Made by a program: the position numbers and the translations under genes. The notes beneath the pieces are model-generated. The model was not told where the DNA came from. It ran no database searches and worked only from the letters and a program-made list of their open reading frames with translations. From Acorus gramineus (taxonomy: Eukaryota; Streptophyta; Magnoliopsida; Acorales; Acoraceae): a stretch of 64,000 bases of DNA. Location of the stretch: the NCBI GenBank assembly GCA_030737835.1, contig JAUJYN010000017.1:1240001-1304000 (forward strand), written 5' to 3'. Every line of letters begins with the position of its first letter. Within the stretch, counting starts at the first letter, position 1. Below are positions 1-64,000 of the stretch, in pieces.

Positions 1-3000
1 GCGCGCGGGGTGCTGCGCAGGGGCGCAGTACGCGCGGGTAGACGCAAGGATGGACGCGCGGTCTGGGCGGGCGGGCAGAGGCGCGGCAGCGCGTCTGGGC
101 GCGCGGGCAATGGCGCGACAGTGCGCCCAGGGCACAGGGGCGCGGGCGTGCGTGCGCCTTCATGCGTGCGGGTGCGGGTGGCCGTGCATATGGCTGCCCG
201 TGGGTTCGGGAGAGTGTCGGGGCACTCGGACTCGCGTGCGTACGCGCGTGCTCGCGTGCGTGCGGGCCCGTATGCATGCTTGTCCGAGTATTGGGTATTT
301 TTAGTGTATTTATTATTGTATTTGTGTAGTTTACTCACCGTATTAAATGCCTATGACTTGCAGATCTTGACGGACAGTCACGCAACGACCCGGGCTTTTG
401 TGAGTTGGACAATCCAACCCAGTACGGAGGCGTTCTGCTATATATGTGTCACTTTTTGCGTTCTGGTCACCATTGGAGCATTCTGGTAGTTTTTCAACTT
501 TTTCTTTTTTCGATCGGAACCGCTAAAATTACAAACTTTTGGCTATCATCCTGATCCTAAGGACTCCGATTGAAAATCTAACTGCACATTATGTGTCCTG
601 GTGCCATTTCAAGCCACTCACGAAAATTTCATCGAATTCCGGTAACGTTTCAGAATTTCGCAATTCCGAATCGTATCCGAGTTTTGACCAAGCGAAAAGT
701 CATTGGGAGACTTGACTTGGTCAATTTTGACCCTTGACTTGGTCAAAATCTTTTGTTTTTAGTGTGGTTAGGTTGACCCAAGTCAAAGTTCACCTAACTA
801 AACCTAACTAAACCTAGCTAAACCTAATTAGTTCTAAGTGTAAGTGGTGAGTGTGTGAGTGTGTGTGTGGTGTGTGTGTGGCCCCCTTTAAGTCCACGCC
901 CAAGAATAGTGTACAACCCTATTCATCTTCTTCTGCAACTCTCTCAAGCTCTCTCACCTTCTCTTTAAATCCACTTTTTGATCTAGTTAGAGTGGCAGAA
1001 AAGAAAAACCCTAGAAGGAGAAAAGGAAGGTATTGTCCCGATCTATATTCCTATGGTCTCGGTTTCGATTTCCTCCTTGTGTGACCTCCTCTCTTAGCCC
1101 CTTTATACCTCTGTTTTCAGCCACCTTTAGCGCTGAGGGAGGTCTTGGTAGTGGTGGCTTTGGTGGTGGCAAATCGGTGCGCGAAGAGCACCCGAAGATC
1201 TCTCCTTTCCTTTCCTCCCTTGGGTAAGCTCTCCTCCTCCCTTTTTCCTTGTTTTAGATGCATGTTAGGGTGTGCATGGGGTGTATGCATGGTATGCATG
1301 TGTGTGGGGGTGAGGGAGGGCTGAGGAAGGGTGGGGGTTTGGCTCGGGCGCGCGTGCGGGGTCATCCGCGCGCGTGCGCGCGAGTCTGCGCGTGCGCAGG
1401 CAGAGCAGGCGCGCAGTCGGGGGTTCTGGGCGAGTGCGCGCGTACGCGTGGGCGTGCGGGGTGCTGCGCAGGGGCGCAGTACGCGCGGGTAGGCGCAGGG
1501 CTAGACGCGCGGTGCGTGCGGGCGCGCGCGACTGTGCGCACGATCGTGCGGCGTGTCTGGGCGAGCGGGCTGGGGCGCGGCAGTGCGCCCGGGCGCGGGG
1601 GTGCGCGCGTGCGTGCGCACCCGTGCGTGTGCGTGCGGGTGGCCATGCGCATGGCTGCCCGGGGGTGCGGTAATGTGTCGAGCCACTCGGACTCGCGTGC
1701 GTACGGGCCCGTATGCATGCTTGTCTGAATGTTGGGTATTTTTATCATATTTCTTACGTATTTGTGTATTTTACTCACCATTTTGATTCCCATGTCTTGC
1801 AGATCTCGACGGGCGGTCACTCGACGACCCGGATATTGGTGAGTGGGACAATCCAACCCACTAGGAAGGCGTTCGATGCACGTAGTTGATGCACGTAATC
1901 GTGCATTGCCCTCCCCTGGCTAGGCATGTTCATTATGTTGTATCCAGGCCACCTTAGGCTTTGCATGCTAGGAATATGCACCCTTATGTTGTGGATAGAG
2001 GCCTATACATCCTGATACCATGTTTTCATGCTAGGAAAGCCTCGACCTACGCATGCTTCCCATTTAGTTTAATTTATTTAAATTAAATGCGAGTTTATGA
2101 TTAGTAGCATGCCTTAGAGAATATTACAACCGTGTTGTTATAATATATGTCTCCCCGCATCTTAGTTATGCGCCCTGGAGGAATTCTGAAGAATTCATGA
2201 CATTAGTAGAGTTGCAATCGGTGTCGGCGGATCCAAGTGGATCGTATCCGTGTGGGTAGGCTGTTTCTCTTCCCTTCGTTGGATCCGTGTAGAGACTCCT
2301 CAGTGTTGGATAGGCCATCCTGACAGAGGGTTCCCATCAGTAGGTACCTCCTGATTTTGTTTCAGACTGTGCTGAATCGTGGGAGTAGACTAGGCGAGCT
2401 ACAGAGTGGAGGAGAGGCTATCGGTGGACCAAGGGTGATTAACAGCCTAGTCAGTCCCGAAAGACCCATTGGATTTGTGTAGTTATTGCCACTTAGGGGC
2501 TATGAATTGTGTAAGGTTAATATGAATTGTGATGCATGGGTTGTGCTATTCATTGAGTGTGTGGCTCACCCCTCGCATATATTTTCTTCAGTGATTTTTG
2601 AGTCGGATCTGAAGGAGGAGCTCCCCGAGGCACATCAGTAGTAGCGGAGCAGCGTCACGTTCTTCGTGCGAGAGGCCATTGAACATCCCCCTTTGCTTGT
2701 ATGTATTGTATTCCGTACTTGGGCACACGTTTGTATTATATTTGTTTGTCGTTGTATATATTGGCTCTCACAGGATAGTTGATTATGTATCGGGTCTGTA
2801 ATATGTCTTTTTAATTACAGACTCAGTCTTTTAGCTTCCGCTATTTGTGTATATTATGTCAGCCTCTTTGTTGTCTGTGTTGTCATTGTTGATATTGTTT
2901 AGAGTATATTATTGACCTCCTGTATAGACTGCTGATATCATATATACCATTGCTGCGCCTCGGCGACGGCCGCCCTGGGGCGTGACACGTTCAATGCACG

Positions 3001-4151
3001 TAGGCGTGCATTGCCCTCCCCTGGGGCACCATAATAGCATATTAGCTTGTAATAAATGTAAAACTATGCATGCATGAATTATATGATGTATCCATGCCAC
3101 CTTAGACTTTGTATGCTAGGGATATGCACCCTTATATCATGTATAGCGGCCTATGCATGCTTAGACACCAAGCCCCGGACTATGCATGTTCCCATCTAGT
3201 TTAATCTAATTAAATCAAAATGTGAGCATGCCTTAGAGAATATTGTAACCTTGTGGTTATGATATATGTCTCCCCGCATCTTAGTTATGCGCCCTGGAGG
3301 AATTCTGGAGAATTCATGACATTAGTAGAGTTGCAATCGGTGTCGACGGATCCATGAGGATCGTATCCGTGTGAGTAAGCTGTCTTCTCCTTTTGGTTGG
3401 ATCCGATGTAGGTAGTCCCCGGCGATAGCTGACCTGACAGAGGGCTCCCGTCTGTAGGTACCTCCGATGTGTCGGACAGTACTGGTAGTTGGAGTGGACT
3501 AGGTCGAGGCTACGAGGGTGGGAGAGGCTACCGGGTGGACCAGGGGTGGAGAGCGGTCTAGTATGCCCCAAGAGGCCCATGTCACCCCTCGGAAAGGGTG
3601 AGGGTGAGGGGGGGAGGTGGGTTGGCGATGAAACGACCCACTAGAATGTGTTGTTGCTCCCGTGTTAGGGGCTATAATTATTTGAGGTTAATATGAATTG
3701 TGATGCATGGGTTGTGCTATTCACTGAGCGTGTGGCTCACCCCTCGCATATATTTTTCTCTAGTTATATCTGAATGGGATCTGAAGGAGGAGCTCCCCAA
3801 GGCACATCAGCAGTAGTGGAGCAGCGTCACGTTCTGCGAGTGAGAGGCCATCAGCATTCCTTCTTGATTGTATGTATTGTATTCCGTGCTTGGGCACGTA
3901 CTTGTATTTGGATGTCGTTATATATATTGGCTCTCACAGGACAGTTGATTATGTATCGGGTCTGTAATATGTCTTTGAATTACAGACTCAGTCGTTCGAG
4001 CTTCCGCTATTTGTATATATTATGTCAGCCTCATTGTTGTCTGTGTTGTCATTTTTGATGTCGTTTAGAGTATGTTATTCATCTCCTATATAAACTGCTG
4101 ATATTATATATACTTGCCACGTCTCGGGGACGGCCGCCCTGGGGCGTGACA
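1..4151 (+). mobile_element. L1: 5' LTR of E1 (subfamily A), split by nested L2
   Basis: The LTR is present as 1-435 and 2988-4151. Its first part lies outside the window. It ends in GGGGCGTGACA, directly before the PBS, which fixes its identity as the 5' LTR. It contains the 36-nt mini-exon at 364-399 and the TGAGC hairpin near 3725. Its closest relative in the window is the E1 3' LTR (L4). Confidence 0.88.
436..2987 (+). mobile_element. L2: solo LTR, subfamily A
   Basis: The LTR starts TGCTATATATGTGTCAC and ends GGGGCGTGACA. It is flanked by the 5-bp direct repeat CGTTC (431-435 and 2988-2992), and removing it restores a continuous L1. No PBS, PPT or coding sequence is present, so it is a solo LTR of 2552 bp. 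Predicted splice features are a donor at 1030 with an acceptor ending at 1120 (91-nt intron), a donor after exon 2 near 1226, and the mini-exon at 1803-1838. The hairpin at about 2553 reads TGAGT-loop-GCTCA, still pairable through a G-U pair. Confidence 0.92.
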
Positions 4152-4155
4152 AAAG

Positions 4156-4169
4156 TTGGTATCAGAGCC
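4156..4169 (+). other. Primer-binding site of E1 (initiator tRNA-Met)
   Basis: TTGGTATCAGAGCC begins four bases after the 5' LTR end. TGGTATCAGAGC is the standard plant LTR-retrotransposon PBS, complementary to the 3' end of initiator tRNA-Met. Confidence 0.95.
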
Positions 4170-4263
4170 TGGTCCTGTCAAAGCCAATTGTTTTTCTTAG
4201 AGATGAGTCCTAGGATTTCTATATGAGTATTCTGATTAGTGTCTGGTTTATTAGGTTGCTGAT

Positions 4264-4695
4264 ATGCCTCCTCGCAGAGGAATGCGTGGACGTGGTCCCT
4301 CTCGGCCTTTGGAGGTTCCCGGACCTACCAGAGGCGAGGATGCTACTGGAGAGTCCTCGGCTATGGGGCCAGGACTGGCGCAGGAGCCTCCTGCATGGGA
4401 GCGTGCTTACGCTCATATAGCAGATCTGGTGGAGACTCAGACGAGGGCACTGGAGGCCCAGACTAGGGCGTTAGCTGAGCAGGCACGAGAGATCCAGGAG
4501 CTGAGGGCGGCCTGTGAGGCAGTTCCACAGGTCCCCTTGGTGGCAGATCCACCGGTGGTGCCCGACGTACCCCCTGTCCCCGTGGTGATTCTAGTGGTGG
4601 GAGTTCAGGATCCCCTGGAGAGGGAGGTGGAGCTAGAGGCTGCAGCGCGAGTGCATCAGACATCCGGGTGCATGTCACCTCTCAGGCCACTCTGA
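4264..4695 (+). pseudogene. gag: gag N-terminal fragment of E1
   Basis: The reading frame opens with MPPRRGMRGRGPSRP, a start typical of plant chromovirus Gag, about 95 bp after the PBS. A heptad-like stretch around residues 55-80 (repeated TRALEAQ / REIQELR) suggests a coiled coil. A Pro/Val-rich linker follows. Only about 130 residues are genuine; the frame then runs across the junction of a palindrome (4661-4690) into antisense gag of another element and stops. The retroviral-type capsid domain, the CCHC knuckle and the protease are absent. An intact Gag protein cannot be made from this locus. Confidence 0.8.
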
Positions 4696-5087
4696 TGCAC
4701 TCGCGCTGCAGCCTCTAGCCCCACCTCCCTCTCCAGGGGATCCTGAACTCTCACCGCTGGAATCACCACGGGGACTGGGGGTACGTCTGGTACCACAGGC
4801 GGATCTGCCACCATGGGGACTTGTGGAACTGCATCACGGGCCGCCTTCAACTCCAGAATCTCTCGTGCCTGCTCAGCCAATACTCTAGTCTGGGCCTCCA
4901 GTGCCCTGGTCTTAGTCTCCACCAGATCTGCTATCCGCGTGAACGCACGCTCCCATGCAGGAGGCTCCTGCGCCGATCCTGGCCTCACAGCCGAGGACTC
5001 TCCAGTAGCATCCTCGCCTCCGGCAGGTCCGGAAACCTCCAAAGGTCGAGAGGGACCACGTCCGCGCCGTCCTCTACGAGGAGGCAT
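4691..5087 (-). pseudogene. gag: gag N-terminal fragment of the antisense partial element
   Basis: On the minus strand the frame starts at 5087 with MPPRRGRRGRGPSRP and runs collinear with the E1 gag start, with the same coiled-coil stretch and Pro/Val linker. It lies about 100 bp after its own PBS and LTR (L3). It is cut at the palindrome junction, as is the E1 gag, so nothing downstream of Gag residue ~130 survives. The few differences between the two gag pieces are mostly single substitutions. Confidence 0.8.
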
Positions 5088-5189
5088 ATCAGCAACCTAA
5101 GAAAATCAGACACTAGAATCCGAATACTCATATAGAAATCCTAGGACTCATCTCTACGAAAAAGAAGACAATTGGCTCTGACAGGACCA

Positions 5190-5203
5190 GGCTCTGATAC
5201 CAA
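5190..5203 (-). other. Primer-binding site of the antisense element
   Basis: GGCTCTGATACCAA on the plus strand is the reverse complement of the initiator tRNA-Met PBS. It is four bases from the L3 end, the same spacing as in E1. Confidence 0.94.
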
Positions 5204-5207
5204 CTTT

Positions 5208-8052
5208 TGTCACGCCCCAGGGCGGCCGTCCCCGGGACGCGGCAAGTGTATATATGATATCAACAGTCTATACAGGAGGTCAATAACATACTCTAAACAA
5301 CACCAAAATGACAACACAGACAAAAGCAGGGCTGACATGATATATACACAAATAGCGGAAGCTAAAAGACTGAGTCTGTAGTTCAAAGACACATTACAAA
5401 CTCGATACATAATCAACTGTCCTGTGAGAGCCAATATATACAATGACATCCAATATAATACAAACAGGTGCCCAAGCACGGAAATATAATACATACAATA
5501 AAAAAGGGATGCTGATGGCCTCTAACACTCGCGGGATGTGGCGCTGCTCCGCTACTGATGAAGTCCCTCGGGGAGCTCCTCCTTCAGGTCCGACTCAGTG
5601 ATAACTGGAGAAAAATTATGCGAGGGGTGAGCCACACGCTCAGTGAATAGCACAACCCATGCATCACAATTCATATTAACCACAAATAATTATTCAAAGC
5701 CTCAAAGTGGCAGGAACTACACAATCCAGTCGGTCGCAACATCGCCGACCCACCACACCCTCACCCTCACCCTCTAAATAGGAGACACGGTCTATTGGGA
5801 CTGACTAGGCTGTTAATCACCCTTGGTCCACCGATAGTCTCTCCTCCACTCCGTAGGCCGCCTGGTCTACTCCCACAATTCAGCACAGTCCGAACCCAAA
5901 TCAGGAGGTGCCTACTGATGGGAGCCCTCTATCAGGAAGGCCTGTCTAACGCTGGGGCAGTCTCTATATGGATCCAATGAAGGGAACAGAAACAGCCTAT
6001 CCACACGTATACGATCCACTTGGATCCGTCGGCAACACATCTTCCTAACAATTTAAATGTCATGAATTCTTGCGAATTCCTCCAGGGCGCATAACTACGA
6101 TGCGGGGAAGCCTGTATTATAACCTCATGCTTATAATATTTACTAAGCATGCTCATTACTAAATAACTTACATTTGATTTAAATAAATTAAACTAAATGG
6201 GAAGATGCACAGGTCAAGGCTTCCTAGCATGAAACAGGGTGACAGGATGCATGGCTCTTACACATAACTTAAGGGTGCAAGTCCCTAACATATAAGGTCT
6301 AGGGTGGCATGCATACTACATAACAATCATGCTTGCATAGATTACATATTATACAAGTTAATATTAAACTATGGTGCCCCAGGGGAGGACGGTACACGCC
6401 CAAGTGCATATAATGCCTCCCTACTGGGTTGGATTGTCCCACTCACCAATACCCGGGTCGTCGCGTGACCGTCTGTCAAGATCTGCAAGACAGGGTAATC
6501 AACTCGGTGAGTAAAATACACAATACATACAAAAATACTCTAAAAATACCCAACACTCGGACAAACGTACATACGGCCCGTACGCACGCGAGTCCGAGCA
6601 CCCCGACTCACCCGAACCACCGGGCAGCCGTACGCACGGCCACCCACCCCGGGCCCACAGCCGCTCCCCAGCCCGCGCGCCCAGAAGCACTGCCGAGCCC
6701 CCCCCCCCCCGCATGCCCGGACACGCTGCCGAGCCCCTGCCCGCACACCCAGACAAGGTGCCGCGCCCAGCCCGCGCACGCAGACACACCGCACGCTCTG
6801 GCGCACGCACGCGCACGCACGCGCGCGCCCGTGCGCACCGCGCGTCCAGCCCTGGATGCACCCGCGCGCACTGCGCCCCAGCGCAGCACCCCGCACGCGC
6901 ACCCGCACGCACTGCACCCCAGCGCAGTACCCGCAGCGCACTCCCCGCTCGCCCTGCGCACTGCGCCCCCTGCGCAGCACCCGCTCGCCCCGCGTACTGC
7001 ACCCCCTGCGCAGCACCCGCGCGCACGCCCGCGCGCATGCGTGCGTGCCCTGCCAGCTCGCCCTACAACGCGCCTGCTTGTCTGCCTGCCAGCGCTGCCT
7101 GCCTGCTTGCCTGCCTGCGCGCACGCGCCAGCGAGCCCGCACTGCCTGAGCCGAACTCAACCACCTCTATCAGCCACCAACAGCCCCCCATCAACCCCCA
7201 AACCTCCAAGCTCCCCTAGCACACCCATAAACACCTCCTATACATGCATCTAAACAAGAAAGGAAGGAAAGAAAACTCACCCAAGGAGAGGAAAGGTAGG
7301 GGAGGAGATCGGGTGCTCTTCGCGCACCGAAACACCACCTCCAAGGCCACCACCACCAAGCCCTCCTTCAGCCCTAAAAATGGCTGAAATCTGAGGTGAA
7401 AAGGGGCCATGAGAGGGGGTCACACAAGAGGGAACTCGAAAATAAAACCATAGGGAGATAGATCGGGTCCTTACCTTTCATTTCTCCTTCTAGAGTTTTT
7501 GATTTCAACCACTTGAACTAGGTCAAAAGGGGGATTAAAGAGAGGGAGAGAGAGATTTTGAGTGGGGAAGAAGATGAATAGGGGAGGATTAGAGGGGGAC
7601 GCCCACTTAAAGGGCCACACACTTACCACACACACACACACTCACTTACACTTAACACTAATTAGGTTTAGGCTAGGTTTAGGTGCACTTAGGTGAGGTT
7701 TGACCCTAGTCAACCCAACCACACTAAAATCCAAAGTCATTTGACCAAGTCATGGGCCCACATTGACCAAGTCAAGTCTCCCAATGACTTTTCGCTCGGT
7801 CAAAACCCGGATACGATTCAGAACTGTGAAATTCTGAAACGTTACCGGAATTCGATGAAATTTTCGTGAGTGGCTTGGAATGGCACCAGGACACATAATA
7901 TGCAGTTAGATTTTCAATCAGAGTCCTCAAACTCAGGATGATAGCTAAAAGTCCAAAATTTTAGCGGTTCCGATCGAAAAATGAAAAAGCTGAAAAACTG
8001 CCAGAATGTTCCAATGGTTACCAGAAGGCTAAAAAGTGACACATATATGACA
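5208..8052 (-). mobile_element. L3: 5' LTR of an antisense, truncated element (subfamily A)
   Basis: On the plus strand it begins TGTCACGCCCCAGGGC and ends GACACATATATGACA, i.e. the LTR reversed; length 2845 bp. It is followed on its own strand by a PBS and gag, so it is a 5' LTR, not a solo LTR. The far end abuts E1 pol at ATCCC (8053-8057); the matching TSD copy is lost with the rest of the element. The mini-exon is at 6447-6482. The sequence is closest to L7. Confidence 0.88.
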
Positions 8053-8054
8053 AT

Positions 8055-10931
8055 CCCGAGGTTTTCCCCGATGATCTTCCGGGATTACCGCCGGATCGCG
8101 CGATCGAGTTTGAGATTAATCTAATTCCGGGGACCGAGCTGATTTCGAGAGCTCCGTACCAGATGGCCCCAGCAGAGCTGAAGGTGCTCAAGGAGCAGTT
8201 GGAGGAGTTGCTTGAGAAGGGCTTCGCACGTCCGAGTGTTTCTCCGTGGGGAGCCCCTGTTTTGTTCGTGCGGAAGAAGGACGGTTCGCTGCGGCTTTGT
8301 ATTGATTACAGGCAGCTGAACAAGCGGACCGTGAAGAACAAGTACCCCTTGCCACGGATTGATGATCTGTTTGACCAGCTCCAGGGAGCGCGTGTCTTTT
8401 CTAAGATCGATCTCCGTTCAGGCTACTATCAGCTGAAGATCTGGGAGTCAGATATTCTGAAGACGGCCTTTCGTACCCGTTATGGGCACTACGAGTTTCG
8501 AGTACTGCCATTTGGGTTGACGAATGCGCCGGCAGCCTTCATGGATCTGATGAACTGGGTGTTTCGGCCCTTCCTCGACTCCTTCGTAGTAGTCTTCATC
8601 GATGATATTCTGGTGTACTCGAGGAGTCTTGAGGAGCACGCTCACCATCTCCGCACTGTCTTGGAGACTTTGGCCCGACATCAGTTGTTCGCCAAGTTCA
8701 GTAAGTGCGAGTTTTGGTTGGAGCGTATGGCCTTTCTGGGCCACGTGATTTCCGGCGAGGGCATATCTGTGGACCCGGACAAGACGCTCGCCGTGTCGAA
8801 TTGGCGTCGACCGTCGAACCCCACAGAGATTCGAAGCTTCCTGGGTTTAGCGGGATATTATCAGAGGTTTGTTGAGGGTTTCTCGAAGATAGCTGTTCCT
8901 CTGACCCGCCTCACTCGGAAGGATGTCCGGTTCGAGTGGTCCCCAGCTTGCGGGGAGAGCTTCTTGGAGTTGAAGCGAAGGCTCACCTCAGCGCCAGGTC
9001 TTAGCATTCCGTCTGGGAGTGGTGGATTCGCAGTTTACTCTGATGCATCGCGGTTGGGTGTGGGTTGCGTCCTGATGCAGTACGGTAAGGTTGTGGCTTA
9101 CGCGTCGTGTCAGTTGAAGCCCCATGAGCAGAATTACCCCACCCACGACTTAGAGTTAGCAGCGATCATCTTTGCGCTGAAGATGTGGAGGCACTACCTC
9201 TATGGCGAGGAGTTCGAGCTCTTCACTGATCACAAGAGCTTGACTTATTTGCAGTCCCAGCCGGAGCTCAACATGCGTCAGAGATGTTGGGTCGAGTTCC
9301 TGAAGGACTATGATTGTGACATCGCTTACCATCCGGGTAAGGCGAATGTCATGGCCGATGCTCACAGCAAGCAGCCCTTGGGCATGGCCGCCCACCTGGC
9401 TCTATGTCGTTGGAGGCTTCTGGAGGAGGCCGCTTGTTGGATCAGCGTTCGAGAAACACCTGTGGGTGGCTTTTTGGCCAGGCTAGTGGTGCAGCCCGTT
9501 CTTCTCGACGAGATCTACACGGCTCAGGGGCAGGATCCTCACTTTCTAGTCCTCTGTGAAGGCGTCGCCCGGGGCGAGCGTTCGGAGTACCAGATTCGCG
9601 AGGACGGAATCCTGCGGTTTAGAGGTCGAGTATGCATTCCTGACGACGCAGAGCTGAAGTAGAAGATCTTGGACGAGGCCCATCGTTCGAGGTACACAGT
9701 GCATCCTGGTGGCACGAAGATGTATAGGGGCCTTCGTCGTGGCTACTGGTGGCGCGGGATGAAGACGGATATTGGCCGTTTTGTTGCCCGTTGCTTGGTA
9801 TGCCAGCAGGTGAAGTCGGAGCATCAGCGTCCTGCAGGGAAGCTGCAGTCCATTGAGATTCCTCAGTGGAAGTGGGAGCAGATCACCATGGACTTCGTTT
9901 CGGGCTTGCCGAGGTCACGTTCGGGTCGCGATGCCATCTGGGTAATCGTCGACCGACTGACTAAGTCCGCTCATTTCCTCCCCATCCGACTCACCGATTC
10001 TCTGGACACCCTGGCGCAGTTATTTGTCTCCGAGATTGTTCGTCTCCATGGCACTCCGGTCAGCATCATTTTAGATCGAGACGTGAGGTTTACTTTGAGG
10101 TTCTATCGTAGCCTCCAGCATGCCCTTGGTACGAACCTCCACTTCAGTACAGCGTTTCATCTGCAGACGGACGGCCAGTCGGAGAGGACGATTCAGACCC
10201 TAGAGGACATGCTGCGAGCTTGCGTTCTCGACTTTGGGGGCAGTTGGGAGAGGCATCTTCCGTTGGTGGAGTTTGCCTACAACAACAGCTACCACTCGAG
10301 TATCAGGATGGCTCCATATGAAGCGCTCTATGGCCGCAGCTGCAGGTCCCCCTTGTGTTGGGACGAGGTCGGAGAGCGCCAGTTGGAGGGACCAGAGATC
10401 ATCCACCAGACCTCAGAGATGGTCAAGACGATTTGCGAGCGTATCTGAGTCGCTCAGAGCCGTCAGAAGAGCTACGCCGATCGTCGTCGCCGTGAGCTCG
10501 CCTTCGAGGTTGGTGACCATGTCTTCCTGAAGGTGTCCCTGATGAAGGGCATCTTCCGTTTCGGTGTGCGGGGCAAGCTGAGTCCGCGTTTCATTGGGCC
10601 GTTCCTCATCCTCGAGTGGGTTGGAGAGGTGGCCTATCGCATAGCTCTGCCCCCACAGCTGGCTCAGGCCCATGACGTCTTCCATGTCTCGCAGCTGAGG
10701 CGTTACATCCACGATCCTGCTCACGTCATCCCGTTTGAGCCGCTCGTCTTTGAGTCGGACTTGTCATTCGTGGAGCAGCCGATCGAGATCCTGGACCGAC
10801 GCGAGAAGAGGCTCCGCACCAAGACCGTCCAGCTGGTTAAGGTGCGATGGCAGCACCGTTCTGGTGCCGAGGCCACTTGGGAGCGCGAGGACACCATGCG
10901 TGGCGCATATCCGCATCTTTTCCCTTCCTAG
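8055..10931 (+). pseudogene. pol: E1 pol: reverse transcriptase, RNase H, integrase, chromodomain
   Basis: One reading frame runs from the N-terminal RT sequence ([15 protein letters not shown], at 8055) to the stop at 10929-10931. RT shows [19 protein letters not shown] and the catalytic FIDD box at 8595-8606. RNase H follows (YSDAS near 9040; TDHKSL near 9226). Integrase has an HHCC-type finger (HPGGTKMY... CLVCQQVK, about 9700-9810) and acidic residues at 9891-9893, about 10074-10082 and 10182-10184. The C-terminus (ILDRREKRLRTK ... EATWERED, about 10785-10931) is the chromodomain of Tekay/Del-type chromoviruses, which in the family binds heterochromatin marks and directs integration. The frame is broken by TAG at 9660-9662 and TGA at 10446-10448, and everything before RT is missing, so it is not functional. 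Confidence 0.9.
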
Positions 10932-10966
10932 ATGTTTTTGTATTTATTTTGTGGACAAAATTTCCT

Positions 10967-10979
10967 AAGGGGGGAAGAA
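10967..10979 (+). other. Polypurine tract of E1
   Basis: AAGGGGGGAAGAA lies directly before the TG of the 3' LTR, 35 bp after the pol stop. This is the expected plus-strand priming site. Confidence 0.93.
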
Positions 10980-13622
10980 TGTTATATATGTGTCACTTTT
11001 AGCCTTCCGGGCACCTTTGGGACATTTCTGGCAGTTTTTCAACTTTTTCTTTTTTCGATCAGAACCGCTAAATTTTTTTACTTTTAGCTATCATCATGAG
11101 CTTGAGAACTCCGATTGAAAATCTAACTGCGCATTATGTGTCTTGGTGCCATTTCAAGCCACTCACGAAAATTTCATCGAATTCGGGTAACGTTCAGAAT
11201 GTCGTAGTTCTGAATCGTATCCGGGTTTTGACCAAGCGAAAAGTCATTGGGAGACTTGACCAAGTCAAAGAGGACTTTGACAAGTCAAATTTGACCATTG
11301 ACTTGGTCAATTTCTTTTGTTTTTTTGTGTGGATAGGTTGACCCAAAGTCAAAAGCACAAAAACCTAAATGCCCTAAGTGAGTGTGTGTGTGTGTGTGTG
11401 AGCATCACTTGGGCGTGCACTTCTTCTTCCTCTCCTCTTCATCTCTCTCTCACTCACTCACTCCCTCCTTTTGTGTTTTCCTTCCATTAGAGCTAGTAGA
11501 AGTGGTTGAAAAAGAAAACCCATTGAAGCAAAAAGCAAGGTAGGGTTCCGATCTACCTTTCCATGGTTTTGTTTTTGCTTTCCCTTTGTTTGCCTCCCTC
11601 TCATGGTCTCCCTTCTCCCCCCTGATTTCAGCCTTGTTAGGCCTTGTGAGTGGCTTGGTGGTGGAAGTTTTTGTGGTGGCATTTCGGTGCGCGAAGGGCA
11701 CCCGAGTTCCTCCCATTGTTCTTCCTCTCTTGGGTGAGTCCTTCTCCTCCCTATTTCTTGTTTAGATGCATGTTAGGGTGTGTATTTGGTTGTGCATGCT
11801 AGCATGGTTGTTGGGGGGGGGTGTGGGAGGGCTGTGGGAAGGCTGTGGAGGGGGTGGGAAGGGCTCAGGCGCGCGTGCAGGGTCATTCGCGTGCGTACGC
11901 GCGAGTCTGCGGGTGCAGGCGGGCGTTGGCGCGCGCAGACGGGTGCACTGGCGGGCGCGCGCACGTACGCGCAGACGCGCGGGCGTGCGCGCGGGGGTGC
12001 GCACGGGGTGCTGCGCAGAGGCGCAGTACGCGCGGGTAGACGCAGGGTTGGACGCGCGGGCAGAGGCGTGGCAGCAAGTCTGGGCGCGCGGGTAGGGGCG
12101 CAGCAGCGCGTCTGGGCGCGCGGGCTGGGGCGCGGCAGTGCGCCCGGGGCGCAGGGGCGCGTGCGTGCGTGCGCCTTCGTGCGTGCGCGTGCGGGTGGCC
12201 GTGCGTATGGCTGCCCGTGGGTTCGGGAGGGTGTCGGGGCACTCGGACTCGCGTGCGTACGCGCGTGCTCGCGTGCGTGCGGGCCCGTATGCATGCTTGT
12301 CTGAGTGTTGGGTATTTTTAGTGTATTTATTATTGTATTTGTGTAGTTTACTCACCTTATTGAATGCCTATGTCTTATAGATCTTGACGGACAGTCACGC
12401 AACGACCCGGGCTTCGGTGAGTGGGACAATCCAACCCAGTAGGGAGGCGTTCGATGCACGTAGGCGTGCATTGCCCTCCCCTGGGGCACCATAATAGCAT
12501 ATTAGCTTGTAATAAATGTAAAACTATGCATGCATGAATTATATGATGTATCCATGCCACCTTAGACTTTGTATGCTAGGGATATGCACCCTTATATCAT
12601 GTATAGCGGCCTATGCATGCTTAGACACCAAGCCCCGGACTATGCATGTTTCCCATCTAGTTTAATCTAATTAAATCAAAATGTGAGCATGCCTTAGAGA
12701 ATATTGTAACCTTGTGGTTATGATATATGTCTCCCCGCATCTTAGTTATGCGCCCTGGAGGAATTCTGGAGAATTCATGACATTAGTAGAGTTGCAATCG
12801 GTGTCGACGGATCCATGAGGATCGTATCCGTGTGAGTAGGCTGTCTTCTCCTTTTGGTTGGATCCGATGTAGGAACTCCCCGGCGATAGCTGACCTGACA
12901 GAGGGCTCCCGTCCGTAGGTACCTCTGATGTGTCGGACAGTACTGGTAGTTGGAGTGGACTAGGTCGAGGCTACGAGGGTGGGAGAGGCTACCGGGTGGA
13001 CCAGGGGTGGAGAGCGGTCTAGTATGCCCCAAGAGGCCCATGTCACCCCCCGAAAAGGGTGAGGGTGAGGGGGGAGGTGGGTTGGTGATGAAATGACCCA
13101 CTAGAATGTGTTGTTGCTCCCGTGTTAGGGGCTATAATTATTTGAGGTTAATATGAATTGTGATGCATGGGTTGTGCTATTCACTGAGCGTGTGGCTCAC
13201 CCCTCGCATATATTTTTCTCCAGTGATATCTGAGTCAGATTTGAAGGAGGAGCTCCCCAAGGCACATCAGCAGTAGTGGAGCAGCATCAGCAGTAGTCAC
13301 GTTCTGCGAGTGAGAGGCCATCAGCATCCCCGTTTGGATTGTATGTATTGTATTCCGTGCTTGGGCACGTACTTGTATTTGGATGTCGTTATATATATTG
13401 GCTCTCACAGGATAGTTGATTATGTATCGGGTCTGTAATATGTCTTTGAATTACAGACTCAGTCGTTTGAGCTTCCGCTATTTGTATATATTATGTCAGC
13501 CTCATTGTTGTCTGTGTTGTCATTTTTGATGTTGTTTAGAGTATGTTATTGATCTCTTGTATAGACTGTTGATATTATATATGTTTGCCACGTTTCGGGG
13601 ACGGCCGCCCTGGGGCGTGACA
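10980..13622 (+). mobile_element. L4: 3' LTR of E1 (subfamily A)
   Basis: It starts TGTTATATATGTGTCAC after the PPT and ends GGGGCGTGACA; length 2643 bp. It carries the mini-exon at 12381-12416 (acceptor TAG, donor GTGAGT), the CpG-dense segment at about 11865-12295 and the hairpin near 13185. The flank after it is TCAAG. Confidence 0.92.
11865..12295 (+). other. CpG-dense segment inside L4 (representative of all copies)
   Basis: This stretch is almost entirely alternating GCGCG/TGCG sequence, in sharp contrast to the AT-rich DNA on either side. It contains the stem-loop CTGCGC-AGAG-GCGCAG near 12008. The same segment occurs in every subfamily A LTR between the predicted exon 2 donor and the 36-nt mini-exon. 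It has no reading frame I regard as coding: the long Ala/Arg-rich ORFs on both strands are composition effects. Confidence 0.8.
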
Positions 13623-14378
13623 TCAAGTTCTTGAAGAGGGGCCCTTGTGGTCACTTATGTCCAAACCAGGATTGTATTTGAAAGGTTTTGGCTTCAGGTG
13701 TCAATTTCTCAAGTTCATGGTTCTCAAATGCTTGATCATGTTATTCTAAACTGCGGGGAAATCCATGAATGCACCAGGAATTAAGTCAAGTAAGTTTCCT
13801 TTAGATAGGCAAGTGTTTTAAGTGAACTGATGTGAGTGTGTGCTGCTTGTAAACATAGGGAAAGGTCTACCTTTGTTTGAAATTTTGCCTTTCCAAGTAG
13901 ACATGGTTCAATTCCAACTCCATAGTAAAAAATAAAAGGGTGGGGGGTGAATGGGTTAAGAGTAATATCTTCTTTGGGGCGATTATTTTAGAATTGTCCA
14001 AGTCTAGCATATGTCTTACTTTCTAGGTCCCTCTGGCTTTCTTCTTTTTACCACTTCTTTATTTGGGTTGAGATTACAACCTGCTAGGCGTGTACCCTTG
14101 TTTCGGGTGGACAGTACAATCCGTTTATTTTTGGATGTGTACTAGTATAGCCTTTTGTTCATCATATACTGTGCGTAAAGGCGTTTTGCGCCTGGTAAAT
14201 AGAGAGTTTAACCCATTGTTTGGGTGTTGTTTTTGATTTTTGGCCTCTCGTTGCCTTTCTTTTTTTGTTTTGAGGGGGGGGGGGCTTTTATGTTTTTAAC
14301 CCCTATTCTTTTCTGCTTCCCCTCTAGAAGTGTTTATATAGTGCTAGAGCCAGTTTTGGGACATATGCCAGGTTCAGG
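13623..14378 (-). repeat. R1: arm of an inverted repeat, Tat-like element region
   Basis: This stretch matches the reverse complement of 18893-19660 (R2) along its length, for example AGTTTTGGGACATATGC near 14352 against the mirror at 18905. It has no coding frame. It lies downstream of the minus-strand integrase C-terminus (14663-14949), and R2 lies beside the antisense PMD gene, so R is probably the non-coding region between pol and the antisense ORF in a Tat-like element. E1 interrupts it at its left end. Confidence 0.7.
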
Positions 14379-14662
14379 TAATCCCTCATTTTGCCTTTGG
14401 GTTGATACGAGTGAGGGCGAGAATAAGGGAAGATGCTTTGGGTTTTAAAAATTGTCCCACTCTACAGGATAGGCAATTTTTCTTTTTATCAGATAAACCA
14501 ATTCCTAAGTCGTACTGGTGTGATGGAGGTGGTATGAGTGGTGAATATATGAGCTCAAATAAAACACAAGTTATCATTGAGAGTCTTATAATTCTATCAT
14601 CAGGTGCTAAACACTGGAAATCGCAGGAAGGAAGAATAATATTTCTCAAGTATTGAGAGTTT
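14379..14662. other. Non-coding spacer between R1 and the integrase fragment
   Basis: This is the 3' untranslated stretch after the minus-strand pol stop. I see no supported gene; an 84-codon plus-strand ORF has no recognisable features. Confidence 0.4.
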
Positions 14663-14949
14663 TTAAGCATGGAATTTCTTTAGATAAACTGCATTCCACG
14701 AACCTGAGACTTCGACTCCTTTAGCATCCACCAAGCGGTAGGCATTCTCAGAGTAGGCGTGGGTGATCACATAGGGTCCCTTCCATGTGGGTTGTAGCTT
14801 GCCTTTTGGATGGGGCTGTCTTGATGGCATGATTTGCTTAAGTACTAGCTCCCCAATTTTAAATCTTCTCTCTATTACTTTCTTTTCAAATGCCCTTGCC
14901 ACCCTTCTCTGGTAGGCCTGGGCATGGTCCGCGGCTCTTAACCTATTTT
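14663..14949 (-). pseudogene. pol: C-terminal end of a Tat-like Ty3/gypsy polyprotein
   Basis: The minus-strand frame reads NRLRAADHAQAYQRRVARAF from 14949 and ends at a stop at 14663-14665. The terminal part (GKLQPTWKGPYVI ... YRLVDAKG ... WNAVYLKKF) matches the SH3-like integrase C-terminus ending of Tat/Athila-type elements and has no chromodomain. The upstream part of pol is cut: L5 is inserted directly before it, and beyond L5 only a few codons (to about 18757) could belong to it. Confidence 0.75.
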
Positions 14950-17900
14950 TATCACGCCCCAGGACGGCCGTCCCCGAGACGTGGCAATAATTGAATATCA
15001 GCTATCAATACTTGAGGTCAATAAAGACTCCAACAACAACACACAAGGTGGCAAAGCAAGGATAATGATAACTGACTGAAAAGTGGAAGCATAATATATA
15101 AACAATATCTGTAAACCAAAAACATTATTACAGACTCGAATACACAATCACTGTCCTGTGAGAGCCAAGTCTAGACCAAAGAAAATACAACATGTGCCAC
15201 ATGCACGATTTACAATACATACAATGACTCTAGGACTGCTGACAGCCTCGCACTCGCCACCCGCCGGAAGAACGCTCCACACCCATAAGACCATGCCACA
15301 GGAAAGCTCCAGCTCCACGCCCAACACTGCCCCTGAAAAGAAACAGTATGCGAGGGGTGAGCTACAAGCTCAGTGAGTGGCTGAAAACCAATCACCATAC
15401 AACAGTTCAATACATAAACAATTCCCTTTCAAGGTAAACATGGGTGGAAACCCATGGATAACAGGGTCACGCGGCAGCGTGACCAACCTCACCCTCACCC
15501 TCACTCCCGGAGGGAGACTCTTGGGACTTTTAGGGAGAGACCATACCGTTGGTCGAGGAGACCCGGGATTACTGGTCCACACAACACTACTAGATCACCA
15601 ACCTCACCCTCACCCTCACTCCCGGAGGGAGGCTCTTGGGACTTTTGGGGAGTGACCATACCGTTGGTCGAGGAGACCCAGGATTACTGGTCTACACAAC
15701 ACTACTGGATCATCTACATCGAGATAACTGCCCAACGATGTCTTTCAACATCGATACGAGACCGGACCCAACAACTATGGGAACGGACGAACAATGAATG
15801 GGTCACGAGGTGACGTGTCTTCACCTCATCCTCACCCTCACTCTCAGAGGGAGACTCTTGGGACTTTTGGAAGAGACTTAGACTGCTCTACACCCTTGGT
15901 CCACCGGTAGCCCTTTCCCCATGTAGCCTCTACCTGGTATACTCCCACGATCAGTACGCTTCCGAACGCATCGGTGGTACCTACGGATGGGAGCCCTCTG
16001 TCAGGACAGCTTTTCCAACGCCAGAAAGTTCCTACATCGGATCCAACAAAAGGGAGAACGATTCCATGTTCGCAATATCATTCGTTAGCCCTCTCCCGGG
16101 TAGCCTCTACCTGGTACACTCCCACGATCAGTACGCTCCCGAACGCATCGGTGGTACCTACGGATGGGAGCCGTCTGTCAGGACAGCTACAACCCGGCCC
16201 TCTTCAACACGGACGACATTGGGAGTAAACATTCCATGTTCGCAAAGCGAACCCAATGAAAAATAACTACTCTCAATAATCACTTATCGAGATATCGAAT
16301 ACTACTGTACTCCCACACGGTTGCGTCGCTCGGACACAGGGGGGTATCACGCCCCAACTACCGGCTTAACAAAACCGATAAGATAATGAATTCTCCTGAA
16401 TTCCAAACGAGCGCATCGCTCGGATGCACGGGGCGATTACATCGCTAGCGCTCTAACTAATAAGGTACAACCCGACAGCGGGTCATACCCACGCCTATTT
16501 CAGATAGGCCTATCAGTTTTTAACATGCGCATATAAATATATCCAGGAGAATTTCATATCTAGCTATGTGCATGAACCATAAACACAATCATCTAATAAT
16601 TATAGGGACACTCCCTAACATGGATTTTCATCATAATAAATCATACAACATGCATACATGGTCATTAATCACATAATCATACAAGATAGACTCTAACATG
16701 CGTTGGATATCGCAAACTTAAAAGAAAGGGTCAAGCGCGATCTAGTGCACTAATAGGTGCATGCCAATATTCCAAACGAACCTGAGTCGAGTAGGAAATC
16801 GCATCTACTTACTTAGTTCGTTCAGAGGGAGAGGGCGGGAGAGATCATCATCTCATAAAGCTCGTCATAGCTTTGTCCCATTAGCATGGGCGCAACAGCT
16901 ACACCACGCCCTCGAGTCTTATCGCAAGGGAATATTAGGCAGGTGCCCGTTATTAACCCAGACTTAATCATGTTCGATATTTTACCTAAGGTTGGAGTAG
17001 TATTACAATACTACCTAAGGCATGCCATATTCTATACATCTATACACATTACACAAATACATGCCCATACTAGAGGGGCTCATGCAACACAATCATTCAT
17101 ACATGAATACAATACATGTATATAAGCCTAGCATGCAAGATATCTACATATTATAGCTAAGATGCCCCATCGATGCGGGACGCGCGACTATGGGCGTCCA
17201 GCGCATCCCGAGGGGGGGGGGATTGGATCAAACCACTCACCATACCCGGGACCTCGCGCATCCCATTCGACAAGATCTGCAAGGTAAGGGCATCAAATTT
17301 GGTGAGTAACATCATAATATAACACTTAGAAATTACTAGTAATACCAAAAACTTAAACATGCACGCATACGGGCTCGCACGCATGCAAGCACGCGCGTAC
17401 GCACGCATGCCCGAGTGCCCCAGCACCTACCCGAGACCCTGGGCAGCCCCACGCATGCCCCAGCACGCGCACGCACGCGCGCGCGCGCACTGGCACCCAG
17501 CCGCGCGCCCATACACTCGCCCAGGTGCACTGCACCACCCGTGCACTTTCGCGCACGCCCTGCGCGCACCCCGCTCGCTGCCAGGGTCCGCGCGCACCCG
17601 CGCACCCGCTCCACGCGCACGCGCACGTGCGCGCCTGCGCGCCCGCCTGCGCCTGCCAGTGCCCCTCTGCGCGCGCGTCTGCGCGCGCACGTGCGCGGAC
17701 AGACCCGCGCGCGCGCCCAGCACTCCCCAACCCTCCCCCCTTGCCCCTACATGCACCCAACTCAAAACACCTCACATGCATGCCCTCCCAAACACCCTAA
17801 CATGCATAAAAACCAATAAAGAAGAGGGAAAACTCACCAAAAGAGAGGGGGAGGGAAGGGGGAGATGTAGGGGCTCCCAAGCGCACCCTTGACCACCTCG

Positions 17901-18746
17901 ACCGCCACCACCTCTACCACCACCTCCATCTTTGCTTCTCTTCTTCATGGCTGAACCAAAGGGGGGGGAGAAAGAAAATAAGGGGATCCACCATGGGAGG
18001 AGGAGAGGGAGGAGGAACAATCAACACTAGCACACACACTCACCTTGCTTGCACTTGCACCTCCTCTTCTTGCTCCATCTTTTCTCTTAGGCATTTCATC
18101 AAACACATGGGGGGGGGGGGAATGTGTGAAAGAGAGAAAGAGAGGCAAGAGAGGTAGACGTGGGGAGTGGGAGAGAGAGAGATATATATATTTTTTTGGG
18201 CCAATAAATAGCCAAAAGAGGGATACAAATGACCAATTCATCCCTGACTAGAAATTCTGTACATGCTTCACTAGAACAGCCATAACTTTCTCTATATAGC
18301 TCCGAATTGCACAATTAAAAGTCCACTGGAAAGCCAAGACGATTATCTACAACGTTCATGTTTATACCAAGATCAAATAATCTATCTAGCTATTCCAAAA
18401 TGTGAGCTAAACATTGAACAGGGCTGCTGCCAGAATTTTTCATCCCTGGGGTATACTTGGAAAAATACCCATAACTTTTACTACATGAATCCAGTTGATC
18501 TAATTCCACTTTTGTACGAAAGCTAACTCAAAACTGAGCATTTCAGAATAAAATAATATTTAAACCTCTTCATCTTAGATTTTAACAAAATTAAATCCAA
18601 ATACCAAATCGGAAATACATAACTTCTAGGAGAAAATTTGTAACTTAATTTTCAATTAGAGCACTCCAACTCCTGCAAGTGGCTAAAAGCCAAAATTTTA
18701 GCGACTCCGATCGAAAAATAATGCTCCAAATGACACAGGCATAACA
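14950..18746 (-). mobile_element. L5: solo LTR, subfamily B
   Basis: On the plus strand it begins TATCACGCCCCAGGAC (first TG mutated to TA) and ends CACAGGCATAACA; length 3797 bp. Flanks ATTTT (14945-14949) and CATTT (18747-18751) are only a near match for a TSD. The mini-exon is at 17241-17276 (36 nt). The hairpin TGAGC-TACAA-GCTCA is at 15358-15372, with an acceptor CAG at 15333-15335 (minus strand). A donor TTTTG/GTGAGT lies near 17835. The region 15480-15660 holds two copies of a CACCCTCACCCTCACTCC module. Confidence 0.85.
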
Positions 18747-18892
18747 CATTTCATCTTTTTTGTTTTGTTTTGTGGTTCCTTTTTTTTTGTTTTAAGAAAA
18801 AATGTAAACGAATATGTACATGAATCTGAAAGCATGAGCTGATAAACAAATGTTTTGGATTTTTTTTTTGGTTTGGTTTTTAAGAAAGCACC

Positions 18893-19660
18893 CTGGACCT
18901 AGCATATGTCCCAAAACTGGCTCTGGCACTATATAAACACTTCTAGAGGGGAAGAAGAAAAAAATAGGGGTGAAAAACAGAAAAGCCCCCCCCCCCTTCA
19001 AAAACAAAACAGAACAAAAGAAAAGAAAGGCAATGAGAGACCAAAGATCAAAACAACATTCAGACAATGGGTTAAACTCTCTACTTTAGCAGGCGTGAAC
19101 GCCTTTACGCACAGTATATGCTAAACAAAAGGCTATACTAGTACACATCCAAGCAAACTGATTGTACTCTCCACCCAAAACACGGGTAGACGCCCAGCGG
19201 GCTATACTCTCTACCCAAATAAAGAAGTGGTAAAAAGAAGAAAGCCAGAGGGACCTAGAAAGTAAGACATATGCCAGACTGGGACAATTATAAAATATTG
19301 CCCCAAAGGAAAATATTACTCTTACCCCATTTTACCCCCCACCCTTTTGTTTCTTGCTATGGAGTTGGAATTGAACTATGTATACTTGGAAGGGTGAAAT
19401 CTCAACCAAAGATAGACCTTTTCCTATGTTTACAACAGCACACACTCACATGAGTTCACTTAAAACACTTGCCTATCTAAAGGAAGCTTATTTGACTTAA
19501 ATCTTGGTGCATTCATGGATTTCCCAGCATGTTTAGAATAATATGATCAAGCATTTGAGAACCATGAACTTGAGAAATTAACACCTGAAGCCAACACCTT
19601 TCAAATACAATCCTGGTTTGGACATGGGTGACCACAAGGGTCCCTCTTCAAGGACTTCAT
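18893..19660 (+). repeat. R2: arm of an inverted repeat, mirror of R1
   Basis: This is the reverse complement of 13623-14378. A TATA-like CTATATAAAC near 18930 and a pyrimidine/purine-rich tract are shared by both arms. It has no coding frame. The bases between L5 and R2 (18747-18892) are AT-rich with T-runs and no supported gene. Confidence 0.7.
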
Positions 19661-20845
19661 GTCATCTTTTACTTTAGGAAATTGAAAACGTTGCCCTGTC
19701 CACCTGAAGGATCCTTTGAAAAACTAAAATGCTCCCTTATGTCACTCACACTTAAGCATAAGATTGTATTTTCCTTTTCCAAACATTTAGGCATTCAATT
19801 TTTTCAAAATACCACAATTAACTCCCATGCCAAAAGAAAATTGCCCCTATTACTTCCATTTCATACCCTTCCACACACATTTGAGAAAGAAAAATTGCCC
19901 CACTCTCATACACACCTGAGAGTCTCTTTTATTCTCACAAAATCACACTCACAGCCATCTAGGCTCCCTCCTTTTTTATGCCAAACATGGTTTCTCTCAC
20001 TTTTTTTCCTTACTTACCTTAGATGGGTTGTAGCCCTTGACAATTCGAACAAGAAGGACTCGAAAGTCAGTGCAGGGGCACAATCCGGACAGATTTAACA
20101 CTTGGTCCATGGAAAGAATGTTTTTACAGGTTTTTGCAGGTTGAACAATTACCCACAGGACTCCCAGCAATGACAGCAAGGCAGTGGAATCAGAAAAATT
20201 GTCCTAGGCCATGGGTGGCTAAACCCAACTAGCCGCCTGCCATCAGACGGCTGAAACATATTAGCCGCCGCCCTACAGGTAAATTCTACCAGTCCCGGGC
20301 TGCTAAAGACAACTAGCCGCCCCTCACTTGCTGCCTACCCTGCGTTGTCAGTTCAGTTTTAATCAACTCTTCGAATCTCCAATACCTGTTAAGAACATTT
20401 CTTTCCAAAAAACTGCATACACGCATTTCATACACGTATACATTCATAAAAACTATATAAACATGCTTCAAAAACAACTATATTTCAAAATCATATGTCC
20501 ATCCATGAATCAAACCTATGAAACAAAAATTCATTTCACCCACATACCCATCCACCTAAATTAAAAACACTAAAACATCCATGCCAATTATACCAAAACC
20601 ATGCTTGTGAAAAGCTAAAAGATTATCCTAGAAAGATATAAATTGTCCCTAAAAACATAAGAATTATACAAAAGAAAGTCTTTATAAAGAATAAGAAAAG
20701 ATAGGTCCACCAAAGGTTCAAACTCTGATGTCTTGAGTTGTGCATCATCAAAACAATAACCTAAGCCAGAAGAAAAGAAGAAAAGCATGAATTCCTTGCA
20801 TATATACATTTCATCTACCAAAACCAAGACACAAAAAAATTATAC
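19661..20845. other. Non-coding stretch of the Tat-like element, with GGCGGCTA hairpin motifs
   Basis: This AT-rich stretch has no supported coding frame. At about 20210-20335 there are three imperfect hairpin units of the form (G)GCTA...TAGCCGCC, the same motif found beyond the antisense gene at 33220-34700. That sharing ties both flanks to one element. Confidence 0.45.
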
Positions 20846-21809
20846 CTCGGAGTGTTGTCATCCCCAAAAGACTGAGTGGGAGGAACGTCCTGACTCGGCT
20901 GAAAAGGAGGTGGTAGTTGAGGAGAAGACTGTACTTCTGGAGCAGCAGGAGTCTCCCTCACCGAAGAGGCAACCCTCGTATATCTCCCGCGACTCTGCGT
21001 CACCGAAAGACGAGAGGCCCGACTGAAGGTCACCCCTGTAGCAAAGGAAGCAGAGACCGAATGATCAGGCTCGAGAGGGAGAAGGTCGAGGTCTGCCTCC
21101 GTCATAAACCCTCCGCCAACCAGCTTCCCCCTCATGGTGGCCTCCCAAAGGTGGACTTGCTGCATCTCCCGATCTCTTCTCTCCAACCTCTGGCAAAGGC
21201 GGCCCTCCATGCTCCTGGATCGGTCCTCGGCCACCCTCAACTTTTCTTCCAGCTCCTGTGCCCTCGCCTCCGAGACTCTGAGAGCTCCGGTCCCTATCCC
21301 CGGTCGCCTGAAGAGAATGAACCAGGTCCCCCATTAAACAACTAGGCACGTCGGCTGACACCTCCAACTCCGACACTCTAGCCTTGAGGGAGTCCTACTC
21401 ACGACCCAGAATGGAAGACTCCTCCTCTCAGCACGATATGGGACCGCAGCTGGTCCATCTCCTCGTCTCTCAAAGCCCTCTCAGACCGCAACAGGTCAAC
21501 CTCATCCTCGGCCCTCTCGGCCCTCGCCTGATCAAGCTCCATCGAAGTAGCCAGGAGCTCGCTACGGATCATGCCTAGCTCGTTCATCAACTCAAGCTCT
21601 CAATCAAAGGCACTGGTCGGAGGAGGAGTAGAGGAGGAAGAAGCACCGTCGGCTCTCGCTCTCGACAGAGCATCCACCTGAGCCTCAAGGACCCGAACCT
21701 AGTCCTGCAAGCGTCGCCTCTACCCCCGCAACCCTTCTACTTGCTCGGCCCGTGCTTGGAGGTGCTCATTGGCGGTCTTGAGCTTCTTCTCCATCTCATT
21801 CAGCTCAGC
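20846..21809 (-). pseudogene. PMD gene, C-terminal coiled-coil tail
   Basis: After an acceptor GTGCAG the frame reads AELNEMEKKLKTANEHLQAR and continues with heptad-rich, Glu/Arg/Leu-rich sequence (SMELDQARAERAEDEVDLLR) broken by several stops. It ends with a Pro/Ser-rich tail and a donor CGAG/GTATAA at 20845-20844. It probably formed a long coiled coil. What follows on the left is not recognisable. Confidence 0.55.
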
Positions 21810-21886
21810 CTGCACCAAGAACACATCTCTTAAAGTGTAGTAGAAGAAAGAAAGGATGGAGAAGAAAGAGAGAGAGCTTTTCTTAC

Positions 21887-22243
21887 ATAGGCGTCCGGTA
21901 TCTCCTCCTCCATAGTCCTGAGAATGTCGACATACTCCTGGCGGAACCAGGCCATGTACTCCTCGCTACTAACCACCTCGGGATGACCCTCAACCAAGGT
22001 CCCCCTCTCGACCCATCCCCGTTCGTACACTGCATAGTTCCTCGGGAGGTTCGTATCCCGAGGAATTCAAGCCACCAAGATTGGGGGACGCTTTGACAGA
22101 GGATCCGACACCCACTGATGGTACCCTAGCTGGCGGACTACCCGGCTGATCGTGTGAAAGATCATCTCATTGAAGAAGATTAGCCAGATGTCTCTCGACA
22201 ATGCCTCCAGAACCTCCTCCTCAGCATAGGTCCTCCAAGTCAT
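21887..22243 (-). pseudogene. PMD gene, post-core exon
   Basis: The 357-nt exon (119 codons) lies between acceptor TTTGTAG and donor TAT/GTAAGA. It encodes MTWRTYAEEEVLEALSRDIW, VVRQLGYHQ, WVERGTLVEGHPE and WFRQEYVDILRTMEEE. A TGA interrupts it shortly before NLPRNYAVYERG. The short introns on either side (about 80 nt) are AT-rich, as in plant genes. Confidence 0.65.
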
Positions 22244-22325
22244 CTACAAAGGATACCAAGGAATAAAGAAGGGAGCTTAGTCAAAAGAAAATCAAGTACA
22301 AGCTAGAAATCAAGAAGATATATAC

Positions 22326-22481
22326 CTCTTCTTCCTTTAAGGCACAAAACGCCTCCCAGAACTGAGCAAGGCGACGCAAGCGAGAAGCCCCCGGAGGCGC
22401 CCATCTCATAGCCCAAGGGAGGGCTCGGTCGAAGACTAGCTGGGTTGGACGAGCGATGGCGAAGTGCTCATACCCAAAAAT
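22326..22481 (-). pseudogene. PMD core domain, C-terminal exon
   Basis: An exon of exactly 156 nt with acceptor TTTTTGTAG and donor GAG/GTATAT encodes 52 residues: FGYEHFAIARPTQLVF, RALPWAMRW and a Glu-rich end. The exon is intact in frame, and the W/Y-E-H/Y-F-x-(I/V)-x-RP pattern is typical of this part of PMD proteins. Confidence 0.72.
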
Positions 22482-22562
22482 CTACAAAAAGAAAGTCAAA
22501 ACCAAAGTCAGGTGAAGTTAATGAACTTGAATCAAATCATTTCTATCTTCAATAAACTATAC

Positions 22563-22894
22563 CTGTAGAAATGCTGCAAAGCCACCAAAGTTCTTGCCCC
22601 CGGCCCTCTTCACCTTCTTCGACAACTCCACGAAGAGGTGAGCCAGCATGGCCGCAGGCAAAAAGCCCCATCATCGCCAAGCCCCCATCAGCAACAAGAA
22701 GTGGGAGGAGATCTTGTCGGAGGCCGTTGAGAAGAGGACCCGGCCAAAGAAATAGAGGAAGAACGCCCTCAACTCCCTCCGAGCCCTCTGTGCGCATCCA
22801 GCGGCCTCCCTGGCCTCGATCATCAGCCTCCTCCTCTCAAAACTGGCCGCGGTCTCACTCTTCTGATGGCACATGAATGAATTGAGGCCGTACT
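22563..22894 (-). pseudogene. PMD core domain, middle
   Basis: The frame resumes at the L6 junction with YGLNSFMCHQKSE and continues as ARRELRAFFLYFFGRVLF, matching the PMD segment that usually reads RAFLLYxLGxxLF. A frame disruption near 22670 shifts the remainder (AAMLAHLFVELSKK ... FGGFAAFLQ) into another frame. The piece ends at a donor (CAG/GTATAG at 22562-22561). Confidence 0.72.
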
Positions 22895-23463
22895 TGTTAT
22901 ATATGTGTCACTTTTTGCCTTCTGGTCACCATTGGAGCATTCTGGCAGTTTTTTAACTTTTTCTTTTTTCGATCGGAACCGCTAAAATTTTGGACTTTTA
23001 GCTATCATCCTAATCTTGTCTGCATATTATGTGTTCTGGTGCCATTTCAAGCCACTCACTAAAATTTCATCGATTTCCGGTAACGTTTCAACATTTCGCA
23101 GTTTTGAATCGTATCCGGGTTTTGACCAAGCGAAAAGTCATTGGGAGACTTGACTTGGTCAAAGTTGACCCTTGACTTGGTCAATTGGTTTTGGTTTTTA
23201 GTGTGGTTGGGTTGACTAGGGTCAAATCTCACCTAAACCTAACTAAACCTAGCTTAACCTAATTTAATTCTAAGTGGTGAGTGTGTGAGTGTGTGTGGTG
23301 TGTGTGTGGGGACTTAAAGTCCACGACCACAACTAGTGCCCCTCCTATTCATCATCTTCTCCATTTCAAGCTCTCTCTCTCTCTCTCTCTCCCTCTCTTT
23401 AAATCCCCCATATGACCTAGTAGAGGTGGTTAAAATCAAAAACCCTAGAAGGAGAAAAGATAG

Positions 23464-23554
23464 GTGAGGACCCGATCTATCTTTCTATGGTCTTGGATCT
23501 CCATTTCCCCTTGGTTTTCCTCCTCTCTTACCTCCTTTTCTCCCCTGTTTTCAG
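23464..23554 (+). other. Predicted LTR intron 1 in L6
   Basis: A donor (AG/GTGAGG) and an acceptor after a pyrimidine tract (CCTGTTTTCAG) are 91 nt apart. The same pair is 91 nt apart in L2 (1030-1120) and 92 nt in L15 (56592-56683). Exon 2 (23555-23657) contains the conserved stretch TCGGTGCGCGAAGAGCACCC and ends at CTTGG/GTGAGC. Confidence 0.6.
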
Positions 23555-24399
23555 CCCTTCTTTGGCTGAGAAGAAGGCTTGGTGGTGGTGGTCTTGGAGG
23601 TGGCGAATCGGTGCGCGAAGAGCACCCGATTTCCTCCCCTTCCCTTCCTCTCCTTGGGTGAGCTTTCTTTCCTTCCTTTTCTTGTGTAGATGCTTGATTA
23701 GGATGTGTTTTTGGGTATGCATGGCATGCATGGTGGTTGGGGTGTTGGAGGGGGCTGTGGGGGTGGTGGAGTGGCTCGGGTGCGCGTGCTGGATCATCCC
23801 TGCACGTGCGCGCGGGCCTGTGCGCGCAGGCAGGGCAGGCATGCAGGTAGGGTAGGCGTGCAGGCAGGGCAGACACGCAGTCGGGGGCACTGGCGTGTGC
23901 GCGCGTACGCGCGGGCGTGCGTGCGGGTGCTGCGCAGGGGGCACAGTGAGCGCGGGGCGAGCGAGCGTGCGCGTGGAATGCGCTCGGGGGTACTGCGCTG
24001 GGGCGCAGTGCGTGCGGGTGTGCGCGCGAGGTGCTGCGCTGGGGCGCAGTGCGCGCGGGTGCACCCGGGGCTGGACGCGCGGTGCGCGTGGGCACGCGCG
24101 AGCGTGCGCGTGAGCATGTCCGGGCGTGCGGGTAGAGGCGCGGCAGCGCGCCTGGGCGCGCGGGCTAAGGTGCGCCCGGGGCGCGGGTGTGCGTGCGTGC
24201 GTGCGCACCCGTGCGTGCGTGTGCGGGTGGCCGTGCGCATGGCTGCCCGGGGGTGCGAGAGTGTGTCAGGGAACTTAGACTCGCGTGCGTATGGGCCGTA
24301 TGCATGCTTGTCCGAGTGTTGGGTATTTCTAGAGTATTTTGTATGTATTAATACGTATTTGTGTATTTTACTCACCATGTTGAATGCCCTGTCTTGCAG

Positions 24400-24435
24400 A
24401 TCTTGACGGACGGTCACGCGACGACCCGGGTATTG
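24400..24435 (+). other. Conserved 36-nt mini-exon in the LTR (reference copy, L6)
   Basis: The segment lies between TGTCTTGCAG and GTGAGTGG. It starts ATCTTGACGG and holds CGACCCGG near its end. Copies of exactly 36 nt: L1 364-399, L2 1803-1838, L3 6447-6482(-), L4 12381-12416, L5 17241-17276(-), L6 24400-24435, L8 31486-31521, L9 36785-36820, L10 39644-39679, L11 62885-62920(-), L13 49826-49861(-), L14 52273-52308, L15 57418-57453, L16 61312-61347(-). L7 has lost 7 nt at the acceptor (28206-28236). L11 has CAA instead of the CAG acceptor. Splicing itself is inferred. Confidence 0.65.
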
Positions 24436-25231
24436 GTGAGTGGGACAATCCAGCCCAGTAGGGAGGCGTTCTATACACTTAGGAGTGTATTGCCCTCCCC
24501 TAGGGCACCATAGTTGCATATTAACTTGTATTAAGTTTAACCATGCATGCATGATTATTATGTAGTATCCATGCCACCCTAGACCCTGTATGTTAGGGAT
24601 ACTTGCCCCTTATGATATGTATAAAGGCCCATGCATCCTGATACTATGTTTTCATGCTAGGAAAGCCTCAACCTATGCATGTGTCCCATTTAGTTTAATT
24701 TATTTAAATCAAATGCGAGTTATTGATAATTAGCATGCTTAGTGAATATTATAACCTTGTGGTTATAATATAGGCTTCCCCGCATCTTAGTTATGCGCCC
24801 TGGAGGAATTCTGAAGAATTCATGACATTTATAGAGTTGAGATCGGTGTCAGCGGATCCAAGTGGATCGTATCCGTGTGGGTAGGCTGTTTCTCTTCCCT
24901 TCGTTGGATCCGTGTAGGGACTCCTCAGCGTTAGACAGGCCGTCCTGACAGAGGGCTCCCATCAGTAGGCACCTCTTGATTTGGTTTCGGACTGTGCTGA
25001 ATGTGGGAGTAGACCAGGCGAGCTACGGTGTGGAGGAGAGGCTATCGGTGGACCAAGGGTGATCAATAGCCTAGTCAGTCCCAAAAGACCATGTCACCAG
25101 TTTGAGGGTGAGGGTGAGGGTGTAGTGGGTTGGCGATGAGCGACCCACTGGTTTGTGTAGTTGTTGCCACTTAGAGGCTATGAATGATTTGAGGTTAATA
25201 TGAATTGTGATGCATGGGTTGTGCTATTCAC

Positions 25232-25246
25232 TGAGCGTGTGGCTCA
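25232..25246 (+). promoter_or_regulatory. Conserved hairpin upstream of a 3' splice site (reference copy, L6)
   Basis: TGAGC-GTGTG-GCTCA forms a 5-bp stem with a 5-nt loop. It is preceded by a branch-point-like TTCAC (25227-25231) and followed by CCCCTCGCATAT, a T-rich tract and TTCTTCAG ending at 25269. The same arrangement occurs in all subfamily A and B LTRs and in L12 and the 45220-45697 fragment. Confidence 0.6.
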
Positions 25247-25673
25247 CCCCTCGCATATATTTTCTTCAGTGATATCCGAGTCGGATCTGAAGGAGGAGCT
25301 CCCCGAGGCACGTCAGGAGTAGCGGAGCAGCGCCACATTCTGCTTGTAGAGGCCATCAGCATCCCCCCCCTCCCTTTGATTGTATGTATTGTATTCCGTG
25401 CTTGGGCACATGTTTTGTATTATATTTGGATGTCGTTGTATATATTGGCTCTCACAGGACAGTTGATTATGTATCGAGTCTGTAATATGTCTTTGAATTA
25501 CAGATTCAGTCTTTTAGCTTCTGCTATTTGTGTATATATCATGTCAGCCTCATTGTTGTCTGTGTTGTTATTTTTGATGTTGTTTAGGGTATGTTATTGA
25601 CCTCCTGTATAGACTGCTGATATCATATATACCATTTGCCGCGTCCCGGGGACGGCCGCCCTGGGGCGTGACA

Positions 25674-26060
25674 GTACTGCCTCAAAAGCTGTCTGAGAGG
25701 GATCCGGTTCAACGTCCTCTCCCGCTCCACGTACTCCCAGTCACCAATCAACTCTCGGAAGAGTGCCTTGTAGTCTGGACTGGTAGCTGCTCTCACCGCC
25801 TCGCCCAAGGCCGGGAGGCCTGTGATCCGCTCCACATCCTCGAGCGTCAGCATCACTGCACCAGTGGGGAGGATGAAGGCGTCGCTCTCCGGATCCCATC
25901 TCTCTTCCAACGCCTCCAGATAAGGACGATGGACGTGGAAGGGCTCGATCAAAAAGAAGGAACGGAAGCCCGCTCCATCCACCAAGTCCCTCTCCCCCTG
26001 CCCCAAGGCAGAGTACCATCTCTTTGTCCAGTGCCACAAGGCTCGAATGCGATTCGGCCG
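25674..26060 (-). pseudogene. PMD core domain, N-terminal half
   Basis: After a TTATTTCAG acceptor the minus-strand frame contains WHWTKRWYSALGQGERDLVD, then FLIEPFHVHRPYLEALEERWDP, FILPTGAVMLTLEDVERITG and LP. The pattern RWDPE..FxLPxGxxxxTLEDVxxITGLP is the hallmark of the plant mobile domain (aminotransferase-like, PMD). The exon is cut by L6 at GTACT and resumes at 22894. No stop occurs in this part. Confidence 0.8.
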
Positions 26061-26658
26061 CTGAAATAACAGAAGAAGGGGGGTTAGTCCAAAATGAAAG
26101 ACGTCCGCAAGGTGAGAATCCTAAACAAATTTTCATTCAAAACCATGCTTAGAGAAATAAATATACATATGCAAGCATGAAATATTCAAAACATGAATAC
26201 ACCTCTTTTTACCCCATAAACATTCCCACCGTGGTCTATCTCTAAGAACAAATCAAAATTATTTAAAGTTCACCATGCTTAAAACTACATAAACACACTT
26301 TCTTCTTGTCATGTAAAGCATGCTTATAACACTCCCACCATGATCATAAACACATGCTTACATACCATCCTATCACTATCACTTCTAAAAACATACTTAT
26401 TAAAAAACAACAAAATTATTATTCCCTTTTACCATCTCTTGTATCAAAACTAAACACCATATTTCTATAACACAAATGAAACACCATATGAGCCATAAAG
26501 AAATCATGCTTATGAAATCCCACTATGGTCATCTCTCATATACACATCAAACATGCATATTCAAAAAACACATATATACATTTGTTTTTTTTACACATTT
26601 TATGCACTATACATATCACAAAGACATATATGCTAGACAGAGGGAAATAGAGGCATAC

Positions 26659-26838
26659 CACGGCTCGTGTGGCCCCGGGAGTCTCTACCTCGGCCTCATC
26701 AGGATCATCCATCCCATCGTCGTCTCCCTCCTCATCATCCCCCTCCTCCTCAGCCATGGCCTCTTCGGCCCCAGCCCCAACATGGACACTCTCGGCCCCC
26801 ACGACCTCAGTCCCTACACCCTCGCCTTCCTTCGCGCT
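26659..26838 (-). pseudogene. PMD gene, acidic linker piece
   Basis: The minus-strand frame includes GAESVHVGAGAEEAM then a run of Glu/Asp (EEEGDDEEGDDDG), DPDEAEVETPGATRAV. It ends at a good donor (GTG/GTATGC at 26658-26657). The following intron of about 600 bp (26061-26658) is AT-rich and ends with TTATTTCAG before the PMD core. Confidence 0.6.
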
Positions 26839-29804
26839 TGTCACGCCCCAGGGCGGCCGTCCCCGGGACGCGGCAATTGTATATATGATATCAGCAGTCT
26901 AAACAGGAGGTCAATAATATACCCTAAACAACATCAACAATTACAACACAGACAACAATGAGGCTGACATGATATATACACAAATAGCGGAAGCTAAAAG
27001 ACTGAATCTGTAACTCAAAGACATGTTACAGACTCGATACATAATCAACTGTCCTGTGAGAGCCAATATATACAATGACGTCCAAATATAATACAAACGT
27101 GTGCCCAAGCACAGAATACAATACATACAATAAAAAAGGGATGCTGATAGCCTCTAACACTCGCAGAATCTGGCACTGCTCCGCTACTGCTGAAGTCCCT
27201 CGGGGAGCTCCTCCTGCTGATCCGACTCAGATAACACTGGAGAAAAATTATGCGAGGGGTGAGCCACACGCTCAGTGAATAGCACAACCCATGCATCACA
27301 ATTCATATTAACCACAAATAATTATTCAAGCCTCAAAGTGGCAGGAACTACACAATCCAGTGGGTCGCTACATCGCCGACCCACCACACCCTCACCCTCA
27401 CCCTCCAATAGGTGACATAGGATATTGGGACTGACTAGGCTGTTAATCACCCTTGGTCCACCGATAGTCTTTCATCCACTCTGTAGGCCACCTGGTCCAC
27501 TCTCACAATTCAGCACAGTCCGAACCCAAATCAGGAGATGCCTACTGATGGGAGTCCTCTGTCAGGAAGGCCTGTCTAACGCTGGGGCAGTCTCTATACG
27601 GATCCAACGAAGGGAACAGAAACAGCCTATCCACACGTATACGATCCACTTGGATCCGCAGTATTCCCTTAACTGGAAAAAGTAACCTTGGGAGGGCACC
27701 ATGAGGTCCCGATATAGGATATCCCGACAACCAAACAAGGAACACAGAGTACCCTAGCCCGGGTCTCAACGCTGACTTCGCAAGGCCCCTTAATCCAGAG
27801 AAGGGAGACTCTACTAATGTCATGAATTCTTCAGAATTCCTCCAGGGCGCATAACTAAGATGCGGGGAACATATATAATAACCACCAGGTTGTAATACTT
27901 ACTAAGGCATGCAAAAATACCATAAGTTCGCATTTAATTTAATATATTAATCTATTAGGACACATGCACAGGTCAAGGCTTCCTAGCATGAAACAGGGTG
28001 ACAGGATGCATGGCTCTTACACATAACTTAAGGGTGCAAGTCCCTAACATATAAGGTTTAGGGTGGCATGCATACTACATAACAATAATGCTTGCATAGA
28101 TTACATATTATACAAGTTAATATTAAACTATGGTGCCCCAGGGGAGGACGGTACACGCCCAAGTGCATATAACGCCTCCCTGCTGGGTTGGATTGTCCCA
28201 CTCACCAATACCCGGGTCGTCGCGTGACCGTTTGTCGCAAGACAGGGTAATTAACACGGTGAGTAAAATACACAATACAACAAAAATACGCTAAAAAATA
28301 CCCCACACTCGGACAAACGTACATACGGCCCGTACGCACGCGAGTCCGAGCACCCCGACTCACCCGAACCCCCCGGGCAGCCATACGCACGGCCACCCGA
28401 CCCAGGCACACAGCCACACCCCAGCCCGCGCCCCCAGACGCACTGTCGAGCCCCCCGCCCGCACGCCCAGGCACGTTGCACGCTCGGGCGCATGCACGGG
28501 CACGCCCGCGCGCGCCGCGCATCCAGCCCTGGGTGCACCCGCGCGCACTACGCCCCAGCGCAGCGCCCAGCGCGCACACCCGCACGCACTGCGCCCCAGC
28601 ACAGTGCCCCGGACGCCCGTCTGCTTGCCCTGTGTACTGCGCCCCCTGCGCAGTACCCGCACACCGCCCGCTCACCCCGCCGCGCACATCGCATGCAACG
28701 CGCCCCTACGCAGCGCTCCGCGCGCACGCTGCGCACTGCGCCCAGCACGCCCGACCGCACGCGCCCAGCAAGCCCGGCAGCATGCGCCCAGCGCGCTGGA
28801 TCGCAGCTCGCCTGCCTGCGCCTGGCAGCCAGCGCCTGCCTGCCTGCGCGCGCAGACCCGTGCACACGCGCGCCGGTGAGCCCGCAAGCACCCGAGCCAG
28901 CCCTAACCCCTTCAACCGCCCCCAACCGCCCCCTCCAACCACCCAACAGCCATGAACACTCAAAAACACCTCCTAAACATGCATCTAACAAGGAAAGGAA
29001 GGAGAGAATGCTCACCCAAGGAGAGGAAAGGAAGGGGAGGAGATCGGGTGCTCTTCGCGCACCGAAACACCACCTCCAAGGCCACCACCACCAAGACCTC
29101 TTCTCAGCCAAAGAGGGGCTGAAAACAGAGGTAAAAAGGGGCCATGAGAGGGGGTCACACAAGAGGGAACTCAAATCCGAGACCATGTAAAGGTAGATCG
29201 GGTCCATACCTTTCTTTTCTCCTTCTAGGGTTTCTTGATCCAACACCTTTTACTAGGTCAAAAGGGGGATTAAAGAGAGGGAGAGAGAGCTTGAGAGAGT
29301 TGGAAGGGATGATGAATAGTGGGGGAGCTTTTTGTTGTCGTGGGATTTATTTATGCTCACACACACACCACACACTCTCACACCCACTTAACTTAGCCCT
29401 AATTAGGTTTAGGCTTGGTTTAGGCTAGGTTTAGGTGCACTTAGGTGAGATTTGACCCTAGTCAACCCAACCACACTAAAATCCAAAATCAATTGACCAA
29501 GTCATGGGCCCACATTGACCAAGTCAAGTCTCCCAATGACTTTTCGCTCGGTCAAAACCCGGATACGCTTCGGAACTGTGAAATTCTGAAACGTTACCGG
29601 AATTCGATGAAATTTTTGTGAGTGGCTTGAAATGGCACCAGGACACATAATATGCAGTTAGATTTTCAATCGGAGTCCTCAAACTCAGGATGATAGCTAA
29701 AAGTCTAAAATTTTAGCGGTTCCGATCGAAAAACGAAAAAGCTGAAAAACTGCCAGAATGCTCCAATGGTTACCAGAAGGCTAAAAAGTGACACATATAT
29801 AACA
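26839..29804 (-). mobile_element. L7: solo LTR, subfamily A (TSD GCGCT/GCGCC)
   Basis: Plus-strand ends are TGTCACGCCCCAGGGC and CACATATATAACA; length 2966 bp. Flanks GCGCT (26834-26838) and GCGCC (29805-29809) match at four of five bases. The mini-exon is truncated: the bases that should carry the acceptor and first exon bases are deleted (around 28236). It holds one copy of the ~110-bp GGGACCTC-type module (about 27686-27795). It is closest to L3. Confidence 0.9.
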
Positions 29805-30101
29805 GCGCCCACCACTCTAGAGGCTAAAGCCTCAAAGGCACCCATAGCCCTTCTCTCCTCCTCTTCAGCCTGGCCTCTGTGGCCTCCCTGTCCAACATCC
29901 CCACTATGGCATCCAAAGATGCCCTTTCACTCTCACTAACCCCCTCGGCCCCCATTTCTCCACCTACACCTATGGCCGACCCTCCGGCCTCCAAACCCGC
30001 GCCCTCGGCCACCGTCGATCGATCACCACGCCTCCTCTTGCATGTATAACCAATCACACCACCCCCTACCCCCGGGACAGCCCCCGAGGATGCACCCACA
30101 C
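29805..30101 (-). pseudogene. PMD gene, Gly/Glu-rich linker piece
   Basis: The minus-strand frame reads GASSGAVPGVGGGVIGYTCK, then RRRGD and a Gly/Glu/Ala-rich stretch (EGAGLEAGGSAIG), ending with REATEARLKRRREG and a stop near 29824. It lies between L7 and L8, both inserted in the same gene. The low-complexity, charged composition is typical of linkers and has no catalytic motif. Confidence 0.5.
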
Positions 30102-32810
30102 TGTTATATATATGTCACTTTTAGCCTTTCGGGCACCTTTGGGACATTTCTAGCAGTTTTTCAACTTTTTCTTTTTCGATCGGAACCGCTAAAATTTTGG
30201 ACTTTTGGCTATCATCCTGAGCTTGAGAACTCCGATTGAAAATCTAACTGCACATTATGTGTCCTGGTGCCATTTCAAGCCACTCACAAAAATTTCATCG
30301 AATTCTGGTAACGTTTCAGAATTTCGCAGTTCCGAATCGTATCCAGGTTTTGACCAAGCGGAAAGTCATGGGGAGACTTGACCAAGTCAAAGAGGACTTT
30401 GACCAAGTCAAGTTTGACCATTGACTTGGTCAAATTCTTTTGTTTTTTTGTGTGGTTAGGTTGACTCAAAGTCAAACCACCAAAACCTAATTTTTTCTAA
30501 GTGTGTGAGTGTGTGTGTGTGTGTGCAACCACTTTAGGCGTCCACCATTCCTTCTCTTCCCTTCTCTTCTCTTCTTCATCTCTCTCACACACAAATCCAC
30601 CATCTCCTCTTCCTTATTTTTTCTTCCATTAGAGGTAGTAGAAGGCAAAGAACAAGGAAGCCCTAGAAGGGAAAAAGAGAGGTATGGGTTGGATCTACCT
30701 TTCCATGTTGTTTGTTTGGTTTTCCCCCTTGTTTACCCCCTCTCATGGCTGCCCTTTCCCCTGTTTTCAGCCATTTTTGAGGGCTGAGAGAGGTCTTGGT
30801 GGTGGCATTTTGGTGCGCGAAGGGCACCCGAGTTCCTCCCTTTGTTCTTCCTCTCTTTGGGTAAGTCCTTCTCCTCCCTATGCATGTTTAGATGCTTGAT
30901 TAGGGTATATAAATGGGTATGCATGGTATGCATGGGTGTTAGGGGGTGTGGGAGGGCTGAGGAGGGGGTGGAAGGGGCTCGGGTGCGCGTGCGGGGTCAT
31001 CTGCGCCCGCAGGCAGACGCTGGTGCGCGCAGACGGGCGCGCTGGCGGGCGCACGCACGTACCCGCAGACGCGCGGGGTGCGCGCGGGCGTGCTGCGCGG
31101 GGGCGCAGTGCGCGCGGTGCCCGCGGTCGTGCGCGCGGAGTGCTGCGCAGGGGCGCAGTACGCGCGGGTACGCTCAGGGCTAAACGCACGGTGAGCACGG
31201 GCGCACGCAGCAGCGTGTCTGGGCGAGCGGGCAAGGGCGCGGCAGTGCGCCCGGAGCACAGGGGCGCGTTCGGGCGTGTGCATTCGTGCGTGCGCGTGCG
31301 GGTGGCCGTGCGTATGGCTGCCCGAGGGTTCGGGAGGGTGTCGGGGCACTCGGACTCGCGTGCGTACGCGCGTGCTCGCGTGCGTGCGGGCCCGTATGCA
31401 TGCTTGTCCGAGTATTGGGTATTTCTAGTAAATTTCTTATGTATTTGTGTAGTTACTCACCATATTGAATGCCCCTGTCTTGCAGATCTTGACGGACAGT
31501 CACGTAGCGACCCGGGTTTCGGTGAGTGGGACAATCCAACCCAGTAGGGAGGCGTTCGATGCACGTAGGCGTGCATTGCCCTCCCCTGGAGCACCATAAT
31601 TGCATATTAACTAGTAACAAATGTAAACTATGCATGCATGATCAATATGATGTATCCATGCCACCTTAGACTTGTATGCTAGGGATATGCACCCTTATAT
31701 TGATTAATATGATGTATCCATGCCACCTTAGACTTTGTATGCTAGGGATATGCACCCTTATATCATGTATAGCGGCCTATGCATGTTTAGTCACCTTGTC
31801 CTTTAATTGGAAAGCCCCGAACTATGCATGTTCCCATCTAGTTTAATTTAATTAAATCAAATGAGAGCATATAGTTACAAGCATGCCTTAGAGGATATTA
31901 TAACCTTGTTGTTATAATATATGTCTCCCCGCATCTTAGTTATGCGCCCTGGAGGAATTCTTGAGAATTCATGACATTAGTAGAGTTACAATCGGTGTCG
32001 ACGGATCCAAGAGGATCGTATCCGTGTGAGTAGGCTGTCTTCTCCTTTTGGTTGGATCCGATGTAGGAACTCCCCGGCGTTGGCTGACCTGACAGAGGGC
32101 TCCCATCTGTAGGTACCTCCGATGCGTCGGACAGTGCTGATCGTGGGAGTATACCAGGTGGAGGCTACGAGGGTGGGAGAGGCTACCGGGTGGACCAGGG
32201 GTGGAGAGCGGTCTAGTATGCCCCAAGAGGCCCATGTCACCCCCAGTAAAGGGTGAGGGTGAGGGGGGAGGTGGGTTGGCGATGAAACGACCCATTAGAA
32301 TGTGTGGTTGCTCCCGTGTTAGGGGCTATAATTTATAAAAAGGTTGATATGAATTGTGATGCATGGGTTGTGCTATTCACTGAGCGTGTGGCTCACCCCT
32401 CGCATATATATTTTTCTCCAGTGATATCTGAGTCGGATCTGAAGGAGGAGCTCCCCGAGGCACATCAGCAGTAGCGGAGCAGCGTCACGTTCTGCGAGTG
32501 AGAGGCCATCAGCATCCCCTTTTTGATTGTATGTATTGTATTCCGTGCTTGGGCACATACTTGTATTTGGATGTCATTGTATATATTGGCTCTCACAGGA
32601 CAGTTGATTATGTATCGGGTCTGTAATATGTCTTTGAATTACAGACTCAGTCATTTGAGCTTCCGCTATTTGTATATATTATGTCAGCTACCTTATTGTC
32701 TGTGTTGTCATTTTTGATGTTGTTTAGAGTATGTTATTGATCTCCTGTATAGACTGCTGATATTATATATACTTGCCACGTCTCGGGGACGGCCGCCCTG
32801 GGGCGTGACA
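30102..32810 (+). mobile_element. L8: solo LTR, subfamily A
   Basis: It starts TGTTATATATATGTCAC and ends GGGGCGTGACA; length 2709 bp. The flanks (CACAC before, CCACC after) give no clean TSD, although the PMD gene appears continuous across it. A ~55-bp tandem duplication (GATGTATCCATGCCACCTTA) lies at about 31650-31760, shared with L15. The mini-exon is at 31486-31521. Confidence 0.88.
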
Positions 32811-33000
32811 CCACCTCCACCCACGCCCACCAATGGCGTCTACGCCGTTTGGGTCGTCTTCTCCACGACCCTCCTCTCTGAACCGTCGCTCTCCGATGAG
32901 CTTGACCCCGAGGCAGCCCCCCTCTACCCTCGGGAAGACCAGAGACGCTTCATCATCGAAGCCGTCTTCTTCCCTTTCGTCATCTCCTCTGATTTCATAA
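32811..33000 (-). pseudogene. PMD gene, 5' (N-terminal) piece
   Basis: On the minus strand an ATG at 32998-32996 opens a short frame that stops after 24 codons. An adjacent frame encodes Ser/Glu-rich sequence (SGSSSSESDGSERR) with one TAG before the L8 junction. Exact start and frame are uncertain. The Gly-rich end (VGVGGG) continues into the next piece beyond L8. Confidence 0.45.
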
Positions 33001-33829
33001 AGAAAGGAAAACCAAAGGAAACTAGGGCTTCGAAATCAAGAAGAAAGGAGTGATCTAGGGTGGATCAAAGTCAAGGAAATCAAGGTTTTTCGGTTTCAAA
33101 CAGAGAAGAAGAAGAAGAGAGGGAAGAGGAACCGTTTTTGAAAACGTGCGGGAGAGAGAGGGTCCTTTTCGGTTATAAGGGATCCAGTCGGCCAACGGTT
33201 ACGCGCGAGTAACCGCCCTTTGCCTGATGGCTAAAAATACAACTAGCCGCCCCTCCCTGACGGCTAAACAGCACTATCCACCCTCTACTAGCTTCTCAAA
33301 CACATTTATTTCCAAGTTTTCTAAACCAAATAGCCATGTATTGGTTTGTTTCCAAATTCTACTTGATCAAACACAACTTTCTTGAAGTTTTACCACAATT
33401 TCTAATACCATTCAGTTCAAAATTCTTCAGTTCTGGTTCTTTTCTAGAATCTCTGTCTTTTGAATGATCCAATTCACCAAATCAAACACACTTTTTTCTT
33501 TCTGTCTGTCTGTAATATCCCCTTGATTTGCTGAGCTACCCAAGCACGGGTACGGTAGGCACAAGTAAACTGACGCTGGGCTGCTCCGTGCACGATGGCT
33601 AAGAATCCCGTCCGAGGGTTGGATCACTCGCTTCCTTACTTTTACTCAATCTCCCACCTGGATCAGTCTTTAGATGACTATTCTAGTCAAAACCCGGCCT
33701 CTGATGACCTAAATAAACTCCTTGAATGGTATTGGTCATATGTTCTAAATTTGTTGAAGGTCGAGCCAGCCAAAATAGGGGTCTTATCATCAGTTGAAGT
33801 CTTTCTGCTTCGCATAAAAGACTCCGTCC
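33001..33829. other. Spacer between the antisense PMD gene and the Tat-like LTR
   Basis: This stretch holds the 5' flank of the minus-strand PMD gene, with Glu/Arg-rich purine tracts near 33100. It also has two GGCTA...TAGCCGCC hairpin units near 33225-33290, then AT-rich sequence. I see no supported gene. Confidence 0.4.
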
Positions 33830-35193
33830 GATGAGGGACAATTGTACATACCCCAATTTTGACTGTCCAAAGAGACAAAAATACTTCAAGTAATACTTAA
33901 GAAATGACAACATTTAGACATCTAAAAGAAAACTCCCTTAGAAACCAAAAACCGGAAACCCTGGTCCAAACTCTTAGGAAAACCTAGGACCTGGACATGG
34001 GCGGCTACTTGAGAGTAGCCGCCCCATACCAGGCGGCTAGTTCCAGCTAGCCGCCCCATTGACCGACCCCAAACCGCCTTCCTGGATGAGACATAAAGCA
34101 AGCATGATTGCGGCGGATTGTCCCTTTTAGCCGCCCCATTTCAGCCGGTTCATCCTTAGTAACCGACCCAAGCCACCGCTTGTTAGAGATGTGATGTTTG
34201 GTAGGTTATGATAGGGGCGGCTACTTGAGAGTAGCCACCCCTCATTGGGCGGCTAGTTCCATCTAGCCGCCCCTCACCTGGATATTGTCAGAGAACAAAG
34301 ATCTAATGGGAGGTCAAATCAAGCACCTTATTACCCATTTTAATCTATTGTCCAGTGGACACTCCCCTACACCTCTTTTACTATAAATATGGGTCATCCA
34401 ATTCATATCCATAATCAAAATTCATCACCAAAAAAATATCAATTCATTTCCCAATACTAGCCTATACCCCCCACACCACCATTTAAAAAACCCTTGAGAG
34501 AGAAAGTGAGAGAGAAACCCATTCCCTGCATAAATCCACTCTCCAAATCCCCTCTCCAAGACTCAGGTTAAAACCAGCTTAACCTCTGCCAAACGCCCAA
34601 ATCAAACCCTACCCAGGTTCTGCCCAAATTGAACCAGACACTAGGCGGCTACTCTCAACTAGCCACCCCCAACCAGGCGGCTAAATTCAACTAGCCGGCC
34701 CTTCCCTAGCCCACCTCAGTCCCAATTCTCCTTTAGTCGGGTTCCTGAAGCAGAAAAGGATCCCTGTCTTCACCTCTGTGTACGGCATATCCGTGTCTCA
34801 GAGCGGTGACCCCACAAACTCCCCCACGAAGGCGATCAAATCCACCCCAACTTTTCCTGCTTTTTTAGAAAAGCAGGTGGCGATCACAACAACCCCTGAA
34901 TCCTCCTGAGGACCCGTTGGCCGCCTTAGCCATAAATGAAACCCCCCACCACCCCTTCTGAGAGATGATCTGACCGAGCCTGCCAAGGCACAGCTCTCCC
35001 GACCCGAGCCTCCGAAGAACCCCCACACACGCAAAACCCCAGAGGACCAGAATAGGAGGAAGAGAGGGAGGAAGGCTTCCCGGAGCATCCCCCCAACTAA
35101 CCGCACCTCTCCCCTTTTTCCGAAATCCGATACCGACAAGGGGGAGTTTTACAAATATGTGCATGTCTTGGTACATGCAATGGTGGATGACCA
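33830..35193 (+). mobile_element. PPT and start of a Tat-like 3' LTR
   Basis: GATGAGGGACAAT (33830-33842) precedes TGTACATACCCCAATTTTGA at 33843, which resembles the LTR start of Tat/Ogre-type elements. The LTR holds a TATA box (CTATAAATATGG from 34381) and at least seven GGCGGCTA/TAGCCGCC hairpin units (33999-34280, 34640-34705). It is interrupted at 35193 by L9 and its end is not clear; it may continue past 41446. Confidence 0.55.
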
Positions 35194-38100
35194 TGTTATA
35201 TATGTATCACTTTTAGCCTTATGGTAACCATTGGAGCATTCTAGCAGTTTTTGAGTTTTTTCGTTTTTTCGATCGGAACCGCTAAAATTTTGGAATGTTA
35301 GCTATCATTCTGAGTTTGAGGACTCCGATTGAAAATCTAACTGCATATTATGTGTCCTGGTGCCATTCCAAGCCACTCACAAAAATTTCATCGAATTCCG
35401 GTAATGTTTCAGAATTTCACAGTTCCAGGGCGTATCCGGGTTTTGACCGAGCGAGAAGTCATTGGGCAAGTTGACTCGGTCAAAGTGGGCCCATGACTTG
35501 GTCAACCCCTTTTGTTTTTTTGTGTGGTTGGGTTGACCCAAGTCAAAGTTCACTTAATCCTCTTTAATCCTCTCTTAAGCCCTAATTAAACCTAGTTAAC
35601 CCTAATCTAATTGTGTTGACTTATTTAAGTGAGCTAAATTATCTCCTCCACTATTCATCATCTTCCCCAAATTGATTTCTCTCTCCCCCTCTCTCTTTTT
35701 CCACCTTTTACCCTAGTTAGAGAGCTTGGATCTCAAAACCCAAAGAAGAGAAAGGTAAGGGGAGCTCCCGATCTATCCACCGGTGGTCTCGGATTCGAGT
35801 TCCGATGTGTTTAGCCCCTTCTCACGCCCTCTTTTCTCCTCTGATTTCAGCCATTTCGAGGGCTGAGGAAGAGCACGGTGGTGGCGGCCTTAGAGGAGGT
35901 GTTTCGGTGCGCGGAGAGCAACCGAACTTCCCTTCCTTCCCTTCCTTCCTTGGGTAAGCTCTCTTTCCTTCCTTTTCTTGCTTAGATGCTTGTTAGGAGG
36001 GTGGTTTTGGGTATGAGTGGCCGTTGGCGGCGGTGGGAGGCCGTTGGCGGCGGTTGGTGGCCATTGGTGGCCGGTGGGAGGTGGTTGGGTGGCTCGGGCG
36101 GGCTGGCTGTCCCGGGTAGGCTGGTAGGCAGGCAGCACCGCAGGCTGGGCGCTGTGGGGCGTGCACGCGCGCGTGCGCGCGGGCGTTTGCTCGGGCGTGC
36201 GCTCGGGTGGAGCAGGAGGGTGTGCCGGGTGCTGGGCGCGGGCGCTGGACACTGGGCGATGGTCGCGGGTGCTGGGCGCTGGGCGTCGTGCGCGGGTGTG
36301 TGCGTGGGGCGCTGCGCAGAGGCGCGGTGCGTGCCGCGCGCAGGGGGCCGCGTACGGGTGCTGCGCGCAGGGCGCCGTGCTGGGGCGAGCGGTGGTGCGC
36401 GTGGGGTGCGCGCGGGGCGAGGCGATGGGGCGCTGGGCGAGCCGGTGGTGAGCGCGGGGCGAGGCGATGGGGCGCTGGGCGTGCAGGTGTGCGCGCGAGT
36501 CGCTGTGCTGGGGCGCAGTGGGCGCGCGGTGCACCTGGGGGGACTTGGTGGAGTGTCCGGGCGTGCGGGCTGGGCTCGGCAGTGCGCTGGGCGCGCGGGC
36601 TGGGGCTTGGCTGTGCGCCTGGGGCGGGTGGCCGTGCGGGCGGCTGCCTCGGGAGTGAGTCGGGGTGCTCGGACTCGCGTGCGTACAGGCCGTATGTACG
36701 CTTGTCCGAGTGTTGGGTATTTTTAGCATATTTTTGTGGTATTTTGTGTATTTTACTCACCTAGTTGATTACCCTGTCTTGTAGATCTTGACGGACGGTC
36801 GCGCGACGACCCAGTTATCAGTGAGTGGTACAATCCAACCCAGTAGGGAGGCGCTATATGCACTTGGGCGTATACCGTCCTCCCCTGGGGCACCGCAGTT
36901 GATATTAACTTGTTATATGTAATCCATGCAAGCATGATTAGTGTGTAGAATGCATGCCACCCTAGACTTTGTATGTTAGGGACTTGCACCCTTAGGATAT
37001 GTGTAAGAGCCATGCATCCTGTCACCTTGTTATCATGCTAGGAAAGCCTTGACCTATGCATGCATCCTATTAGTTTGATTTATTAAATTAAATGCAAACT
37101 TATGATATTTTTAGCATGCCTTGGGGAATATTAAGGGGGCCTTGCGAGGTCAACATTGAGACCCGGGCTAGGGTACTCCGTGTTCCTTGTTTGGTTGGCG
37201 GGATGTCCTATATTGGGACCTCAGGTTGCCCTCCCAAGGTTTCTTTTCCTCATTATTATCTTATATATTCCCCGCATCTTGGTTATGCGCCCTGGAGGAA
37301 TTCTGAAGAATTCAAGACATTAGAGTTGTTGAGATGTGTTGTCGGCGGATTCGAGTGGATCATATGCGCATGGATAGGCTGTTCTGTTCCCTTCGTTGGA
37401 TCCGTGTAGAGACTGCCCCGGCGTTAGAAAGGCTGTCCCATGGAGGGCTCCCATCAGTAGGCACCTCCTGATTTGGGAAGGACTGTGCTGAATGTGGGAG
37501 TGGCCAAGCGGCCTACGGAGTGGGGAGAGACTATTGGTGGACCAAGGGTGACCATCAGCCTAGTCAGTCCCAATATCCTATGTCACCTGTTGAGGGGTGA
37601 GGGTGAGGGTGTGGTGGGCCGGCGATGTGGCGACCCACTGGATTTGTGCAAGGATGATTATCAGCCTATTAAGTCCCAACATCCTTTGTCACCTATTGAG
37701 GGGTGAGGGTGAGGGTGAGGGTGTGGTGGTTCGGTGATGTAACGACCCACCAGATTTGTGTTGTTCATGCCACTTAGAGGCTTTTAATGATTATTTGTGG
37801 TTGATATAAATTGTGATGCATGGGTTGTGCTATTCACTGAGCGTGTGGCTCACCTCTCGCATAATTATTTTCTCCAGTGATTATTGAGGCGGACTTGAAG
37901 GAGGAGCTCCCCGAGCGACTGCACCAGTAGCGGAGTAGCGCCACGTCCCTCGAGTTTTAGAGGCGATCAGCATTGTTATATAGGTGTCACTTTTTGGCCT
38001 GCTGGTAACCATTGGAGCATTTTGGCAGTTTTTGAGTTTTTTTCGTTTTTCGATCGGAACCGCAAAATTTTGGACTGTTAGCTATCGTCCTGTGTTTGAG

Positions 38101-41100
38101 GACTTCGATTGGAAATCTAACTGCATATTATGTGTCCTGGTGCCATTCTAAGCCACTCATGAAAATTTCATCGAATTCCGGTAACGTTTCCAAAATTTCA
38201 CAGTTCCGGGGTGTATCCGGGTTTTTGACCGAGCGAGAAGTCATTGGGAGAGTTGACTCGGTCAAAGTGGGCCCATGACTTGGTCAACCCTTTTTGTCTT
38301 TTTGTGTGGTTGGGTTGACCCAAGTCAAACCCACTTAAAACCGCCCCCCCCTAACCTCTCTTAGCCCTAATTAAGTTTGGTTAACCCTAATTAAGTGGGG
38401 TTTGACTATTTAAGTGGGTAGCAAAAGTTGCCATGCACTATTCATCATCTTCCTCTTTGTGTTTTCTCTCTCCCCCTCTCTCTTTTTCAAGCTTTTGAGC
38501 CACCTAGGGTGCCCAAACCTTAAAACCTAAAACATAGAAAGGGTAGATCCGGTCCCGATCTACACCCCGGTGTTTTCAAATCCGAATTCCGGCGTGTCTA
38601 GCCCTTTCTTCCGCCCTCTCTTCTCCTCAGATCTGAGCCATTTCGGAGGTGGGAAGGGGTCTTGGTGGTGGAGACCCTTGGAGAGGCGTTTCGGTGCGCG
38701 GAGAGCAACCGAACATCCCTTCCTTCCCTTGGTAAGCTCTTTTTCCTCTTCTTTTTGGCTTAGATGCTTGTTAGGAGGGTGGTTTTGAGGTTGGGTGGTG
38801 GTCGGCGGCTGTGGGTGGCTGTTGGTGGTGGTTGGGGGCGGTCGGAGGCCATTGGTGGCCGATGGGTGGTGGTAGAGGTGCTCGGGCAAGGTGGCTGGTG
38901 GTCTCGGGCAGGGCAGCAGCACAGGCAGCAGCACAGGCGCAGCAGGCGGAGCAGCTGGCAGGGCGCGCGCGTGCGTGCGCGCGGGCGTGCGCTCGAGTGG
39001 AGCTGGAGGCCAGCAGGGCGCGCGTGCTGGGCGCTGGGCGCGAGTGTGCTCGGCGCTGGTCGAGTGGGCATGCGTTGGGCGTGCTGGGGGTGCTGGGCAA
39101 GTGGGCATGCGTGCAGGGCGTCGTGCGGGGTGCGCGCAGAGCGCTGCGCAAGGGGCGCAGGCGCGCTGTGCGCGCGCGGCGAGTCGATGGAGTGCTGGGC
39201 GAGCCGGGGATGCGCGGGGAGCGAGGCGAGGGCGCGGCGAGGCAGCAGAGGTGCGCGCGGGGTGCGCGCGGGGCGAGGCACTGGGCGCGCGGGGCGTGCG
39301 GTGTGCTCGCGGGTCAGCGTGGGGCGTGCGGGGTGCGCGCGGGCTACTGCGATGGGGTGCAGTGGTCGCGCGGTGCACCCGGGTGTCTCGGCAGCATGTC
39401 TAGGCGTGCGGGCAGGGGCTTGGCAGTTCGCCTAGGTGCGCGGGCTGAGGCGCGGCGGTGCATCCGAGGGCAGGTGGCCGTGCGGGTGGTTGCCGAGGGT
39501 GCGGGAGTGAGTCGGGGTGCTCGGGCTAGCGTGCGTACGGGCCGTATGCACGTTTGCCCGAGTGTTGGGTGTTTATTTGTATGTGTTTGTGTATTTTGTG
39601 GTAATTGTGGATTATACTCACCAGTTGATACCCTGTCTTGCAGATCTCAACGGGCGGTCGCGCGATGACCCGACTTCCGGTGAGTGGGACAACCCAACCC
39701 AGTTGGGAGGCGCTACATGCACTTAGGCGTGTACCGTCCTCCCCTGGGGCACATAGTTAATATTAACTGTTATATTGTAACCCATGTAAGCATGATTAAT
39801 GTGTAGAATGCATGCCACCCTAGACTTGTATGTTAGGGACTTGCACCCTTAGGATATGTGCATGAGCCGTGCATCCTACCACCTCGCTATCATGCTAGGA
39901 AAGCCCCGACCTATGCATGCGTCCTATTAGTTTGATTTATTTAATTAAATGCAAGCTTGTGATACGATTAGCATGCCTTGGGGAATATAAGGGGGCCTTG
40001 CGAGGTTAACATTGAGACCCGGGTTAGGGTACTCCGTGTTCCTTGTTTGGTTGGCGGGATGTCCTACATCGGGACCTCAGGTTGCCCTCCCATGGTCTCT
40101 TTTCCTCATTATTATCTTATGTATTCCCCGCATCTTGGTTATGCGCGCTGGTGGAATTCTGAAGAATTCAAGACATTAGAGTAGTAGAGATGTGCTGTCA
40201 GCGGATCCGTGTGGATCATATGCGATGGATAGGCTGTTCTGTTCCCTTCGTTGGATCCGTGTAGAGACTACCTCAGCGTTAGAAAGGTCGTCCCGTGCAG
40301 GGGCTCCCATCAGTAGGCACCTCCTGATTTGGTAGACGGACTGTGCTGAATGTGGGAGTGGCCAAACGACCTACGGAGTGGGGAGAGACTATCGGTGGAC
40401 CAAGGGTGACCAACAGCCTAGTCAGTCCCAAGAGCCTATGTCACCTATTGAGGGGTGAGGGTGAGGGTATGGTGGGCCGGCGATGTGGCGACCCACTGGA
40501 TTGTGTAAGGGTGATCATCGGCCTATTAAGTCCCAACATCCTTTGTCACCTATTGAGGGGTGAGGGTGAGGGTGAGGGTATGGTGGTTCGGCGATGTAAC
40601 GAACCCCCGGATTTGTGTTATTTATGTCACTTTGAGGCTAGTGACTTGATTAAATGTGGTTAATATAAACTGTATGCATGGGTTGTGCTATTCACTAAGC
40701 GTGTGGCTCACCCCTCGCATAATTATTTTCTCCAGTGATTACCGAGGCGGACTTGAAGGAGGAGCTTCCCGAGCGACTACACCAGTAGCGGAGCAGCGCC
40801 GCGTCCCTCGAGTTTTGAGGCCATCAGCATCCTTCTCTTTCATTGTATGTATATATTTCAGTGCTTGGGCACCTAGTCTGGATTGTATTTGGATGTATTG
40901 TTGATATATTGGCTCTCACAGGACATATGATTATGTATCGAGTCTGTAAAGTGTTGTTGATTTACAGATTTAGTCTTTTTAGCTTCCGCTTTCTGTGTAT
41001 ACATCATGTCAGCCTTTTGTAGTTTGTGTTGTCTTATTAGCTGTTGTTTATGGTATATTATTGATCTCCTGTATTGACTGCTGATATCATGTATACCCTT

Positions 41101-41446
41101 GCCGCGTCCCGGGGACGGCCGCCCTGGGGCGTGACAAGCATCCCCTTCTTGATTGTATGTATATATTTATGTGCTTGGGCACCCAGTTCGGATTGTATTT
41201 GGATGTTTGTGTTTATATTGGCTCTCACAGGACATATGATTATGTATCGAGTCTGTAATGTGTTGTTGATTTACAAATTCAGTCTTTTTAGCTTCCGCTA
41301 TCTGTGTATACATCATGTCAGCCTCTTTGTTGTCTGTGTTGTCTTTTTAGCTGTTGTTTATGGTATGCTATTGATCTCCTGTATTGACTGCTGATATCAT
41401 GTATACGCTTACCGCGTCCCGGGGACGGCCGCCCTGGGGCGTGACA
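35194..41446 (+). mobile_element. L9: solo LTR, subfamily A, split by L10 (TSD GACCA)
   Basis: The LTR parts are 35194-37973 and 41142-41446 (about 3085 bp in all). TSD GACCA is perfect (35189-35193 and 41447-41451). The mini-exon is at 36785-36820. It has two G-rich GAGGGTGAGGG modules (about 37590-37720) and one ~110-bp GGGACCTC module (about 37131-37250). Confidence 0.93.
37974..41136 (+). mobile_element. L10: solo LTR nested in L9 (TSD AGCAT)
   Basis: It starts TGTTATATAGGTGTCAC and ends GGGGCGTGACA; length 3163 bp. TSD AGCAT is perfect (37969-37973 and 41137-41141). The mini-exon is at 39644-39679. It shares the two-fold G-rich module and the ~110-bp module with L9, so host and insert belong to the same sub-lineage. 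Confidence 0.93.
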
Positions 41447-41469
41447 GACCATACCATAGTTGACTCATA

Positions 41470-41840
41470 TGTTAGTGTGCCCATCAATATTAGTGATATA
41501 CCCCACCTATGCACCTTTTGTTTACCCTATGCACCATTTGGCTTTCCTATTAATTATGATTTTGGCCCTATATAAGAAGGGTTGTCAAACATGTAATTCA
41601 TGGGTTGAGAGAGAGAAAGAGAATGAGAAAAAGGAATGAGGGAAAGAATATAATAGTAGAGAAGTTCTTGAAAAACTTTATATTTTCATCTCTTGTGTCT
41701 CCATATAATTCTCTCTCGTGTTTCTTTTTATTTCATAATAGAAAAGTAGTTATTGTGATTGTGGTTACTTTGACTATCTCTTATAGAGTGGGACACATTT
41801 TCTTTTTCATCCTAATCTCTCACTTAAAGTGGTCCACACA
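41470..41840 (+). mobile_element. Small solo LTR, copia-like (TSD TCATA)
   Basis: TGTTAGTGTGCCCATC ... GTGGTCCACACA is 371 bp long and flanked by TCATA (41465-41469 and 41841-41845). The TGTTAG start, the short length and a TATA box (TATATAAG, 41569-41576) followed by a GAGA-rich leader fit a Ty1/copia LTR. No internal region remains. Confidence 0.7.
41569..41576 (+). promoter_or_regulatory. TATA box in the copia-like LTR
   Basis: TATATAAG lies about 100 bp into the 371-bp LTR, and a GAGAGAGAAAGAGAATGAG tract follows. This is the usual promoter position of a copia LTR. Confidence 0.55.
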
Positions 41841-41845
41841 TCATA

Positions 41846-42300
41846 CGATAGAGAAGTACTAGATGTGATTGTGATTCTAATTCTATTATGATAACTATCT
41901 ACATCCTGGGATTAAAGTGGGAGGAGTACGTGGTGGGTGTGATTTCATTAAGATCCCATTACTGAGATTTGGCCCCCATCTTAGCATATAAATTAGGATT
42001 GGATTTCATCATATATATATCCCCAGTCTAGAAAAGCTAAAGGAAAATCAAATCTTTTCTTTTATTTTTTTATTTGTTTCAGGCTTCGTTGCAGAAAAGG
42101 GAAACACTAAAGAAGAGCATAGAGACAGGTAGTGATCGACTTCCATTTGGATTTAAAATATGTCGATCTGTAAGTGTCTAATCCTATGAATTTAGTCTAA
42201 CATACAGATGTTGATGCATGTCACCTAGTGTATGTCTACTCTACGGTAATAGAAGTGTCCATCTTCATATGCCATGTAAGGGGACGAATAAGTTTTGACC
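41846..42300. other. AT-rich DNA without recognised genes
   Basis: A GTTTCAGG acceptor-like site near 42075 and short purine tracts are the only marks. It may include the end of the Tat-like LTR, but I cannot place that end. Confidence 0.3.
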
Positions 42301-42430
42301 ATCAGCGTAACCTACGATGACTGGTTCAATCGTGATGATTGTCCGAACGTCACAATAAGTTTTTTGTGACGGTCAGAAGAGTTTTGATGACAATTTTCAC
42401 CCTTCATCAGACTCATGTTTTGTTGTAGTG
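42301..42430 (-). mobile_element. CACTA-like transposon end
   Basis: The stretch ends CATGTTTTGTTGTAGTG, the reverse complement of CACTACAACAAAACATG, a common terminus of plant CACTA (En/Spm) elements. A subterminal hairpin CGTCACAA-loop-TTGTGACG lies at about 42346-42376. The opposite terminus was not found, so this is a single end or relic. Confidence 0.45.
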
Positions 42431-43009
42431 AAACAAATAATTTTTTTTTATAGATTTACTCATCCCTAATCCACCAAATTTTACTTCTATTCTTGAACTC
42501 AAAACCGGGGTTTGAAGAATGAATTGTATACTTTAGTGTGTTGTTTTTTATTTGGTAATTAGATATTTGGTCCTCAAATTGATATAGTGCTTTATACGTT
42601 TCATTATTTTTTTTATATAAAGCGGCCATGGGGTCGTTAGAATATTCTATCCCGCAAAATAATTTTAATATATTTCCAGGATTTCAGACAGTGGTGGAGC
42701 TATATTAGGACTATATATGCCCCCACTCACTCACCTAACGTGTTGTTTATAATGTTACAATGCTATCATTTTTTGTTTTATTTGCAATGCTTTTTGGTCG
42801 TTGTAGATGGTTTAAATTTTCTCATATTAATTATATATAGTGTTATCATATTATCAAGTAATATCGGTATTTCATGTTTACTATATTTTGACTGAAGTGC
42901 ACATTTATATAAGCATGTCTCATTCTCAATTAAAACTATTGTATATAGAAATAATCTGCATATACAAACATTAATGTTGCATATAGTAATTTGAAAACAA
43001 TATTGTATG
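42431..43009. other. AT-rich DNA without recognised genes
   Basis: I see no ORF, repeat or element end that I can support here. Confidence 0.3.
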
Positions 43010-43018
43010 TAGAAATAA

Positions 43019-44217
43019 GGGCAATTTTCACTTTTAACCCTCAGAATTTTTTTAATTTCGCTATTGACCCTCCCTCGATTTTAATAGCAAAATCTAACCC
43101 TTGACCTAGTCAGGGCTGCCACGTCAGTGCTCACTGGGTTTTTTATTTTCGAGTTTTTTAGGGAGGCCTCCTTTATTCAAACAGCACCACACAGGGTGGT
43201 TTTTTTAAAAATTGAATTTTTTAGGGAGGCCTCCTTTGTAAACCTGGAGACGTGTTACATATAACACGCCTCCATCGGGGGGCTTTTTTTAAAAATTGAA
43301 TACAAAGGAGGCGTGTTATATATTACACGTCTCCAGGTTTACAAAGGAGGCCTCCCTAAAAAATTTGATTTTAAAAAAAACCACCCTGTGTGGTTATATA
43401 ACACGCCTTCTTTGTAAAAATGAAACTAGAAAGTTAAGTTTTAAAAAGGTATGTTGTAAAGGAGGTGTGTTATATGTAACACGCTTCCTTTGTATTCGAT
43501 TTAAAACACCCCCTTTGTTTACATATATATAACACGCCTCGAAAGTCTTAAGTTTTGATATGTTCTGTTTTTCAACATGCAAGAATTGAAATATCAAGAA
43601 ACATAGACCCATATTACATTCCAATAAACACAAACTCATTGTTCTAGAATTCGTTTGGATTTAAAGTCCAAACACAAACACAATCATCCTAGAATCCGTC
43701 TCCATCCTTTCTTCTTAGTCTTCCTAGGAGCAGGTGATGATGAAGAAGACGGTGCAACTGGCGGTGCAGAGGAAGTTGTTGTTGCAATGGGAGTCGTCTC
43801 GTCTATCTCTGTCTGTGCAGTCTCAACATGAGAGGAATGGGGTGAGAGAGATGGGTTTCTCGGGTTGGGAGGCATATTTATATGTATGAACAGTGGAGGT
43901 GTGTTATATATAACACGCCGCCACTTCAAAATTTTTTTACAATAGAGGCGTGTTATATATAACACGCCTCCATATTTTTCAAAGGAGGCGTGTTACATAT
44001 AACACACCTCCTTTGATTTACTGTTTTAAAAAAAAAAGCACCCCGTGAGGTGTTGTTTTAATACGGGAGGTGTGTGAACACACCTCCATAAAAAAAAGAA
44101 AAATAAAAAAACCCAGTCAGCGTTGACTGGGTCCAGGGTTAGTTTTTGCAATTAAAAACAGGGCGGGGTTAAAAGTACAATTAAATTATTTCATGGGGTT
44201 ATTTATGAAAATTTCCC
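43019..44217. mobile_element. MULE-like non-autonomous element rich in palindromes
   Basis: The 1199-bp element starts GGGCAATTTTCAC and ends GAAAATTTCCC, with terminal inverted repeats alike over about 22 bp (each followed by TTTAACCC / AATAACCCC). It is flanked by a perfect 9-bp direct repeat TAGAAATAA (43010-43018 and 44218-44226), the Mutator-type TSD length. Inside are many copies of a GGAGGCGTGTTATA/TATAACACGCCTCC palindrome, including a perfect 26-bp one at 43945-43970. The outer parts also mirror each other (TGACTGGGTC / CTAGTCAGGG). No transposase is present. Confidence 0.75.
43684..43875 (-). CDS. Small hypothetical protein inside the MULE-like element
   Basis: A 63-codon frame starts at the ATG 43875-43873 with MPPNPRNPSLSPHSSH. 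It continues with a Ser/Thr/Ala/Pro-rich middle and ends with a basic tail (RKTKKKGWRRILG). A TATA-like TATAAATATG precedes the ATG. It has no domain I recognise. The basic, low-complexity make-up could be the start of a captured host gene or chance. A longer frame upstream of this Met runs through palindrome sequence and is less likely. Confidence 0.3.
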   Translation of the reverse strand: MPPNPRNPSLSPHSSHVETAQTEIDETTPIATTTSSAPPVAPSSSSSPAPRKTKKKGWRRILG

Positions 44218-44413
44218 TAGAAATAATTATGACTGCATATATGAACATTTAAATGTTGCATTTGGTATTGAGAATGTGGTATTATGTATACTTTCAAAGT
44301 TCGAAAGCACTTTCAAATCAATCATTAAGATACTCCATATATATGAAACTTGTTTAAACCGCAAATAAGACTCGTAGATCATTTTTTATTTTATTGATAA
44401 AATTATTGTTGTC

Positions 44414-44444
44414 ATTATTATTATTATTATTATTATTATTAGTC
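44414..44444. repeat. (ATT)n microsatellite
   Basis: About ten uninterrupted ATT units. Confidence 0.9.
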
Positions 44445-44586
44445 TTTTTTATGTAATGAATCAAAGTTTTTGAAAAAAAAATCATCTTACTATATATTGT
44501 TGATCATAGAGGAAATGTATCAATCTTATTATTGTTTGTCAAAATGTTTTTAAAGATTGCAGTTAAAGTATGCCCCTTCCCTCTTA

Positions 44587-45150
44587 GGCCTAGTTTGGCA
44601 TGGAGATAAAGGGTTGGGATAAGGAAAAAATTTGGTTAAATCACTTATTATCCTATATTGCATTAAAAAAAATGGGATAAAACATGGACAATTGTCCACA
44701 TTTTGAGATAAAAAAATAAGGGTAGTTTGTTCTGGGTAAAAAGTGGAACATATTTTGTCTGATAGTTTGTTCTGGGTAAAAGGTGGAACAGATTTTGTCC
44801 CAATTTTTTATCCCTATTTGTAAAATTGGGATAACATTTATGACTACTTTTACCCCAGTGGCTATAGCACAACGGTTCAGGGCTTACCTGTGTTAAGGGT
44901 AGGTCTTGGGTTCGAGTCTTGGCGCTGTGTCATACCTCTTGTTTGTTAGGCGAAATTCAAAAGAATTTTCTGTTGGACCAGGGACAAACAGGCGAAGGTA
45001 GCTTTCCTAGCTTGACCGTAAAGTCAGCGAGTCCCTCCAATATCAAAAAAAAAAAAAACATTTATGACAACCCTTCCCAAAAAAAAAAAAAAACCAAAAC
45101 CAAAAAAAAAAAAAAGAATGTGTTCCACCAAACAATGTTAATGCCCCATT
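44587..45150. mobile_element. Possible MITE hosting the SINE
   Basis: The left end GGCCTAGTTTGGCATGG and the right end (reverse of CCACCAAACAATGTTAATGCC) share a GTTTGG core in opposite orientation. Repeats of GGATAA and GTTTGTTCTGGGTAAAA lie inside. The pattern fits a hAT-like MITE, but no TSD is clear. Confidence 0.3.
44857..45056 (+). mobile_element. tRNA-derived SINE
   Basis: The head resembles a tRNA promoter: an A-box-like AGTGGCTATAGCACAACGG and a B box GGTTCGAGTC about 40 bp on. The 200-bp element ends in a poly(A) run. It is flanked by AACATTTATGAC (44833-44844 and 45057-45068); the bases after the left copy (TACTTTTACCCC) also resemble those after the right one, so the full TSD may exceed 20 bp. 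Gene promoter type is RNA polymerase III. There is no protein. Confidence 0.78.
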
Positions 45151-45219
45151 AATAGAAAGAGTAGATCTAGTATTTTTTTAAAAAAGTTAAAGTTATCCCA
45201 TATTTGATCCAAATACAAG

Positions 45220-45697
45220 TGTAACGCCCCTATACCCCAAGACTCCATTTTGAACCTCGAATACAGTTCGTTACCCAAATTTCTTGATAAAACACGGGTC
45301 ATATTTTTTTGAAAAAATAAGAGATTTATTTAATCATACTGAACGATAAAAGCATATCTAGGATCTAAACATAACCCATCCTAAACGCGTATGAATGCAC
45401 AAAATAATTTTAACACAACATCCATCTATTTTTGCTGAAAGAGACTCAGGAAACTACATGCCAAGGAAAGGCTTATTCAACCACCCAGATGCATCGGAAG
45501 ATAAAAGCACGAACTACGATCACCACCACTGAGATCGACGATCACCAACGGCTACTCTAAAAGGTTGAGAACAGAGGGGTGAGCTACCACGAGCTCAATG
45601 AATGGACTTTTATGTCCCACTAATATAATATATTCCAAGATAATAACCTTAATAAAATGTCGCAAAAACAATTGCATATATAAAATGTGTCACGTAT
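45220..45697 (-). mobile_element. Fragment of an older LTR of a related family
   Basis: It starts TGTAACGCCCCTATACCCC (an LTR end reversed) and runs until L11 interrupts it. On the minus strand it holds the conserved hairpin TGAGCT-loop-AGCTCA (45580-45597), followed by CACCCCTCTG and an acceptor CTTTTAG. The rest should lie beyond base 64000. Confidence 0.6.
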
Positions 45698-46338
45698 TGT
45701 CACTCCCTAGGGCGGCCATCCCCGAGACGTGGCTATATATATAATATCAGTTATCAATACCTGAGGTCAACAAAGACTCCAACAACAACATACAAGGTGG
45801 CAAGGCAAAGATAAATGATAGCTCAACTGAAAATGCGAAAGTATAAAAATACCAATAAGTCTGTAAACCAAAACATTATTATAGACTCGAATACACAATC
45901 ACTATCCTGAGAGCCAAGTCTAGTTCAAATAAAATACAACCAGTGCAACACGCACGATTTACCAATACATACAACACTAAGACTGCTGACAGCCTCACAC
46001 TCGCCAATCGCCAGACGGGACGTTCCACGCACTCAAGACCACGCCATAGGGAAGCTCCAGCTCCACGCCCAACACCGCTCTTGTGGAAGAAACAATATGC
46101 GAGGGGTGAGCTACAAGCTCAGTGAGTGGATGAAAGCCAAACACCATCACACCAATTCAATACAAGGCAATTTCCTTTCAGGTAGAAACTCAAAGGATAA
46201 CAAGGTCACGCGGTGGTATGACCACATCTCACCCTCGTTCCCGAGGGAAACTCAAAGGACACTGGATAATAGTTTACAACTAGTCTAACAACTACAAGGT
46301 AGAGTAGACTACAATGCCTCAAGCGTTAGACATAACAT

Positions 46339-48164
46339 TGTAACGTTTCTGTATTTTTCAACATTATATATTGTTTTAAATATATAATGAAAATTTTAAC
46401 TAAAATTAAGTTATTTCATTTTTTTCAGTTTTGGTAGTGGGCTCAAATGGGTCCAATTTTATTTATAATTATAATAATTTTAAATTGATGTTAAAATACT
46501 TATTTTGTATTTTTTTCAGAGATCTTTATAGTCTCAATATACTTTGGTTGAAATTTGGTGAGATTCGGAGTTACGGGTAGAAAGTTATGATTTTTCAAAA
46601 ATTTCTGTGCAGTTTCTTATAATTCAAATATTTAGCTTCATGGCCAAGTTTGATGAATTTTAGAGATTAATAGGATCCCAAATGGATGTTTAATGAGTAT
46701 AATTTGACTTGTGGGTTTTGATTATTTTTTTGATCTCAGTGACTCAAATTGTATCTTAAATCGATAATTTGGTTTAGTGTGATCAAGTAATATTAACTGG
46801 ATATTATTGTTATTTGGATGTAAATTGATTGGATTGAGTTATTTGGATCATTGGAGTTATAGTGGAGCCTTAGTGGATCATTGGAGTTGTAGTTAATTAT
46901 TTGTCTAAATATTTATTCGATGATTGATCGATTATGTGGGCCTTATGAAATAAATGGATATTGATTATCGGATCATTGTGAGATATGAACACTTTAATAT
47001 TTATTTGGAGTTGGGATTTTTGTTAGGCCTTTAAGGTGAGTTGCAGATTATAAGTCTATTAGGTATGGGCTTTTGGGATTAATGGGCCTAGTGTTGTTGT
47101 AAGTTACTTGTCAGTTGTTTGGGTCATGATTGAATGATTTCTGATTTATTATTGCATAATTGTTATGCTAGGTTTTCCATGTGCGAGTGTGTGGTGTTCA
47201 TGCACGTGCATCGGTTTGTATTGGGAAGACTAGAGGTGAGTGGACTTGAGTCTCATATGTAGATTTCAAAGAATATATTATGTATCCATGCTAGGACCAT
47301 CTATTTTATGGAATATAACTGCTAGTTTTGATATAAAAATGTGAGCATGCTTTTGTTGATATATTTATCATGATATGATTGGTATGTTGAGATTGTGCAT
47401 GCTCTATTCTTTTGTGATTTTAAAGATATGATAGGTTATCAAATGCATTTATTCCGTCTAGGTGGCTCGGTCTTGGTGGCCAACATCTAGGTGGGCGTAC
47501 GTCTACGTGGCCAAGTCCGAGAACGTATGACCAAAGTCCTTTTGGCTATGTCTACGTGGCCATGCCTGTGAAAGGCCCCGCGAGCTAGGTGCTGCGAAGA
47601 CGGACATGCGTGTTCGTGGTGTTGCATGCATCATGTTGGATAGGATTGTGTGTGTGTATATATATTATTGCATGTCTTGGTGGCCCTTTGTATTTTTTAT
47701 CTCTTGGTATATTACATGTCTATGTGGACATTTTATGACTATTATATTTTGATTATAAATGTACTAACGGGATAATGATAGTCTATTCACTGAGCGTGTG
47801 GTTGCTCACCCCTCATTATTTCCCCTTTTCAGGTTAAGGGCTTAGATTGATGGATCTCGTGTAGTAGTGATCAAGATAATGATTTCCAGAGCACTAGACT
47901 TGTGTAGAAGGTGTTGGTCATTTCTTTGGCATGCAGAGGACCCATATGTATGATAGTGTGAATATATATAAAAATTCAATTGTTCCCGATGTATATTGAA
48001 TTTGTATTGGATTTTAGCCTTGACAATTGATGTATAAATATGGTGATGTTTTTCTTCTGTTCTTGGGAATAAAAAAAATACTAGTACTCTGAGAATTTGA
48101 GGAATTAAGTTAAGCAACCGGATTTCACGCTTCAAAATGGGGCCGTGGATTAGGGGGCATTTCA
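46339..48164 (+). mobile_element. L12: solo LTR of a different gypsy-like family (TSD AACAT)
   Basis: It starts TGTAACGTTTCTG and ends GGGGGCATTTCA; length 1826 bp, with perfect TSD AACAT (46334-46338 and 48165-48169). Most of it is AT-rich and unlike L1-L11. It has the same TTCAC-hairpin-CACCCCTC-pyrimidine-CAG block at about 47786-47832 (TGAGC-GTGTGGTT-GCTCA). A TCTACGTGGCCA motif is repeated near 47510-47570. Confidence 0.82.
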
Positions 48165-50536
48165 AACATAGTACAACAAGTCCTTCCGCTATGAGGTAGA
48201 GATGCACTACAATACCTCAAGCATTAGGGGTAACATACCCAGAGTATACTCGATGGGTATAAGAGTCACGTGACCACGTGACTCCCAACTCATCCTGACC
48301 CTAGCCCCCGGAGGGGTGACCCTAGGGACTTTTGGGATAAATCATTTTGCTCTACACCCTTCGTCACCCGGTAGTGTCACGCCCCAGGGCGGCCGTCCCC
48401 GGGACATGGCAAGTGTATATATGATATCAGTCTAAACAGGAGTTCAATAACATACTCACACAACAGCTATAAATGACATCACAGACAAAAGCAGGGCTGA
48501 CATGATATATATACAAATAGCGGAAGCTAAAAGACTGAATCTGTAATCCAAAAACATATTACAGACTCGATACATAATCAACTGTCCTGTGAGAGCCAAT
48601 ATATACAAAGACATCCAAATATAATACAACCGCGTGCCCAAGCACGGAATATAATACATACAATCAAAAGGGATGCTGATAGCCTCTGAAACTCGCGGGA
48701 CGTGGCGCTACTCCGCTACTGGTGAAATCCCTCGGGGAGCTCCTCCTCCAGATCCGACTCAGATGACACTGGAGAAAAATATTATGCGAGGGGTGAGCCA
48801 CACGCTCAGTGAACAGCACAACCCATGCATCACAGATATATTAACCACTAGATATCATTGACCACAATTTTATTATTCAAGCCACAAAATGGCAGGAACT
48901 ACACAAATCCAGTGGGTCGCTATCGCCAACCCACAACACCCTCACCCTTACCCCTCAGTAGGTGACAAAGGATATTGGGACTTACAATCTAGTGGGTCGC
49001 TACATCGCCGACCCACCACATCCCTCACCCTCACCCCTCAATATGGTGACATAGGATATTAGGACTGACTAGACTGATGGTCACCCTTGGTCCACCGATA
49101 GTCTCTCCCCACTCCATAGGCCGTTTGCCCACCCCCACATTCAGCACAGTCCGTCCCAAAAAAGGAGGTGCCTACTGATGGGAGCCCCTGCACGGGACAG
49201 CCTTTCCAACCCCGGGGTAGTCTCTACACGGATCCAACGAAGGGAACAGAATAGCCTATCCATCGCATATGATCCACTCGGATCCGCAGACAACATATCT
49301 CAACAACTCTAATGTCATGAATTCTTCAGAATTCCTCCAGGGCGCATAACCAAGATGCGAGGAACATATATATAATAATTATTAACAAGAGGTATAATAT
49401 TATTGGGACAAGAAACCTTGGGGAGGGCAGCATGAGGTCCCGATACAGGACATCCCGACAACCAAACAAGGAACACGGAGTACCCTAGCCCGGGTCTCAA
49501 TGTTGACCTCGCAAGGCCCCTCCCTATAATATTATCTAAGACATGCTAGCAATCAATTATATAAATTAAACTAGTAGGACGCATGCATAGGCCGAGGCTT
49601 CCTAGCATGAGAACAGGGTGACAGGATGCATGGCTCTTACACATATCCTAAGGGTGCAAGTCCCTAACATACAAAGTCTAGGGTAGCATGCATACTACAT
49701 TTTTATCATGCTTGCATGGATTACACATTATAACAAGTTAATATAAATCCATGGTGCCCCAGGGGAGGACGGTACACGCCCAAGTGCATATACGCCTCCC
49801 TACTGGGTTGGATTGTCCCACTCACCGATAGTCGGGTCGTCGCGCAACCGTTTGTCAAGATCTGCAAAATAGGGTAATCAATTCGGTGAGTAAAATACCC
49901 AAATAAATCTAAAAATACATTAAAATACACAATACTCAGACAAGCGTACATATGGCTTGTACGCATGCGAGCCCGAGCACTCTGACTGACTCCCGAACCC
50001 CCCGGGCAGCCGTACGCGCGGCCACCCGACCCAGGCGCACAGCCGCGCCCTAGCCTGCGCGGCCAGTCGCACGGCCGAGCCCAGCCCGCACGCCCGGACA
50101 CCCCGCCGAGCCTCCCGGGTGCACCGCGCGCCCACTGCACCCCAGCGCAGCAACCCGCGCACACACCCGCACGCCCTGCGCCCCAACGCCTCGCCCCGCG
50201 CGCACCCCGCATGCACCACCCGCTCGACCAGCCCCGGGTGCACCCACGCGCACTGCGCCCCAGCGCAGCGCCCCGCACGCGCACCCGCCCGCACTGCGCC
50301 CCAACACAGCGCCCGCACACCTGCCCGCTCACACTCCCCGCTCGCACCGACTGCTCGCCCAGCGCGCACTACGCCCCCCTGCGCAGCACCCGCACACCAC
50401 CGCTCGTCCACGCGCCCCTGCGCAGCGCTCCGCGCGCACGCCACGCACTGCGCCCAGCGCGCCCGACCGCACGCGCCCAGCGAGCCCGTCAGCACGCGCC
50501 CAGCGCGCCTGCCCCCAGCTCGCCCGCCTGTGCCTG

Positions 50537-53500
50537 TGTTGTGCCTGTGTCATTTGGAGCGCTCTGTTTGGAGATTTTGGGTACATAATTTTTTTTTGTA
50601 AGTTATGTATTTCCAATTTGCCATTTGGATTTGATTTGTAAAAATCCAAGATGAAGAGATTTAATTCTGATTTTGTTATGAGATGTCCAGTTTTGAGTTG
50701 GCTTTCGCACAGAGGTGGAATTAGATCAACTGGATTCTTGTAGTAAAAGTTATGGGTATTCTTCCAAGTGTACCCCGGGGATAGAAATTCTGGCAGCAGC
50801 CCTGTTCCATGTTTGGCTCTAAATTCGGAATAGCTGGAGAGGTTATTTGTTCATGTCATAAACATGAAAGTTGTAGATAATCTTCTTAGCTTTCCATCAG
50901 TTTTGGAATTGAGCCATTCGGAGCTGTATCGAGGAAGTTATGGCTGTTCCAGTGAAGCTTGCGCAGAATTTCTAGTCGGAGGGCGACTTAGTAAATTTTC
51001 CTTAAGATATTTGATAAATATCTCTCTCTCTCTCTCTCTCCCTCCCAATGTTGTCGACAACATTTCTGGTCCCTCTCTTTCTCTCTTTTCCTTGCCCACC
51101 AAGTGTTTGATGGAGGGCCTCAAAGAGGAGGAGAAGGTGGAGGAGGAAGTGGAGGTGGGTTGTGTTGTTGTTGCTTGTTTCTTCCCTTCTCTCAAGCTCT
51201 CTTTGCATGATCTCCCCCCCTGTTTTTGCTGCCATAGAGGGCTGAAGAGGAGGCTGAGTGGTGGTGGTGGTGGTGGTGGTTCCGGGTGGCGGCGTTTCGG
51301 TGCGCGAAGGGCCCCGAACCTCCCCCTTTCTTTTCCCTCCCAAGGTGAGCTCCTCCCCTCCTTTTCTTGGTTTTCTTGGCTTGAGGGGTTGGTTGGGAGG
51401 TCATGCATGTTGGGTAGGTGTGTTAGGGAGTGTGTGAGGGGTTGGGATGGGTGAAAATGAGGTTAGAGTGGGCTGGGCGCGAGCTGGGCACAGTCTGCGC
51501 GCGTGCGCGTGCAGGCGCGCGCGGGCGCGTGCGCGCAGGTGCTGGCGCGAGCGGGGGCGCCAGCGGGGGTGCGCGCGGGTGCGCGCGGGCGTGCGCGCGC
51601 GCGGGCAGGGCGCCTGGGCATGTGCCTGGGTGCTGGGCAGGGCACCTGGGCACTGCGCCTGGGTGCTAGGGCGCCTGGGCGCGGTGCTGGGGGCCAGTGC
51701 GTGCACGTGCTGGGGCGTGCGTGCAGTGCGCGTGCTGGGCTGGACGCGCGGTGCGCGCGGGGCGCGCGAGCGTGCGCGTGCGTGCGCAGTGCGTCGGGGC
51801 GCGCGGCAGTGCGCCGATGGTGCCGGGGTGTGTGCGTGCGTGCGCATCCGTGCGTGCGCGTGTGGGGGGCGCTGTGCGCGCAGGGCGAGCAGGCGGTGCG
51901 AGCGGGGAATGTGTGCGGGGCGCTGCGCTGGGGCGCAGTGCGTGCGGGTGCAGGCGCGGTGCGCGCGGGTGCACCCGGGGGCTGGACGCGCGGTGCGCGC
52001 GGGCGTGCGCGTGCGTGCGCCCGAGCGTGCGGCGTGTCCGGGCGTGCGGGCAGGGGCTCGGCCGTGCGTCTGGGCGTGCGGGCTGGGGCGCATCTATGCG
52101 CCTGGGTCGGGTGGCCGTGCGTACGGTTGCCCGGGGGTTCGGGAGTGAGTCGGGTGCTCGGGCTCGCGTGCGTACAGGCCGTATGTACGCTTGTCCGAGT
52201 GTTGAGTATTTTAGAGTATTTGTGGATTTATTTGTGTGTTTTACTCACCGTATTGATTGCCCTGTCTTGCAGATCTTGACGGACGGTCGCGCGACGACCC
52301 GACTTCCGGTGAGTGGGACGATCCAACCCAGTAGGGAGGCGTTACATGCACTTGGGCGTGTACCGTCCTCCCCTGGGGCACCATAGTAAATATTAACCTG
52401 TTTAATATGGAAACTATGTAAGCATGATAATCTGTAGTATGCATGCCACCCTAGATTGTATGCTAGGGACTTATACCCTTAGGACCCGTATAAGAACCAT
52501 GCACCCTGTTATCATGTTTCCATGCTAGGAAAGCCCCGACCGATGCATGTTCCCATTTAGTTTAATGTATTTAAATAAAATGCGAGCATGTGATTATTAG
52601 CCTGTCTTAGTGAATATTATAGGGGAGGGGCCTCGCGAGGACAGCGGTGAGACCCGGGCTAGGGTACTCCGTGTTCCTTGTTTGGTTGTCGGGATGTCCT
52701 ATATCGGGACCTCACGCTGCCCTCCCAAGGATTCTTTCCCCGTTAATATTCCACACTTGTTAGTGTATTATCTGTTCCCCGCATCTTGGTTATGCGCCCT
52801 GGAGGAATTCTGAGGAATTCATGACATCAGTAGAGTCTCCCTTCTCTGGATTAAAGGGCCTTGCGAAGTCAGCGTTGAGACCCGGGCTAGGGTACTCCGT
52901 GTTCCTTGTTTGGTTGTCGGGGTATCCTATATCGGGACCTCAAGGTGCCCTCCCAAGGTTTCTTTTCTTTAGTTAAGGAATTCAGCGGATCCGAGTGGAT
53001 CATATGCGATGGATAGGCTGTTCTGTTTCCCTTCGTTGGATCCGTGTAGAGACTGCCCCAGCGTGATAAGGCCGTCCCTTCCGAGGGCTCCCATCAGTAG
53101 GCGCCTCCCGATATTTGTGACGGACTGTGCTGAAGTTGTGGGTGAAGGCCAAGCGGCCTACGGAGTGGAGGAGAGACTATCGGTGGACCAAGGGTGACCA
53201 ACAGCCTAGTCAGTCCCAATATCCTATGTCACCCGTTGTAGGGTGAGGGTGAGGGTGTAGTGGGTTGGCGATGAGCAACCCGCTGGATTTGTCTATCGAT
53301 GATTGTCAGTCCCAATATCCTATGTCACTCCTGTTGAGGGGTGAGGGTGAGGGTGTAGTAGGTTGGCGATAGCGACTTGCTGGATTGGTGTAGTTAGTCC
53401 CAATATCCTATGTCACCCATTGAAGGGTGAGGGTGAGGGTGTAGTGGGTTGGCGATGAGCGACCCACTGGTTTGTAGAGTTGTTGCCATTTTGTGGCTTT

Positions 53501-54002
53501 TAGTGATCAGATTGTGGAATAATATCTGGTTGTGGTTAATATCGCTGTGATGCATGGGTTGTGCTATTCACTGAGCGTGTGGCTCACCCCTCGCATAATT
53601 ATTATTCTCCAGTATTATCTGAGCCGGACTTGAAGGAGGAGCTCCCCGAGGGATTTCATCAGTAGCGGAGTAGCGCTACGTCCCGCGAGTGCCAGAGGCT
53701 ATCAGCACCCCTTTTTTTATTGTATGTATTATATTCCGTGCTTGGGCACGCAGTTGTATTTTATTTGGATGTCTTTGTATATATTGGCTCTCACAGGACA
53801 GATGATTGTGTATCGAGTCTGTAGTATGTTTTAATTACAGATTCAGTCTTTCGCTTCCGCATTTGGTGTATATATCATGTCAGCCTCTTTGTTGTCTGTG
53901 TGTCATTCTAGTTGCTTGTTTATGGTATATTATTGACCTCCTGTGTAGATTCTGATATTATATATACACTTGCCGCGTCCCGGGGACGCCCGGGGCGTGA
54001 CA
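50537..54002 (+). mobile_element. L14: solo LTR with a subfamily B 5' part and subfamily A 3' part (TSD GCCTG)
   Basis: It starts TGTTGTGCCTGTGTCATTTG like subfamily B and ends GCCCGGGGCGTGACA like subfamily A; length 3466 bp. TSD GCCTG is perfect (50532-50536 and 54003-54007). The part from the mini-exon (52273-52308) on matches L9/L10/L13. It holds two ~110-bp GGGACCTC modules and three tandem G-rich modules (53225-53465). Confidence 0.9.
53220..53470 (+). repeat. Three tandem G-rich modules in L14
   Basis: Units of about 100 bp each contain CCTATGTCAC, GGGTGAGGGTGAGGGTG and GGTTGGCGAT. L9 and L10 carry two, L13 carries two on the other strand, and most other copies carry one. Confidence 0.8.
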
Positions 54003-56004
54003 GCCTGCCTGCCTGCGAGCGCCATTGCCCGCATGCGCCTGAACCGAGCTCCACCCGCGCGCACGCCCACGCGCACGCCCACGCTGCCCTGCCTGCATGC
54101 CCGACAGCGCCCAGCCCTGCGCCTGCCTGCGTTGCCCTGCCTGCCTGCCAGCCTACCCGGGACAGCCCACCACCCTGCCCGAGCCACCCTACCACCTCTC
54201 ACTGGCCACCAATGGCCTCTAACCGCCTCCGACCGCCACCAACGGCCACCCACAGCCACCCACAGCCACCCCAACTCAAAAACATCCTCCTAACAAGCAT
54301 CTAAACAAGAAAGGAAGGAAAGAAAGCCTTACCCAAGGAAGGAAATGAAGGGAAGGGGAGTTCGGTTGCTCTCCGCGCACCGAAACACTTCTTCAAGGAC
54401 CACCACCACCCCGACTTCTCCCAGCCCTCAAACCAGCTGAAAACAGGGGAGAAAAGAGGGCGTTAGAGGGGGTCAAACTCGTCGGAACTCGAATCCGAGA
54501 CCACCGGTGGATAGATCGGGATGAGATCTAACCTTTCTCTTCTTTGTGTTTTTTTATTCTAACCTCTCTAGCTAGGTCAAAATCAAGAAAAAGTGAGAGG
54601 GGGAGAGAGAAAACTAAATGGAGAAGAAGATGAATAGTGGGGGAGATATTTTAGCTCTCATTTATATATAATCCCTCACTTAGATTAGGGTTAAGAGTTG
54701 ATTAATTAGGTTTAAGTGAGGATTAGGTGGGTTAAAGTGGGTTTTGACTTGGGTCAACCCAACCACAAATAAAAACAAAATGGGTTGACCAAGTCATGGG
54801 CCCACTTTGACCAAGTCAACTCTCCCAATGACTTCTCGCTCGGTCAAAACCTGGATACGCCCCGGAACTGCAAAATTCTGAGACGTTATAGGAATTCGAC
54901 GAAACTTTCGCGAGTGGCTTGGAATGTCACCAGGACACATAATATGCAGTTAGATTTTCAATCGGGGTCCTCAAACTCAGGACGATAGCTAACAGTCCGA
55001 GATTTTAGCGGTTCCGATCGAAAAACGAAAAAAATCAAAAAACTGCTAGAATGTCCCAACGGTTACCAGAAGGTTAAAAGTGACACATATATAACAGGTA
55101 GCCCTCTACCGGGTAGCCTCATCCTAATATACTCCCATGATCAGTACATCTGTCAAACGCATCGGTAGTACCTACAAGTGGGAGCCCTCTGTCAGGACAT
55201 ATTCAATGTGGATCCGATGAAGGGGAGAATGATTCCATGCTCACAATGCAAACCATATAGGTCGACTACTCTCGATAGTCATATACCGATGATATCGAAT
55301 ACGTTTGAACTCCCACGCAGATGCATCGCTCGAACACGAGGAGTTACCTCTACTCTCATGCAGAAATAAGCCCAAGGCATGACCCGATAGGTGGTTCACA
55401 CACGCGCATAGTACGGGTAAGCCTAGCTTAAACATCATAACCACCGGCTCGAAACACCGATACAACATCGAATTCTCCTGAATTCCAACAAATGCATCAC
55501 ATGGATGCAGAGAGGCGATTACATCGCTTGCGCTCTAACTAACTAAGGTACAACCCGACAACGGGTCATACCCACGCCTAGCACAGGTAGGCACGATTAG
55601 TCTAACATGCGCAATTATAATAGGAGAATTCTATCGTAGTTATATACATGGTCGACATGCACGATAACATAATAATTGACTATAGGGGTCCTCCTAACAT
55701 GAATACACATCATAAACAACATATCATTCAACATACATATAAAGCATGGCCTAGCTACACATGCATACAAGGGCATTAATCATGCAAACACGCAATATAC
55801 AACCTAACATGCGTTGGATATCACCAACCTAAAAGGGAAGGGTTAAGCGCGATCTCGCGCACCAACAGGAGCATGCCGATAATCCCAAGCAAACTTGAGT
55901 CAAGTAGGAACCACATCTACTTACTCAGTTCACGCAAAGAGGGAGGGTGAGAGAGAGGGAAGACCTCATCATCTCCAGAAGCTGGTCATAGCTTTGCCCC
56001 AAAC

Positions 56005-58720
56005 TGTTATATATGTGTCACTTTTAGCCTTCTGGTCACCATTGGAGCATTCTGACAGTTTTTCAACTTTTTCTTTTTTCGATCGGAACCGCTAAAATTT
56101 TAGACTTTTAGCCATCATCATGAGTTTGAGAACTCCGATTGAAAATCTAACTGCACATTATGTGTCCTGGTGCCATTTCAAGCCACTCACGAAAATTTCA
56201 TCGAATTCCGGTAACGTTTCAGAATTTCACAATTCTGAATCGTATCCGGGTTTTGACCAAGCGAAAAGTCATTGGGAGACTTGACCAAGTCAAAGATGAC
56301 TTTGACCAAGTCAAGTTTGACCATTGACTTGGTCAAATCTCTTTGTTTGTTTGTGTGGTTGAGTTGACCATAGTCAAAGCTCACCAAAAATACCCTAAGT
56401 GCCCTAATGTGAGTGTGTGAGTGGCTAAGTGTGTGTGTGTGAGCCTAAATGATGTCCACGCCCACCAATAGTTCTTCTTCTTTCTCTTCCTCTCTTTCTC
56501 ACACACAAACCTCATCTCTTCTTCCTTTGTTTCCTCCTTTTGAGCTAGTAGGAGTGGAAGAAAAGAAAAGCCATAGAAGGGAAAAAGGAAGGTGAGGGTT
56601 GGATCTATCTTCCTATGGTCTTGTTTTTGCTTTCCCCTTTGTTTACCTCCTCTCTTAGCTCCCTTTTCTCCTCTGTTTTTCAGCCTTGCTAGGGCTGAGA
56701 AGAGGCTTGGTGGTGGTGGCTTTGGTGGTGGTGATTCGGTGCGCGAAGGGCACCCGGTTTCATCCCTTTGTTCTTCCTCCCTTGGGTGAGTCCTTCTCCT
56801 CCCATTTCCTTGTTTAGATGCATGATTAGGGTGTGTATTTTGGTGTGCATGGTATGCATGTGTGATGGGGGTGTGGGAGGGCTGAGGAAGGAGGTGGGAA
56901 GGACTCGGGCGCGCGTGCGGGGTCATCCGCGCGCGTGCGCGCGAGTCTGCGCGCGCAGGCAGTGCAGGCGCGCGCAGTCGGGCGCGCTGGGGGCATGCGC
57001 GCGGTGTGCTGCGCGGGGAGCACAGTGCGCACGGTGCACAGGGGTGTGCGCGCGGGGGTGCGCGCGGGGTGCTACGCAGGGGCGCAGTACGCGCGGGTAG
57101 ATGCAAGGCTGGACGCGCGGTGCGCACGCAGCAGCGTGTCTGGGCGCGCGGGCAGGGGTGCGGCAGCGCGTCTGGGCACGCGGGCGGGGGCGCGGCAGTG
57201 CGCCCGGGGCGCGGGCGTGCGTGCGTGCGTGCGCACCCGTGCGTGTGCGTGCGGGTGGCCGTGCGCATGGCTGCCGTGGGTGCGGGAGGATGTCGGGGCA
57301 CTCGGACTCGCGTGCGTGCGGGCCCGTATGCATGCTTGTCTGAGTGTTGGATATTTTTAGCGTATTTCTTATGTATTTGTGTAATTACTCACCATTTTGA
57401 TTACCCATGTCTTGCAGATCTTGACGGGCGGTCACGCGACGACCCGGGTGTTGGTGAGTGGGACAATCCAACCCAGTAGGGAGGCGTTCGATGCACGTAG
57501 GCGTGCATTGCCCTCCCCTGGGGCACCATAGTTGCATATTAGCTAGTATTAAATGTAAACTATGCTTTGCATGAATATTATGTTGTATCCATGCCACCTA
57601 GACTTGCATGCTAGGGATATGCACCCGTATACTGATTAATATGATGTATCCATGCCTCCTTAGATTTGTATGCTAGGGATATGCACCTTTACATCATATA
57701 TAGAGGCCTATGCATGCCTAGACACTTTGCCCCGATTTGTGCATGTTCCCACCTAGTTTAATTTAATTAAATCAAATGTGAGCATGCCTTAGAGAATATT
57801 ATAACCTCCATGTTATAATATATGTCTCCCTGCATCTTAGCTATGCGCCCTGGAGGAATTCTTGTGAATTCATGACATTATTTTAGCGTTACCATCGGTG
57901 TCGACGGATCCATGAGGATCATATCCGCGTGAGTAGGCTGTCTTCTCCTTATGGTTGGGATCCGAGGTAGGAACTCCCCGGCGTTAGCTGGCCTGACAGA
58001 GGGCTACCATCTGTAGGTGCCTCCGATGCGTTCGGACTGTGCTGATCGTGGGAGTATACCAGGTGGAGGCTACGAGGGTGGGAGAGGCTACCCGGTGGGG
58101 CCAGGGGTGGAAAGCGGTCTAGTATGCCCCAAGAGGCCCATGTCACCCCTCGGAAAGGGTGAGGGTGAGGGGAGGGAAAGTGGGTTGGCGATGAGACGAC
58201 CCACTAGAATGTGTAGTTGCTTTCGTGTTAGGGGCTATGATTATTTGAAGTTAATATGAATTGTGATGCATGGGTTGTGCTATTCACTGAGCGTGTGGCT
58301 CACCCCTCGCATATATTTTTCTCCAGTGATATCTGAGTCGGATCTGAAGGAGGAGCTCCCCGAGGCACATCAGCAGTAGTGGAGCAGCGTCACGTTCTGC
58401 GAGTGAGAGGCCATCAGCATCCCCCTTTGATTGTATGTATTGTATTCCGTGCTTGGGCACATGTTTGTATTGTATTTGGATGTCGTTGTATATATTGGTT
58501 CTCACAGGACATTTGATTATGTATCGGGTCTGTAATATGTCTTAGAATTACAGACTCAGTCTTTTAGCTTCTGCTATTTGTATATATTATGTCAGCCACC
58601 TTTCTGTCTGTGTTGTCATTTTTGATGTTGTATAGAGTATTTTATTGATCTCCTGTATAGACAGCTGATATCATATATACCATTGCCGCATCTCGGGGAC
58701 GGCCGCCCTGGGGCGTGACA
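56005..58720 (+). mobile_element. L15: solo LTR, subfamily A (TSD CAAAC)
   Basis: It starts TGTTATATATGTGTCAC and ends GGGGCGTGACA; length 2716 bp; TSD CAAAC is perfect (56000-56004 and 58721-58725). Predicted intron 1 is 56592-56683 and the mini-exon 57418-57453. It carries the ~55-bp duplication seen in L8. Confidence 0.94.
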
Positions 58721-58821
58721 CAAACAAGATGGGCGCAACAACTATACCACGCCCTCAAGTCTTATGTCAAAGGAATATTATGCATGTACCCAATTATTAA
58801 CCAAAGCTTAATCAAGCTAGG

Positions 58822-60502
58822 TGTCACGCCCGAGGGCGGCCGTCCCCGAGACGTGGCAATATATAAAGTATCAGCTATCAAGTACAAGAGGTCAACAATG
58901 ACTCCAATAAATAACACACAAACTGGCAAAGCAATGATAACTCATAACTTAACTGAAAAGCGGAAGCATAAAAATATCAATAAGTCTGTAAACCAAAAAT
59001 ATCAATACAGACTCGAATACACAATCAATGTCCTGTGAGAGCCAAGTCTAGTCCAAATAAAATACAACCTGTGCCACATGCACGATTTACAATACATAAA
59101 ATGACTCTAGGACTGCTGACATCCTTGCACTCCCCACCCGCCGGACAGAACGCCCCACGCACATAAGACCATGCCACAGGGAAGCTCCAGCTCCATTCTC
59201 AACACTGCCCCTGTAAAGAAGCATTACGCGAGGGGTGAGCTACAAGCTCAGTGAGTGGCTGGAAACCCAACACCATCACAACAATTCAATATTAAGGCAA
59301 TTTTCTTTCAAGGAAAAAAAACATGGGTAGAAACCCAATGAATAATAAGGTCACGCGGCGGCGCAACCAACCTCACCCTCACCCTCACTCCTGAAGGGAG
59401 ACTTTTGGGACTCTTGGGGAGAGATCATACCATTTGTCGAAGAGACGCAGAATTACTGGTCCACACAACACTACTACATTATCTACATCGAGATAACTGC
59501 CTAACGATGTCTTTAAACATCGCTACATAACCGGACCCAACAACTATGAGAACGGACGAACAACGAAATGGGTCACGTGGCGACGTGACTTCACCTCATC
59601 CACACCCTAGCCCCCCGGAGGGGTGACCCTAGGGACTTTTGGGATTATCCTTATGCTCTACACCCTTCGTCATCCGGTAGCCCTCTCCCGGTAGCCTATA
59701 CCTGGTGTGCTCCCATGATCAGTACATTTGCCGAATGCATCGATAGTACCTACAGGTGGGAGCCCTCTGTCAGGACAGCTTCAACGCCAGGCAGCTTCAA
59801 CACGGATCCAATCTAAGGGGAGAACGACTCCACACTCGCAATATCATCTGGTGGCCCACTCCCGCTTAGCCTCTACATGTCGGCCTTCCATGATCGGTAC
59901 ATCAGCCAGATGTGTACCGTGATACGCATTGGTAGCACCTACAAGTGGTGGCACAAAACAGGACAGCTTCGACGCTGGGCAGCTTCGATGCACGATGATA
60001 TTGGGAAGAAGACTTTGCGTTCGCAATGCGAACCCTATGTAAAATCAACTATCCTCGGTAATCCCATACCGATGCTATCGCAATATGCTTGAACTCCATA
60101 GAGGTGCGTCGCGCAGATGCAGGGAGTCACCTCTGCTCTCGCACAGACATAAGCCCTAAGGCATAACCCAACAGGCGGTTCATACACTCACCTAACATGG
60201 GTAGGCCTAGCTTAATGCCATAACTACCGGCTTAACAAAACCATAAGATAATGAATTCTCCTGAATTCCAAATGAGTGCATCGCTCGGATGCAAGGGGCG
60301 ATTACATCGCTAGCGCTCTAAGTAATAAGGTACAACCCGACAGCGGGTCATACCCTCGCCTATTTCAGATAGGCCTAATCAGTTTTAACATGTGCATATA
60401 TATACAGGAGAATTATATCTTAGTTATGTACATGAACTACATGCACGATAACATGTCAAATAATTATAGGGATACTCCCTAATATGGATAATAAAAAGGA
60501 TA

Positions 60503-60581
<79 letters not shown>

Positions 60582-62578
60582 CCATGCATGGGCTAAATAA
60601 TATGCATACAAGCATTCAAGCATACAAGCATACCTCATACAAGCATACTAGCATTCAAGCATATACCCTAAAATGCGTTGGATATCACCAACTTAAAAGG
60701 GAAGGGTTAAGCGCGATCTCGCGCACTAACAGGTGCATGCCAATATTCCAAAACGAACCTGAGTCGAGTGGAAAATCGCATCTACTTACTCAGTTCACGC
60801 AAAGAGGGAGGGCGAAAGAGAGGGAAAGTCTCATCCTCTTTGGAAGCTGGTCATAGCTTTGCCCCAACAAGATGGGTGCAACAACCATACCACGTCCTCC
60901 AGTCTTATGACCAGGGAATATTAAGTATGTCCCCGGTTATTAACCCAAGCATAACTATGCTAGATATTACTAATATAGGGAGGTAGTACTATAAATAGGG
61001 ACTACCTAAGGCATGCATATTCTATACATTCATATTAACACACATCACACATGCCCATGCATGAAGGGCGCATGCAAACATAATAATTCACACATGAATA
61101 TGATACATAGGCAAGTATATGGTAGAAATAGGGGGGTTCTACACAATATACGAGCTATACTAACTTAACATGAAAATACCTAGCATATTATGGGTTAGAC
61201 ATGACCATACTACTTATCTAAATAAGTAGTATAGTCAGGGTGCCCAACGGATGCGCGACGCACGACTACGTGCATCCAACGCTTCCCGAAGGGTTGGATC
61301 GAACCACTCACCGATACCCGGATCGCCGCGTGTCCGGTCTACGAGATCTGCAAAACACAACCAATGATCCACAATTAAAATATGGAACCTCCTAACACAC
61401 ATATAAGCCTACTTCATGAAGACTCTAACTCCTGATACTTTCCACAACATGCATAACAACTCCTTGACACACAATCGAGCAAAACTGCTAAACTTGCTGC
61501 AACCAGCCCTACTATTTGATCTCCACAGCACCAAATACACATCCAAAAATTATGAAATAAATCACACACATTCTATGACATGTTGGAATCATAATCCCAG
61601 AATACATTATAACCTAATTTTGCCTCTACAAGCCCAAAATATATTATTTCTAGAAGCAGGTCAATTCCCACGTGAATCTGAATAGGCCATGCAAAACAGG
61701 TTTTAACTTACAACACAGATATCATAATGACCCCAAATTTCATATATAACAACTAGACACATAGATCATCATATCACATGAGACATTATCCCATAAATAC
61801 GCCTCCAATTACTAGCTTCACAGAGATCTTTAGGAGACAGAGATTTGTTTTACCAAAACATGGAGAGGGAAATGGGGAGATGCGGGGTTCTCGACACACC
61901 CATGACCACCTCAGCCACCACAACCACTACCACCACCTCATCCGCCACTCCACCAGCCCTTCCTTGACTGAAAACAGGGGATAATAGGGGCATGAGAGGG
62001 AGTTAGACAGAAGAGAAACAACAACAACAACAACACACACACCCACCCTTTTTTACTATTTCTTGAGCTTCTATCTTGATCATCTCATGAACTCCCTCCT
62101 CCTCTTCTCCTTGATCTCCATTACTCCCAACAATTATACACAATGAGAGGGAGAGGAGAAAAGAAAGCCTCGGATGGCTTCATTTGCTTGAGAAGGGGAG
62201 AGAGAGAGATACAAATGGGGGGTCTTTAATTCTCATAAAGTGAGTTGGTGGGAGGGGGGTGTTTACAAGTCAACCCAACCAATGAAAAAAACAAATTTCA
62301 AGACTTAGTTGACCATCCCCACTTAGGCGTGTGCATTTTCTCACAATCATCCAAATCAATAACGACCGAACCCGAATGCGATTTGGAACTGCATATTTTT
62401 CCTAAACGTTATCGGAATACGATGAAATTTTTATGGGTAGTACAAAACGGTACCAAGACCTATAATATGCAGTTAGATTTTCAATCAGAGTACTCTAACT
62501 CTCGCAGGTAGCTAAAAGCCAAAATTTTAGCGACTTCGATCGAAAAAAAATAAGGCTCCAAATGATACAAGCATAATA
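58822..62578 (-). mobile_element. L16: solo LTR, subfamily B (TSD CTAGG)
   Basis: Plus-strand ends are TGTCACGCCCGAGGGC and GATACAAGCATAATA (the final CA mutated to TA); length 3757 bp. TSD CTAGG is perfect (58817-58821 and 62579-62583). The mini-exon is at 61312-61347 with intact acceptor and donor. An (AT)n run has expanded inside it. Confidence 0.92.
60507..60577. repeat. (AT)n microsatellite inside L16
   Basis: About 35 uninterrupted AT units. The neighbouring 60600-60660 holds short AAGCAT(T/A)C repeats. The other B copies lack the expansion. Confidence 0.95.
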
Positions 62579-64000
62579 CTAGGTATTACTAGAAAAGGGG
62601 GTAGTTTTACAACCAAAGACTACCTAAGGCATGCCATATTCTATATATCCAAATAAATACACAAGATAAATGCCCATACAAGCAGGGCGCATGCAAACAT
62701 GATCATTCATGCATGAATACAAATACATAGGCAAGGTAGAATAGGGGGTTCTACACAATATAAGAGCTATACAGTCCTAGCATGTAATATCTAACATAAT
62801 AGGGGTGCCAAAATGCCCTATGGATGTGTGATGCACGACTACGTGCATCGAGCGCTTCCCAAAGGATTGGATCAAACCACTCACAGATACTTGGATCGTC
62901 GCGCGTCCGGTCTACAAGATTTGTAAGTCACAACACAATATATATAAACAACGTGACAACCACAACTCAAATAAATGAATCATAAACATGATCCCTAGCG
63001 CAGGACAGTGCGCGGGGTAGGGCGGGCAGCACGCGACGCACTCCCATGGCAACACAATCTCATGAACAAAATGCCATAACTTCTAAACCTTACAACCAAT
63101 GGTGCTCAAATCAAACTTGAAGCTACCTGACACATATATAAGCCTACTTTAAGAAGACACCAACTCTTAATATTGCCTACAGGATGCATACATAACTCAT
63201 ACACGTTCTCTGACATGTTGGGATCATAATCCGTACATACATCATAACTTGATTTAGCCTCTACATGCTCAAAATAAAATATTTCCAGACACTGGTCAAT
63301 TCCCACGTGAATCTGGACAATCCATGCAATTCAGGTCATAACTTACAACACATATCATATTATGACACCAAATTTCATATATAGCATCTAGACACATGAA
63401 GGATCATATCACATGAAGACATGGTCCCAAGAATATACCTCTAAATACTTGTTCCACAAGGATCTTAAGAAGAAAGAAATCTGCCTTACTTACAACACAA
63501 AGCCACCACCATCCATGCATAAACACAAATACCTCATGTGCAACAGCAATTACACATAACAACACCCACATGCAAGCCCTAGACAACATCCTAGCAAGCA
63601 TAAAAGAAGGGGAAGAAGATTACCAAGAGAGGGGGAGGAGAAGGGAAGGTGTTGGGGCTCACAATGACACCACACACACACCACCACCACTTCACCACCA
63701 TCACCACCATCTCCTTCACTTCTTCACAGCACACCTTCTACTTGGATGAACACACAAAGAGAGGGGGGCAATAGAGAGGGTCTGAGAGCTAGAGGAGGAG
63801 AAAGAGAGGAGAACATAGCATCAACAATATACACACACATGCACACACTCACCTTTCTTGATCTCCCTCTACATGCACCACTTCCTTTTTTTCTCTTTCA
63901 ACCAAACAAAAAGGAAATGAAAAGAAAAAGGAGAGCCAAAGAGGCTCGTTGAGAGTGAGAGGGAGAAACATTTGGGGGAGGGGCTTTTAATAGAGAAAAA

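What the first reader, a model, noticed from the sequence alone, without database searches (positions are those of the whole stretch)
24400..24435. A 36-nt mini-exon with intact splice sites kept in nearly every LTR copy
Fourteen of the fifteen LTR copies that cover this point have exactly 36 nt between an acceptor (CAG or TAG) and the donor GTGAGT; the fifteenth (L7) has a 7-nt deletion. The length is constant across subfamilies A and B although the bases differ (for example L5 and L16 against L6). Flanking the mini-exon are a 91-92-nt intron 1 with its own consensus sites, a conserved exon 2 containing GGTGCGCGAA, and a later acceptor near the LTR end. This looks like a multi-exon spliced leader encoded wholly in an LTR, which I do not know to be described for Tekay/Del elements. 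The join of exon 2 to the mini-exon gives an early stop in most copies, so the role is more likely in the RNA (export, splicing-linked expression, silencing escape) than in a peptide.
Basis: partly seen in the sequence, partly recalled or inferred. Interest (0 to 1): 0.86.

Follow-up and report, generated by a model that had tools for sequence, protein, structure and literature searches.

The report
Multi-intron leader inside a retrotransposon LTR
The repeated ends of a plant jumping gene carry the splice signals of a several-exon leader whose exons hold very few start codons, which suggests that the element makes its proteins from a spliced message and keeps the unspliced RNA for copying itself, although no RNA has yet been examined.

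Summary
The 36-nt block is real and recurs in the genome. The window has 15 copies, 14 with 36-nt spacing, 13 of them with an intact acceptor. Of 58 fetched genome copies 56 span it: 52 have 36 nt, 4 have 35; AG and GT are intact in all 56. The length is not special: 13% of 36-nt LTR windows are as constant, and diverged copies have 35-39 nt. What is special is the splice grammar: donor 2 fits GTRAG in 50 of 53, donor 3 is GTGAGT in 53/53, a CTNAY branch-point motif precedes acceptor 2 in 52/53. ATG is the most depleted of 64 trinucleotides in the exons (obs/exp 0.10; complement CAT 0.96) but ranks 57 in introns 2-3 (1.57). Copies with intron 1 sites have ATGs there (31/31); 16 of 20 without have none. 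An acceptor 9 nt before the gag ATG, behind the primer-binding site, is present in 30 of 31 five-prime ends. Best reading: a noncoding spliced leader that clears upstream AUGs from gag-pol mRNA, while unspliced RNA is the genome. No RNA data were available; the one answered junction search found nothing.

The parts
22895..25673 (+). Solo LTR (L6), TGTTATATATG...GGGGCGTGACA, 2,779 nt
22890..22894 (+). Target-site duplication GTACT (second copy 25674-25678)
23335..23463 (+). Exon 1; left edge inferred only from where AUG depletion begins (L6 has one ATG at 23412 in this stretch)
   Evidence: AUG profile; donor AG|GTGAGG; ATG seen
23464..23554 (+). Intron 1 (91 nt), in L6-like copies, perhaps with shifted sites in family C
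23555..23657 (+). Exon 2, 103 nt here, 87-117 nt in the 34 L6-like rows that have it, contains GGTGCGCGAA, AUG-poor
23658..24399 (+). Intron 2, donor GTGAGC, acceptor TGTCTTGCAG, length variable
24371..24375 (+). Branch-point-like CTCAC of intron 2 (CTCAC/CTTAC/CTAAC in 52 of 53 sequences)
24400..24435 (+). Mini-exon (36 nt)
24436..25269 (+). Intron 3, donor GTGAGT (53 of 53), acceptor TTTTCTTCAG
25243..25247 (+). Branch-point-like CTCAC of intron 3 (51 of 53)
25270..25381 (+). Exon 4, AUG-poor (3 ATGs in its first 90 nt over 53 sequences; none in 16 of 18 diverged copies over the whole exon)
25382..25387 (+). Putative donor 4, GTATGT (GTAYGT in 51 of 53); could instead be a polyadenylation element
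4157..4168 (+). Primer-binding site TGGTATCAGAGC after another copy's 5' LTR
4243..4254 (+). Acceptor of putative intron 4 (branch-point-like CTGAT 4232-4236)
4264..4266 (+). gag start codon (reading begins MPPRRG)

Best explanation
The LTR of this plant Ty3/Gypsy chromovirus family (Tekay/Del type by its chromodomain-like polyprotein end, a label from recall) encodes a noncoding cis-spliced leader: exon 1, exon 2, a mini-exon of about 36 nt and exon 4, probably joined to an acceptor 9 nt before the gag AUG. Splicing removes nearly all upstream AUGs (in L6, 50 ATGs in introns 1-3 plus the LTR end, 0 in the exons counted from 23430), so that the gag AUG becomes the first or nearly the first AUG. 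If intron 4 is real it contains the primer-binding site, so fully spliced mRNA cannot be a template for reverse transcription; the unspliced RNA is the genome, which explains why the introns stay in the LTRs. Shown: splice-site, branch-point and AUG patterns across copies. Inferred: splicing itself, the transcription start, intron 4, and the division between translated and copied RNA.
For: Six splice dinucleotides kept in 30-34 of 34 complete copies. Donor 2 shows splice-like freedom: +3 is A (33) or G (19), +4 A and +5 G in the 52 of 53 with a base there. The branch-point motif before acceptor 2 varies at its degenerate position (CTCAC 42, CTTAC 7, CTAAC 3 of 53). The T-rich tract up to acceptor 3 varies 13-17 nt while CAG/TAG stays (63 scored of 73 tried). 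Donors 2 and 3 and acceptor 3 are kept in all 18 diverged copies, acceptor 2 in 17, although these match L6 at roughly 60-75% in the 5' part of the LTR. ATG ranks 1 of 64 for depletion in exons, its complement CAT is neutral, and ATG is enriched in introns 2-3 (51 sequences, two family-C rows left out). Random placement of four intervals: p = 0.00075 in the 35 L6-like rows, p = 0.0068 with six representatives under 75% identity, family C included. Intron 1 sites and ATGs in that stretch go together. Pre-gag AG in 30 of 31, with 1-3 ATGs between primer-binding site and acceptor in the 29 that the pattern could score.
Against: No RNA evidence. The mini-exon/exon-4 junction was not found in the genome at up to 3 mismatches, and none of 68 sequences has a precise intron deletion (but the anchor of sample 1 lies in intron 3, so copies without intron 3 could not enter it). 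In sample 1 and elsewhere single sites are lost: donor 2 in L040 and L041, acceptor 2 in L075 and W_29799r. Family C (L067, L079) has ATGs in mini-exon and exon 4, lacks donor 4 and the pre-gag branch-point motif. In the mini-exon ATG is hardly depleted (15 against 20.6). TAA and TAC are also rare in the exons (0.21, 0.23). Putative donor 4 is preceded by ATT, not AG, and may be a polyadenylation element. The intron-1 comparison rests on about two ATG sites and few lineages. The mini-exon shows an excess of synonymous change in one frame, which a noncoding leader does not predict.
Confidence: 0.72

Rival explanations
1. The mini-exon and exon 4 are coding: a short LTR-encoded tail (D-LDGRSRDDPGI-V-ISESDLKEELPEAHQQ-stop) made from a spliced RNA, for example as an alternative C-terminus of another product.
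For: Among 64 mini-exons that were picked for being 36 nt long, the frame is open in 63, and in 41 nearest-neighbour pairs its synonymous share is 0.488 against about 0.24-0.30 simulated (0 of 400 simulations reach it under each of four mutation settings); the exon 4 frame ends at the same stop in 51 of 63 copies scored; the phases fit.
Against: Mini-exon lengths 35, 37 and 39 occur; exon 4 loses the frame in L068 and L082; exon 2 varies 87-117 nt, 18 of the 34 rows that have it carry an in-phase stop, and 1 of 34 has an ATG. Exon 4 alone shows little synonymous excess (22:47 against 18:52 and 18:54).
Confidence: 0.1
2. [quoted passage not shown] splicing is secondary.
For: Foamy viruses use a splice donor in the LTR this way (PMC3694450, abstract and outline seen). 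Donors here lie upstream of the LTR end, and donor 3 is invariant in 53/53.
Against: Acceptors and branch points are kept about as strictly as donors, and AUG depletion follows exon borders. These need splicing, not only U1 binding.
Confidence: 0.08
3. Introns near the promoter mainly raise transcription or export (intron-mediated enhancement), with AUG clearing a by-product.
For: Intron 1 carries GATCT-type motifs (seen; recalled as enhancement motifs, not tested). Leader introns commonly raise expression in plants (recalled).
Against: Most copies of the other subfamilies lack intron 1 and 16 of them have no ATG there; enhancement alone does not predict AUG loss.
Confidence: 0.07
4. The blocks are conserved DNA elements (promoter, enhancer) or chance, not splice sites.
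For: The mini-exon is no more conserved than its surroundings, and 13% of windows are as constant in length.
Against: Strand-specific ATG depletion and enrichment on opposite sides of the predicted sites, and splice-like degeneracy.
Confidence: 0.03

Closest known systems
Ogre elements (pea, Medicago) with a spliced intron between gag-pro and RT-RH-INT
   Same: Plant Ty3/Gypsy element with partial splicing so that spliced and unspliced RNAs coexist (passages of PMC6317226 and PMC12786077)
   Different: Ogre's intron lies between the two parts of the coding region; here the introns lie in the LTR/leader, upstream of gag
EVADE (Arabidopsis), BARE1 (barley), sunflower Tyran/Varan: spliced short-gag RNAs
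   Same: Splicing as an expression strategy of plant LTR retrotransposons (passages)
   Different: The isoforms in the passages I saw change the coding part (short or truncated gag); several introns inside the LTR are not mentioned there
Foamy virus major splice donor in the LTR
   Same: Donor located inside the LTR (abstract)
   Different: Here acceptors and exons are inside the LTR too, and splicing would lead to the gag AUG
Plant pararetroviruses CaMV and RTBV with long leaders full of short upstream ORFs
   Same: Long leader with several upstream ORFs, the Met-tRNA primer site and a splice donor (passages of PMC5902531)
   Different: They pass the leader by ribosome shunt; here the leader appears to be spliced away

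Membership tests
Tekay/Del chromovirus | Ty3/Gypsy polyprotein with RT, RNase H and integrase | tested here: met
   Pfam hits RVT_1, RT_RNaseH, RT_RNaseH_2 and Integrase_H2C2 in ORFs 8163-9662 and 9669-10448, upstream of the LTR at 10980
Tekay/Del chromovirus | C-terminal chromodomain | tested here: inconclusive
   A frame ending ...EATWEREDTMRGAYPHLFPS shortly before the LTR looks like it, but the likeness is recalled; no profile was run on that stretch
Tekay/Del chromovirus | Place in an RT tree with named Tekay elements | not tested
   No named reference set was at hand
Intron-containing plant LTR retrotransposons (Ogre, EVADE type) | Intron between or within gag and pol coding parts | tested here: not met
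   The predicted introns lie in the LTR and upstream of the gag ATG; introns further downstream were not looked for
Intron-containing plant LTR retrotransposons (Ogre, EVADE type) | Spliced and unspliced RNAs observed | not testable with these tools
   No transcript data
Foamy-virus type LTR splice donor | Functional donor in the LTR upstream of the poly(A) signal | tested here: inconclusive
   Donors conserved, but the poly(A) site was not mapped
Spliced-leader trans-splicing | Short donor RNA joined in trans, donor without its own acceptor | tested here: not met
   The internal exons have their own acceptor and donor in cis

The most novel reading that the evidence does not exclude
The primer-binding site lies inside the last leader intron, so that this family translates gag-pol only from a spliced RNA that cannot be reverse transcribed and reserves unspliced RNA as genome: two separate RNA fates set by splicing inside the LTR, ancient within the lineage and perhaps general for such elements.
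Probability: 0.38. Interest if true: 0.8.

Novelty: new variant of a known kind. Interest (0 to 1): 0.62.

Why it matters
Plant LTR retrotransposons are described as generally lacking introns, with a few exceptions (review PMC12786077, passages). A very abundant family (5,929 matches of a 22-nt LTR anchor in 399 Mb) with several introns inside its LTR would show how such elements separate translated RNA from genomic RNA. It would also make its many LTR copies, solo ones included, possible sources of spliced first exons for neighbouring genes, and give annotators a concrete, testable splice map.

Tried and rejected
Length constancy as the main signal: rejected. Coding mini-exon: not excluded but weak across families. 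Unspliced ORF through acceptor 3: rejected, because the T-rich tract differs by 1-4 nt between copies. Retrocopies with joined exons: one junction, written for L6-like copies, searched and not found; precise intron loss in 68 sequences: none, with the limit that the anchor of sample 1 lies in intron 3, so a copy without intron 3 could not be in it. Relatives in the viral-contig collection by the RT protein: 4 stretches matched, none confirmed. My recollection that centromeric (CRM) elements have leader splicing was not supported by the two papers I checked (no occurrence of 'splic' or 'intron' in either main text) nor by passages of a third on back-spliced CRM1 RNA (PMC7010299). Literature searches aimed at LTR introns or leader splicing in such elements gave listings, several of them capped (for example 20 of 910), in which no title or abstract start describes several introns inside a plant LTR; most listed papers were not opened, and most subscription journals are not in the library. 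A regular expression for acceptor 3 was wrongly written (2 of 53); one search replaces it: 50 of 53 by pattern, plus L036 and L040 intact by eye; L029 is deleted there. In one search, 73 sequences were tried, 63 scored, L029 had no acceptor and 9 did not align well enough to score. In one search one of 35 rows (L010) lacks exon 2 and was counted as open by the script; I give counts of 34.

Full report
What was checked. The block at 24400-24435 lies between CAG and GTGAGT as stated. L6 is a solo LTR, 22895-25673, flanked by GTACT on both sides. In the window 15 copies cover the point: 14 with the 36-nt spacing, 13 of them with an AG acceptor; one has CAA and one a 7-nt deletion.

Genome samples. 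A 22-nt LTR anchor about 55 nt downstream of the block, in intron 3, has 5,929 matches at up to 3 mismatches. The list shows only 100, all perfect matches; I fetched 58 of these 100, so sample 1 leans to well-kept copies and cannot hold copies without intron 3. Of the 58, 56 span the block: 52 have 36 nt and 4 have 35; AG and GT are intact in all 56. Sample 2 is independent of the block and reaches diverged subfamilies. Two of the 20 (L072, interrupted; L074, lacking a match over 23861-25055) were left out of the alignment. In the 18 aligned the block is 36 nt in 14, and 35, 37, 37 and 39 nt in the others; L075 has lost the AG.

Is the length special? In 34 complete L6-like LTRs, 31 have 36 nt, but 12.9% of all 2,698 36-nt windows do at least as well. 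The block's mean pairwise identity is 0.855, against 0.851 for intron 3 and 0.899 for the LTR end. So length and sequence conservation alone do not single it out.

What does single out the structure. In 34 complete copies the six dinucleotides, from donor 1 to acceptor 3, are kept in 30, 32, 31, 33, 34 and 33 copies. Over 53 sequences (35 L6-like rows, 18 diverged) donor 2 fits GTRAG in 50; of the other three one is a gap and two (L040, L041) have changed GT. Its +3 base is A in 33 and G in 19, and +4 and +5 do not change in the 52 with a base there. Donor 3 is GTGAGT in 53; acceptor 2 is YAG before AT in 50 (the others: GAG, a deletion, CAA); a CTNAY motif precedes acceptor 2 in 52 (CTCAC 42, CTTAC 7, CTAAC 3) and acceptor 3 in 51. 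Acceptor 3 is present in 52 of 53 (50 by pattern, 2 by eye), follows a T-rich tract that changes length (13-17 nt with the AG, 63 scored of 73 tried), and is kept in subfamilies whose tract and exon differ. This is the freedom expected of splice signals.

AUG content. In the exons (23341-23463, exon 2, mini-exon, first 90 nt of exon 4; 51 sequences, family C left out) ATG is the most depleted of the 64 trinucleotides, obs/exp 0.10, while its reverse complement CAT is 0.96. In introns 2 and 3 ATG stands at rank 57, obs/exp 1.57. TAA (0.21) and TAC (0.23) come next among the depleted ones, so simple base composition is not a full control. With permutations of ATG as control, family C included: exon 2 has 2 against 38.4, exon 4 has 3 against 97.2, the mini-exon 15 against 20.6, intron 2 574 against 326, intron 3 1,658 against 987; TGA and TAG are not depleted in exon 2 or exon 4. 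So the depletion is not that of an open reading frame. Placing four intervals at random gives p = 0.00075 in the L6-like set, where exon 4 was taken up to the GTATGT that itself contains an ATG, and p = 0.0068 with six representatives below 75% identity, family C included and exon 4 cut at 90 nt. In the mini-exon depletion is weak.

Intron 1 as a natural comparison. Of 53 sequences 51 could be scored. 31 have GT (or GC) and AG at the aligned intron 1 borders; all 31 have ATG in that stretch. Of the 20 that lack one or both, 4 have ATG: L025 and L039 (L6-like copies that lost a site) and L067 and L079 (family C, whose acceptor seems shifted). The other 16 have no ATG; two of them, L071 and L086, still have the AG, and shifted sites were not excluded. 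The copies are related and only about two ATG positions are involved, so this is a concordance, not a strong test.

Link to gag. Behind the 5' LTR come the primer-binding site, one to three ATGs, in 25 of 29 a CTNAY motif, then TTAG followed by GKTGCTGAY and the gag ATG (ATA in L069). The pattern scored 29 of 31 five-prime ends (9 of the 58 of sample 1 that reach this far, 20 of sample 2, 2 in the window); L025 is cut by the end of the locus but shows TTAG, and L074 has TTGG, so AG is present in 30 of 31. Together with GTAYGT at the end of the AUG-poor part of exon 4 in 51 of 53 this suggests a fourth intron containing the primer-binding site. Donor 4 is the weakest point: it is preceded by ATT in L6, it is missing in L067 and L079, and it could be a polyadenylation element.

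Mechanism. Introns in an LTR survive only if the RNA that is copied is unspliced. If the spliced RNA loses the primer-binding site it cannot be copied at all, which would explain why no precisely intronless LTR turned up (0 of 68 sequences; mini-exon/exon 4 junction 0 hits). The same negative result is also what no splicing would give, so it does not decide. I take as most likely that splicing serves translation: L6 has 50 ATGs in introns 1-3 and the LTR end, and none in the exons from 23430; one ATG at 23412 lies in the AUG-poor stretch before that, and whether it is transcribed is unknown.

Coding alternative. Among 64 mini-exons chosen for their 36-nt length the frame is open in 63, and it has more synonymous changes than simulated (0.488 against 0.24-0.30); the exon 4 frame ends at one stop in 51 of 63. 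Against it stand the lengths 35, 37 and 39, the broken frame in L068 and L082, the variable exon 2 and the near absence of AUG upstream. I keep it at 0.1.

Known context. A 2025 review says plant LTR retrotransposons generally lack introns apart from notable exceptions such as Ogre and EVADE, and cites BARE1 for a spliced short gag (PMC12786077, passages); sunflower elements also splice (PMC7730604, passages). Foamy viruses place a donor in the LTR (PMC3694450, abstract and outline). I found no description of several introns inside a plant LTR in the searches named under Tried and rejected, which cover open-licence papers only and were mostly seen as listings.

Noticed in passing
window 4152-5207: Two LTRs face each other head to head with a primer-binding site and the start of gag on each side, so that both strands of this 1-kb stretch read the gag start; perhaps a self-integration or inverted rearrangement.
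   Followed up: partly
window about 436-2987: One LTR is nested inside another just downstream of that copy's mini-exon, with duplication CGTTC at both sides.
   Followed up: partly
window 56005-58720: Another apparent solo LTR with 5-bp duplication CAAAC.
   Followed up: no
window 4190-4235 and the stretch after the LTR end in the loci: Between primer-binding site and gag many copies keep ATGAGTCCTAGGATTTCTATATGA, a possible 7-codon upstream frame, preceded by a second acceptor-like T-rich tract of variable length ending in TAG.
   Followed up: no
window 23440-23452: Exon 1 holds AAACCCTAG, like the telo-box of plant housekeeping gene leaders (recalled), shortly before the intron 1 donor.
   Followed up: no
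window 23700-24290: Intron 2 is rich in variable GCGCGTGCG-type repeats and ranges from 319 to 912 nt in the L6-like rows.
   Followed up: no
L068, L082: These two copies lack 23 nt of exon 4 close to the acceptor and have GTACGT for GTATGT at the putative donor 4, a change that keeps a possible donor.
   Followed up: partly
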